Assembly (NCBI GenBank): GCA_003224055.1
Contig: QHYE01000093.1
Coordinates: 1-49,695 of the forward strand
DNA length: 49,695 bases
Direction: 5' to 3'
Source: Acidobacteriota bacterium
GTDB lineage: Bacteria; Acidobacteriota; Terriglobia; Acidiferrales; UBA7541
A program made the translations under genes and the position numbers. Each line of letters starts with the position of its first letter. Within the stretch, counting starts at the first letter, position 1. Below the pieces are notes generated by a model. It was not told where the DNA came from and did no database searches. It saw nothing but the letters and a program-made list of their open reading frames with translations. Positions 1 through 49,695 of the stretch are shown piece by piece.

Positions 1-33
1 CAAACTAGAAATCAGAAATCAGAAGGAGAAAGG

Positions 34-54
34 GGCGGTCTGTATTTGGCCGCC
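34..54 (-). terminator. Probable terminator of the Crp/Fnr-like gene
   Basis: A 7-bp stem (34-40 with 48-54, one G-U pair) closes a 7-nt loop just past the stop of the minus-strand regulator gene. Read on the minus strand, the stem is followed by CCTTTCTCCTT, a modest pyrimidine-rich tail. This is a plausible Rho-independent terminator, but the T-run is weak. Confidence 0.45.
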
Positions 55-66
55 GAGACGGGAGAG

Positions 67-858
67 CTATTTGCAGAAAGCCTTAGCCAAGCGGGAAGTG
101 TTGACGTGTAACCCGCCGTTCGCGTCGAGAGGGCCTTGGTATTTGACGAAGCCGAGCGTTCTGAATTTATTCATGAATAAGTTGACGCGCGAACGTGTTG
201 TGCCGATCATCGTTGCCAGGGTCCCTTGCGATATTCCGGCAAATCTGTGCGGGTTGCGCTGATTCCTCTTGCCTGCGAGCAGCAGAAGAGTGCGGGCGAG
301 TCGCCTCTCGCTGCACTGAGAAACCTGGTCGATTAAATCCTCCTCGAGCCGAATATTGCGCGTAAGCATGTAAGACAGGAAGGCGTAGGAGAGCGTATGG
401 TCGGCGCGGAGGGCTCGGATCATCTCGTTTCTTTCAATGACCTTTAGAACCGTGGGTGCCATCGCGGTGGCGGTCCTCACGCGAAGATTCTGACTTCCAA
501 GGCACACTTCACCAAAAAATTCGCCTGGCCCCAGAATGGCGACAATTGGCTCCTTGTCCGTCTTGGAGGCCACGGAGAGTTTCACGCGGCCGCTTTGAAT
601 GTACATGAGCGTCTCGGCGGAAGCGCCTTGGGAGAAAATAATTGCTCCTGTTCCGAAGCTTGCTTTTCGTGTGACCACTCCGCCCAAATCGAGCGAAATT
701 TTGGGAAGGGCCTCCGTACTGGACCTCATGCGTGGGTTGGGCCTCCGATTCTGCTGGGATATTGCCTGCCGCACGGATTGGGCCATTCGCGGCATGGCCA
801 GTTCCTTCTTGACATCACTTAGGCTGGCTTCCTGGAGCTCTTCTTGCCCAGATTTCAT
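67..858 (-). CDS. Crp/Fnr-family transcriptional regulator
   Basis: A 263-residue protein with a cyclic-nucleotide-binding-like beta-roll at about residues 58-145 (including PGEFFGEVCLG) and a C-terminal winged helix-turn-helix at about 205-240 (ISQGTLATMIGTTRSRVN). It probably binds DNA as a dimer. The FNR iron-sulfur cysteine cluster is not seen, so the effector is unknown. The start at 858 is chosen because AGGAGGGGAGGA lies a few bases upstream; the reading frame stays open further upstream, but that part has low-complexity composition and no ribosome site. It is divergent from the hut operon, with a palindrome at 984-1005 between them, so control of hut and/or itself is a reasonable inference. 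Confidence 0.9.
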   Translation of the reverse strand: MKSGQEELQEASLSDVKKELAMPRMAQSVRQAISQQNRRPNPRMRSSTEALPKISLDLGGVVTRKASFGTGAIIFSQGASAETLMYIQSGRVKLSVASKTDKEPIVAILGPGEFFGEVCLGSQNLRVRTATAMAPTVLKVIERNEMIRALRADHTLSYAFLSYMLTRNIRLEEDLIDQVSQCSERRLARTLLLLAGKRNQRNPHRFAGISQGTLATMIGTTRSRVNLFMNKFRTLGFVKYQGPLDANGGLHVNTSRLAKAFCK

Positions 859-983
859 GAGTTCCTCCCCTCCTAGGATCCTATCGAACCCGAGCTTATT
901 CTGTTCAATATGGCACATAAGGACGAACTTGGTCTTGCTTGCCACGGTAGGCTTGCCAAGCCTCTGGCGTATCAGGTGACCCC

Positions 984-1005
984 ACGCCAATCGGGAGATT
1001 GGCGT
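984..1005. promoter_or_regulatory. Palindromic operator candidate between the Crp-like gene and hutU
   Basis: ACGCCAAT, six bases, then ATTGGCGT: a perfect inverted repeat with 8-bp arms. The 6-bp spacer is the spacing used by Crp-type dimers (TGTGA-N6-TCACA). It lies in the 266-bp divergent intergenic region, about 120 bp from each start codon. As an RNA it could also form a hairpin. Operator function is inferred from position and symmetry only. No clear -35/-10 pair for hutU was found in this gap. Confidence 0.4.
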
Positions 1006-1124
1006 TCCCGGGAGGAGAAGAACGCAGGCGACCTTCGATGGGAATGAGAATAGATGGCGGAGGTGTCCGAGCAAGTGCAAAAGGAAGATGCGTGAGCTAA
1101 GATGAGCGGCGGAGAGGAAATTTG

Positions 1125-2785
1125 ATGGGCGTGAGCATACCAGGAACGGTGCCAGGGACCGCGGCGGACACGAGCTTGTCAAAGGGCCCGTTTCGGGCGC
1201 CGCGGGGGACGGCGATTTCGTGCAAGGGGTGGCAGCAGGAGGCGGCGCTGCGGATGCTGCTGAACAACCTCGATCCCGAAGTGGCGGAGAAGCCGGAAGA
1301 TTTGGTGGTGTATGGCGGGACGGGAAAAGCGGCGCGGAATTGGGAATGTTTTCATGCGATTGTGCGGTCGCTGAAGGCGCTGGAGGCGGATGAGACGCTG
1401 CTGGTGCAATCGGGGAAGCCGGTGGCGGTGTTTCGAACGCATGAGTATGCGCCGCGGGTGCTGCTGTGCAATTCGAATCTGGTGGGACATTGGAACAACT
1501 GGGACCGCTTTCATGAACTGGACCGCGCGGGATTGATGATGTACGGGCAGATGACTGCGGGGAGCTGGATTTACATCGGCACGCAGGGAATTTTGCAAGG
1601 GACGTACGAGACGTTTGCGGCGGCGGCGAAGAAACATTTCGGCGGGAATTTATCGGGAAAACTTGTCGTTACTGGCGGGATGGGCGGCATGGGCGGAGCG
1701 CAGCCGCTGGCGGCGACGATGAATGGCGCGGCGTTTCTGGGGATTGACGTGGACCCCGAGCGCATCAAGAAGCGGCTGAAGACGGGCTACTGCGACGTGA
1801 TGGTGACTTCGCTGGACGAGGCGCTGCGGATTCTGAAGAACGCGGTGCGCAAGGGCGAGGCGACTTCGGTCGGGCTGGTGGGCAATTGCGCGGACTTGAT
1901 TCCAGAGCTGGCGAAACGCGGCGTGGTGCCGGATTTGCTGACGGACCAGACGAGCGCACAGATGCAGCGCTGGAGCTGCGGAAGAAGAATCCCGAAGAGT
2001 ACAAGAAGCGCTCGATGGCGGCGATGGCGCAGCACGTCCAGGGGATGCTGGATTTGCAGAAGCTGGGCGCGGTGACATTCGATTACGGGAACAACATTCG
2101 AACGTTTGCGTTCGAACAAGGGGTGAAGAACGCGTACGACTTTCCAGGATTTGTGCCGGCGTACATCCGGCCGCTGTTTTGCGAAGGCAAGGGGCCGTTC
2201 CGGTGGGCCGCGCTTTCGGGAGAAGCTGCGGACATCGCGCGTACGGATCAACTAGTGCTGGAACTTTTTCCGCAGAACGAGCAGTTGGCACGCTGGATTA
2301 AATTGGCGCAGAAGCGCGTGAAGTTTCAGGGGCTGCCGTCGCGCATCTGCTGGCTGGGCTACGGCGAGCGCGACAAGTTTGGACTGGCGCTGAACGATCT
2401 GGTGGCCAAGGGAGAATTGAAGGCGCCAGTGGTGATGGGGCGCGATCATCTGGATTGCGGGTCGGTGGCGTCACCGTTCCGCGAGACGGAAGCGATGCTG
2501 GATGGGTCGGACGCGATTGCGGATTGGCCGCTGCTCAACGCGCTGATCAATGCGGCGAGCGGCGCATCGTGGGTTTCGATTCACAACGGCGGCGGCGTGG
2601 GGATCGGTTATTCGCAGCATTCGGGACAGGTGACCGTTGCGGATGGAACGAAAGAGATGGCTAAGAGAATCGAGCGCGTATTGACGAATGATCCCGGGAT
2701 GGGCGTGGTGCGGCACGTGGATGCCGGGTATCCGGAGGCGATTGCATTCGCGAAGAAAACGGGCGTCAAAGTACCGATGGGATAG
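1125..2785 (+). pseudogene. hutU: Urocanate hydratase, interrupted by an internal frameshifting deletion
   Basis: HutU converts urocanate to 4-imidazolone-5-propionate with tightly bound NAD+. The 5' part reads well to about 1958 ([36 protein letters not shown]), ending in LTDQTSA. The 3' part resumes in another frame from about 1961 ([13 protein letters not shown] through to the stop). It includes [13 protein letters not shown] with the catalytic Cys and the C-terminal DPGMGVVRH. Family members have HDPLxGYxPxG plus a short helix between these parts; those roughly 15-17 residues are missing and the frame changes, so no full-length enzyme can be made. The start at 1125 has GGAGAGGA upstream. 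This could be a real deletion or an assembly error, because every other catalytic motif is intact. Confidence 0.85.
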
Positions 2786-2876
2786 AGCAGGACGGCTTGC
2801 TGGTAAGCATACGATTTCACGCGGCACCCTTTCCAGCTTGGGCTTGCATCGAATTCATGAAGTGATAGGAGGGGCC

Positions 2877-3779
2877 ATGTACGTCATTTTGGGAGCGACA
2901 GGACACACGGGTTCGGTGGCTGCGCGGAGATTGCTCGACAAGGGCAAGAAAGTCCGCGTGATGGGACGCGACAGCAAGAAATTGGCGCCATTTGTGAGCC
3001 GGGGCGCGGACGCTTTTCCAGCGGATGTTCTCGATACGGATACGCTGAGCCGGGGGTTCGTGGGAGCGGAGGGAGTCTACGTTCTGATTCCGCCGGCGAT
3101 GACTCTTCCGGATTTCCGGGCGTATCAAGATCAAGTGACGGAGTCCATCGCGAAGGCGCTGGAAAAGGGAGGCGTCACGCATGCGGTGACACTGAGCAGC
3201 GTCGGCGCGGATAAGCCGGATAAGACGGGGCCGGTCATCGGCTTGCACAATATGGAAAAGCGGCTCGCGCAAATCAAGGGACTGAACGCGCTGCATTTGC
3301 GCGCCGGATATTTCATGGAGAACACGCTGGCGCAAACCGGCATTATCAAGTCATTCGGCATGATGGCAGGGCCGGTTCGCGCGGATCTTCCGCTGCCAAT
3401 GATTGCAACGAAAGATATTGGCGTGGCGGCCGCGGAGGCGCTGTTGCGATTGGACTTCGAGGGGCAGAAGACGCAGGAATTGCTGGGGCCGCGGGACGTG
3501 ACTTACACGGAAGCGGCAAAAATTATCGGTACGGCTATCGGGAATCCGGGCCTTGCTTACATGCAGTTGCCGGATGAGCAGGTAATCCAGGCCATGACGG
3601 GGATGGGAATTTCCAGGAACATGGCGGAGCTGCTTTGCGAGATGTCTGCCTCGCTGAACAACGGATACATGAAACCGCTGGAGCCGCGGTCCGCAAAGAA
3701 TACGACGCCGACTACGTTTGAGACTTTTGTGGAGGAAGTGTTTTTGCCGGCGTTTAAGGGGCAGGCGGCTAGCGCGTGA
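2877..3779 (+). CDS. NmrA-like NAD(P)-binding oxidoreductase
   Basis: A 300-residue atypical short-chain dehydrogenase of the NmrA/HSCARG type. The N-terminus MYVILGATGHTGSVAARRL carries the GxxGxxG dinucleotide-binding motif, followed by a Rossmann fold (ADVLDTDTL, GVYVLIPPAM, AVTLSSVGAD) and a C-terminal half typical of NmrA-like proteins. Such proteins reduce quinones or small molecules, or act as redox sensors; the substrate here is unknown. The start is supported by AGGAGGGG upstream. It sits between hutU and hutI in the same direction, 91 bp after hutU, so it is probably co-transcribed with the hut genes. No histidine-pathway role for this family is known to me. Confidence 0.85.
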   Translation: MYVILGATGHTGSVAARRLLDKGKKVRVMGRDSKKLAPFVSRGADAFPADVLDTDTLSRGFVGAEGVYVLIPPAMTLPDFRAYQDQVTESIAKALEKGGVTHAVTLSSVGADKPDKTGPVIGLHNMEKRLAQIKGLNALHLRAGYFMENTLAQTGIIKSFGMMAGPVRADLPLPMIATKDIGVAAAEALLRLDFEGQKTQELLGPRDVTYTEAAKIIGTAIGNPGLAYMQLPDEQVIQAMTGMGISRNMAELLCEMSASLNNGYMKPLEPRSAKNTTPTTFETFVEEVFLPAFKGQAASA

Positions 3780-3785
3780 AAAACG

Positions 3786-3807
3786 GGACAGGCAGGAATG
3801 CCTGTCC
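3786..3807. repeat. REP-like palindromic element (GGACAGGCA / TGCCTGTCC)
   Basis: Perfect 9-bp arms GGACAGGCA and TGCCTGTCC around a GGAA loop, followed by TAC. It lies just after the NmrA-like stop and before hutI. I recognise this palindrome as a type of small dispersed element common between genes in Acidobacteriota; that is recollection, not a search result. As RNA it would form a stable hairpin between two cistrons. Confidence 0.55.
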
Positions 3808-3856
3808 TACTGGCAGGCGTGCAGGATTGCTGCGCGTCCGGCATAATACGGAAGAC

Positions 3857-5134
3857 TTGCCGGGTTCTCTTCTCATTACCGGGGCATCGCAACTTCTGAC
3901 CTTGCGCGGGCACGGTCCGCGAAGGGGCAATTCCCTTTTCAACTTAGGGATCATCGAAGATGGCGCGCTGCTGGTGCGCGATGGCGTCATCGCAGCGGTG
4001 GGGACGCACGCGCAGGTCGAAGCGCTGCCGGAGGCGCGCGCGGCGGAAAAACTGGACCTGGGCGGGCGGGTGGCGCTGCCGGGGTTCGTGGATTCGCACA
4101 CCCACCTGATTCACGCGGCGAGCCGCGCGGAAGAATACGAGCTGAAGATTGAAGGGGCGAGCTACGAAGAGATTGCGCGGAAGGGCGGCGGGATCCTGAA
4201 TTCGGTGAAGAAGCTGCGCGCGGCGACGTCGGAGGCTTTGAAGAAGCGCGCAGCGGCGGCGTTGAAAAAGTTTGCGGCGTACGGCACCACGACGGTTGAG
4301 GCGAAGAGCGGGTATGGGCTCGATATCGTTAGCGAACTGAAGATTCTGGGATTGCATCGGGAATTGGCGGCGGAACAGCCTCTGGAAATTGTGTCCACCT
4401 TTTTGGGAGCGCACGTGGTGCCCGCGGAATTCCGGGGAAAGGCGGACGGAGCGGAAAAATATATCGCGCTGCTGACGGAGAGACTGATGCCGGAAGTGGC
4501 GAGCCAAAAGCTGGCGGAATTCTGCGATGTGTTTTGCGATCGCGGGGCGTTTACGCGGGCGCAATCGAAACGAATTCTCGAAGCCGGAAAGGAATACGGG
4601 ATGGCGCCGCGATTGCATGCGGAACAATTGTCCCGGACCGGTGCGGCGCAACTGGCGGTGGAGCTTGGGGCGGCGAGCTGCGATCACCTCGAGCAGGTGA
4701 ACAAGAGCGATATTCGTGTGCTGGGAAAATCGAGGACGGTGGCGACGCTGCTGCCAGGGTGCGATTTTCATCTGGGATTGCAAAAGTATGCGCCGGCGCG
4801 GGAGCTGATTGATGCGGGAGCGATTGTCTCGCTGGCGACGGACTACAACCCAGGAACGAGCCCGACGCTGAGCATGCCCATGATTTTGTCGCTGGCGTGC
4901 ACGCAACTGCGGATGAGGCCGTCAGAGGCCATTGCGGCGGCGACGATAAATGCGGCTTATGGGCTGCGGCGAGAAAACAACATCGGCTCCCTGGAAGTTG
5001 GCAAACAAGCGGACATCGCGGTATTCGAAGTGGCCGACTACCGGGAAATTCCTTATTATTTTGGTGTGGACCACTGCTGGATGACGGTGAAGCGTGGGCG
5101 CGTAATCCATGTCTCCAAACAGTCCCCAATCTAA
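3857..5134 (+). CDS. hutI: Imidazolonepropionase
   Basis: A metal-dependent amidohydrolase that opens 4-imidazolone-5-propionate to N-formimino-L-glutamate, the third step of histidine breakdown. Visible motifs are DSHTHLIHA (metal-binding His81 and His83 from this start), EAKSGYGLD, STFLGAHVVP, RLHAEQ, CDHLEQ and LATDYNPGTSP. From the TTG at 3857 the protein is 425 residues, normal for HutI. The frame is open back to a GTG at 3776 overlapping the previous stop, but that extension would translate the 3786-3807 palindrome and is not HutI-like. No good ribosome site precedes 3857, so the start is uncertain (TTG at 3827 is another option). Its last 26 bases overlap the next gene. Confidence 0.93.
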   Translation: MPGSLLITGASQLLTLRGHGPRRGNSLFNLGIIEDGALLVRDGVIAAVGTHAQVEALPEARAAEKLDLGGRVALPGFVDSHTHLIHAASRAEEYELKIEGASYEEIARKGGGILNSVKKLRAATSEALKKRAAAALKKFAAYGTTTVEAKSGYGLDIVSELKILGLHRELAAEQPLEIVSTFLGAHVVPAEFRGKADGAEKYIALLTERLMPEVASQKLAEFCDVFCDRGAFTRAQSKRILEAGKEYGMAPRLHAEQLSRTGAAQLAVELGAASCDHLEQVNKSDIRVLGKSRTVATLLPGCDFHLGLQKYAPARELIDAGAIVSLATDYNPGTSPTLSMPMILSLACTQLRMRPSEAIAAATINAAYGLRRENNIGSLEVGKQADIAVFEVADYREIPYYFGVDHCWMTVKRGRVIHVSKQSPI

Positions 5135-5660
5135 TTACTCGAAAAAGCCCATCAAGCGTGTGCGGCTGCTGAGGATTGCGCCGCCGAAAGCCAAGGGGCT
5201 GTTCGAGGAATATTTTTACGGATTTTTGGTGGGGATTTTTCTGGCCTTGTTCATCCTGCTCAAAGCGGGCGGAATGGACACTTCCACCGCGCTGATCGTG
5301 GGACTGTGGGTGGCGGGACTCACCTGGTTCGCGCGGCAGTTGAAGGGCTACTTCAAGGAAAAATCGCAGCCTGCGGCGAAAAAGAAGCGCGTTGAAGCAG
5401 CGAAAACCGCCGCTCACCCTGCCAAGATGCCGACTCAACCGATCCTGAAGCCGATGATCGGGCCGCAATGGCCGCTGAAAACCGGGGGGAAGCCGGGGCA
5501 GGCCAAGCCCAATCCTGCGCCGCCAAACGGCAAGAGCAAGCCAGCGTTCGTGTACGAACGGCCGACACTGCCGGACCGCAAACCAAAACTTCCGGCGAAC
5601 TGGCCCGGACAACCACCCAAGAAAGGAACCGGGCAACAGAACAAGAAACCAAAACGATGA
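5109..5660 (+). CDS. Unknown two-helix membrane protein of the hut operon
   Basis: A 183-residue protein that I do not recognise. It has a short basic N-terminus, two hydrophobic segments at about residues 36-51 (FYGFLVGIFLALFILL) and 59-75 (STALIVGLWVAGLTWFA), then a tail of more than 100 residues rich in Lys, Pro, Gln and Gly with no clear domain. It is predicted to be an inner-membrane hairpin with both termini in the cytoplasm. It overlaps hutI by 26 bp and ftcD by 4 bp (ATGA), so the three are translationally coupled and the frame is very likely expressed. A tether or transport accessory is possible, but nothing in the sequence proves a function. Confidence 0.75.
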   Translation: MSPNSPQSNYSKKPIKRVRLLRIAPPKAKGLFEEYFYGFLVGIFLALFILLKAGGMDTSTALIVGLWVAGLTWFARQLKGYFKEKSQPAAKKKRVEAAKTAAHPAKMPTQPILKPMIGPQWPLKTGGKPGQAKPNPAPPNGKSKPAFVYERPTLPDRKPKLPANWPGQPPKKGTGQQNKKPKR

Positions 5661-7195
5661 AACGACTGATCGAGTGCGTGCCGAATTTTTCCGAGGGCAG
5701 CGATGCCGCGAAGGTGGACGCGATTGTTGAGGCGATGAGCGGAGTACCCGGGGTGTACGTGCTGGACCGGGAGATGGACGCGGACCACAACCGATCCGTG
5801 GTAACGCTGGCGGGCGAGCCGGAGGCGGTGGCGGAAGCAGCGCTGCGAGGCACGGGCAAAGCGATGGAGTTGATTGACCTGACGAAGCATACCGGGGCTC
5901 ATCCGCGCGTGGGCGCAACGGATGTGCTGCCGTTCATTCCCATCGAGGGCGTGACGATCGAGGATTGCGTAGCGCTGGCGCGGCGCGTGGGAGAGGAAAT
6001 CTGGAAGAGGTTTCGCATACCGGTATTTTTTTATGAAGCGGCGGCCACGCGACCAGATCGCGTCAACCTGGAAAATGTGCGGCGGGGCCAGTTCGAGGGA
6101 CTTCGAGAAGAGTTGAAGAAGAATCACGAGCGTCAGCCGGACGTCGGCGAGCCAAAGCTGCATCCGACGGCGGGCGTGACGGTGGTGGGCGCACGCAAGT
6201 TTCTCATCGCTTACAACGTCAATCTGAATACGTCCGATGTCAGCATCGCGAACAAGATTGCGAAGGCGATTCGTTATTCGTCGGGCGGATTGCGCTACGT
6301 GAAATCGATGGGCGTGGACCTGAAAGGGCGCAATCTGGCGCAAGTTTCGATTAACCTGACGGATTTTGAACAGACGCCGATGCACCGCGTCTACGAAATG
6401 GTGAAGCGCGAGGCGGAGCGGTACGGGGTGATGCCGGTGGGCAGCGAAATCGTCGGACTGATTCCGAAAAAAGCGATTGAGATGGCCGCGGACTTTTTTT
6501 TGCAACTGGAGAATTTTTCACCGGCACAGGTATTCGAAAACAAGCTGGAGGCCGCGCTGAGCGGCGCGCCTCTGGAAAGCGCGAAGGAAGGAAAGCTCGC
6601 GGGACTCGTGCGGCCGTTTCTGGATGCCGTGGCTGCACCGGCGGCGACTCCGGGCGGAGGAAGCGTATCGGCGTTCGCGGGAGCGATGGCGGCGGCACTG
6701 GGGCAGATGGTTGCGGGCCTCTCGAGGAAGAAAAAGTCGCAGGCAATGCATGTGGACAAGCTTTCAGCGGCGCTGGACGAATTACGTCGCGGCGCGAATG
6801 AACTTACGAATGCGATCGATCGCGACGCGGAGTCGTACGACGCAGTGATGGCGGCGTTCAAACTACCGCAGGGAAATGCAGATGAAACGCGACTGCGCGA
6901 GGAAGCGATTCAGGCAGCTACGAAAGGCGCGGCCGAAGTGCCGATGCAAGTGGCTGAGCGGAGTGTTGCGCTTTTCGAACGCCTGGGACAACTGGAAGCT
7001 ATCGCGGCCGCATCCATGAAGTCAGACTTGCAAGTAGCGAAATTGATGGCCATCGCAGGGGCGCGCGGGGCGCTGGCCAACGTGGAGATTAACCTCGATG
7101 GGATCAAGGACGCGGCGTACGTCTCCTCGATGCGTACGAAAATAACGGCGCTGCGGGAGCGCCTGGGCGATGCGCCGCGGGCCACAAGCGCGTAG
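5657..7195 (+). CDS. ftcD: Bifunctional glutamate formimidoyltransferase / formimidoyltetrahydrofolate cyclodeaminase
   Basis: A 512-residue fusion. Residues 1 to about 300 are the formiminotransferase (CVPNFSEG near the start, KHTGAHPRVGATDVLPF with the catalytic His at position 82). Residues about 310-512 are the cyclodeaminase (VAAPAATPGGGSVSAFAGAM). It moves the formimino group of formiminoglutamate to tetrahydrofolate, releasing glutamate, then deaminates the product to 5,10-methenyl-THF and ammonia. This completes a HutG-independent histidine route and feeds one-carbon metabolism. The start overlaps the previous stop (ATGA). Length and domain order match the vertebrate-type fused enzyme, which is slightly longer. 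Confidence 0.95.
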   Translation: MKRLIECVPNFSEGSDAAKVDAIVEAMSGVPGVYVLDREMDADHNRSVVTLAGEPEAVAEAALRGTGKAMELIDLTKHTGAHPRVGATDVLPFIPIEGVTIEDCVALARRVGEEIWKRFRIPVFFYEAAATRPDRVNLENVRRGQFEGLREELKKNHERQPDVGEPKLHPTAGVTVVGARKFLIAYNVNLNTSDVSIANKIAKAIRYSSGGLRYVKSMGVDLKGRNLAQVSINLTDFEQTPMHRVYEMVKREAERYGVMPVGSEIVGLIPKKAIEMAADFFLQLENFSPAQVFENKLEAALSGAPLESAKEGKLAGLVRPFLDAVAAPAATPGGGSVSAFAGAMAAALGQMVAGLSRKKKSQAMHVDKLSAALDELRRGANELTNAIDRDAESYDAVMAAFKLPQGNADETRLREEAIQAATKGAAEVPMQVAERSVALFERLGQLEAIAAASMKSDLQVAKLMAIAGARGALANVEINLDGIKDAAYVSSMRTKITALRERLGDAPRATSA

Positions 7196-7234
7196 AATAG
7201 AATTTCCCTCTGCCCCGATCGAAAGGAGCACTAC

Positions 7235-8260
7235 ATGAAACTGACCTCGGCTTTCAGCAGACTCGTGGCCGCAGGTATTCTAGTTGCAATGGCGCTGATG
7301 ATTCCGCCGCAGGTTCGGGCAGACCGTCTGGGCTCCGATAAAATCGCACTCTTTCCCAAGGAAGTCGGCGAATTTGCCTACGCGGATCTGAAAAAGGCAC
7401 GCACGCTCAAGTGGTTTCCGCAATTAAAGGAGCAGCTGCTTCCGGAACGGTTCCGCCAATTCGAGAAGTTCCTGGCGTCGGCGGGAGTGGACCCAAATTC
7501 GCAGGTGGATGAACTGGCGTGGGCGCTAGTGCCCGAAGGGCTGACGGCAAAGACCGAAGGAACGGGTTCGACGGCAGTGCCGACCGGGGAACAGATTGTC
7601 GGCGTGGCCCTCGGAACTTACAATCCGAGTTCGACGGAAGCGTACTTCAAGCAGCAGAAACTGCCGACCTTCAAGGCACGCGGCTACACGATGTTTGCAT
7701 TTGGAACGGGGTCGGGACCGAATGACCTTTTTTTTCTATTCATTGATTCGAGCACGGCGGCTTTTGGCCACCGGTCCATACTCGAGAAAATGATCGAGGT
7801 GCGGTTTGGCACCGAAGAAGGGTTGCTGCGCAACGACAAACTCTACCCGCTGATCAACGAGGCGAACGGCTCGGGCGTGGTGTGGGTGGTGTTGGGTCCG
7901 GCGTACACGCGGCTGGCGATGCAGCAACTTGCTCCGGAAGTGCAACAGTTCCCCGAAGCGGCAAAACTCTTGCTGCGCATGCAAAACATGATCATCAACG
8001 TGGACGCAAGCAGCAGCGTCGATGGCAAGTTCCAGGCGGTGTGCGGATCGACGGAAGACGCCAATGCGCTGGGACAACTGCTGCAAATGGGTTTGATGTA
8101 CAAGCAATATCAATCCAAGAATGACAACCCGGATATGGCCCAGCTTCTTAGCCAGGCGAGCATCATTCCCGCGGGGGATCGCGTGATGGTGCGCATGACG
8201 CTGAATGACGATCAGATCACTGCACTGATCCGGAAAAATACGTTCGCGTTCAAAATGTAG
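7235..8260 (+). CDS. Secreted protein of unknown function
   Basis: A 341-residue protein with a signal peptide (residues 1 to about 29, cleavage near PQVRA). The mature part shows an alpha/beta pattern and no motif I recognise; FFLFIDSSTAAFGHRSILEKMI and the repeated Leu/Gln-rich helices suggest a globular periplasmic fold. It starts 39 bp after ftcD with GAAAGGAG at good distance, so it may be the last gene of the hut transcript. A hairpin at 8292-8320 follows. It is reminiscent of acidobacterial hypothetical secreted proteins. Confidence 0.8.
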   Translation: MKLTSAFSRLVAAGILVAMALMIPPQVRADRLGSDKIALFPKEVGEFAYADLKKARTLKWFPQLKEQLLPERFRQFEKFLASAGVDPNSQVDELAWALVPEGLTAKTEGTGSTAVPTGEQIVGVALGTYNPSSTEAYFKQQKLPTFKARGYTMFAFGTGSGPNDLFFLFIDSSTAAFGHRSILEKMIEVRFGTEEGLLRNDKLYPLINEANGSGVVWVVLGPAYTRLAMQQLAPEVQQFPEAAKLLLRMQNMIINVDASSSVDGKFQAVCGSTEDANALGQLLQMGLMYKQYQSKNDNPDMAQLLSQASIIPAGDRVMVRMTLNDDQITALIRKNTFAFKM

Positions 8261-8291
8261 GATTCCTGGAAAACTACAACACAGGGTGAGC

Positions 8292-8320
8292 AGGGCCAGA
8301 CAGCGATGCGGTCTGGCCCT
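8292..8320 (+). terminator. Hairpin terminator between convergent genes
   Basis: AGGGCCAGAC and GTCTGGCCCT form a perfect 10-bp stem around a 9-nt loop, followed by TCCCGTTT. It lies 31 bp after the stop of the secreted-protein gene and 20 bp before the end of the convergent minus-strand gene. It probably ends the plus-strand (hut) transcript and may act in both directions. Confidence 0.7.
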
Positions 8321-8339
8321 TCCCGTTTGGCGCCAAAGG

Positions 8340-8768
8340 CTAAATGCCGGGAGGGATTTTTCCGATGTATTTCGTCATGCGCGTCACGGATTCTCCGCCA
8401 TGCGTTTCGTACTGGACGCGGTCGACGCCAACGAAGGGATTCGCGCGGGCTTCACCGCCGCCGGGTCGCGCGGCGAATCCGGCGATGGAATCAAGCCCCA
8501 CGGCCGGCGAAGCATCACCATGATGGGATAGAGCGACTTCGATTCGGTCCGCGAAGCCCGTGAGCTTGACTTGCAAATGGGGTTGCTCTGCGGTCAAGGA
8601 ATGGAAGATTTCGACGCAAGCGGCGACGACGGAAGACTGCAATAGTGCGACGGCGTTGTCCTTCAGCCCCGCAGCGTCGGCGAGAAAGCGCGCCGCGCCG
8701 CCGACCGCTGCGGCCAAACGAGCATCGGCGTCAATCTGTAAGCTGAAGCTCTTGAGTTCAGTGGCCAC
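8340..8768 (-). CDS. RsbW-like (GHKL fold) protein with degenerate ATP site
   Basis: A 142-residue protein whose layout follows the RsbW/SpoIIAB anti-sigma kinase fold: a central helix LLQSSVVAACVEIFHSL where RsbW has its N-box, FADRIEVAL where RsbW has the strand before its G1 box, and a C-terminal ESVTRMTKYI strand. The residues that bind ATP are missing: the N-box Glu and Asn are replaced, the DxG motif reads SHHGD, and there is no GxGL. It may be a non-catalytic protein-binding relative. It overlaps the upstream zinc-ribbon gene by 11 bp, so the two are probably made together. The family call is tentative. Confidence 0.6.
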   Translation of the reverse strand: MATELKSFSLQIDADARLAAAVGGAARFLADAAGLKDNAVALLQSSVVAACVEIFHSLTAEQPHLQVKLTGFADRIEVALSHHGDASPAVGLDSIAGFAARPGGGEARANPFVGVDRVQYETHGGESVTRMTKYIGKIPPGI

Positions 8769-8937
8769 GGCTGCTGGCTAAAGAGACGTCGCAGGCTTCC
8801 CGGCAATCCGGGCAATAGTAGAGACCGTCCATGCAGAGGCGCACATCGTGCTGTCCTTTGCAGATCGTGCAGTACCTTTCACAAGTGCAGCGCTCTTCCG
8901 GCAAATCACACTGCATGCAGACGGTAGGAGCTTGCAT
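8758..8937 (-). CDS. Small cysteine-rich zinc-ribbon protein
   Basis: Only 59 residues with nine cysteines in knuckle-like pairs (CMQC, CTC, CTIC, CPDC plus CMDG and REAC), consistent with two zinc-binding knuckles. The start at 8937 follows GGAGGG at 3 bp; a longer in-frame start at 9138 would add a poorly conserved-looking extension and overlap the kinase gene. Similar short proteins occur in Acidobacteriota as hypothetical proteins (recollection). It could bind zinc, nucleic acid or a partner. Its 3' end overlaps the RsbW-like gene, suggesting joint function. Confidence 0.75.
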   Translation of the reverse strand: MQAPTVCMQCDLPEERCTCERYCTICKGQHDVRLCMDGLYYCPDCREACDVSLASSRGH

Positions 8938-9082
8938 AGGCCCTCCGTGAAAACTGTACCTGAGCCGTGGAGTCGCGGCAAGACGAAGGTCTGAAGGATA
9001 CGGCGAGTCGTTTACCTCCTTTGCTGCGTATTCCGCCAACGCCCTCTTGGCCTTTTTCAGCGGACACGCGAATGAGTGGAAG

Positions 9083-11773
9083 TTATGGCAACTGGATGCG
9101 ATAGAGGTTGCGGCGCGTATTCTGGCGGGTGAAGGCATAGAAGGATGGGTTTACTGCCGAAGGCAATCCGGAGGGGAGCACAGTAGCCGATTTCGCATTC
9201 TTGAAGTCCTCGATTCGCGCAATTCCAGCCGGCGGTAACCTCGGAAGTCCCGAGTCGTGCAGCACTGGTAGCGCGTGGGTGCTCTCGGACAGTTGCGGGA
9301 AGTAGACGTACATGAATTTTTCAGTGATGTCCCAGTTTAGCAGGCAATAACCCAGGCACAACGGCACCACCTTATTTCCATCCATCTCAAATGCTTTGAT
9401 CGCAGTCGTGTGCTCTTGGTCGGGATTCGGTAAGCTCGCAACGATCCAACGGCCGTCCGGCGAAACCGCTACGGCATCTAATATGCGTTCCGTTGTTATC
9501 TTGCGGCGGCCCGTTCCATCTCCTTTCATGCGATAGATAAAATTCGAGCTGCCTTCGATTGCGCGAAAAACAAGATCGCCATCCGGTAGGAAATGCGGAG
9601 AATCTTCGCTTGCCGTTGAGGAGATGCGCACCGGCGAGGAGCGCCGATTGGTTGGCGCAACCCACAGGCTGGAATGGCCGCTCTGGTCATTGACGGCGAA
9701 CGCTATTGCTTTTCCATCCCGGGAAACTGAGTAGGCGGCCATTGAGTAACCCGGCAGGAGTCTTTCCACTTTTCCGCTATTTAGCTCCGTCACCCACAAC
9801 TCGTAACCGCGCGTTTGGCCATTGGCCATCAGAAAATAGAGTTTGTTTCCATCCGAAGAGAAAGAAGACGCAACGGCATTTCCCTCCGAGGAGATCTGGT
9901 GGTCGCCGTCCTTGTCATGCAACCAGACGGTACTGTCCTGCGAGCCAACCGACGTAATGAACGACTTGCCGTCGGAGGCCATGGCAATCCCTTCCTGGGA
10001 GGTAGGGCCGGAAGTCACTTGCTCAGGTTCTCCTCCAGGAAAACGCTGCCGCCAGATATGAGAATCGTCGGTGTCTGCAGTGACGTACAGCCATTTACCA
10101 TCTGGGGACCAAGCGCCTGACGTGCAGGCACCACCGGGAGGACCAACGACGCGGACGTCGCCACTTCCCTGGAAGGGAACAACTCGGCACGGTAAAATTC
10201 TGCCACGACTATCCATTTCAACGACCAATACCCACCGTCCGTCCGGGGAAAGATACGAATGATGAGCCATGCTGCGCTCACCAGTGGGCAGGTAGATGTC
10301 GCGGCCGTGCCCGCGGCCCTCGTCCGTGGTCACAACCGCCATGTGCAATCCTTCTTTGATCTCAGAAAAGAGCAGCCGCTTCCCAGCTTCGATCCAAGTC
10401 AAAGACGAAGCATTAGGTAGGAGAACGTGAGGATCGCCGCCGAGAACAGGCACTTCCCATGTGTCAAAAGGTGCGGCCGTACCGTACGCAACGCGCGAGC
10501 TATCCGGAGAGAAGGTCGGGCTTAATTTCTGCGTGGCGTCGTGGGTAAGTTGGACGGGCTGGCCGTCCGGCAGGAATTTGACATAGATTTGTCCCGGGCC
10601 GAAGAATGAATTACCTCCACGGATGAATGTGAGCATCCGTCCGTCGGGAGACAAAGCCGGGTAGACAGCAGAGTCGGTAAAAAATGTGAGTTGCTCCCAC
10701 TCCTTGCTAACGGGACGTCCACTCCGAGACGAGCGATACAGCAGAAACGCTCCTGCCGCGCCTGCTAACACGAGGAACGCCGCCGCGACATAGTAGCCTC
10801 GCCGTCTCCAGTCCGTTGCTGTTACCTTCGAGGATGCAGGCAGTGCTTCCAGATCGACATGTCCCGTTTGTCCTGAAGGCAATATCCGCGTGCGGCCCGA
10901 ACTGCTGTCGCGTTGGAGGCGCTGCAATTCCGCACGCAGGTCAGACGCGTGCTGGCAGCGGAGAGCAGGGTCTTTCTCGAGCGCCCGGTTGATTATTTCC
11001 TCCAACTTGGCCGGCAGATCAGGATTCAGGCGCACGGGCGCCACAGGCTCCCGATTCAGGATGGCCTCGAAAATGACCCCGGAAGTATCTCCGCGAAATG
11101 GCAACGCGCCTGTGGCCATCTCATAGAGCACTACGCCCAGCGAGAAGAGATCGGTCCGCGCATCCAGTTCCTTGCCGCGCACCTGCTCCGGCGACATATA
11201 AGCGACCGTGCCTACCGCAGTGCCGGGGCTGGTCAGCAATTCTTTCGCCGTTGCGGTTGCCAGCGCAGAAACACCTTCGGCAAAATTGGCGACCTTCGCC
11301 AAGCCAAAATCGAGAACTTTGGCATGCCCGCGCTTGGTGACAAAAATGTTAGCTGGCTTGATGTCGCGGTGAATGATGCCCTCAGCGTGAGCGGCGTCAA
11401 GCGCGTCTGCAATTTCGATCGCCAGCGACAGCAGAGTTTCCAGCTCCATGGGGCGGCTTCCGATGCGGTGCCTGAGCGTGGTGCCCTCGAGGTATTCCAT
11501 GGCAATGAATGCTTGGGCCTCATCTTCGCCGACGTCGTAGATGGTGCAGATGTTGGGGTGATTCAGGGCCGAGGCGGCTTTGGCTTCGCGGCGAAATCGG
11601 CTCAGGGCTTGCGGGTCCCTGGCAACACCGTCAGGCAGAAACTTCAGAGCGACAAAGCGATCCAGGCGCGTGTCCTGCGCTTTGTAGACCACACCCATGC
11701 CTCCGCCACCGAGCTTCTCGATAATGCGGTAATGCGAGATGGTCAGTCCGATCAGAGATGAGGTATCAGGCAT
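9083..11773 (-). CDS. Membrane Ser/Thr protein kinase with TolB-like beta-propeller
   Basis: An 896-residue one-pass membrane kinase. The Hanks-type kinase domain spans about residues 14-285: glycine loop [10 protein letters not shown], Lys44 in [13 protein letters not shown] at 135-142, DFG at 155-157 and [11 protein letters not shown] transmembrane helix lies at about 328-346. The outer part (about 350-896) has repeated WD40/TolB-like blades such as [26 protein letters not shown] and [13 protein letters not shown], so an extracytoplasmic propeller probably senses a ligand or partner. All catalytic motifs are present. The promoter at 11783-11811 predicts a transcript that starts almost at the ATG. 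Confidence 0.95.
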
Positions 11774-11782
11774 TTCGCGCTC

Positions 11783-11811
11783 ATCTTAGGTTTTGTCCGG
11801 AGGCAAGTCAA
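11783..11811 (-). promoter_or_regulatory. Sigma70-type promoter of the kinase gene
   Basis: On the minus strand TTGACT (11811-11806), a 17-bp spacer and TAAGAT (11788-11783). The expected transcription start is near 11776, only about 3 bp before the ATG ending at 11773, which implies a leaderless or nearly leaderless mRNA. No Shine-Dalgarno sequence is seen before this start, which fits. Confidence 0.65.
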
Positions 11812-11854
11812 CGGAGCCAAAATCCATGCGACACGGTCCCTCTTGCCGGTTTCT

Positions 11855-11883
11855 TTGACCCGTTTGTGCGTGCATGCTAGTAT
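11855..11883 (+). promoter_or_regulatory. Sigma70-type promoter of the gcv operon
   Basis: TTGACC (11855-11860), a 17-bp spacer and TAGTAT (11878-11883), with TGC before the -10 making it an extended -10. The expected start near 11890 leaves a leader of about 15 nt before gcvT, too short for a glycine riboswitch. Confidence 0.7.
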
Positions 11884-11904
11884 CAATTTCTCTCGAGCAC
11901 TTGA

Positions 11905-13092
11905 ATGGAATCCGTCACAACTCCTCCCATTAGCGAGCTTCGCAAGACGGCGCTGAACGCATTGCACCGCCGCCGGGGCGCAAAGATGGTGAATTTCGGC
12001 GGCTGGGACATGCCGGTGGAATACCCGTCGAGCGGCGGGCTGATCGCGGAACACAAAGCAGTGCGCGGGAGCGTGGGTGTTTTTGACGTCAGCCACATGG
12101 GCGACATTCGCATCCGCAGCGGCGCCAAGCTCAGAGGAGCGCTGGCGGCGGTGCAGCACATCAGCATGAATGACGCGTCGAAGCTGGCCATCGGGCAGGC
12201 ACACTATTCGGCGATGCTTTATCCGGAAGGCACGTTCGTGGACGACGTGATCGTACACCGGCTGGGCGAAGACGATTTTCTCCTGGTGATTAATGCGGGA
12301 ACGCGGGAGAAAGACATCAACTGGGTGCGCGCGAACACGAGAGGTTTTGATTGCGTGGTCGAGGAACTCAGCGACGCGTATACGCAGTTGGCAATTCAGG
12401 GACCGCGCGCCGTGGATGTTTTGCGAAAACTTACGGATACGGACTTGAGCGCAATCAAGAACTACTGGTTCACGCACGGGACGGTTTGCGGGCTGAAGAA
12501 CACGCTGATTGCGCGGACCGGATACACCGGTGAAGACGGGTTCGAGATCTATGTGCCGTCCGACGCGGCGACCAGCGAAAAAGTTTGGAATCAAGTAATG
12601 GAAGCGGGGCGCGAATTCGGGATCATTCCCTGCGGATTGGGAGCCCGGAACACGCTGCGGCTGGAATCGAAGATGGCGCTCTACGGGCACGAGATCAGCG
12701 ACAAGATTAACGTGTGGGAGGCGGGACTGGACCGCTACTGCAAGATGGAGAAGGGCGATTTCATCGGACGCGCCGCGGTGGAACGCGCGAAAGCGGCAGG
12801 ATTGACGCGGACGCTCATTGGGCTGGAAATGATCGATCGCGGCATTGCGCGCGACGAATATCCCTGCTGCAATGAGGCCGGCGAGGCGATCGGCGTGATC
12901 ACCAGCGGCTCGCCTTCCCCGACGCTGGGCAAAAATATCGCGCTCGCGTACGTGCCGCCGTCCTATTCGGCCGTGGGAACAGTTTTGTACGTTGAAATTC
13001 GCAATCAGAATTGCAAGGCGCAGGTGGTTCCGACGCCGTTTTACAAGCGGCCGAAGTTAGCATCCACATCGAACGCGACGAAAACGGCTTGA
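11905..13092 (+). CDS. gcvT: Glycine cleavage system T protein (aminomethyltransferase)
   Basis: A 395-residue T protein. It takes the aminomethyl group from lipoylated H protein and transfers it to tetrahydrofolate, giving 5,10-methylene-THF and ammonia. Family motifs are VNFGGWDMPVEY, VFDVSHMGDI, LAIQGPRA, ARTGYTGEDGFEIY, GLGARNTLRLE and the C-terminal VITSGSPSPTLGKNIALAYV. The ATG at 11905 is the first start after the promoter and matches the family N-terminus, although its ribosome site is weak. First gene of gcvT-DUF2059-gcvH-gcvPA-gcvPB. Confidence 0.96.
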   Translation: MESVTTPPISELRKTALNALHRRRGAKMVNFGGWDMPVEYPSSGGLIAEHKAVRGSVGVFDVSHMGDIRIRSGAKLRGALAAVQHISMNDASKLAIGQAHYSAMLYPEGTFVDDVIVHRLGEDDFLLVINAGTREKDINWVRANTRGFDCVVEELSDAYTQLAIQGPRAVDVLRKLTDTDLSAIKNYWFTHGTVCGLKNTLIARTGYTGEDGFEIYVPSDAATSEKVWNQVMEAGREFGIIPCGLGARNTLRLESKMALYGHEISDKINVWEAGLDRYCKMEKGDFIGRAAVERAKAAGLTRTLIGLEMIDRGIARDEYPCCNEAGEAIGVITSGSPSPTLGKNIALAYVPPSYSAVGTVLYVEIRNQNCKAQVVPTPFYKRPKLASTSNATKTA

Positions 13093-13112
13093 GAGGAATC
13101 AAAGGAGCATCC

Positions 13113-13724
13113 ATGAAAACCCTGACGGCTCTCCTTTTGTGCTGGATTGCTCCGTTCGCGGCGGTCGCAGGCGGCACCGCTCCGCGCGTGCAAGACCCGA
13201 AACCCGTGCAAGCTGCTCCCACCCAAACTGCCGTGACACCAGCTCAGGCAGCTTCCGGAAATTCCGCGCCGAGTATCGATCCAGCGAAAGAGACGGCGAT
13301 CCGAAAGATGTTTGAAGTCATGGGAATGACGAAAATGATGCAGCAGGTGCTCGCGGGAATGAGCAGCAATATGAAGCCCATGCTGATGTCTTCCCTGCCT
13401 GCTGGCGAGTATCGTGAAAAGCTGGCGGACTTGTTTCTCCAAAAATTTCAATCCAAGCTCCGCGTGGAGCAATTGATGGACCTGGCGATTCCGATTTACG
13501 CCAAATATTTCAGCAAAGAAGAACTTGAGGGGCTGATGCGATTTTACCAGACACCTCTGGGCCAGAAGACTTTGTCGGTTCTACCGCAAGCCATGGTCGA
13601 AATGCAGACGGAATCGATGAAGTTGGGCGAAAAAATTGGCCGCGAAGCGATGGTGGAAGTGCTCGACGAGCATCCTGATCTGAAAAAAGCTCTCGAGGAA
13701 TCTGCGGCTCCGCCCAAGAATTGA
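13113..13724 (+). CDS. Secreted DUF2059-type protein inside the gcv operon
   Basis: A 203-residue protein with a signal peptide (residues 1 to about 20), a Pro/Ala/Gln-rich linker to about 55, and a helical domain that reads as DUF2059 (YAKYFSKEELEGLMRFYQTP, GQKTLSVLPQAM). DUF2059 proteins are exported and of unknown function. The start has AAAGGAG upstream. It lies 20 bp after gcvT and 73 bp before gcvH, so it is probably co-transcribed although its product would be outside the cytoplasm. A small CGCAGC/GCTGCG hairpin (13726-13742) directly follows its stop and may lower readthrough into gcvH. Confidence 0.85.
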   Translation: MKTLTALLLCWIAPFAAVAGGTAPRVQDPKPVQAAPTQTAVTPAQAASGNSAPSIDPAKETAIRKMFEVMGMTKMMQQVLAGMSSNMKPMLMSSLPAGEYREKLADLFLQKFQSKLRVEQLMDLAIPIYAKYFSKEELEGLMRFYQTPLGQKTLSVLPQAMVEMQTESMKLGEKIGREAMVEVLDEHPDLKKALEESAAPPKN

Positions 13725-13797
13725 GCGCAGCGGGATGCTGCGTTGAACGGTGGGCTGCGGCGCGAAAGCTATTGTAAAGTTCACAGGAGAATCTGAA

Positions 13798-14199
13798 ATG
13801 GCGTATCCGAAACAGTACCGCTACACGAAAGAACATGAATGGGTGGACGCGAGGGGCGACCTTGCGACCATCGGAATCACCGACTACGCACAGCATGAAT
13901 TGGGCGACGTCGTATTCGTCGAGCTGCCGAAGCCGGGAACGAAACTCGAAACCGGAAAGACTTTCGGGACCGTGGAATCGGTGAAAGCCGTGAGCGAGAT
14001 TTATGCGCCGGCCTCCGGCGAAGTGCTTGAAGCGAACGCGGAACTGCACAACACTCCGGAAAAACTCAATACGGATCCGCACGGAGCGGCGTGGCTCATC
14101 AAAGCGCGACTGACGAATGCGAGTGAGCTGAACGGCTTGATGGACGCGGCCGCGTACGAAGCGTACATCGCCGATAAAGGCAAGGAAGCCTCGGCCTGA
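13798..14199 (+). CDS. gcvH: Glycine cleavage system H protein
   Basis: A 133-residue lipoyl carrier that shuttles the aminomethyl group between the P, T and L proteins. It is a single lipoyl-type domain with KEHEWV near the N-terminus and the lipoylation site ESVKAVSEIYAP (Lys63). Length is typical. CACAGGAG precedes the ATG. Its stop overlaps the gcvPA start by one base (TGATG), so the two are translationally coupled. Confidence 0.97.
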   Translation: MAYPKQYRYTKEHEWVDARGDLATIGITDYAQHELGDVVFVELPKPGTKLETGKTFGTVESVKAVSEIYAPASGEVLEANAELHNTPEKLNTDPHGAAWLIKARLTNASELNGLMDAAAYEAYIADKGKEASA

Positions 14200-15545
14200 T
14201 GCGCTATCTCCCGAAGAGCCCTGCCGAGCGGCAGGAGATGCTCGCCGCTATCGGCGCAAAATCCATCGAGGAATTGTTTTCCAGCATTCCGGAACGTTTT
14301 CGCCTGCGCGAGCCGCTGAAGATCCCCGGACCGTATTCGGAAGCCGAAGTGATCCAGTATTTCAAGGAGCGCGCGGCGGAGAATTCGAACGGGTACACGA
14401 GTTTTCTGGGCGCAGGCGTTTACAATCATCTGCGCTCCGTGGTGACGGACGCCATCATCCAGCGCGGCGAATTTCTCACTTCCTACACGCCGTATCAGGC
14501 GGAAATCACGCAAGGCACGCTGCAGGCCATTTTCGAATTTCAGACGCTGATGTGCCAGTTGACGGGGCAGGAAGTCGCAAACGCCTCCATGTACGACGGC
14601 TCGACGGCGACGACGGAAGCCGTGCTGATGGCGGAGCGGTTGACGGGGCGTCGGCGCGTGCTGGTGGCGCGGTCCGTGCATCCGGAATACCGCGACGTGC
14701 TGAAGACCTACGCGAAAAATTCCGGATTGCATGTGGAAGAAATCCCGTTCTCGGCGAGCGGCACGGTGGACGCAAAGGCGCTGCAAGCGGCGCTGAAAGA
14801 CGATGCTGCGGCAGTGGTCGTGCAATCGCCGAATTTTTTCGGAGTGATCGAAACACTCGAGCCACTCGCGGAGGCGGTGCACACCTCGGGCGGAATGCTG
14901 GTGGTTGCCATCGCCGAGGGCGTCTCCCTCGGGCTGGTTCGTCCGCCGGTAGAGGCGGATATTGTGGCCATGGAGGCGCAGAGCTTCGGGCTGGCCCCGA
15001 GTTACGGCGGGCCGTTCGCCGGCGTGATCGCTTCGCGAGACAAGTTTGTGCGGCAAATGCCGGGACGCCTGTCGGGACAAACCACCGACACGGAAGGCCG
15101 CCGCGGATTCGTGCTGACCCTGGCGACACGCGAGCAGCACATCCGGCGCGAGAAGGCTACTTCGAATATCTGCACTAACCAGGCGCTTTGCGCGCTGGCG
15201 GCTACCGTGCACTTGACTCTGCTCGGTAAAGAAGGTTTGCGCGAAATGGCGCAACACAATTTTTCAAAGGCTCAGTTTGCGCTTTCTGAATTGCTGAAGA
15301 TTCCCGGCGTGAAGCGCGCGTTCGATGCGCCGTTCTTCAATGAATTTGTGGTCGAGTTTCCGCGCTCGGTGAGGCTGATCAACACACAGCTGCTACGCGA
15401 CAAGATTATCGGGCCGCTCGCATTGGGAACGGCGTATCCGGAACTTACGAAGCGTGCACTAGTCTGCGTGACGGAAACGACCTCCCGCGCGGAGATCGAG
15501 CGATTTGCGGGCGCGCTGAAACGGGCGCTCCAGCAGCCGATTTGA
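14199..15545 (+). CDS. gcvPA: Glycine dehydrogenase (decarboxylating) subunit 1
   Basis: A 448-residue alpha subunit of the split P protein, which with subunit 2 decarboxylates glycine on pyridoxal phosphate and loads H protein. Motifs are FLGAGVYNH, TPYQAEITQGTLQ, ANASMYDGSTA, PSYGGPFAG and RMPGRLSG-like QMPGRLSGQTTD. The start overlaps the gcvH stop. The PLP lysine is on the partner encoded by the next gene, 58 bp downstream. The two-subunit P protein is usual in many bacteria and archaea. Confidence 0.96.
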   Translation: MRYLPKSPAERQEMLAAIGAKSIEELFSSIPERFRLREPLKIPGPYSEAEVIQYFKERAAENSNGYTSFLGAGVYNHLRSVVTDAIIQRGEFLTSYTPYQAEITQGTLQAIFEFQTLMCQLTGQEVANASMYDGSTATTEAVLMAERLTGRRRVLVARSVHPEYRDVLKTYAKNSGLHVEEIPFSASGTVDAKALQAALKDDAAAVVVQSPNFFGVIETLEPLAEAVHTSGGMLVVAIAEGVSLGLVRPPVEADIVAMEAQSFGLAPSYGGPFAGVIASRDKFVRQMPGRLSGQTTDTEGRRGFVLTLATREQHIRREKATSNICTNQALCALAATVHLTLLGKEGLREMAQHNFSKAQFALSELLKIPGVKRAFDAPFFNEFVVEFPRSVRLINTQLLRDKIIGPLALGTAYPELTKRALVCVTETTSRAEIERFAGALKRALQQPI

Positions 15546-15603
15546 CCGAAGTTGATTTTCTACAGGTGCAGCGCGCGGCGCATTTCGAAGCGGAAAGCGG
15601 ACA

Positions 15604-17115
15604 ATGAAAGACCGAATCAAGAAGGCTTCTACACACACGAATCAGAACGAAGGACTGATCTTCGAGAAATCGTCCCCCGGAAAGCGGGCGTTCGAATTGC
15701 CGCCGCTCGATGTGCCCGCGACCGATCCAGCGAAGGCGCTGGGTGCGAATCACCGGCGCGAAGGCGTCGAAGGATTTCCGGAAGTGAGCGAGATCGAGGT
15801 GCTGCGCCACTTCACGAGGCTTTCGACCTGGAACTACGCCATTGATCTAGGAATGTACCCGCTGGGCTCCTGCACGATGAAATATAATCCGCGCGTCAAT
15901 GAATTCGTAGCGCGGCTCGACGGAATTGCAACCGAGCATCCGTACCAACCGCAGGAACTCTCGCAAGGCTGCTTAAAAATTTTGCGCTTGCTGGAAGAAT
16001 GCCTGCTGGAGATCACCGGCATGGACGCCATAACGCTGCAGCCTGCCGCGGGCGCGCAGGGAGAGATGACCGGGCTGCTTCTGATTCGCGCGTACCTGGA
16101 GAAGCAGGGGAATCCGCGCAAGAAGGTGCTGATTCCAGATTCCGCGCACGGAACGAATCCGGCGACGGCGGTGATCGCAGGCTATGAAGTTGAGAACATC
16201 AAGTCCGAGTCGCACGGACAGATTGATGTGGAAAAGCTGCGCGAGCTGGTGACCAATGACGTCGCGGCGCTTATGATCACCAATCCTTCGACGCTCGGCA
16301 TTTTCGAGCAGCGCATCCCGGAAATCGCGGAAATCCTGCACGCCAAGGGCGCGCTGCTTTACATGGATGGCGCGAACATGAACGCCCTTGCGGGCGTGAC
16401 GCGCCCGGGGGATCTCGGCGTGGACGTGATGCACCTGAACCTGCACAAAACGTTTTCAACGCCCCACGGTGGCGGAGGCCCCGGCGCGGGCCCGGTGGCG
16501 ATGAAGAGAGTCCTCGAACCGTTCCGTCCGGTACCGATCCTGGTGGAAAAAGAGGACGGCCGGCTGGCGCTCGAGCCCATGCGGCGGGACTCGATCGGCA
16601 GGGTGAAAGCGTTCTCTGGTAATTTTGGCGTGTTGGTCCGTGCGCTGGCGTACATCCTCGCCTACGGCCCGGGAGTGCGGCAGGCCACGGAAGACGCCGT
16701 GCTCAACGCCAACTACATTCGAAAGAATCTCGAAGGTGTTTTCGATCTGCCGTATTCCCTGCCCTCGATGCACGAAGTGGTGTTCAGCGACGCCATCCAA
16801 AAGAAGAACGGCGTGAACACTATGGATGTCGCGAAACGGTTGATTGACTACGGCTTCCATCCGTACACCACCGCGTTCCCCTTGATTGTGCCCGGCGCGC
16901 TGATGATCGAGCCGACGGAATCGGAATCCAAGGAAGAGTGCGACCTGTTTATAGATGCGATGAAAGCGATCGCGGACGAAGCCGCCACCAATCCTGAAAT
17001 TGTGAAGACCGCGCCGCACACGACGCGCGTTCGCCGCCTGGATGAAGTTGGCGCCGCGCGCAAACCGATCCTGCGCTGGAAGCCGGCGACGACTCGAAGC
17101 GAAGCCGCCGACTAA
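15604..17115 (+). CDS. gcvPB: Glycine dehydrogenase (decarboxylating) subunit 2
   Basis: A 503-residue beta subunit of the split P protein. The PLP-binding lysine is Lys282 in LNLHKTFSTPHGGGGPG. Other motifs are YPLGSCTMKYNP, LQPAAGAQGE, PDSAHGTNPA and YMDGANMNA. With GcvPA it forms the P protein heterotetramer in the cytoplasm. It is the last gcv gene; the L protein (lipoamide dehydrogenase) is not in the window, as is common because it is shared with other complexes. Confidence 0.97.
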   Translation: MKDRIKKASTHTNQNEGLIFEKSSPGKRAFELPPLDVPATDPAKALGANHRREGVEGFPEVSEIEVLRHFTRLSTWNYAIDLGMYPLGSCTMKYNPRVNEFVARLDGIATEHPYQPQELSQGCLKILRLLEECLLEITGMDAITLQPAAGAQGEMTGLLLIRAYLEKQGNPRKKVLIPDSAHGTNPATAVIAGYEVENIKSESHGQIDVEKLRELVTNDVAALMITNPSTLGIFEQRIPEIAEILHAKGALLYMDGANMNALAGVTRPGDLGVDVMHLNLHKTFSTPHGGGGPGAGPVAMKRVLEPFRPVPILVEKEDGRLALEPMRRDSIGRVKAFSGNFGVLVRALAYILAYGPGVRQATEDAVLNANYIRKNLEGVFDLPYSLPSMHEVVFSDAIQKKNGVNTMDVAKRLIDYGFHPYTTAFPLIVPGALMIEPTESESKEECDLFIDAMKAIADEAATNPEIVKTAPHTTRVRRLDEVGAARKPILRWKPATTRSEAAD

Positions 17116-17181
17116 GTTCGAGCGCTCGATTCCCTGCACGACACAGGCGAGCGCGCTGCGCATTTCGTTCGCCCTTTCCCC

Positions 17182-17190
17182 TGCTAAAAT
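17182..17190 (+). promoter_or_regulatory. Extended -10 promoter of the SulP gene
   Basis: TGCTAAAAT (TGN plus TAAAAT). No good -35 lies 17 bp upstream (ATTTCG at 17162-17167). Expected start near 17197. This favours the ATG at 17221 over the TTG at 17206 as the SulP start. Confidence 0.45.
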
Positions 17191-17220
17191 CCGGAGAGAG
17201 ATTTTTTGTCCGAGGCTGCC

Positions 17221-18924
17221 ATGACACCCGCCATCGAAGCCTGGCTTCCGAAATCCATGCTCCTGCTGCGGGGCTACGATCGACATAAGTTCATTTCCGA
17301 TTTAATTGCCGGCGTGACCGTGGGCCTCGTCGCGTTGCCGCTGGCGATGGCGTTTGCGATTGCGTCAGGCCTGTCGCCGCAAGCAGGCCTGTATTGCGCC
17401 ATTGTGACGGGATTCCTGATTTCGCTGCTGGGCGGGTCCAAAACGCAAATCGGCGGGCCGACGGGGGCGTTCGTCGTGGTGGTTGCAGGCATCGTTGCAA
17501 AGCACGGAATCGATGGATTATTCGCGTGCACCATGATGGCGGGCGTGCTGCTGGTGCTGCTCGGCGTGACGGGCATGGGCAGTATGGTGAAATACTTTCC
17601 GCGCCCCGTCGTCGTCGGCTTCACTAACGGCATTGCGATCCTGATCGCCAGCACGCAGATCCGCGATCTCTTCGGCCTGAAAATGGATCACGTTCCCGGC
17701 GATTTCTTTCACCGCATGATGGCGTTCGCAAATGCATGGAACACGTTTTCGGTGCCGGCAACTGCCGTGTCCATTCTTTCGATTGCGGTAATGGTCTTCT
17801 GCATGAAGTTCGCGAAGAAAATTCCGGGCGCAATTCTGGTAACGTTCGGCGCGACCGCCGCGGTCATGCTGCTCCATATTCCGGTGGAGACGATCGGGAC
17901 GCGTTTTGGCGGCATCCCCAGCGGCCTGCCCAAGTTCGCGGTCCCAGCTTTTCACTACGACATCGTGCGGGAACTTTTTTCAGCGGCATTCACCGTCGCG
18001 ATGCTCGGCGCGATCGAATCGCTCATGTCTGCGGTGGTTTCGGATCGCATGAGCAACGACAAGCACAATCCCAATGTGGAATTGATCGGGCAGGGCATCG
18101 CAAATATCGTTTCGCCGCTGTTCGGCGGGCTGCCTGCCACGGGAGCGATCGCGCGCACGGCAACCAACGTGCGTTCCGGCGCCAAGACGCCCATCGCGGG
18201 AATGATTCATGCGCTGACTCTGCTGGCCATTGTGCTATTCGCCGCTCCACTGGTGAAAAACGTGCCGCTGGCGGCGCTCGCTGCGATTTTGATGATCGTC
18301 GCCTACAACATGGGCGATTGGGAGGAAATCCCGGAAATCCTGAAGCTCAGTCCCGCGGACATTGCCGTGTGGCTGCTGACCCTGACGCTGACTGTCGTGA
18401 CGGATCTGACGTTCGCCGTGGAGGTCGGCATGGTGCTCGCCGCGCTGATGTTTATCCGCAAAGTTTCGCGAACCACCACCGTCAGCCCCGTAACGAAAGA
18501 CTACGTCGAAGACAGCCGCGTCCACGTTCTCCAGGGAAAGGACATTCCCGATTACGCGATTGTCTACCGGATTCACGGGCCATTTCTTTTCGGCGCCACG
18601 GACAAATTCTCGGAAATCCTCCAGTCTCTCGAGAAATTGCCGCCCATCGTGATTCTTCGGCTGCGCAACATGACTGCCATTGACGCCACCGGCCTCGGCG
18701 CTATTCGTGACCTGGCCGACACGCTCCATGCGACGGGGCGCTCCTTGCTGCTTTGTGGTGCGCGGGAACAACCATCACAACTGATGAAGCAAGCCGAATT
18801 CGAACGCCACGTTGGCGCGGAGAATATCTGCGGAAGCATTACGGAAGCGTTGCAGCGCGCTGCGGAAGTCTATCGCCGGGAGTACGCGGGCAAGAATGAG
18901 GAAGAACTGACTCCGCGGAGTTGA
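17221..18924 (+). CDS. SulP-family anion transporter with STAS domain
   Basis: A 567-residue inner-membrane transporter. The N-terminal two thirds contains about 12-14 hydrophobic segments with SulP signatures (DLIAGVTVGLVALPLAMAFA, SGLSPQAGLYCAIVTGF, GGPTGAFVVVV, PATGAIARTATNVRSGAKTP). A cytoplasmic STAS domain lies at about 440-555 (YRIHGPFLFGATDKF, LRNMTAIDATGLGAI). SulP proteins carry sulfate, bicarbonate, dicarboxylates or other anions; specificity cannot be told here. Start choice: ATG 17221 with GAGG at 6 bp; the in-frame TTG at 17206 has GGAGAG upstream but would lie very close to the predicted transcript start. Confidence 0.93.
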   Translation: MTPAIEAWLPKSMLLLRGYDRHKFISDLIAGVTVGLVALPLAMAFAIASGLSPQAGLYCAIVTGFLISLLGGSKTQIGGPTGAFVVVVAGIVAKHGIDGLFACTMMAGVLLVLLGVTGMGSMVKYFPRPVVVGFTNGIAILIASTQIRDLFGLKMDHVPGDFFHRMMAFANAWNTFSVPATAVSILSIAVMVFCMKFAKKIPGAILVTFGATAAVMLLHIPVETIGTRFGGIPSGLPKFAVPAFHYDIVRELFSAAFTVAMLGAIESLMSAVVSDRMSNDKHNPNVELIGQGIANIVSPLFGGLPATGAIARTATNVRSGAKTPIAGMIHALTLLAIVLFAAPLVKNVPLAALAAILMIVAYNMGDWEEIPEILKLSPADIAVWLLTLTLTVVTDLTFAVEVGMVLAALMFIRKVSRTTTVSPVTKDYVEDSRVHVLQGKDIPDYAIVYRIHGPFLFGATDKFSEILQSLEKLPPIVILRLRNMTAIDATGLGAIRDLADTLHATGRSLLLCGAREQPSQLMKQAEFERHVGAENICGSITEALQRAAEVYRREYAGKNEEELTPRS

Positions 18925-19101
18925 AACAACACAGACATTCCGGTTTATGATTTCCAGGACTTCCCAGTACCCCCGATTCGATCGATTCCAGCTCGATTCA
19001 TCAACCCGACACCAATCCTTCTTCACCCTGTAACACGCCGCACCTAGCCTCAACCCCGGGACGACTGTTTCCATCTGCATTCTCGAATAAAGGAGATTCC
19101 C

Positions 19102-20727
19102 TTGAAGCAAAAATTCCTGGCAGTAGCCTTGTCGATAGGGTTGATCGGCGTGACCCTTCCTGCTCCGGCACGCGCGAACGATGGACTTGGCGACGCGCAC
19201 AAAATTAAACATGTTCTGCTGATCAGCGTGGACGGCCTTCACGCTCTCGATGTTGCGAGGTTTGTCGAGAGCTACCCCAACTCTGCCCTCGCCGAGCTGT
19301 CTCGTCATGGCATTACCTATTCCAACGCACGCACGCCCGCAAATACGGATTCCTTCCCGGGTCTTCTGGCTCTCGTGACCGGTGGGTCACCCATCTCTCA
19401 CGGGATGTTCTACGACGTGAGCTACGACCGAGCCATATTCGATCCCACCAACACCACCTGCGCCGGCCAGGCAGGCAATACGATGGTTTTCGACGAAAGC
19501 ATTGACAAGTACTCTGGCAACCCGCCCCTCTCGCTGAACGTCATTGATCCCGCGGCCCTCCCGAACCGGCTGGACGAGAATGGCAAATGCGTGCGGGTGT
19601 TTCCACATGACGCCATCAGGAGCAACACGATCTTCGAAGTCGTCAGGAGCGCGGGTGGCCACACCGCGTGGGCTAACAAGCACCCTGCCTACGACCTGGT
19701 GAATGGTCCCTCCAGCCAGGGCGTCGAAGACCTCTTCACGCCGGAAATCACCAACGTGAACGGGTTCGATGCGACTGCCAGCGTGGTCTGCACAGTGGCA
19801 GACGATCAGAAAAAAGTTAACGCGATCATTAACGAAATCCATGGCCTGAAACACGACGGAACGCCCGGTCGTGGCGTACCGGCAGTGTTCGGGATGAATT
19901 TCCAGGCCGTCAGCGTGGGGCAGAAGCTGGCAAAGGACAACAAGGACGGCGGCTGCGTTCAAGACGTAGATCCAAAGCTGAATGGGCAACCTGGCGGTTA
20001 CAAGGATGGCTCCGGAACGCCGACCGACGTTCTTGCCTATGGCCTGCAAAAGACCGACGAGGCGCTAGGCACCATGATAAATGCGCTCAAGGGGCAGCAC
20101 ATTTATGACTCGACTCTGTTCATCGTCACTGCCAAGCACGGCCAGTCGCCGATCAACCCGGTAAAGGTCAACAAGCCGGGCCACTTCGCGGATCTGGTTG
20201 CGACTTTGCCCGATGCGGGCACCAACCCGGCAGCGCTCACTCTCGCCAACGCCGCCGCTTGCAGCACCGGTCCGTGCGGTTTCGTGCAGGACGACGATGT
20301 CGCATTGATCTGGCTGCCGGACCAGAGCCAGACGCCGGCCGTCGCGGCGTACCTGAATGCAAATGCCGGGGCGCTATTCATCGAGGAGGTCATGGCTGGC
20401 GACGAGATCAACCTCAAGTTCAACAGTCCGTTGACCGACAGCCGCACGCCCGACATCGTCGTGCAGCCTATCTACGGCACGACCTACACCGGCTCGTCCA
20501 AGAAAAACGCGGAACACGGCGGATTCAGCTTCGGTGATACCAATGTCGGACTCATCGTCTCCAACCCCGCTCTGCGCTCCCGAACGGCCAAGACTCCAGT
20601 GGCCACCTCTCAGGTTGCGGCGTCGATCCTGAGTGCGCTCGGCATCGATCCCAACGAACTCCAGGCCGTGCGCAAAGAAGGCACGGCCGTTCTCCCGTTC
20701 CTCTTTAGCGACGACGTTGGGAGATAG
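19102..20727 (+). CDS. Secreted alkaline-phosphatase-superfamily phosphodiesterase
   Basis: A 541-residue exported protein with a signal peptide ending near ARA (residue 25). The core is the type I phosphodiesterase/nucleotide pyrophosphatase fold. VLLISVDGLHALD gives the first metal Asp, TPANTDSFPGLLALVTGGSP carries the likely Thr nucleophile, and AKHGQSP plus AEHGGFSFGDTNVGLIV are His-containing metal sites. It probably hydrolyses phosphodiester or phosphomonoester bonds outside the cytoplasm; substrate unknown. The start is a TTG with AAAGGAG at 7 bp. It stands alone, with a clear terminator at 20770-20798. The 177 bp before it hold no feature I can name. Confidence 0.88.
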   Translation: MKQKFLAVALSIGLIGVTLPAPARANDGLGDAHKIKHVLLISVDGLHALDVARFVESYPNSALAELSRHGITYSNARTPANTDSFPGLLALVTGGSPISHGMFYDVSYDRAIFDPTNTTCAGQAGNTMVFDESIDKYSGNPPLSLNVIDPAALPNRLDENGKCVRVFPHDAIRSNTIFEVVRSAGGHTAWANKHPAYDLVNGPSSQGVEDLFTPEITNVNGFDATASVVCTVADDQKKVNAIINEIHGLKHDGTPGRGVPAVFGMNFQAVSVGQKLAKDNKDGGCVQDVDPKLNGQPGGYKDGSGTPTDVLAYGLQKTDEALGTMINALKGQHIYDSTLFIVTAKHGQSPINPVKVNKPGHFADLVATLPDAGTNPAALTLANAAACSTGPCGFVQDDDVALIWLPDQSQTPAVAAYLNANAGALFIEEVMAGDEINLKFNSPLTDSRTPDIVVQPIYGTTYTGSSKKNAEHGGFSFGDTNVGLIVSNPALRSRTAKTPVATSQVAASILSALGIDPNELQAVRKEGTAVLPFLFSDDVGR

Positions 20728-20769
20728 CGGGAGACAGCTCCTGCCACACAAACAAGAGGCAAGACTAAG

Positions 20770-20798
20770 AGGGCGTTCCGCTCAGTGGAACGCCCTTT
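20770..20798 (+). terminator. Intrinsic terminator of the phosphodiesterase gene
   Basis: AGGGCGTTCC and GGAACGCCCT form a perfect 10-bp stem with a 7-nt loop, followed by TTTGTG. It lies 43 bp after the stop and ahead of the convergent metalloprotease gene. Confidence 0.75.
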
Positions 20799-20866
20799 GT
20801 GTTGGAACAAGATCAATGATTCTTGCGTGCGTTTCTCTGCGCCAAATTCTTTCTTCGCTGGCAGAT

Positions 20867-22306
20867 TTACTTCTTGAAACGGACGCTGTCCAGAATCGAG
20901 GAAAATGTTTTATCGTAGTTGCTGTAAGCGCTTTGCGGCGCTACGCAAATGAAGGAGTACAGGCCTTCCGGCCGCAACACCGTGATAATCCAATCCGTTT
21001 CCAGGCCGCCGGCAGGCGAGTCGTTGATCAGATAAGTGGAAAGACCAGGCTTGGCGTTCAAACGCACGCGTTCGCCCTGCCGCTGGATTTTCATTTTGGG
21101 ATTCGATTTTTGCAGATCTTGCAGGACCTGCCGCGTCCCGTTCTCCAACGCATTCGAATCCTTTGGATCTCCCTGAATCTGCGCAACGCCGATGATCAAC
21201 CCGTACGCCAAAGCAGCGTGGCCACTGCCGTCGTCCAGGACACCGCCCTCCGGCGCGAAGGAAACGCCGCCGCCATTGCTGTCAGGATATTTCTTCCAAT
21301 TGTCCGGATACTTGATTGTGTATGAATTTGCCTCGTACGTTGCAAAATTGCTTGAAGGAGGCGGGGGCGGTGTCGCCGCGTTGGCCACGCCAGGAACGGG
21401 CTTCTTCACCACGGGCAGTGCCAGCACCTCGCGCTTGATGGCTTCAAACTCTGCCGAGTCGCGCTTCGCATTCGCGGGAATGCCGCCGAGCCTCTCAATC
21501 TCCTCATCCACACGCCCGACGCGGTGCTCCGGATTCGGGTGGTCGGACAAAAACTCGGGAGGGTTCTTCCCTTTTGTCTCCGCTTCGAGCTTTTCGAAAA
21601 ACTGCGCCATGGCACGCGGGTCATATCCCGCATCGTAGAGAACTTGCGTGCCCATCACGTCGGCTTGGGACTCCGCCGTTCGCGAATACCTAAGGAGTAC
21701 GCCTCCGGCTGCGAATGCGCCAAGCTCCGTCAACAGAGCTCCGCCTGTTGATCCTCCGAAGATGCCGCTCGCAATTCCAAGGAATCCCTGCGCGGCTTGC
21801 GCTTTCGTCGCCTGGTTCGTGCCATGGCGCAGCGCAACGTGCGACAACTCATGCGCCATCACTGCCGCAAGCTGCGCTTCGTTGTCCGCAGATTCGATTA
21901 CGCCGCGATTGATAAATACATATCCGCCGGGCAAGGCAAACGCATTGATGGCCTTGTCGTTCACGCAATGAAATTCAAATGGGTATTGCACGCCACCCGC
22001 AGGAAGTTTGGACGCCAGGCGCATCCCGAGCTGTGTAAGGTAGGCGTCCACTTTGGGAGCATTGCACAGAGGCAACTGCTTCGCGGCGTCCAGCGCGGCC
22101 TTCTTGCCCAGCTCAACGTCCTGCTGCGGGGAGAACATGTTCCATCCGGGCTTGAGCTGCGTGCGCTGCGCTGCGGCGTTCGGCAAGAGTAAGAGGGTCG
22201 TTGCGAGAAGTAAAGCAGCTCCCCTTACGAGCCGCGGCGTTCGTACTGGCAGCTTTCGAATGGCACGTTCCCCGACGCATCTCGAATCCCACCAATGGAT
22301 GCTCAC
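20867..22306 (-). CDS. M48-family metalloprotease, exported
   Basis: A 479-residue zinc protease. A signal peptide or anchor (about residues 25-47, LLLATTLLLLP) is followed by an M48/BepA-like domain with HELSH (His152, Glu153, His156), INAFALPGGYVFINRG, and a downstream Glu in RTAESQADVMG as third ligand. SDHPNPEHRVGRVDEEI is typical for this group. The C-terminal 170 residues form a second domain of unknown type, joined by a proline run. It likely acts in the periplasm on envelope proteins. The GTG at 22306 is chosen for the GGAGG five bases upstream; an in-frame TTG at 22330 lacks a ribosome site. Confidence 0.92.
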   Translation of the reverse strand: MSIHWWDSRCVGERAIRKLPVRTPRLVRGAALLLATTLLLLPNAAAQRTQLKPGWNMFSPQQDVELGKKAALDAAKQLPLCNAPKVDAYLTQLGMRLASKLPAGGVQYPFEFHCVNDKAINAFALPGGYVFINRGVIESADNEAQLAAVMAHELSHVALRHGTNQATKAQAAQGFLGIASGIFGGSTGGALLTELGAFAAGGVLLRYSRTAESQADVMGTQVLYDAGYDPRAMAQFFEKLEAETKGKNPPEFLSDHPNPEHRVGRVDEEIERLGGIPANAKRDSAEFEAIKREVLALPVVKKPVPGVANAATPPPPPSSNFATYEANSYTIKYPDNWKKYPDSNGGGVSFAPEGGVLDDGSGHAALAYGLIIGVAQIQGDPKDSNALENGTRQVLQDLQKSNPKMKIQRQGERVRLNAKPGLSTYLINDSPAGGLETDWIITVLRPEGLYSFICVAPQSAYSNYDKTFSSILDSVRFKK

Positions 22307-22382
22307 GACGGCCTCCAGGACCCCACGCAAGATAGGATGGCATTCTTCTTTTCAGGGTTACTTTACACCGGTGGAGGATGAA

Positions 22383-22414
22383 ATGAAAAAGCCCGGGTGG
22401 TGGGCCACCCGGGC
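22383..22414 (-). terminator. Intrinsic terminator of the AAA+ unfoldase gene (paralog 1)
   Basis: GCCCGGGTGG and CCACCCGGGC (22391-22400 with 22405-22414) form a 10-bp stem with a tetraloop. Read on the minus strand the stem is followed by TTTTTCATTT, a classic terminator. It lies 26 bp past the stop at 22441. Confidence 0.85.
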
Positions 22415-22440
22415 GAAAATCCAGAGAGAAGCAACCTGAC

Positions 22441-23604
22441 TTAGCGAGCCATCCGCGGCAAAGGCTCCGGCGTAGTCGTCGCGCCGGGCGCGTCAACCGA
22501 CTTGCCGCTCTTTGCCGTCGCGACGCGAACTGGAAGAACCGCCTCTGGACGGCGGGCGGGCATCGCAAGATTTTCGCCTTCACGTACAAACGTCAGCTGA
22601 TCCTGTTCCTTGTTCCAGTCAATACAAACCAGATCTCCAAGGTGCACCTGCTCGGTGGCCAGCAGATTCGCCAAAGGATAGACCACGTGGCGTTCGATGG
22701 CGCGCTTCAAGTGGCGTGCGCCATAACGCTGGTCCGTGCCTTCTTGGAGCAGGAAGTCCCGGCCAGCCGGCGCGACGCGGAAGAGGAACTGCCCCTTGGC
22801 CGTTTCCAGAACCCGCTGCTGCACCTGGCCTAGTTCGATTTCCAAAACTTGTTCGAGCTGCTCGCGCCTCAGCGGATGGAACACCACCACCTTGTCCAGG
22901 CGGTTCATGAATTCCGGAGAAAATTTCCGGCGTGCCGCTTCCGTGGCGGTGCGTTCGACCTTCTCGTTGAGGCCTGCCGCTGGAGTGTCCTTGGGTTGAA
23001 CAAAGCCCATGCCACCCTGCATCAATTCGGTGATTTCCCCGCCGCCCAGGTTGGACGTCAGGAAGATAACGGTTTGCGAGAGGTCCACGCGACGGTTGTC
23101 ACCGAGAGTGAGCGTGGCCTTGTCCAGCATGCCAAGCAGCAATTGCCAGAGGGCGTCGCTGGCCTTTTCAATTTCGTCGAAGAGCAGGAAGCTCAGCTTC
23201 AGCTTCTCCGTATGGCTCTTGGACAGCTCTTCCTGCGTGATCAAGGGATGGGTCTCGCGGTGCCCCAGGTAGCCTGGAGGCGAGCCAATCAGCTTGGCAA
23301 TTTCGTGCGAGTGCTGGAACTCCGCGCAATCTACCTTTATGACCGCGCGCGGATCTCCAAAGAGGATTTCCGCGGCAGCTTCCACAATGCGGGTTTTTCC
23401 GGAGCCGGTCGGTCCCAGGAACAGAAGATTGCCCACCGGGCGTCCCGGCGAATTCAGCCCTGCGCAAAAGACCTGGAACATGTCCACAAGGGACTGCACG
23501 CCTTCTTCTTGTCCCACGATCTTGGCACGCAAGGAGGAATGAAAATCACGCGTGTCGTTGCTACGGATGCTCGGATCCAGTTGCTGACGGACGGCGGACC
23601 TCAT
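22441..23604 (-). CDS. Single-module AAA+ unfoldase of ClpA/ClpB D2 type (paralog 1)
   Basis: A 387-residue ATPase with one AAA+ module and no Clp N-domain. Motifs in order are GPTGSGKTR (Walker A), GSPPGYLGH (substrate-gripping pore loop as in ClpB/ClpA D2), LLFDEIEKA (Walker B), FLTSNLG (sensor 1), GGMGFVQPKD (where ClpA has its ClpP-docking IGL loop), FSPEFMNRLD (Arg finger) and GARHLKRAIER (sensor 2). It probably forms a hexamer that unfolds proteins. The start at 23604 gives an N-terminus matching paralog 2 residue by residue. The C-terminal 60 residues are Pro/Ala-rich. A sigma54-type promoter and a palindrome lie upstream and a strong terminator follows, so it is a separately regulated single gene. 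Confidence 0.9.
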   Translation of the reverse strand: MRSAVRQQLDPSIRSNDTRDFHSSLRAKIVGQEEGVQSLVDMFQVFCAGLNSPGRPVGNLLFLGPTGSGKTRIVEAAAEILFGDPRAVIKVDCAEFQHSHEIAKLIGSPPGYLGHRETHPLITQEELSKSHTEKLKLSFLLFDEIEKASDALWQLLLGMLDKATLTLGDNRRVDLSQTVIFLTSNLGGGEITELMQGGMGFVQPKDTPAAGLNEKVERTATEAARRKFSPEFMNRLDKVVVFHPLRREQLEQVLEIELGQVQQRVLETAKGQFLFRVAPAGRDFLLQEGTDQRYGARHLKRAIERHVVYPLANLLATEQVHLGDLVCIDWNKEQDQLTFVREGENLAMPARRPEAVLPVRVATAKSGKSVDAPGATTTPEPLPRMAR

Positions 23605-23680
23605 TGCACTCAACCCTTCCTTGCGTCCAACTTGCCCCAAACGCAATGCGCGTCTCAGCCCTGCGCAACCCTGAGATAGT

Positions 23681-23696
23681 GCATGGGGAGTGCCAA
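23681..23696 (-). promoter_or_regulatory. Sigma54-type (-24/-12) promoter of AAA+ paralog 1
   Basis: On the minus strand TTGGCAC-TCCCC-ATGC, against the consensus TTGGCAC-N5-TTGC. The invariant GG (23694-23693) and GC (23682-23681) are separated by exactly 10 bp. Expected transcription start near 23669, a 65-nt leader before the ATG. Such promoters need an ATP-driven activator bound upstream; see 23768-23826. Confidence 0.65.
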
Positions 23697-23767
23697 TCTT
23701 TATCCACAACGGCACGAGTCGAAAAGCAGCGCAAACTCAACAACATACAAGAGTTGCAGTTCTGGAA

Positions 23768-23826
23768 ACTGTCTCAACCTGTGAGACAGTGTTTCAATTG
23801 CGTGAAATGTGAGAGAGCTGAAACAG
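23768..23826. promoter_or_regulatory. Palindromic upstream activator site for the sigma54 promoter
   Basis: ACTGTCTCA, five bases, TGAGACAGT: a perfect 9-bp-arm palindrome at 23768-23790. It is followed by a second weaker one, TTTCA-N6-TGAAA (23792-23807), and another half-site TGAAACAG (23819-23826). The half-sites share TGARACA. The main palindrome is centred about 110 bp upstream of the predicted start, the usual place for an enhancer-binding activator dimer. The activator itself is not in the window. Confidence 0.55.
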
Positions 23827-23848
23827 TTTGTGTCATCCGCCGGGCGAC

Positions 23849-23877
23849 AAAAAGGGGCGCATCTTTCGATGCGCCCT
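23849..23877 (-). terminator. Intrinsic terminator of AAA+ paralog 2
   Basis: GGGCGCATC and GATGCGCCC (23855-23863 with 23868-23876) form a 9-bp stem with a TTTC loop. On the minus strand it is followed by CTTTTTGTC. It ends the transcript of the gene stopping at 23901, so paralog 1 is transcribed independently. Confidence 0.8.
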
Positions 23878-23900
23878 GAAGTCCAAGCTCAAGTGTTACT

Positions 23901-25118
23901 TTAAGAGTTTGAGCGATCCGGCTTTTTTCGCGCCTGCGCTGCCGCTGGCGCCCCAGACGGCTGTGCCGCCCGAGTCTTGCGCTCTTCCTTTGCTGCTTCC
24001 GGAGGCGCATCCATGCTCTTGCCATCTTTCGCTTCCATGGCAGCAGCGGCCGCCGCCAGCAGCGGCGCTGGGTTCTGGATGAGCGCGCCTTCGCCTTCCC
24101 GGGCAAACGTCAGCCGATTGTGACTCTGGTCCCAATCGATGCAAACAAGGTCGCCCAAACTGACTTGGTCGGTGGCCAGCAAGTTCGCCAGCGGATAAAC
24201 CACGTTTCGCTCAATGGCGCGTTTCAGGTGGCGGGCCCCATAGCGCTGGTCCGTCCCTTCCTTCAGCAAGAATTCCCGTCCCGCGTCCGTCACTCGAAAC
24301 AGAAATTGTCCGTTGGCCGTATCCAGGACGCGCTGTTGCACGTGGCCCAGCTCGATGTCGAGCACTTCCTGGAGCTGCTCGCGTTGCAGCGGGTGAAACA
24401 CGACGACTTTATCGAGCCGGTTCATGAACTCCGGCGAAAACTTGCGCCGCGCCGCTTCCGTTGCGGTACGTTCGACCTTCTCATCGAGCCCCGCGGCGGG
24501 AGTGTCTTTGGGTTGAACGAAGCCCATGCCCCCTTGCATGAGCTCGCTAATTTCACCGCTACCCAGATTGGAGGTGAGAAAGATCACCGTCTGCGACAAA
24601 TCCACTTTGCGATTGTCACCCAGGGTCAGCGTGGCCTTATCCAGCATGCCCAGCAGCAACTGCCACAGCGAGTCGCTCGCCTTTTCAATTTCGTCGAAGA
24701 GCAGGAAGCTCAGCTTCAGCTTGTCCGTGTGGCTCTTGGCCAGCTCTTCTTGATTGATCAGCGGATGTGTTTCGCGATGGCCCAGGTAGCCCGGGGGCGA
24801 GCCAATCAGTTTGGCGATCTCGTGGGAATGCTGAAATTCCGCGCAATCGACCTTGATCACCAAACGGGCGTCGCCAAAGAGGATTTCGGCGGCGGCTTCC
24901 ACGATGCGCGTCTTGCCCGAACCGGTCGGCCCGAGAAGCAGGAGATTTCCGACAGGACGTCCCGGGGAATTCAATCCGGCGCGGAAAACCTGATACAGGT
25001 CCACGAGCGCCTGGATGCCTTCCGCCTGCCCGACGATTTTTGCGCGCAGGGCTGTTTGGAAATCCAGCGTATCCGTGCTGCGCTTACTGGGATCGAGTGG
25101 AAGAATGTATTCACTCAT
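23901..25118 (-). CDS. Single-module AAA+ unfoldase of ClpA/ClpB D2 type (paralog 2)
   Basis: A 405-residue tandem paralog of the gene at 22441, nearly identical through the AAA+ core. It has GPTGSGKT (63-70), GSPPGYLGH (about 106-114), LLFDEIEKA (about 139-147), SELMQGGMGFVQPKDT, FSPEFMNRLD and GARHLKRAIER. It differs mainly in the N-terminal 25 residues and in an Ala/Lys-rich charged C-terminal tail. The start has GAGGTGA at good distance. No sigma54 site is seen; a weak sigma70-like pair lies at 25175-25203. The two copies probably serve different conditions and could form mixed rings. No clpP or adaptor gene is nearby. Confidence 0.9.
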   Translation of the reverse strand: MSEYILPLDPSKRSTDTLDFQTALRAKIVGQAEGIQALVDLYQVFRAGLNSPGRPVGNLLLLGPTGSGKTRIVEAAAEILFGDARLVIKVDCAEFQHSHEIAKLIGSPPGYLGHRETHPLINQEELAKSHTDKLKLSFLLFDEIEKASDSLWQLLLGMLDKATLTLGDNRKVDLSQTVIFLTSNLGSGEISELMQGGMGFVQPKDTPAAGLDEKVERTATEAARRKFSPEFMNRLDKVVVFHPLQREQLQEVLDIELGHVQQRVLDTANGQFLFRVTDAGREFLLKEGTDQRYGARHLKRAIERNVVYPLANLLATDQVSLGDLVCIDWDQSHNRLTFAREGEGALIQNPAPLLAAAAAAMEAKDGKSMDAPPEAAKEERKTRAAQPSGAPAAAQARKKPDRSNS

Positions 25119-25174
25119 GACGTCACCTCAGGGCAATGTCATGCGGTGTAGTGTATTTCTCTTTCGCTACGCCG

Positions 25175-25203
25175 CCAATACAAGAAACACATTCACTGGA
25201 CAA
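25175..25203 (-). promoter_or_regulatory. Possible sigma70 promoter of AAA+ paralog 2
   Basis: Minus-strand TTGTCC (25203-25198), 17 bp, TATTGG (25180-25175), about 60 bp before the ATG. The -10 is poor, so confidence is low. The rest of the 376-bp gap 25119-25494 holds no recognisable gene, repeat or RNA apart from this and the plus-strand promoter at 25423-25452. Confidence 0.3.
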
Positions 25204-25422
25204 GTTGCGTCCTATAAGTAACGCGGTCATCCTGACGGAATTGGCGCTGAACTTCGCATCATTTTTTCTGATGCTTTCCATCGATTCTCCGCGTTCTTGC
25301 TCCCTCACGGTCTTTCTCCTCTTCCCTGCTCCTACCTTAATTAGATGCCCGAAGCTCCGTTAGGTTCCCGAATCCCTGAAGTTCTCTTCTACCTGGTTAA
25401 ACCCGGCCGCGGGATTTTTCTC

Positions 25423-25452
25423 TTGCTTGTTCTGTTGGCGTCCGCCTAGGAT
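25423..25452 (+). promoter_or_regulatory. Possible sigma70 promoter of the alkyltransferase-like gene
   Basis: TTGCTT (25423-25428), 18 bp, TAGGAT (25447-25452), about 40 bp before the ATG at 25495. Confidence 0.4.
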
Positions 25453-25494
25453 GGCGGGCGAGTTTTTTTCAAAGGTCTGGGAGCTGGAGTCGAA

Positions 25495-25839
25495 ATGTCC
25501 TGGGATCCCGTCTATCGTTACGTGCAACGAATTCCCCGCGGAAGGGTTCTAACATATGGGAGCCTTGCTAAGGCCCTGCGCCTGCCCGGCGGCGCGCGCA
25601 CCGCGGGACGCGCCATGGCCGCGACGCCTTCCGGGAAAGGCATTCCCTGGCATCGTGTTCTCGGCGAGCGCGGAAAAGTCCTGATCCGCGAACCCTACGC
25701 ATCCCTGCAAAGAAAACTCCTCGAAAGCGAGGGCGTCACGATGGTCGGATTTCGCGTCGACCTCAAACGTCACCTCTGGAAACCACCTCGAAAAATCGCG
25801 GTGAAATCCAAAGCGCCCCGCAAGCGTATTCAAAAGTGA
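25495..25839 (+). CDS. Alkyltransferase-like protein (MGMT-fold, non-catalytic)
   Basis: A 114-residue single-domain MGMT-like protein. The N-terminal helix-turn-helix part (VYRYVQRIPRGRVLTYGSLAK, the usual IPxGxVxTYG) leads to the active-site loop, which reads PWHRV (residues 51-55) instead of PCHRV. Trp52 replaces the methyl-acceptor Cys. This is the mark of alkyltransferase-like (ATL) proteins, which bind O6-alkylguanine, flip it and signal to nucleotide excision repair rather than repairing it themselves. The C-terminus is strongly basic. It stands between the AAA+ genes and an ABC exporter, with no obvious operon link. Confidence 0.88.
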   Translation: MSWDPVYRYVQRIPRGRVLTYGSLAKALRLPGGARTAGRAMAATPSGKGIPWHRVLGERGKVLIREPYASLQRKLLESEGVTMVGFRVDLKRHLWKPPRKIAVKSKAPRKRIQK

Positions 25840-25944
25840 GATCGCAGACGGTTGCCGCCTGAGCGCTGCAAGGCAGACACCTACCTGCGGTATGCTATAC
25901 GCTCTTTTGAGGGTGCCCGCAGGCGAGTGGGTGGTCAGCGAAAG

Positions 25945-26865
25945 ATGGCAAATTCCATTCTGCAAGTTGAAAACCTCGTCAAGCGTTATGGCGACGTCGA
26001 AGCAGTCCGAGGCGTCAGCTTCAATGTCGAAGAAGGCGAGGTTTTCGGCCTGCTCGGCCCGAACGGCGCAGGGAAAACGACCACCGTTGAAATTCTCGAG
26101 GGCCTTCGTACGCCGGATGGTGGGCGCGTCTCCGTCTGCGGCTTCGATCCGCAGCGCGATTCAGCTGCGCTAAGGCACGAGATTGGCGCCGCATTGCAAT
26201 CGACTTCCCTGCCCGACAAGTTGCGGGTGATGGAAGCCTTGCGCCTGTTCGCCAGCTTCTACAGAAGGCGCCGCAATCCTGAAGAGTTGCTCAAGCGCTT
26301 CGGCCTGGAGGAAAAACGCAACACTTTCTACGGCCAGCTTTCCGGTGGCCAGAAGCAGCGGCTAGCTCTGGCCATGGCTCTTGTCAACGATCCGAAAGTG
26401 CTCTTTTTCGATGAGCCGACGGCGGGCCTCGATCCCCAGGTGCGCCGGGAAATCTACGACATCATCGAAGAGCTCCGCCGCGAAAAGAAAACCATTCTGA
26501 TGACCACGCATTACATCGAGGAGGCCGAGCGTCTCTGCGATCGCGTCGCCATCGTGGACCACGGAAAAGTGATAGCTCTCGGCTCGCCCCGCGAGTTGAA
26601 AGCGCATTCCGGCGGAACGACGCGGATCGAGGTTCGTCTCGCAAGACCGGAGTCCGACGGCGCGTTGAAGCGGCTGGAAGGCGTGGCCGATGCTCGCGAG
26701 GTCGATGGCGCCTACGTGATTCACTCCAATCGCGCGCCGCAAACGATCGTCTCCATCGTCAAGCATCTCGAAGCGCAAGGCAACGAACTGGTGAGCCTCG
26801 AGATTGCTTCGCCTTCTCTCGAGGACGTTTTTATCGAAATGACCGGAAGGAGGTTGCGCGATTGA
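25945..26865 (+). CDS. ABC-2 transporter ATP-binding protein
   Basis: A 306-residue ATPase subunit with Walker A GPNGAGKTT (38-46), signature LSGGQ (132-136), Walker B VLFFDEP (152-158), D-loop AGLD and switch His in TTHYIEEAE. The C-terminal 80 residues form the extra domain usual in drug/polysaccharide-exporter ATPases (CcmA/NodI type). It energises the membrane protein encoded by the next gene, which it overlaps by 4 bp. The ATG at 25945 gives the standard family N-terminus; its ribosome site is weak. Confidence 0.94.
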   Translation: MANSILQVENLVKRYGDVEAVRGVSFNVEEGEVFGLLGPNGAGKTTTVEILEGLRTPDGGRVSVCGFDPQRDSAALRHEIGAALQSTSLPDKLRVMEALRLFASFYRRRRNPEELLKRFGLEEKRNTFYGQLSGGQKQRLALAMALVNDPKVLFFDEPTAGLDPQVRREIYDIIEELRREKKTILMTTHYIEEAERLCDRVAIVDHGKVIALGSPRELKAHSGGTTRIEVRLARPESDGALKRLEGVADAREVDGAYVIHSNRAPQTIVSIVKHLEAQGNELVSLEIASPSLEDVFIEMTGRRLRD

Positions 26866-27767
26866 CGAACTTTGCCACTCTGACTCGCATGCGTATTCAG
26901 CTTACGCTGCGCAATAGGATGTTTTTGTTTTTCAGCGTGATCATGCCCTTCGGTTTTTTCTTTCTCTACGCGGGAGTCTTCGCAAAAGGCATGCCGCAGC
27001 TGGTCCAGTATTTTCTGAGTCCAGTCGTCGCCCTGACCGTGATGGGCAGCTTCTGGGGTCTCAGCGCTGCTCTCGTCATGTTCCGGGAACAGGGCATCTT
27101 GCGCCGCTTTCACGTGACGCCGGTAACACCCAGCGACATGCTGGCGTCCAGCGTCGTCGCTAATTTTGTCCTCACGCTACCCACCGTGCTCGTCGAATTC
27201 CTGTTCGCAAGGTCTTTCTTTCACGTGACGCATTTCGGCAACCTCGTTTCAGCGTTCCTGCTGATTGCCATCGGGACCGTATCATTCGCATCCCTGGGCC
27301 TCGTCGTTGCCAGCGTTACCAACACCATGCAGGAAACTCAGGTCATCAACCAGCTTATCTGGCTGCCTCTGATTTTTCTTTCCGGGGCCACGGTGCCGCT
27401 CGCCTCCCTTCCGCAGGTCGTCAAGCGTGTTGGACTCTTCCTTCCCGCCACCTACTTGGTCACCGGTCTCCAAAGCGCGATCTACTCGGCCTTTGCTCCC
27501 TGGAGCGTGGATGTTTTACTCGCACTCTGCTCGCTCGCCGTCTGGGCTATCCTGACGTTCTTTTTGTCCGCCCAGCTCTTCCGCTGGGAACCCGAGTCCA
27601 AAATTCCCCGCAGGGCCAAGCTTCTCGCCGCCGCCACCGCTATCCCGTTCCTCCTGCTGGGGATCTGGGAGAACAAAACCAACCGGACCATGGCACAAGC
27701 GCAGGCAATGTTTGATTCGCTCAATGCGCCGTCGAAATCCGCGCCGCCGGCCGATTCACGAGAGTAG
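26862..27767 (+). CDS. ABC-2 type transporter permease
   Basis: A 301-residue inner-membrane protein with about six hydrophobic segments and the ABC-2 pattern (first helix near residue 20-40, FREQGILRRFHVTPVTP after helix 2, then a helix cluster LIWLPLIFLSGATVPLASLP). It begins with a TTG that overlaps the stop of the ATPase gene; AGGAGG lies nearby upstream. Together they form a half-size exporter whose substrate cannot be read from the sequence. The C-terminal part after the last helix is a short polar tail. Confidence 0.9.
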   Translation: MTNFATLTRMRIQLTLRNRMFLFFSVIMPFGFFFLYAGVFAKGMPQLVQYFLSPVVALTVMGSFWGLSAALVMFREQGILRRFHVTPVTPSDMLASSVVANFVLTLPTVLVEFLFARSFFHVTHFGNLVSAFLLIAIGTVSFASLGLVVASVTNTMQETQVINQLIWLPLIFLSGATVPLASLPQVVKRVGLFLPATYLVTGLQSAIYSAFAPWSVDVLLALCSLAVWAILTFFLSAQLFRWEPESKIPRRAKLLAAATAIPFLLLGIWENKTNRTMAQAQAMFDSLNAPSKSAPPADSRE

Positions 27768-27844
27768 CTCGACATCACCGGCCCTCACGCCTCGCAAAAC
27801 GCCAAATTGGTTTCGAATCAGATGATTCCAGTACGCGCGACGCA

Positions 27845-27873
27845 TTGACGCGCTCTCCCGCGTACCGTATTCT
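27845..27873 (+). promoter_or_regulatory. Sigma70-type promoter of ilvE
   Basis: TTGACG (27845-27850), 17 bp, TATTCT (27868-27873). Expected start near 27880, leaving a leader of about 45 nt. Confidence 0.65.
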
Positions 27874-27924
27874 GCGATTTCGACTAGCGCCACCGCGAGT
27901 GGCACTGTCAAACAGGGAGCATCT

Positions 27925-28872
27925 ATGCCGATTCAGGCGACCGAGAAAATCTGGCACAACGGAAAATGGATCAACTGGGACGATGCCAAGCTGCACGTCC
28001 TCTCGCACGTCGTGAGCTACGGCTCGGCCGTGTTCGAAGGCATTCGCTGCTACGAGACCAAGCAGGGTCCCGCGATCTTCCGTCTCCGCGAGCACATGCA
28101 GCGGCTCATCAACTCCGCGAAAATTTATCGCATGGACCTTCCCTACTCCGTCGACGAGTTTTCCAACACCGCCACCGAGCTCGTTCGCGCCAACAAATTG
28201 AACTCCTGTTATGTCAAGCCCATCGTTCTCCGCGGTTACGGCGAGGTGGGAGTGAATCCGCTGAGCTCTCCAATCGACATTTACATGGCTTGCTGGTCCT
28301 GGGGCGCCTATCTCGGGCCCGATGCTCTCGCAAAGGGCGTAGACGTCGGCGTCAGCTCCTGGACGCGCATAGCGCCGAACACTCTGCCCGCGATGTCCAA
28401 AGCTGCTGCAAATTACATGAACTCCCAGCTCATTCGCATGGAAGCCTCGTTTAACAACTACGCGGAAGGCATCGCACTCGATTCCGGCGGCCACGTCAGC
28501 GAAGGCTCCGGCATGAACATCTTCCTTGTTCACGATGGAACCCTTTATACCCCGCCGCTGGCCACCAGTATTTTGCCGGGCATCACCCGCGACGCCGTCG
28601 TGAAGCTCGCCGAAGATCTGCGCATTCCCGTGAAGGAGCAGGTTATTCCCCGCGAGATGCTCTACATCGTGGATGAAGTTTTCTTCGTTGGTACCGCGGT
28701 CGAAGTCACGCCCATCCGTTCCGTCGATCGCATCCAGGTCGGTAAAGGCGTTGCCGGGCCGATTACACGCAAGCTGCAGGAAGAATTCTTTGCCATTACC
28801 AGCGGCAGCAAACCCGACCGCCACAACTGGCTCACGGCAGTCAACGCTCCCGTCGGCGCCGCCACGCGGTAG
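27925..28872 (+). CDS. ilvE: Branched-chain amino-acid aminotransferase
   Basis: A 315-residue fold-type IV PLP enzyme that interconverts Leu, Ile and Val with their 2-oxo acids using glutamate/2-oxoglutarate, in the cytoplasm. Motifs are HVVSYGSAVFEGIRCY near the N-terminus, YGEVGVNP, PNTLPAMSKAAANYMNS with the PLP Lys159, EGSGMNIF, LPGITRDAV and FFVGTAVEVTPI. It begins with CAGGGAG upstream and has its own promoter. It is followed by a palindrome at 28898-28933. The sequence fits IlvE rather than D-amino-acid transaminase. Confidence 0.95.
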   Translation: MPIQATEKIWHNGKWINWDDAKLHVLSHVVSYGSAVFEGIRCYETKQGPAIFRLREHMQRLINSAKIYRMDLPYSVDEFSNTATELVRANKLNSCYVKPIVLRGYGEVGVNPLSSPIDIYMACWSWGAYLGPDALAKGVDVGVSSWTRIAPNTLPAMSKAAANYMNSQLIRMEASFNNYAEGIALDSGGHVSEGSGMNIFLVHDGTLYTPPLATSILPGITRDAVVKLAEDLRIPVKEQVIPREMLYIVDEVFFVGTAVEVTPIRSVDRIQVGKGVAGPITRKLQEEFFAITSGSKPDRHNWLTAVNAPVGAATR

Positions 28873-28897
28873 ATGATTCTTGTTTCTACCGTCATTC

Positions 28898-28933
28898 TAG
28901 GGGCGTAGCCCGCCGCGGCAGGCTACGCCCCTA
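28898..28933. repeat. REP-like palindrome (TAGGGGCGTAGCC / GGCTACGCCCCTA)
   Basis: Perfect 13-bp arms around a 10-nt loop, 25 bp after the ilvE stop, followed by CTCTTTT. The core GGGGCGTAGCC...GGCTACGCCCCTAC looks like a dispersed intergenic element. Like the element at 3786-3807, it ends in CCTAC. It can also act as the ilvE terminator. Confidence 0.6.
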
Positions 28934-28963
28934 CTCTTTTGGCTTCAGCGTTTTCGAGCTGCG

Positions 28964-28992
28964 TTGACTCGCCTCGCGGTACCCCCTATCAT
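28964..28992 (+). promoter_or_regulatory. Sigma70-type promoter of the kinase-TPR gene
   Basis: TTGACT (28964-28969), 17 bp, TATCAT (28987-28992). Expected start near 28999, giving a leader of only about 17 nt with no clear Shine-Dalgarno. The -35 hexamer and spacing are the same as at the other kinase gene (11783-11811). Confidence 0.65.
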
Positions 28993-29015
28993 TTCGCGCA
29001 GCGGCAACCCTTCTC

Positions 29016-31436
29016 ATGACCGGCCAAACCATTGCGCACTACAAAATTCTTGAACGGCTCGGCAGTGGCGGCATGGGTGTGGTCTATGCCGCCGAAGATC
29101 TGAAGCTCGGCCGCCGCGTCGCCCTGAAGTTTCTTCCTGAAGCGCTCAACAAGAATCCTCAGGCCCTCGAGCGTTTCCGCCGCGAGGCGCGTGCAGCTTC
29201 TGCGCTGAATCATCCCAACATCTGCACTATTCACGAAATTGGGGAACACGATGGGAAGTCTTTCATCGTAATGGAGCTGCTCGAGGGTGAAACGCTCAAG
29301 GAATGTATCTCCGGGCGTGTTCTTGCAATCGACGCCATCCTCGAGATCGGTGTGCAAGTCGCCGACGCGCTGGATGCCGCCCACAAGAAAGGCATCGTTC
29401 ATCGCGACATCAAGCCTGCGAACATTTTCATGACCGCCCGCGGGCCAGCGAAGCTAATGGACTTCGGTTTGGCGAAGCTATCGCCTGAAGGCCATGCGCC
29501 AGGGACCACGCTCGGATCACTCGATGATGCGACCGCGGAAGAAGCCCTCACCAGCCCCGGCATCGCGATGGGCACCGTGGCCTATATGTCTCCCGAACAG
29601 GCTCGCGGTGAAGAACTCGACGCGCGCACCGATCTTTTCAGTTTCGGCGCCGTCCTCTACGAAATGGCCACGGGCCGCGTTGCTTTTTCTGGCCCTACTT
29701 CGGCCGTCGTTTTCCACGCCATTCTCGAGCGCACTCCGCCGCTACCAAGCGCCGTGAAGCCGAATCTCCCGGCGCGTTTCGACGAGATCATTTCCAAGGC
29801 GCTGGAAAAAGATCGCGCCCTGCGCTACCAGAGCGCCGCAGAAATCGGCGCGGACTTGAAACGCCTGAAGCGCGACACGGACACCTCGCGTGTGACTGCC
29901 GCAACAGGTGCAGCCGGCGCTGCCACGCGCCCCGCGCGTAACATGAAACTGCGCATGGGTCTGCTTGCCGCGGGCCTTTCTATCGCCGTTGTTCTGGCGT
30001 TCGTGCTCCTCTTCGGGGTGAACCGTTCGAAAGAAAACTTGGTGGATTCTGTAGCCGTGCTCCCGTTCGTAAATGCCACGGGCGATGCGAGTGCCGAGTA
30101 CCTCAGCGAAGGAATCACGCAAGGCCTCATCAACACGCTTGCGCAATTGCCAAAGCTGAAGGTTGTCTCGCTGATGTCAGCCTACCGCTACAAAGGCAAA
30201 GCCACCGATCCGCCGGCAGTCGCTCGCGAGCTCGGCGTTCACACCATCCTGACCGGGCGCATGACGCGGCTTGGCGACAGCCTCACCATCAGCGCAGAAT
30301 TGATTGACGCCGAGCACGACCGCCAGATGTGGGGCAAGCAGTATCAACGCAAGCTCGCTGACGTAAATTCCTTGCAAGCGGACATCACCCGCGACATCAC
30401 GGAGAACCTAAAGCTGAAGCTCACCGGTGCGCAACAAAATCTCATGGCCCAGCGGTCCACGCAGAACCCGGAAGCCTATCAGTTGTACTTGCAGGGCCGA
30501 TTCTATTGGAATCGCCGAACGACCGGTGGAGTGAACAAGGCGATTGACTATTTTCAGCAAGCCATCGCGAAGGACCCCGATTATGCTCTTGCCTATTCTG
30601 GACTTGTTGGTTCTTACTTCTCCTTGGCACGGAACAGCGCTACGCTCTCGCCGAAGGAAGCTGGCGCGAAAGCACGCCAGGCCGCGGAAAGAGCTCTCGA
30701 ATTGGATCCCACTTTGGGTGAGGCTCATGCCGCTATGGGTCTAGTGCTGTTGGTCTTCGAATGGAATTTCTCCGGAGCGCAGCGCGAATTGCAGCGAGCG
30801 ATTGATCTCAACCCTAACTACCCTTATGCCCACCAGTGGTATGCGGAACTCTTATGGACCACGGGCCAGTACGAGGAATCCATAAAGGAAATCCGCAAGG
30901 CTTTGGAGCTGGAGCCCTTTACGCCAGTGCTCAACTTCGGTTTGGGCATTTCCCTGACGTATGGAAAACATATCCCCGAAGCCGAGCAGGTATTTCGCAA
31001 AACCCTCGATATGGACCCGAATTTCCCAATCTCCCACTACGGCTACGCTCAAGTTTTGATTCTTCAGAAGAAATTTGACGAGGCTGTGAACGAAATGGAA
31101 AAAATTGTTCAATCCGTACCGGAATCGTCCTACTACCGCGGCTATCTCGGATATGCCTGTGCCAGGGCCGGCAAGACCGAGCGAGCGCGAAAAATTCTCG
31201 GTGAATTGATCGAAGAAACCAGAACAAAGTACGTCTCTTGGCTGGGAATCGCAAACATCTACGTGGGCCTGGGTGAAAAGGATCACGCATTTGCAGCGCT
31301 TGAGCTGGCCTATCAGCAAGGCGACCCTCGCATGGACGGCCTCCGGGCACGAGCTGACGTGGATTCGTACTGGACCGAAGATCCGCGATTCGCCGGGCTT
31401 CTGAAGAAAATCGGGCTTCCGCCCCTGAATCCTTAG
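29016..31436 (+). CDS. Membrane Ser/Thr protein kinase with TPR repeats
   Basis: An 806-residue protein. The Hanks-type kinase domain is at about residues 9-285: [10 protein letters not shown], Lys38 in [13 protein letters not shown] from 129, DFG at 149-151, [11 protein letters not shown] transmembrane helix lies at about 314-334. Next comes a TolB-N/FlgO-like region ([24 protein letters not shown] through the [16 protein letters not shown] segment, about 345-455). TPR repeats follow, about 475-780 (for example [22 protein letters not shown] and [19 protein letters not shown]). The TPRs would be outside the cytoplasm. All kinase motifs are intact. It is a single gene with its own promoter. 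Confidence 0.95.
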
Positions 31437-31480
31437 TGTTGGCTTCAGCGAAATTCACGCGGGAAGCTGGCGTTGCGCAT

Positions 31481-31500
31481 TGCATTCCGGCTAGAATGCA
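31481..31500. promoter_or_regulatory. Palindrome overlapping the -10 of the aquaporin gene
   Basis: TGCATTC-N6-GAATGCA (7-bp arms) covers the -10-like TAGAAT at 31492-31497, about 70 bp before the aquaporin start. A repressor bound here would block the promoter. No -35 of quality is seen, so both the promoter and operator calls are tentative. Confidence 0.35.
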
Positions 31501-31566
31501 GCCGTTCGAATCGGTTTGTCTCTATCCAGTCGGCAACGAAGTCAGCTCCTTGCACGGAGGATTTTC

Positions 31567-32253
31567 GTGTACAGCACATGGCAAAAACTGATCGCCGAAT
31601 TCATCGGAACCTTCGCGCTGATTTTCTTCGGCGCCGGCGCGGTCTGCACCGATCAATACCTGCACGGCGCAGGCGGACTCGGTCTTCTCGGCATCGCCCT
31701 CGCGCACGGCCTCGCCATCGCCATCATGGTTTCCGCCCTCGGCCACATTTCCGGCGGACACTTCAATCCCGCCGTCACCATCGGCTTCTGGGTTACCAAA
31801 CGCGTGAACACGATCGATACCGTTCTGTATTGGGTCGCGCAAGTCGCCGGCGCCACTGCTGCCGCGTTTCTCCTGAAGGTAATCGTCCCTGAAGAGACCT
31901 GGCGCACCGTTGCCCTTGGCGTTCCGGAGCTTGCGCGCGATTTTCCCCGCTGGGCGGCGATGGCTCTCGAAGGCGTTACAACTTTTTTCCTGGTGCTCGT
32001 CGTTTTCGCTACGGCCGTCGATGAGAAAGGTGCTTTCAAATCCATCGCCGGCTTTGGCATCGGCCTGACGATCACACTCGGCATCCTGGTTGCCGGTCCG
32101 CTCACCGGCGCCGCCCTGAACCCGGCGCGCGCTTTCGGCCCTGCATTGGCCGCCACCCACTGGGCCAATCACGGCGTCTACTGGGTCGGCCCGCTGGCCG
32201 GTGGATTTCTCGCCGGCCTTCTTTACGATTCTTTATTTCTCAAGAAGCCTTGA
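31567..32253 (+). CDS. Aquaporin / MIP-family channel
   Basis: A 228-residue six-helix channel with both NPA boxes, HFNPAVT (67-69) and ALNPARA (185-187), and the helix-1 Glu in AEFIGTF. It lets water and perhaps small neutral solutes cross the inner membrane. Aligned to E. coli AqpZ, the selectivity-filter positions read His47, Ile173, Ala182 and Arg188, unlike AqpZ (Phe, His, Thr, Arg). The start is the GTG at 31567 with GGAGG six bases upstream; a longer start at 31516 lacks this. It stands alone between the kinase and pilT. Confidence 0.92.
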   Translation: MYSTWQKLIAEFIGTFALIFFGAGAVCTDQYLHGAGGLGLLGIALAHGLAIAIMVSALGHISGGHFNPAVTIGFWVTKRVNTIDTVLYWVAQVAGATAAAFLLKVIVPEETWRTVALGVPELARDFPRWAAMALEGVTTFFLVLVVFATAVDEKGAFKSIAGFGIGLTITLGILVAGPLTGAALNPARAFGPALAATHWANHGVYWVGPLAGGFLAGLLYDSLFLKKP

Positions 32254-32366
32254 CCGCTGACTGACGGCACCTCGTCCTGCGGTCTTGACGTTCAACTCCC
32301 TACTTTCAACTCTCGACCTCTCCTTTCGGCCAGTTAACTACCGCGAAACCTGCTCGCTCAGCCGCC

Positions 32367-32395
32367 TTGTCCGCCCTCCTGCCCGGTGCTAGTGT
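32367..32395 (+). promoter_or_regulatory. Sigma70-type promoter of pilT
   Basis: TTGTCC (32367-32372), 17 bp, TAGTGT (32390-32395), with TGC directly before the -10 (extended -10). Expected start near 32402, about 30 nt before the ATG. Confidence 0.5.
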
Positions 32396-32431
32396 CGCGT
32401 ATTAGCTGCATTCTTGCGGGGTTCACACGAT

Positions 32432-33577
32432 ATGGCCGTAAGCATTGACGATCTGCTCCGTCGCGCTGTCGAAAACAAAGCGTCCGACTTGCATCTGAAA
32501 GTCGGCAACCATCCTTATTTGCGCGTGGACGGGTTGCTTGCCCCGCTCACGGACGTTCCCCGCATCACGCCAGAAGAAATGCTTTCGATGGCGTTCAGCA
32601 TGATGACCAACCGTCAAAAGCAAAAGTTCAAGGAGACGGCGGAGTTGGATATGGCGTACGGCGTCGCCGGCCTGGGGCGCTTCCGCGTCAACGTTTTCCA
32701 GCAGCGCGGCAACGTCGGCATGGTGCTCCGCGTCATTCCCACGAAGATTCGCACCACGGAAGAATTGAACCTCCCTCCGGTCATTACAAAAATTTGCGAA
32801 GAGCAGCGCGGCCTAGTGCTCGTCACGGGAACCACCGGTTCCGGTAAGTCCACCACGCTCGCCGCGATGATTGACCGCATCAACGCAAATCGCGCCGATC
32901 ACCTGATCACTATCGAAGACCCTATCGAATTCCTGCATCGCGACAAGAAGAGCTTCATCAATCAGCGCGAAGTCGAAGTGGACACCGCGAACTTCTCCAC
33001 GGCACTGCGCGCTGCCCTGCGTCAGGATCCGGACGTGATTCTGGTCGGCGAAATGCGCGACCTCGAAACCATTTCCACAGCGCTCCTTGCCGCCGAAACC
33101 GGCCATCTTGTTCTTTCCACTTTGCACACTCTTGACGCCACGGAAACGATTCAGCGCATCATCGCCGTCTTTCCGCCACCGGAGCAGAAGCAGATCCGTT
33201 TGCAGTTGGCCGCCACGCTGAAGGCCGTCGTCTCGCAGCGCCTGGTGCGCCGCTCGGATGACAAGGGCCGCGTTCCTGCCGTCGAAATCATGATCGCCAC
33301 GGGCTACATCCGCGATTGCATCATCAACGCGGACAAAACGCGCTTGATTCACGACGCCATCGCCGCCGGCACCAGCCAGTACGGCATGCAGACGTTCGAT
33401 CAGTCGCTCTTCGATCTCTACACCAAGCAGCTCATCACGCTCGACGAAGCTCTGGCGCGTGCATCGAACGCCGACGAATTCAAGTTGCGCATCCAGGGCA
33501 TTCGCTCCGCCTCCGACGCCGCCCGCGAAGAAATGGCCTCGCAGATGGCCGACTTCGAGCGCTTCGCCCGCAAATAA
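32432..33577 (+). CDS. pilT: Type IV pilus retraction ATPase PilT
   Basis: A 381-residue secretion ATPase that powers pilus retraction (twitching, DNA uptake). It has an N-terminal PAS-like domain (KASDLHLKVGNHPYLRVDG), Walker A GTTGSGKST (133-141), Asp box EDPIEFLH, Walker B LRQDPDVILVGEMRD, His box TGHLVLSTLHT, and the long C-terminal part with AAGTSQYGMQTFDQSL where PilT proteins carry their retraction motif. The length fits PilT and not the longer PilB. The ATG at 32432 gives the typical MxxIDDLLR start. No other pilus gene is in the window. Confidence 0.94.
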   Translation: MAVSIDDLLRRAVENKASDLHLKVGNHPYLRVDGLLAPLTDVPRITPEEMLSMAFSMMTNRQKQKFKETAELDMAYGVAGLGRFRVNVFQQRGNVGMVLRVIPTKIRTTEELNLPPVITKICEEQRGLVLVTGTTGSGKSTTLAAMIDRINANRADHLITIEDPIEFLHRDKKSFINQREVEVDTANFSTALRAALRQDPDVILVGEMRDLETISTALLAAETGHLVLSTLHTLDATETIQRIIAVFPPPEQKQIRLQLAATLKAVVSQRLVRRSDDKGRVPAVEIMIATGYIRDCIINADKTRLIHDAIAAGTSQYGMQTFDQSLFDLYTKQLITLDEALARASNADEFKLRIQGIRSASDAAREEMASQMADFERFARK

Positions 33578-33610
33578 CTTTCCTCGCGGGCTTGCCTCGC
33601 CCCCGCTCTG

Positions 33611-33680
33611 CTTCTCCGTGTAACCTTCGCTGTTTCTCTGTGCACTTCGTGCTCCGAACTCGGTGGCCTCTGTGTTGATC
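33611..33680. repeat. Fragment resembling a dispersed CACAGAG/CACGGAG intergenic repeat
   Basis: Read on the minus strand this stretch contains AACACAGAGGCCACCGAG, GTGCACAGAGAAACAG and TTACACGGAGAAG. That is, ACAGAG/ACGGAG units 25-30 bp apart, a pattern I have seen in intergenic DNA of many uncultured soil bacteria. The 186-bp gap between pilT and recX holds no other feature. Assignment is by resemblance only. Confidence 0.3.
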
Positions 33681-33763
33681 CTTTATTCGCTCGTGAATCA
33701 TCAACAGCTACTTCTGTTTCGTTACCTCTTTACTTCCCTATTTCCTTACTTCATCCTCTCCTC

Positions 33764-34279
33764 GTGTTCTCCAAGCCACGCCAGCTCGAAACCGAATCGG
33801 AACTGTACGATGTCGCGGTGCGCGCACTGATGCGGCGGGCGCACTCCGTGCATGAGATGAAGAAAAAACTCGAACGGCGCAGCGACAACGAACTGCTGGT
33901 GCAACTGGTGATGGCGCGCCTGAAAGAAAACGGGATGATCGATGACGCGCGGTACGCCAAGCAGTTCGCGCGGCAGCGGACCGAATCGCGCAAGCAAGGT
34001 AAATTCCGGATTGCGCGCGACTTGCGCGGGCGTGGGATTCCGGATCGGCATATTGAAGCGGCGCTGGACGAAACTGCCAAGACCACCGATGAGGGCGCGA
34101 TGGTGCGCCAGCGCATCGAACGGAAGCTGCGGTCCTATCGCGGCGAACTCGACGAAAAGAAAATGGCTTCCATGTATCGCAGCCTGCTTCGCGCGGGCTT
34201 TTCCGCGGACGTGGTGCGGCGAGAATTGAAAGCGGTGACGCGAGAAGAGGTGCCAGAGGCCGAGATGGAGAGCGAATAG
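33764..34279 (+). CDS. recX: Regulatory protein RecX
   Basis: A 171-residue, highly charged all-helical protein made of RecX three-helix repeats: ALMRRAHSVHEMKKKLERR, then MIDDARYAKQFARQRTESRKQGKFRIARDLRGRGI, then a third repeat ending AGFSADVVRRELKAV. RecX binds RecA filaments and limits their activity. Length is typical. The GTG start at 33764 has no visible ribosome site, so the N-terminus may be a few residues different. recA is not in the window. It lies upstream of alaS, an order (recX-alaS) also seen in other bacteria. Confidence 0.9.
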   Translation: MFSKPRQLETESELYDVAVRALMRRAHSVHEMKKKLERRSDNELLVQLVMARLKENGMIDDARYAKQFARQRTESRKQGKFRIARDLRGRGIPDRHIEAALDETAKTTDEGAMVRQRIERKLRSYRGELDEKKMASMYRSLLRAGFSADVVRRELKAVTREEVPEAEMESE

Positions 34280-34371
34280 AGTTCCAATTTGGGAAGTGTC
34301 CACCCCTGCGCCGTTACCGCTAACGATTGCGGATAGGTCTTAATGATCATCCACCACTTTGGTCTGCATTG

Positions 34372-34480
34372 CAGTCTTGTCTGTATTGCAATCTAGTTTG
34401 CATTGCAAACTAAAATCAGGCAGCTGCAAACTAGAATGCAACGCAATCTAGTTTGCGCCGCAAACCAAATCGAGATTGCA
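34372..34480. repeat. Cluster of degenerate palindromic repeats (TAGTTTGC-N3-GCAAACTA)
   Basis: Within the 319-bp recX-alaS gap are successive palindromes: CTGCATTGCAG, ATTGCAAT, TAGTTTGCATTGCAAACTA (34394-34412, perfect 8-bp arms) and TAGTTTGCGCCGCAAACCA (34449-34467). Two 14-bp direct copies of GCAATCTAGTTTGC start at 34388 and 34443 (55 bp apart), with a further GCAAACTAGAATGC at 34426. The DNA is also AT-richer than its surroundings. It may be an operator array or a decaying satellite; no coding frame fits. Confidence 0.6.
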
Positions 34481-34534
34481 TCTTCCCTGCCACCATCCCG
34501 GCTCGGTCGAGACAAGTTCCTCGTGCTCCTGGAA

Positions 34535-34563
34535 TTGCCGCTCCCAAGAGGCTCTGCCATAAT
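34535..34563 (+). promoter_or_regulatory. Sigma70-type promoter of alaS
   Basis: TTGCCG (34535-34540), 17 bp, CATAAT (34558-34563). Expected start near 34570, leaving about 29 nt with TGAGG six bases before the GTG at 34599. The palindrome cluster ends 55 bp upstream of the -35. Confidence 0.65.
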
Positions 34564-34598
34564 GCAGTAATTGTCGATCTGCAACGATTGAGGCTTAC

Positions 34599-37454
<2,856 letters not shown>

Positions 37455-37461
37455 TGGGGAT

Positions 37462-37690
37462 ACGTGCGGCCCTTGCTGGGCCGCGATAGCGCCAGAAGCC
37501 GTCCGGCCGGCTACACGCAAGCGCGCGACCCCAAACGGGTCGTGTCCAGTGCGGCTCTAACCGAGCCGACCTCCCTGCCAGCATGGCTTCGTAAGACGAA
37601 CCACTCGCCAGGCGTTCTCCCCCAGGGGTAGACCGTTTGGCAGGGGCTTCTAGTACGGAAGAGACATTGACCCCGACCGGGCGATGTCGA
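37462..37690 (+). ncRNA. Candidate structured RNA (free RNA or long 5' leader)
   Basis: About 230 nt without a convincing coding frame, starting just after a consensus extended -10. Visible helices are GCGGCCC/GGGCCGC (37466-37484), CGCGACCC/GGGTCGTG (37524-37544), CGGCTC/GAGCCG (37552-37568), and a long-range stem CCCTGCCA (37573-37580) with TGGCAGGG (37638-37645). That stem encloses a TTCG/CGAA hairpin (about 37585-37602). Finally there is GACATTG/CGATGTC (about 37663-37689). AGAAGCC (37494-37500) can also pair with GGCTTCT (37645-37651). This density of pairing suggests a non-coding RNA or a riboswitch-like leader. It does not match tmRNA, RNase P RNA or SRP RNA by their conserved boxes; family unknown. 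Confidence 0.45.
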
Positions 37691-37747
37691 AAACTGTACA
37701 CTCTGTATCTGGTTGCAAAAAATGGTGTTTGCCTTCCCCGAGGCACA

Positions 37748-38464
37748 ATGGTGAAACGCACGCCAATCACGGCAGGGCTTTTTCTGGGAACGCTGGTTCT
37801 TTGCGCGACTTTTTTCGCGCCGCGCGCCGGCGCCCAGATCGCGAAAGTCTCGGAACCGACAGGACGGCAGCTTTTCGTCAATGCCGAACCGCCGGCGACG
37901 CTGAAGCTTGGCGGAACAAGGCCGCGCGCAACTATCTACCTGCCTGGCGAATCTTCTTTTACGGGACGCAACCGTCCGGCCATGAGCATTGACCGGGACG
38001 GAACAGAAAAACTCGTACGAGAAGCTGCGGAACGGCATCGCGTGGACCCGGCACTGGTTCGCGCGGTGATCGAAACGGAATCGAACTGGAACCCGCGGGC
38101 GTATTCGCGCAAAGGCGCCGGCGGATTGATGCAATTGATTCCCACGACGGCACAACGATACGGAGCGTACGACCTGTTCAATCCGCAACAAAATATCGAC
38201 GCCGGGGTTAGACATTTGAAGATGTTGCTGCAACGCTACAATGGCAACCTGGATCTGGCTTTGGCGGCGTACAATGCAGGTGAAGGGGCGGTTGACAAGG
38301 CACAAGGGATTCCGCCGTTCCGCGAAACGCGGGACTACGTGCAAAAAGTGCAGAATGCCTATTTCCGGCCGGGCTCGGGGCGACTTGCAGATGCGTTCAT
38401 CAATCGACACGCGATCCACAGAGACGTCGCGCCTGACGGCCGCATCATATTCAGCAACGAATAG
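37748..38464 (+). CDS. Lytic transglycosylase (SLT domain), exported
   Basis: A 238-residue protein with a signal peptide (to about residue 30, ending AGAQ) and a C-terminal SLT/goose-lysozyme-like domain from about residue 88. It has VRAVIETESNWNPRAYS with catalytic Glu111, GAGGLMQLIPTTAQRYG and NIDAGVRHLKMLLQRYNGNLDLALAAYNAG. It cleaves the MurNAc-GlcNAc bond of peptidoglycan in the periplasm. GAGG precedes the ATG at 37748; a longer frame from 37637 would start inside the structured RNA region and is rejected. The roughly 285-nt leader from the 37447 promoter is unusual. The next gene is also a peptidoglycan hydrolase. Confidence 0.9.
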   Translation: MVKRTPITAGLFLGTLVLCATFFAPRAGAQIAKVSEPTGRQLFVNAEPPATLKLGGTRPRATIYLPGESSFTGRNRPAMSIDRDGTEKLVREAAERHRVDPALVRAVIETESNWNPRAYSRKGAGGLMQLIPTTAQRYGAYDLFNPQQNIDAGVRHLKMLLQRYNGNLDLALAAYNAGEGAVDKAQGIPPFRETRDYVQKVQNAYFRPGSGRLADAFINRHAIHRDVAPDGRIIFSNE

Positions 38465-38498
38465 AGAAAGTTGTAAGTTTTTGGTGCTTGGTTCTCAG

Positions 38499-38530
38499 GT
38501 TTCCGGCGATCCTGTATTGGGATCGGAAAC
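38499..38530 (+). terminator. Bulged hairpin after the transglycosylase gene
   Basis: GTTTCC...GGAAAC enclosing GATCC...GGATC, with a 3-nt bulge on the 5' side, 35 bp after the stop. The sequence after it (TTGTTGAAG) lacks a T-run, so it may be only a weak terminator or a processing element between two cell-wall genes. Confidence 0.35.
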
Positions 38531-38599
38531 TTGTTGAAGAATTTACTGTCGTGAAGCCTGGCTTGCGGCCATAGTTGAGTAGCGTTTGGGGGATGTAGG

Positions 38600-40738
38600 T
38601 TGATATTTCCGGGCGAAAAAAATTTGTACAGGAGCTTCGCCAGCGTTTCGCCAGTTTTTGTGGCGCTGGGATTGGCGCTGTGCGTGGCGCCGACATCTGC
38701 CGCGAGGGCGCGCGCCGAGAGTTCCGGAACCGCTACGACGGTGAAACGCCAAGCGGCGACGACGCAATTTGCGCGCGCCGAAGAACAGCGCGAGCAGCTG
38801 AACAGCAAACCTTCCGAGAAGCGCACGCTCTCCGATTACAAGCAAGTCGTTTCCAGTTACCGCCGGGTCGCGCTGATTACGCCGCGCGCTCCCCAAGTGC
38901 CTGATTCGCTTCTGGCCGTCGCCGAGGTGTACACGGAAATGGGCGACCGCTTCGGGCGCAGCTACTACCAGTCGGCGGCGGACTCGTATCAGTTTCTGGT
39001 GCGCGAGTATCCGAAGAGCAAGTATTGCCAGGATGCCATCCTGCGGATTGCAAAATTGCAGCGCGACCGGCTGGGCGATGCGGAACTGGCGAAGAAAACG
39101 TACGAAGACTTCTTGAAGCGCTATCCGCGTTCGCCGCGGAAACGCGAAGCCCAGGAGTCACTGGCGGAACTGGCGCTGCTGCAGAACAGCGAAGCTTCAT
39201 CTTCGGCGCTGACCGCGGCGGCAAATTCCGCGCCGAGCGAACCCGCCGAAAGAGATGCGCGCCCGAATGCTCCGGTGCATTCCGGCGGCAAATCCGTTGC
39301 GCGGGCGGATTCGCGGCAAGTTCCGCGGGTGCGGCGAATTCGCGCGGCCGCGAATGGCGAGGCCACGCGCGTAACCATCGATCTGGAAGACAGCGTGCAA
39401 TATGCCTCCGGGCGCATTGCGAATCCGGACCGGATTTTCTTTGACCTGCATGCGGCAAAGCTGACGCCGGAAGTGGCACGCGAAAATATTCGCGTGGACG
39501 GCGGCCTGCTGACGGCGGTGCGGGTGGCCCAGAATCATCAAGGTGTGGTGCGCGTGGTGCTGGACGTGGACGGCGTGAAGGAATACACGGCTTCACTGAC
39601 AAATAATCCGACACAGCTTTTGATCGATCTGTATGGAAATTCCGGGACGGCGACGGTACGCACCGCCAAAGCGAGACGCACAGAGCAAGCGGACGGTGAA
39701 GACGCGAGCGCAGGATCGAACAGCGCCCAGAATGTCGCTGCAAGAAATTCGAGCGAGAATCCGCTTCCTGCGCCGGCGGGGAATTCCAACAGCGCGATCA
39801 GTGGCTCGGTTGCGGCGGGCGCCCCGGCGGCGAGACGCAATGCGGGTTCGACGGCGAAAAACTTGAAATCCAAATCCGCGAAGGCGGCTGCTGGAGCGAA
39901 ACCGGAATTAGTTCAGCCTTCGACCGCCCCGCTGCCGACACGCGACGGGCAGTCCACACTGACGCGCGCGCTGGGGCTGAAGATCAGCCGGATCGTGATT
40001 GACGCGGGCCATGGCGGTCACGATACCGGAACGATCGGGCCGACGGGATTGATGGAGAAGGATCTCTGCCTGGACGTGGCGCTGCGGCTGGGAAAAATTA
40101 TTCAGCAGCGCTTGCCCGGCGCGGAAGTGGTTTTCACGCGCGCGGATGACACGTTCATTCCGCTGGAAGAACGTACGAATATCGCGAATGATGTAAAGGC
40201 GGACCTCTTCCTTTCCATTCACGCGAATTCCAGCCGCGATCACGCGGCGCGGGGGATCGAGACTTACTACTTGAACTTGCGGGGCTCAGCGGAAGCGATG
40301 GAGGTCGCGGCGCGCGAGAACGCTTCTTCCCAGGAAGGCGTTCACGAATTGCAAGACCTGGTCAAGAGAATCGCGCGGACGGAAAAAATTGACGAGTCCA
40401 AGGAGTTTGCGGAAGATATCCAGGATTCGCTTGCGAAGCGGATCGAGAAGTCCGGTAGGTCGATCCGGAACCGCGGCGTGCGAAAGGCCCCCTTCGTGGT
40501 GCTGATTGGCGCGGACATGCCATCGATCCTGACGGAGATTTCGTTTTTGAGCAATCCGGCGGACGAAAAGCTGCTGAAGCAGCCCGAGCAGCGCCAAAAG
40601 ATGGCGGAGGGGCTGTACCAGGGCGTCGCCAGTTATCTCCAGAGCATGAACAGCGTGACCGTTAACCTGCCAGGGAGGCCGATGGGCAGTCGGAACGGGC
40701 CGGCGGCTCCCGTGGAACAATCCCGCAACCATAACTAG
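38600..40738 (+). CDS. N-acetylmuramoyl-L-alanine amidase with TPR-like and AMIN domains
   Basis: A 712-residue exported amidase that cuts the peptide stem from MurNAc. A signal peptide lies at about residues 10-35. A tetratricopeptide-like region at about 95-195 (AAVEVYTEMG-type helices, FLVREYPKSKYCQDAIL) resembles YbgF/BamD. An AMIN domain lies at about 245-345 (TRVTIDLEDSVQYASGRI through QLLIDLYG). A low-complexity Ala/Ser linker follows, then a C-terminal Amidase_3 domain from about 460 (RIVIDAGHGGHDTG, SIHANSS, VLIGADMPSILTEISFLSNP). Zinc ligands are visible. The TTG start at 38600 follows GGGGGATGTAGG. The TPR-like module fused to AmiC-type domains is unusual. It may bind envelope partners. 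Confidence 0.9.
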   Translation: MIFPGEKNLYRSFASVSPVFVALGLALCVAPTSAARARAESSGTATTVKRQAATTQFARAEEQREQLNSKPSEKRTLSDYKQVVSSYRRVALITPRAPQVPDSLLAVAEVYTEMGDRFGRSYYQSAADSYQFLVREYPKSKYCQDAILRIAKLQRDRLGDAELAKKTYEDFLKRYPRSPRKREAQESLAELALLQNSEASSSALTAAANSAPSEPAERDARPNAPVHSGGKSVARADSRQVPRVRRIRAAANGEATRVTIDLEDSVQYASGRIANPDRIFFDLHAAKLTPEVARENIRVDGGLLTAVRVAQNHQGVVRVVLDVDGVKEYTASLTNNPTQLLIDLYGNSGTATVRTAKARRTEQADGEDASAGSNSAQNVAARNSSENPLPAPAGNSNSAISGSVAAGAPAARRNAGSTAKNLKSKSAKAAAGAKPELVQPSTAPLPTRDGQSTLTRALGLKISRIVIDAGHGGHDTGTIGPTGLMEKDLCLDVALRLGKIIQQRLPGAEVVFTRADDTFIPLEERTNIANDVKADLFLSIHANSSRDHAARGIETYYLNLRGSAEAMEVAARENASSQEGVHELQDLVKRIARTEKIDESKEFAEDIQDSLAKRIEKSGRSIRNRGVRKAPFVVLIGADMPSILTEISFLSNPADEKLLKQPEQRQKMAEGLYQGVASYLQSMNSVTVNLPGRPMGSRNGPAAPVEQSRNHN

Positions 40739-40764
40739 GGTTTTGGTGTCTAATAGAAGCCGGG

Positions 40765-41859
40765 ATGCGAAAACTTCACTTCATTGTGGCTTTCCTATTG
40801 GCACTTGCCGTTGGCCTGCCCGTGTGCGCCGAGCAGCAGGGCCTCCCCACTCATTTTGGCAACTGGACTGGGCAGCCCACGCCGATGTGGGTTGAAACCG
40901 AGGCGACACTCAGTTATGTAAATATTTGGGAAGAAGCGGGGCGCAAGCAGGGCGAATTCTGCCAATACGCATCGGGCACTGCCAAGATCCAGGCATCATT
41001 GGAGAAGTATAAAGATCCCACCAGCGCTTACGAGGTGTATACCGCGTATCTGAATCCCAGCATGCATCCGACGACGCTGAACAGGACTTCGGCCGTGGAC
41101 GGCGATCGGATGCTGGTGCTGCTGGGCAGCTTCATTCTGGAGGTGCGTCCGGTGCAAGCCATCTCCACGGAGGACCTGACGACGTTTGTGAATGCCGTGA
41201 GCGCGCATGCCGATCCGACGCCGCTCCCTCCGATCCGCCTGTGCTTGCCGAAAGGGTTTCTGGATGGAACGCAGAAGTATGCGCTTGGGCCTGCGGGATT
41301 CCAGAGCGGCCTGGCTGCGCTGAAGCGAGATGAATTCGCGGCGCTCACGAAGGAGGCAGGTTTCGCGTCCAAGGCGGAGGCCATCGTAGCCGAGTATCGC
41401 AATGGCAAGGATTCCGCGGGATTGCTGCTGATCGAGTATCCGACGCCGCAGCTTGCGCAACAGCATTTGCGGCATTTGGAGCAGGCCCTTTCACCGGAGG
41501 CCAAGCAGGCCGGCACCACGATCGAGCGCGACGCTTCGCTGCTTTCTGTGGTGCTGAGGCCATCATCGGCGGCCTACGGCCAGTCTCTGCGCGCGGCCGT
41601 GAATTACGAGACCAGCGTCACCTGGCATGAGCCAAAGCACACGCTGACCGATCCGCCATGGGCGACGATGCTTGCCAAGATCATGATCGCTACGATGCTG
41701 TTTATGCTCGTGGCCGTGGTGCTGGGAGCTGCGTTTGGCGGCGTCCGTGTGCTCGCGAAAATCTTCTTTCCAGGAAAAGTGTTTGACCGTCCGGACCAGA
41801 TGGACGTCCTGCAGCTGGGCCTCTCGAGCAAGAGAATCGACTCCCGCGATTTCTACTAG
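40765..41859 (+). CDS. Exported, C-terminally anchored protein of unknown function
   Basis: A 364-residue protein with a signal peptide (cleavage near VCAEQ, residue 22-23) and one transmembrane helix near the C-terminus (about 307-330, MLAKIMIATMLFMLVAVVLG), leaving a short cytoplasmic tail. The extracytoplasmic part reads like a two-lobed alpha/beta protein (ALEKYKDPTSAYEVYTAYLNP-type segments occur twice in loosely similar form, near 75-95 and 205-225). I do not recognise a catalytic motif. It starts 26 bp after the amidase stop in the same direction, so it may share its transcript and act at the envelope. Confidence 0.75.
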   Translation: MRKLHFIVAFLLALAVGLPVCAEQQGLPTHFGNWTGQPTPMWVETEATLSYVNIWEEAGRKQGEFCQYASGTAKIQASLEKYKDPTSAYEVYTAYLNPSMHPTTLNRTSAVDGDRMLVLLGSFILEVRPVQAISTEDLTTFVNAVSAHADPTPLPPIRLCLPKGFLDGTQKYALGPAGFQSGLAALKRDEFAALTKEAGFASKAEAIVAEYRNGKDSAGLLLIEYPTPQLAQQHLRHLEQALSPEAKQAGTTIERDASLLSVVLRPSSAAYGQSLRAAVNYETSVTWHEPKHTLTDPPWATMLAKIMIATMLFMLVAVVLGAAFGGVRVLAKIFFPGKVFDRPDQMDVLQLGLSSKRIDSRDFY

Positions 41860-41931
41860 CCTCCGATTGCCATCCTAAAGTAACCAATTGCTCTTGGAAG
41901 CGTCCAATAAGTACCGGACCCCGACCGCACT

Positions 41932-41959
41932 TTGCTCTTGCTGACAACTGTCGTAAGAT
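41932..41959 (+). promoter_or_regulatory. Possible sigma70 promoter of the RND efflux operon
   Basis: TTGCTC (41932-41937), 16 bp, TAAGAT (41954-41959). Expected start near 41966. This places transcription just before the ATG at 41980 and argues against the in-frame TTG at 41932 as the adaptor start. Confidence 0.4.
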
Positions 41960-41979
41960 TTGAGGCACTACGGACACAA

Positions 41980-43140
41980 ATGAGCCGAGCTATCTCAATT
42001 CGAAATGCAGAGAGAAACAGAGGCGCAGGACGCGCTGCTTGCGCTTTGCTGCTGGCACTCGGGGCTGGCGCATTCGAGTTTGGCTGCCAGAAGAGCGCTG
42101 CCGAGAATCCTGCTGCCGCAGCCCCGGCTATCCCGGTGCAGGTGCAGGTTGCGGCCGCGGTGAAAATTCCCGAGACCACGGAGTATCTCTCGCTGCTGAA
42201 GTCGCGGCACTCGGCGGCCATCAATCCGCAAGTGGAAGGGTTAGTTACAAGAATTTTCGTGAAATCGGGAGAACGAGTGGCGGCAGGAACTCCGCTGCTG
42301 CAAATTGATCCGCTGCGGCAAGAAGCCGTTCTCAACAGCCAGGAAGCCTCCCGCGCAGCGCAAGAAGCCAACGTGCGGTACGCCAAGATTTCCCTGGAGC
42401 GGGCGCAGAAGCTGCTGGATACCGGAGTGATCAGCAAACAAGAATTCGACAACGCGCAAACCGCTTATGACGCCGCGCTCTCGCAGTTGAAGGCGCTCGA
42501 GGAGCAAGTACAGCAGCAGAAAGTTCAGCTTCACTACTACAGCGTGACCTCGCCGATGGACGGGATCGTGGGCGATATTCCCGTTCGAATGGGCGACCGG
42601 GTGACGGTTGCGACGATGCTGACAACGGTCGACGAGCCGGGAGCGCTGGAAGCGTACATCTACGTTCCCGCCGAACGCGCGCGCAATTTGAAAGTGGGTT
42701 TGCGCGTGCGGCTGCTGGACAGCGCGGGCAATTCCGCCGGGGACACACGCATTACGTTCGTTTCGCCGCAAGTGGATACCGAAACGCAAAGCGTTCTTGC
42801 CAAAGCCATGGTTGAGAATTCACCGGGCAAACTGCGCATCGCGCAGCAGGTACGCGCGCAGATTACCTGGGGCACGCACGAAGGCCCGGTGATTCCCGTG
42901 CTTGCGGTGCAGCGCATCAATGGACAATTTTTTGCATTCGTTTCCGTGAAGGAGGCGAAAGGAACTGTGGCACGGCAGAAAACGTTGAAGCTCGGCGAGA
43001 CCCTGGGGAACGACTTCGCGGTGCTGGAGGGCTTGAAGCCGGGGGACCACGTCATCGTTTCCGGCACGCAGTTTTTGCAGGACGGCATGGCCGTCACCGA
43101 GCAAGTGGCCGGCGACAGCAAGGGCACAGCCGCGCGGTAG
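41980..43140 (+). CDS. RND efflux periplasmic adaptor subunit
   Basis: A 386-residue membrane-fusion protein (AcrA/MexA type). It has an N-terminal membrane segment, possibly a lipoprotein signal (GAFEFGC, a poor lipobox). A lipoyl half-motif follows (INPQVEGLVTRIFVKSGERVAAGTPLLQID), then a coiled-coil hairpin (AQEANVRYAKISLERAQKLL to AALSQLKALEEQVQQQK), the second lipoyl half (YSVTSPMDGIVGDIPVRMGD), a beta-barrel and a membrane-proximal domain. It links the inner-membrane pump of the next gene to an outer-membrane channel, which is not in the window. Start at ATG 41980 by the promoter position. Confidence 0.92.
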   Translation: MSRAISIRNAERNRGAGRAACALLLALGAGAFEFGCQKSAAENPAAAAPAIPVQVQVAAAVKIPETTEYLSLLKSRHSAAINPQVEGLVTRIFVKSGERVAAGTPLLQIDPLRQEAVLNSQEASRAAQEANVRYAKISLERAQKLLDTGVISKQEFDNAQTAYDAALSQLKALEEQVQQQKVQLHYYSVTSPMDGIVGDIPVRMGDRVTVATMLTTVDEPGALEAYIYVPAERARNLKVGLRVRLLDSAGNSAGDTRITFVSPQVDTETQSVLAKAMVENSPGKLRIAQQVRAQITWGTHEGPVIPVLAVQRINGQFFAFVSVKEAKGTVARQKTLKLGETLGNDFAVLEGLKPGDHVIVSGTQFLQDGMAVTEQVAGDSKGTAAR

Positions 43141-43197
43141 TGCCGGTCAACTACATGAACCGCTCCAATCCATTTCAATCCCAGGTGAAACCCATCC

Positions 43198-46100
43198 TTG
43201 TTCGTTGATTTTTTCATCCGGCGCCCGGTCTTCGCGACGGTCTGCGCTCTTTTCATTATTCTGGCCGGCGCGATTTCTATTCCCACACTGCCGATCGCGG
43301 AATTTCCCGATCTTGCGCCGCCTCAGGTCATCGTAAGCAGCGGCTACATTGGAGCGAATGCTCAGACGGTGGAATCCGCGGTTACGATTCCGCTGGAGCA
43401 GGCCATCAACGGCGTCGAGGGCATGAAGTACATCTCCTCGACGAGCGGCAACGATGGGACGAGCCAGGTGACAGTCGTCTTCGACGTGACGCGAAATGTA
43501 GACCTGGCATCGGTGGACGTGCAGAACCGCGTGAACCAGGCGCTCGGCCGGCTCCCCAACGAAGTCAAAAATACCGGCATCATCATCACCAAGCAGATTG
43601 GCGGATTCGTTCTCGGTGCGGGGGTGTATTCGGACGGCGGGCAGTACGACAGCCTGTTCCTGAGCAACTATCTGGATGTTTACGTCAAGGATGCGCTGAA
43701 GCGCGTGAAAGGCGTGGGCGACGCGATCGTTTTCGGCGAACGCAAGTACGCGATGCGGCTGTGGCTCGATCCGTCAAAAATGGCGCAGCGCGGGCTGACG
43801 GCCACCAACGTGCTGAGCGCGCTGCAAGAGCAAAACGTGCAAGTTGCAGCGGGCCAAATCGGCCAGCCGCCGTCGCCGGAAGGCCAAGCCTATCAGATCA
43901 GCGTGCGCGCGGTCGGGCGGTTGAGCGAAGCTTCCGAATTCGACAACATTATTTTGAAGACCGGGAGCGACGGGACGCTGGTGCGCGTGAAGGATGTGGG
44001 CCACGCAGAACTGGGCGCGGAAAATTACGGCACGCTGCTCCGTTTCAACGGGCACGACGCGGTGGGCCTGGCGGTCACGCAACTTCCGGGCGCGAACGCG
44101 CTGGATGTGGACAAAGCCGCGAAGGCCGAGCTGCTGCGGCTCTCGAAAAACTTTCCACCGGGAATCAAAGCGGCCGTGGCTTTTGATACCACGACGGTGA
44201 TCGGCGAATCGATCCGGGACGTGCTAATCACGCTGCTGGAAGCCATCGCACTCGTAGTCATCGTGATCTATTTGTTTTTGCAAGACTGGCGGAGCACGTT
44301 CATTCCGGCAATCACCATTCCCGTGTCGTTGATTGGCACGTTCATCTTCGTAAAATTGCTGGGTTTTTCCATTAATACGCTGACACTTTTCGGAATTACG
44401 CTGGCCACGGGCCTGGTTGTGGACGACGCCATCGTGGTGATAGAAAACGTGGAGCGGCACATCGTGGAGGGCATCACGGAGCCGCACAACGCGGCGTCGG
44501 TGGCGATGAAGGAAGTTGCGGGCGCGGTGATCGCCACTTCGCTGGTGCTGGTGGCCGTATTCGTGCCCGTCGCGCTTTTTCCGGGAACCACGGGAATATT
44601 GTTCCGGCAATTTGCGCTAACGATTGCCTTTTCCGTGGCCATTTCCGCGTTCAACGCATTGACGCTGACCCCGGCGCTCTCCGCGATTTTCCTGGGACAT
44701 CACCGGGAGCGTGCGCAGGGCAAATTCTTCAAGCTATTCAACGATGCCTTCAACGCCGGGTCGGAATTCTACCGGAGCAGCGTGCGGCGAGCGTTGCATT
44801 GGCGCGTGGCTTCGCTCGCGGTTTTCCTTGTGCTTCTGGGCGCCACTTACGCGCTCTACCAACGCGTGCCGCGAGCTTTCATTCCCGAGGATGATCAGGG
44901 CTACTTGATGTTTATCGTTCAGGCCCCGCAGGGCGCATCGCTGTCGTATACGCGAGATATCTGCGCGAAAGCGGAAGAGTTGATTTCGCGCGATCCGGAA
45001 ATCAACGGCATTTTCACGGTCGTGGGATTCAGCTTTTCCGGTGCAGCATCCAACCAGGCAATTCTGTTTGCAAACCTGCTGCCCTTTGAGGAACGCAAGG
45101 GGGATGCCCATTCGGCGGCTACGATCATTCAAAGGTTGCGCGGAAAACTCTCCGCCGTTTCCGGCGCGCTGGTTGTGCCGTTCAATCCGCCGGCGGTACA
45201 GGGACTGGGCCAGTTCGGCGGATTTCAATTCGAATTGGAAGACCTGGGACGCAATTCGCTGCAAGACATCGCCAACGCGGCGAACAAGTTGGTCGCCAAG
45301 GGCAACGCGAGCAAGGATGTAACCGGGCTTTTTACGAGTTTTACTGCAAATGATCCGCAATATCTTGTTCGGATCGACCGGGAAAAAGCGAAGAGTCTAC
45401 AAGTGCCGTTCAGCCAGATTACCAACGCTTTGCAGGTGTACATGGGATCGGTCTACGTGAACGATTTCGACTTCAACAACCGTTCGTACCGCGTGTACGT
45501 GCAGGCCGACACGCAGTTTCGCTCGCAAGCAAAAGATATCCGGCAATACTATTTGCGTTCAGACGCCGGCAAGATGATTCCTCTCGACAATCTTGTGACC
45601 GTCGAGCAGACGGCGAATCCGCAGGTGATTCGCCACTACAACTTGTTTCGCTCCGCGGAAATCAACGGTACCGCCGCGCCGGGACGGAGCTCGGGCGAAG
45701 GAATCGCCACAATGGAAGCGCTGGCAAAGAAAGAACTGCCGAACGGAATGACGTTCGAATGGAGCGGGCTGTCGCTGGAAGAAATCGAGTCCGGCGGAAA
45801 AGCGCTGATCCTGTTCGCACTCGGCCTGGTGGTGGTGTACTTGACGCTAGCGGCGCAATACGAAAGTTACGTGCTGCCGTTCATCGTTTTGCTGGCGGTG
45901 CCCGTCGCGATTCTTGGCGCCGTCGGCGCGCAGGCGCTGCGCGGCTTGCAGAATGACGTGTACTGCCAGATTGGTCTGGTGATGCTGATCGGTCTCGCCA
46001 GCAAGAATGCCATTTTGATTGTGGAGTTTGCCGAACAATTGCGGGATCAAGGCATGTCCGTGGTGGAGGCGGCGGTGGAAGCGGCGAGGATCCGGCTACG

Positions 46101-46320
46101 GCCGATTCTGATGACGTCTCTCGCGTTTATCCTTGGCGTGGTGCCGCTGGTTTTGGCACGGGGGGCAGGCCGCGCCGGGCGCATCTCCGTTGGTACAACC
46201 GTTTTCGGCGGCATGATCGCGGCGACGACACTGAATCTGATTTTCATCCCGGTGCTGTATGTGATCGTGAGGGGTATCGTTCCCGAGCGCACTTTGAGGC
46301 CTCTTGCGCTGAAGGAATAA
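43198..46320 (+). CDS. RND efflux pump, inner-membrane permease (HAE1 type)
   Basis: A 1040-residue AcrB-like proton-driven pump. It has twelve transmembrane helices in two halves, two large periplasmic loops, and the N-terminus MFVDFFIRRPVFATV typical of HAE1 pumps. The proton relay is intact: GLVVDDAIVVIENVERH in helix 4 (paired Asp) and GLASKNAILIVEFAEQL in helix 10 (Lys). It exports hydrophobic or amphiphilic compounds together with the adaptor encoded 57 bp upstream. The start is a TTG with AGGTGA upstream; no in-frame ATG precedes the conserved N-terminus. No outer-membrane TolC-like gene follows. Confidence 0.95.
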   Translation: MFVDFFIRRPVFATVCALFIILAGAISIPTLPIAEFPDLAPPQVIVSSGYIGANAQTVESAVTIPLEQAINGVEGMKYISSTSGNDGTSQVTVVFDVTRNVDLASVDVQNRVNQALGRLPNEVKNTGIIITKQIGGFVLGAGVYSDGGQYDSLFLSNYLDVYVKDALKRVKGVGDAIVFGERKYAMRLWLDPSKMAQRGLTATNVLSALQEQNVQVAAGQIGQPPSPEGQAYQISVRAVGRLSEASEFDNIILKTGSDGTLVRVKDVGHAELGAENYGTLLRFNGHDAVGLAVTQLPGANALDVDKAAKAELLRLSKNFPPGIKAAVAFDTTTVIGESIRDVLITLLEAIALVVIVIYLFLQDWRSTFIPAITIPVSLIGTFIFVKLLGFSINTLTLFGITLATGLVVDDAIVVIENVERHIVEGITEPHNAASVAMKEVAGAVIATSLVLVAVFVPVALFPGTTGILFRQFALTIAFSVAISAFNALTLTPALSAIFLGHHRERAQGKFFKLFNDAFNAGSEFYRSSVRRALHWRVASLAVFLVLLGATYALYQRVPRAFIPEDDQGYLMFIVQAPQGASLSYTRDICAKAEELISRDPEINGIFTVVGFSFSGAASNQAILFANLLPFEERKGDAHSAATIIQRLRGKLSAVSGALVVPFNPPAVQGLGQFGGFQFELEDLGRNSLQDIANAANKLVAKGNASKDVTGLFTSFTANDPQYLVRIDREKAKSLQVPFSQITNALQVYMGSVYVNDFDFNNRSYRVYVQADTQFRSQAKDIRQYYLRSDAGKMIPLDNLVTVEQTANPQVIRHYNLFRSAEINGTAAPGRSSGEGIATMEALAKKELPNGMTFEWSGLSLEEIESGGKALILFALGLVVVYLTLAAQYESYVLPFIVLLAVPVAILGAVGAQALRGLQNDVYCQIGLVMLIGLASKNAILIVEFAEQLRDQGMSVVEAAVEAARIRLRPILMTSLAFILGVVPLVLARGAGRAGRISVGTTVFGGMIAATTLNLIFIPVLYVIVRGIVPERTLRPLALKE

Positions 46321-46423
46321 CAACCAGGTTCGAACGCGTTTGCTCCCTCCGTGGTGTCATCGATGCAAGAAGAGATTCGCAAAATGCCGTGAAAAAGCAT
46401 CGATTCTCAAGTAGGATTCGGCA

Positions 46424-47272
46424 ATGCCATCACCAACTTTTTCCCGCCGCTCGTTTCTTGCCTTTTCCGCGACGCTGCCTTGGGCTCTTTCTGCTCGGGA
46501 TTCCGAATCGATCCCGGTTGGGCTCGAACTTTATTCCGTTCGAAACGAACTGAAAAAAGACGCGGAGGCCACCGTTCGAGCCGTCGCTCAGATCGGCTAT
46601 CAAGGCGTCGAGTTTTATGCGCCGTATTTCGAATGGTCCGAAAATCAAACCAAACAGATGAGGAAGTTGTTAGACGATCTAGGCATACGCTGCTTCTCGA
46701 CACACAATGACAGTTCGTACTTGAGTAAAGAAAAAATCGGCCGGGCCCGCGACATGAACCTGATTCTCGGCAGCAAGTATGTAGTGATGGCCTCGTCGGA
46801 CCCGAAACCGGGTCTGGACGGCTGGAAAGCCGTGGCGGATTCGCTGAATTTTGCCGCCGATCAACTCGAATCCTCCGGCTTGAAAGCCGGCTATCACAAT
46901 CATCAGCGCGAATTTACTCCCGTCGAAAATCAGCGCCCCATCGAAATCCTTGCCCGGAATACCAAGCCTTCCGTCATGCTGCAGCTGGACGTGGGCACCT
47001 GCCTGGAGGCGGGCTCGGACCCGGTGGCGTGGATTCGCGCGAACCCGGGACGAATCCGCTCACTTCATCTCAAGGATTGGTCACCGGATCCTGCGAAGGG
47101 CTACAAGGTTCTCTTCGGTGAAGGAGCCGGCGATTGGAAAAACATTCTTGCCGCAGCGGAGAGCGCGGGCGGCGCCGAATATTACCTGATGGAACAGGAA
47201 GGCAGCCGATATTCCGAACTCGACACGGCGCGGCGTTGTCTCGAGAATTTTCGCGCGGTGCATCCAGCCTGA
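46424..47272 (+). CDS. Tat-exported sugar-phosphate isomerase/epimerase-like TIM-barrel protein
   Basis: A 282-residue protein beginning with a twin-arginine-like signal (SRRSFLAFSATLPWALSA), followed by an AP-endonuclease-2/xylose-isomerase-like TIM barrel. Segments are VGLELYSVRNELKKD, GYQGVEFYAPYF, CFSTHNDSS, GYHNHQREFTPV, LQLDVGTCLEAG, IRSLHLKDWSP and a C-terminal YYLMEQEGS with the Glu, Asp and His metal-site pattern. Exported members occur in carbohydrate turnover of soil bacteria; the substrate cannot be named. AGTAGGA precedes the ATG. It stands alone after the efflux operon. Confidence 0.88.
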   Translation: MPSPTFSRRSFLAFSATLPWALSARDSESIPVGLELYSVRNELKKDAEATVRAVAQIGYQGVEFYAPYFEWSENQTKQMRKLLDDLGIRCFSTHNDSSYLSKEKIGRARDMNLILGSKYVVMASSDPKPGLDGWKAVADSLNFAADQLESSGLKAGYHNHQREFTPVENQRPIEILARNTKPSVMLQLDVGTCLEAGSDPVAWIRANPGRIRSLHLKDWSPDPAKGYKVLFGEGAGDWKNILAAAESAGGAEYYLMEQEGSRYSELDTARRCLENFRAVHPA

Positions 47273-47565
47273 TGCCGAATCAAACAGAGCGATTTGATTT
47301 TGGTTTGGAGGTTTCGAGCTGTTCCAGAAACTCTATGTTGTTGAATCGTCTAGCTCTTTCTTGCGTCTTGCACCACGGTTTTCCACGGTATTCGGGGCTT
47401 GCTGTTCCCTTACTGTTCCCCAATCTCCCGAAGACGTAATGGAGGCTTTGTTTTCGGCTTCACAGATACAGTGATTACGGAGAACGGAACTAAGAGAACT
47501 GCAGAAAGACCGGAAGCTAAGTCTACCGTTCGGCAATAGTGCGGCTGTATTTGGCAGGCAACGCG
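47273..47565. other. Convergent intergenic region without a recognised gene
   Basis: A 293-bp gap between convergent genes. I see no coding frame worth calling, no tRNA and no strong terminator. The only structure is a short direct repeat, CTGTTCCC twice 12 bp apart (about 47403-47422), and an AT-richer composition than the flanks. Confidence 0.5.
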
Positions 47566-48828
47566 CTACCTCGCGTTATGAAGCTCGCGTTTTTTGGCCT
47601 TCATCGCGTACATAGCCACGTCTGCCTTCCGTAGGAGGACTTCGATACTTTCACCGTCATGGGGATAAACTGCAACGCCTACGCTGACGGAAAGCAGCGG
47701 TCCCATCCCATCATTGGCAATGCTGTCGCAGATGCGTTGCGCCACTTGGCTGGCCGCCTCTGCGCCTGTTTCCGGTAACACAACTGCAAACTCGTCCCCG
47801 CCGTAGCGCCCCGCCGTATCGATGTCCCGGCAGAAGCTCAAAACATCGGCCACCCGGCAGATAGCATGGCTCCCCGTCAGATGCCCGTAGCGGTCGTTGA
47901 TTTGCTTCAATCCATCCAAGTCAAACAGCAACAGGGCAAACTCTCGCCCCGTGCGCTCGGAACGCTTGATTTCCATATCCAGCACTCCCGCAAGATGGCG
48001 GTAGTTGACCAGTCCTGTCAGTGGGTCGCGAGCTGCCTGTTGACGCAGATGGTCCTCCAACTGGCGCTGGTTGGTAACATCTTCAGTGATTACCTCATAG
48101 GCGTCCAGCTCGCCCTGCTCACCCATGACTTCGTATCCATTGAGCCGGACCTTCAGGATTGTGCCGTCCTTGCGCTTCCATTCTATTTCGAGGGGGTCGA
48201 CTGATCCTTGCTGGTCTGGTTGCCCCAACAATTGGGTTCGTTTGCCAGGATCTTGAATCAAGCCACTCGCAAGGTTTACACCCAACAATTCCTCTTTTGA
48301 GGCATACCCGAGCATTTTCACCATGGCCTCGTTCACTTCGAGAAATTTGCCGTCGAGGTCGCAGCGGCAAATTCCGTAGCTTAGATTTCCTGCCAGGACG
48401 CGGTAGCTTGCTTCTGAATGCCTCAAGCGGTTTTGGGCTCGGCCGCGTTCCTCGCGCAATGCTTTTTCTTGCAGCGCCTGATGAACGGCTACGGGAAGAT
48501 GACCAATGCGCCCCATTTCAATACAATCGTAGGCGCCTCTTGTAATAAACTCCGCCACCGTCTCACGTTGCAGGGTGCCACCGACGAAGATAAGCGGGAT
48601 CTGCCTCTTCGATAGATGCAGGAGTTCCAGTGCCTGCGTTTCCCGCCAATCGGGGCTGGGATACTCGGCGACAACAAGGTCATAGGCGTGCGAGCCCAGC
48701 CGCTCGCTGAACTCTTCGGGAGTTTCGACGATCTCCGCGCTGACCGTGAAATGCATCTTGTTGAGCTCTTGGAGGCAGCGCTCTACTTCCGCCGCGTGAC
48801 TATGAACAAAGAGGATGTGCAAAGGCAT
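47566..48828 (-). CDS. Diguanylate cyclase with REC-like and PAS domains
   Basis: A 420-residue protein that should make cyclic di-GMP from two GTP. The N-terminal 120 residues have a receiver-like fold, but the phospho-acceptor Asp position reads Glu55 (LVVAEYPSPDW), so classic phosphorylation is unlikely. A PAS domain with PAC lies at about 137-256 (ASYRVLAGNLSYGICRCDLDGKF, EVITEDVTNQRQLEDHL). The GGDEF domain is at about 265-420 with RYGGDEFAVVLPET (GGDEF 343-347) and an intact inhibitory site RDID at 334-337. The ATG at 48828 has GGAAGG upstream and starts at the receiver fold; a longer start at 48891 has none. Confidence 0.93.
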   Translation of the reverse strand: MPLHILFVHSHAAEVERCLQELNKMHFTVSAEIVETPEEFSERLGSHAYDLVVAEYPSPDWRETQALELLHLSKRQIPLIFVGGTLQRETVAEFITRGAYDCIEMGRIGHLPVAVHQALQEKALREERGRAQNRLRHSEASYRVLAGNLSYGICRCDLDGKFLEVNEAMVKMLGYASKEELLGVNLASGLIQDPGKRTQLLGQPDQQGSVDPLEIEWKRKDGTILKVRLNGYEVMGEQGELDAYEVITEDVTNQRQLEDHLRQQAARDPLTGLVNYRHLAGVLDMEIKRSERTGREFALLLFDLDGLKQINDRYGHLTGSHAICRVADVLSFCRDIDTAGRYGGDEFAVVLPETGAEAASQVAQRICDSIANDGMGPLLSVSVGVAVYPHDGESIEVLLRKADVAMYAMKAKKRELHNAR

Positions 48829-49009
48829 ATGTCTGCCTTCCGATCCGCTAAGGACGTCTCGCTTGAGGCGGGCTTGTGGGGTCGAACTCATCAGAGGCTA
48901 GGAAAAATTCCCGGAGCCAGTCCTTCCCTTTGCCATACTGGCCCCCGAGTGTGTTTGGATTCTAAGCATATAAACAGTTGCAATGTGTCCCACTGGCTGT
49001 AGGAGACGC

Positions 49010-49240
49010 TTAACCGTCAATTCTCGAACGAGGTGCGAACCGGCGTATTTCCTGAGCGGCCTCGACGCTGTTCATCACGGGCGTACTTACGTTGAGAATT
49101 ACCAGATCGAGCTTTAGCTCCCTAACCTTCTCAAATGCTTGCTTGCCATTTTCGGCTTCCCGCAAATTCCCAGAGAGTCGCGGGTAAGAAGAGACCGGAT
49201 ACCACGCCGCATAGCTTCATGGTCGTTGACAATTAGAATT
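49010..49240 (-). pseudogene. Remnant of a response-regulator receiver domain
   Basis: Reading the minus strand just after the PilZ stop gives ILIVNDHEAMRRGIRSLLTRD, the start of a LuxR-type receiver domain. After a frame change near 49165-49175 comes EAENGKQAFEKVRELKLDLV, then ILNVSTPVMNSVEAAQEIRR and a stop at 49010-49012. The phospho-Asp site reads ILNVSTP (Asp to Asn), one acidic-pocket Asp reads Asn, there is no start codon (TGA directly precedes), and the DNA-binding domain is gone. It is a decayed gene fragment lying between the PilZ and diguanylate cyclase genes. Confidence 0.75.
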
Positions 49241-49634
49241 CATGTGTGACGCCATTCGCGCTTGCCGCGGCCAGCCATTCTTCGAGAACCGCTTGATCCT
49301 TGGCCTTAACCTGGACAAACTCGATTCCCATCCCCTCGTCGGACAGGTTATGGGCCACATTACCTACAGCAGAGAAGTTCGCTTTAGAATTTGAGATTTT
49401 CAGGTTAACTCTTGTCCCTTTGAGGGAAGGAGCCTTAACTGTGACGAAGCAACCGCAGAGACTCAGGTCGCGAGTAAGGGAAATGAGTTGCTTCCGTGAT
49501 TCTACATTGATCACTTCGACGGCGCTTACGAAGTGATGGCGGGTTGCGCGACGATGTTCGATCTGCGTGAGGCTTCCGATACTCAACGGGTTTTTCTGTG
49601 TTGGGTTAGTTCTGTGCACGCTGTAGTAGGCCAT
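49233..49634 (-). CDS. PilZ-domain protein
   Basis: A 133-residue single PilZ domain, a cyclic-di-GMP receptor fold. Motifs are RRATRHHF (RxxxR) and, about 25 residues later, DLSLCGCFV (DxSxxG), then GMGIEF at the end of the barrel. Both ligand-binding motifs are intact. The ATG at 49634 lies 8 bp after AGAGGTG; a GTG two codons earlier is also possible. It is the first of a same-strand trio with a decayed receiver domain and a diguanylate cyclase, so it may read out cyclic di-GMP made by its neighbour. Confidence 0.88.
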   Translation of the reverse strand: MAYYSVHRTNPTQKNPLSIGSLTQIEHRRATRHHFVSAVEVINVESRKQLISLTRDLSLCGCFVTVKAPSLKGTRVNLKISNSKANFSAVGNVAHNLSDEGMGIEFVQVKAKDQAVLEEWLAAASANGVTHEF

Positions 49635-49695
49635 GTTCACTTCACCTCTGGAGTTGAGCGCCTTTTTGCGTCGGTTTCAAGAGCCGGGGCATTAA

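Follow-up and report, generated by a model that had tools for sequence, protein, structure and literature searches.

The locus considered here raises the question of what lies between the end of an alanyl-tRNA synthetase gene (alaS) and the start of a lytic transglycosylase gene (slt) in an Acidobacteriota bacterium (GCA_003224055.1, contig QHYE01000093.1), of which a stretch of 49,695 nt, hereafter the window, was analyzed on the forward strand. The first-pass annotation had described a structured RNA at positions 37447-37690 and had offered two options for it, a free regulatory RNA or a leader of the downstream transglycosylase. The latter option is supported by the synteny, the conserved promoter and 5′ box, covariation, the lack of a terminator-like site and a frequent hairpin at the ribosome-binding site, whereas the former gained no support from the evidence. 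The structured stretch itself also stood; its proposed end, however, was premature, as conserved features reach the slt start at 37748. On balance, we consider that the gap probably carries a promoter and a structured 5′ leader for an operon of cell-wall hydrolases (slt followed by an amidase gene) in an Acidiferrales-like order, with control exerted after initiation. The features of the locus are as follows.

34599-37454, + strand: alaS, alanyl-tRNA synthetase (list of open reading frames; Pfam tRNA-synt_2c, tRNA_SAD and DHHA1)
37447-37455, + strand: putative extended −10 promoter TGTTATAAT over the alaS stop codon (motif conserved in relatives)
37465-37485, + strand: hairpin inserted between promoter and box (fold −17.2 kcal/mol; alignment)
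37489-37497, + strand: conserved 5′ box GCGCCAGAA, consensus GCGCYRGAA (counts in relatives and controls)
37495-37590, + strand: P1 domain, a helix of 37495-37503 with 37581-37590 around hairpins 37521-37546 and 37552-37568 (folds, arm test)
37607-37641, + strand: 8-bp stem (37607-37614 with 37634-37641) and inner hairpin, in the window's own clade (RNAalifold, nine sequences)
37663-37688, + strand: hairpin GACAU..AUGUC, overlapping a TTGACC word, the counterpart of which resembles a promoter in some relatives (two-sided changes; alignment)
37730-37745, + strand: mini-hairpin UGCCUU-CCCC-GAGGCA (fold −6.9 kcal/mol for 37727-37752)
37748-38464, + strand: slt, lytic transglycosylase, the first gene 3′ of the leader (Pfam SLT, E 6.9e-33; synteny in relatives)
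38600-40738, + strand: N-acetylmuramoyl-L-alanine amidase gene (TPR-AMIN-Amidase_3; Pfam) after slt, its start at 38600 being the mechanical TTG of the list of open reading frames

The stretch appears to be non-coding, as had been claimed, since the length of the alaS-slt gap is not constant modulo three: it ranges from 104 to 293 nt among 22 unique leaders (the window and loci L031-L055). The claim of a structured RNA of about 230 nt was likewise borne out, in that 37447-37690 folds with a minimum free energy of −110.9 kcal/mol against −95.3 (sd 5.0) kcal/mol in shuffled sequences (z −3.10; 1 of 200 shuffles as good). Across relatives, fold strength by itself is modest: the mean z-score is −0.81 in the 65 leaders scored and −0.40 in slt coding windows, and the share of z-scores below −2 is 9% in the leaders and 9% in the coding control.

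The comparison began from 30 loci of named genomes, 25 of which (L031-L055) have alaS directly 5′ of slt; the other five (L056-L060) are SLT proteins of other phyla with no adjoining alaS and were excluded. Acidobacteria titles, or those of members of the phylum, are carried by 24 of the 25 alaS-slt loci, the exception (L038, CAJCHZ010000006.1) being an acidobacterial alaS-leader-slt block under a Betaproteobacteria title, possibly a mislabelled metagenome bin. Candidatus Acidiferrum typicum, placed by NCBI in Terriglobia, Candidatus Acidiferrales, is among the relatives. Genomes that share a genus, a family or the order with the window supplied further leaders, and the 97 loci with an alaS end yielded 70 unique leaders of the order; in three of them (L088, L125 and L128) the called stop codon lies away from the promoter, and these were scored as promoter misses. 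For comparison outside the order, 33 alaS ends were used (13 from a phylum search, 20 from a class search). This comparison indicates that the element is a promoter with a structured leader, ranging across the order, and it identifies a candidate promoter, a box, a 3′ motif, pairing in P1, an enriched hairpin at the ribosome-binding site and an association with particular genes.

The promoter coincides with the end of alaS. The word TGTTATAAT, previously noted at the alaS stop, indeed occupies 37447-37455 and contains the stop codon TAA at 37452-37454; the window's alaS ends in the codons TTG TTA TAA, which hold the promoter. The alaS stop carries TATAAT, one mismatch being allowed, in 64/70 leaders, and TGNTATAAT occurs exactly in 46/70. 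The last sense codon of alaS is a rare leucine codon, CTA or TTA, in 60 of the 70 leaders, while these two account for 8.3% of all leucine codons when 66 alaS bodies, without deduplication, are counted. Because of this excess at the promoter position, it seems that the DNA word TATAAT is itself under selection, beyond the protein sequence of alaS alone. Rare leucine codons that preserve TATAAT through the alaS stop could aid promoter annotation in these genomes. Outside the order, TATAAT is present with at most one mismatch in 7/33 alaS ends, five of which have the exact TGYTATAAT; all five are ends of family f8, and represent every one fetched from it (5/5: L159, L163, L165, L170 and L171). 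The GCGCYRGAA box is absent from these five ends, and family f8 thereby indicates that the putative stop-codon promoter is more widespread than the leader. Family f3 has a TATACT-like site some 20 nt 3′ of the stop, with a box-like sequence after it in the three leaders read (0 mismatches in L133, 2 in L132; L143 is outside the 70). Several relatives (L014, L033, L055, L040-L043 and L046) also contain, inside the leader, TAGTAC ... ATTG(A/C)C followed after 18 nt by a TATNAA-like word, an arrangement resembling a second promoter. The corresponding stretch of the window is 37651-37690, which looks to be without one: the window and L002, L003, L004, L005 and L037 lack 6 nt there, so that the spacing of the second promoter is lost and a hairpin stands in its place.

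On the 3′ side of the promoter, the box GCGCYRGAA is found with at most one mismatch in 45/70 leaders and with at most two in 63/70. The corresponding counts are 0/70 and 13/70 in coding windows of the same sequences and 0/33 and 6/33 in alaS ends outside the order; given the coding control, the count of 63/70 at two mismatches is partly due to chance. Two leaders within the 63, L043 (offset 44) and L128, probably owe their match to chance, and the box had not been found in L043 or L053 in the first pairing analysis. The offset of the box from the alaS stop is 2-11 nt in 61/70 leaders and 34 nt in the window, which retains the box despite the hairpin inserted between it and the promoter. This hairpin is missing from all eight clade relatives aligned with the window. 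That it is a genomic repeat was ruled out, as it is present in a single copy in its own genome (at most two mismatches). The −10 element, the box (at most two mismatches) and the 3′ motif described below (at most one) occur together in 54/70 leaders. On the scale of the order, sequence conservation is confined to the short 5′ box of 9 nt and the 3′ motif.

The box leads into the P1 helix, the letters of which vary between relatives, for example GAAGC..GCUUC (L044), AAAC..GUUU (L071) and CCGUGUC..GGCGCGG (L004). An order-wide MAFFT alignment shifts the register of P1 between genera, and for this reason a permutation test and clade alignments were used in place of a single order-wide covariation alignment. 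In the arm test, each 5′ arm was paired with its own downstream stretch or with those of others, which avoids choosing partners by eye; in the main version, near-duplicates were removed (67 to 56 leaders), whole sets were permuted and four arm settings, including the earlier one, were run. Own pairing reached −9.77 kcal/mol against −8.55 (sd 0.25) kcal/mol for permuted sets, and none of 20,000 permutations was as low in the 56 representatives. The other three settings gave p values of 0, 0.00055 and 0 (20,000 permutations each), so that all four lie at or below 0.0006, whereas control arms taken from alaS coding DNA gave p 0.73. An earlier test that retained close kin (68 leaders) was weaker (own −9.04, foreign −8.00), with a rank below 0.05 in 12/68 leaders and a median rank of own against foreign of 0.33; P1 is evident in not every relative. 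The P1 domain of the window has a fold z-score of −2.4, with 2 of 200 shuffles as good.

Further 3′, structure can be followed at the level of clades. The long-range 8-bp stem around a hairpin that had been reported by eye corresponds probably to the pairing of 37607-37614 with 37634-37641, which is recovered from the alignment, every pair being broken in 0 to 3 of the nine aligned sequences. RNAalifold of 37594-37710 in these nine sequences, the window included, gave 29 pairs, 8 of them with two-sided changes; these 8 include two from the 8-bp stem as well as some from the GACAU..AUGUC hairpin. With a small covariation term (−0.33), the alignment lends support that falls short of proof. In the RNAalifold structure of four sister leaders, 2/17 pairs show two-sided changes, and a small hairpin takes up the box, in competition with the base of P1. 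Covariation among relatives, the absence of which the first-pass annotation would have taken as evidence against its proposal, is thus seen both in the P1 arm test and in the two-sided changes of the clade alignments. As a separate observation, tandem near-copies of GGGGTTAA(A/G)TCC precede slt in the leaders of one clade, most clearly in L043.

At the 3′ end of the leader, the arm GCCTTCCC (37731-37738) covers the likely Shine-Dalgarno sequence GAGG at 37740-37743, 4 nt 5′ of the start codon. Within about 410 nt of the alaS stop, GCCTTCCC is found exactly in 45/70 leaders and with at most one mismatch in 60/70, compared with 1/70 and 14/70 for the reversed motif and 0.6% and 23% in shuffled sequences. 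Pairing of this motif was analyzed in the 56 leaders, comprising 48 representatives, that had both elements. Together with the bases that follow it, mostly RRGGY, it forms a hairpin of at least 4 pairs in 32 of them, against 7.7 expected after shuffling of the downstream side (sd 2.3, maximum 16); part of this enrichment could arise from Shine-Dalgarno selection alone. The other 24 motif-bearing leaders are without the mini-hairpin, and ten leaders have 41-154 nt between the motif and the estimated start of slt, so that masking cannot be the sole role of the motif. Pairing of the motif with the 5′ end of the leader was rejected, p being above 0.05 in 17 of 20 arm settings and the remaining values (0.001, 0.017 and 0.038) being attributable to multiple testing. 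With local upstream arms, with the P1 loop or with downstream arms as partner, p ranged from 0.06 to 0.97, and neither the P1 loop (mean z −0.08) nor the upstream sequence (mean z −0.01) was enriched for complements of GCCTTCCC. Since no upstream partner of GCCTTCCC is supported, no switch between a masked and an open state is visible.

The genes that follow the leader bear on what it serves. In two loci of genus g32 (L101 and L103), the leader stands directly 5′ of an amidase gene (Pfam Amidase_3 and AMIN) and slt is not at that place; as slt homologues occur elsewhere in the two genomes (G087 and G070), slt is missing from this place, which does not prove its loss. From these two loci it seems that the leader is tied to the hydrolase gene pair of slt and amidase rather than to slt alone. 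Two other loci, L124 and L217, resemble them by eye (L124 without Pfam confirmation). No second genomic context for the leader was seen in a pattern search of 95 genomes of the order: TATAATN{4,10}GCGCYRGAA gave 40 matches in 38 genomes and the reversed pattern 7, and among 30 matches inspected as loci 25 lie at alaS and 5 elsewhere. At least two of the remaining ten (G100:C166 and G085:C92) are second matches away from alaS places, so that matches elsewhere than at alaS are roughly as numerous as control matches and give no sign of another context. Genomes with a variant promoter or box are among those without the pattern, as is the window, in which the insertion exceeds the allowed gap. In L223 and L204, at about position 1500 of the oriented locus, a promoter and a box-like sequence stand before other genes, in L204 before a DinB-like start (by eye); the counts fit chance, and the layout resembles that of the slt leader.

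The reading that we favor may be outlined as follows. Sigma-70 polymerase would start about 7 nt after the extended −10 element in the alaS stop, near 37462 in the window, which would place the 5′ end of the RNA no more than a few bases from the GCGCYRGAA box in the majority of relatives. Transcription would then proceed through slt, and probably the amidase gene in the same transcript. The 5′ end would fold into the P1 stem-loop domain, and the 3′ end would often form a small hairpin in which the conserved arm GCCUUCCC lies over the Shine-Dalgarno sequence of the first gene. The 5′ domain may shield the message or receive a regulator, and the 3′ hairpin may restrict the access of ribosomes. 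Expression would most likely be set after initiation, at translation or message stability, and translational control is our best guess at the mechanism. It is tempting to speculate further that an order-specific class of leader RNA, with the box, P1 and the anti-Shine-Dalgarno arm GCCUUCCC as its hallmarks, monitors the condition of the cell envelope, directly or through a dedicated RNA-binding protein, and sets the dose of transglycosylase and amidase from a promoter held by the alaS stop; we regard this extended proposal as tentative and rather doubtful.

Several other explanations deserve consideration. The position of the box 2-11 nt after the stop in 61/70 leaders, at or near the expected +1, together with the modest overall fold strength, would suit an element that acts as DNA, the box and the next bases being an operator or an initially transcribed sequence that sets promoter strength, with the folds incidental. 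However, the P1 partners co-vary at a variable distance, which an operator does not need, and the window keeps its box though the inserted hairpin moves it to 34 nt past the stop, so that we hold such an element to be unlikely. A riboswitch-like sensor, in which the box and P1 bind an envelope-linked small molecule or ion and thereby control the operon, would account for the conserved 5′ box, the covarying helix, the position of the leader and the cell-wall genes downstream; in several relatives, though not in the window, GUGUC could by reading pair either with a near GAGACA or with a far GGGCAC, giving two candidate folds. On the other hand, P1 and its loop vary strongly between genera, a conserved box of about 9 nt is short for an aptamer, the search of the order revealed no second genomic context and the window has no Rfam match. 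The strong sequence change in P1 is easier to square with a binding site for a protein, or with a 5′ stem-loop that gives protection, than with a ligand pocket, and a sensor of this kind appears quite unlikely.

A free small RNA, some 100-250 nt long and unconnected with slt, could likewise be expected to have its own promoter and structure, and the variable spacing from the 3′ motif to the estimated slt start would be in keeping with it. Nevertheless, a consensus scan of 37200-38000 detected no terminator-like site (1.1 expected in shuffles), although 3′ ends that are processed or made by other terminators would escape such a scan; the synteny is with hydrolase genes, pairing of the 3′ motif over the ribosome-binding site is frequent, and the amidase gene comes next after the leader in L101 and L103. 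An independent RNA is accordingly very improbable. That the gap is an ordinary unstructured 5′ untranslated region, folding by virtue of its high G+C content, agrees with the unremarkable z-scores of most single leaders and with a share below −2 that equals the coding control, but is hard to reconcile with an own pairing unmatched in 20,000 permutations, the two-sided changes and the conserved box and 3′ motif; we give it scarcely any credence. Growth and lysis depend centrally on how peptidoglycan hydrolases are controlled, and the host order consists of soil bacteria of which little has been cultured. The element represents a concrete, testable RNA in this order; its putative promoter is preserved by way of the stop codon of alaS, which encodes an essential tRNA synthetase.

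With regard to known systems, the leader is placed among candidate structured cis-regulatory 5′ leaders by two features read from the sequence, a position between promoter and gene in conserved synteny and helices with covariation. The c-di-AMP (ydaO) riboswitch precedes cell-wall hydrolase genes and acts by transcription termination. The present leader shares the place 5′ of such a gene and differs in having neither an Rfam match nor a terminator-like site; the earlier judgment that it is not of the c-di-AMP class agrees with Rfam 15, in which positions 37350-37850 of the window have no match at thresholds relaxed to E 10. The description as an RNA of no known family also held, since no match was found anywhere in the window at the gathering threshold, and a tRNA/tmRNA search found none. 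RNA thermometers and similar elements hide the Shine-Dalgarno sequence in a hairpin. Such a short hairpin at the ribosome-binding site is common to them and to the leader, the arm GCCUUCCC of which is, by contrast, conserved in sequence and present in 24 leaders without the hairpin. Acido-1 and Acido-Lenti-1 (RF01686 and RF01687), uncharacterized structured RNAs of Acidobacteria, are listed as not cis-regulatory in the table of PMC2864571; they too are acidobacterial structured RNAs, to which the window shows no Rfam match. The nearest published likeness found is the yjbJ motif (WRC-39-1), a weak riboswitch candidate with unknown ligand that also precedes a transglycosylase gene. In the portion of PMC11109978 that describes it, this motif is reported only from Streptococcus and has two hairpins, the second of which lies about 30 nt 5′ of the Shine-Dalgarno sequence and has a U stretch like an intrinsic terminator; the main text of that paper contains no word beginning with “acidobact.” By description, the acidobacterial leader is set apart from the yjbJ motif by the lack of a terminator-like site and by a candidate promoter in the preceding stop codon. 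Among the matches listed in a literature search that left subscription papers and supplements outside its scope, there was no report of such a leader in Acidobacteriota. The element, as compared here, matches no catalogued riboswitch and is filed as a putative new, uncatalogued structured leader of a known general kind.
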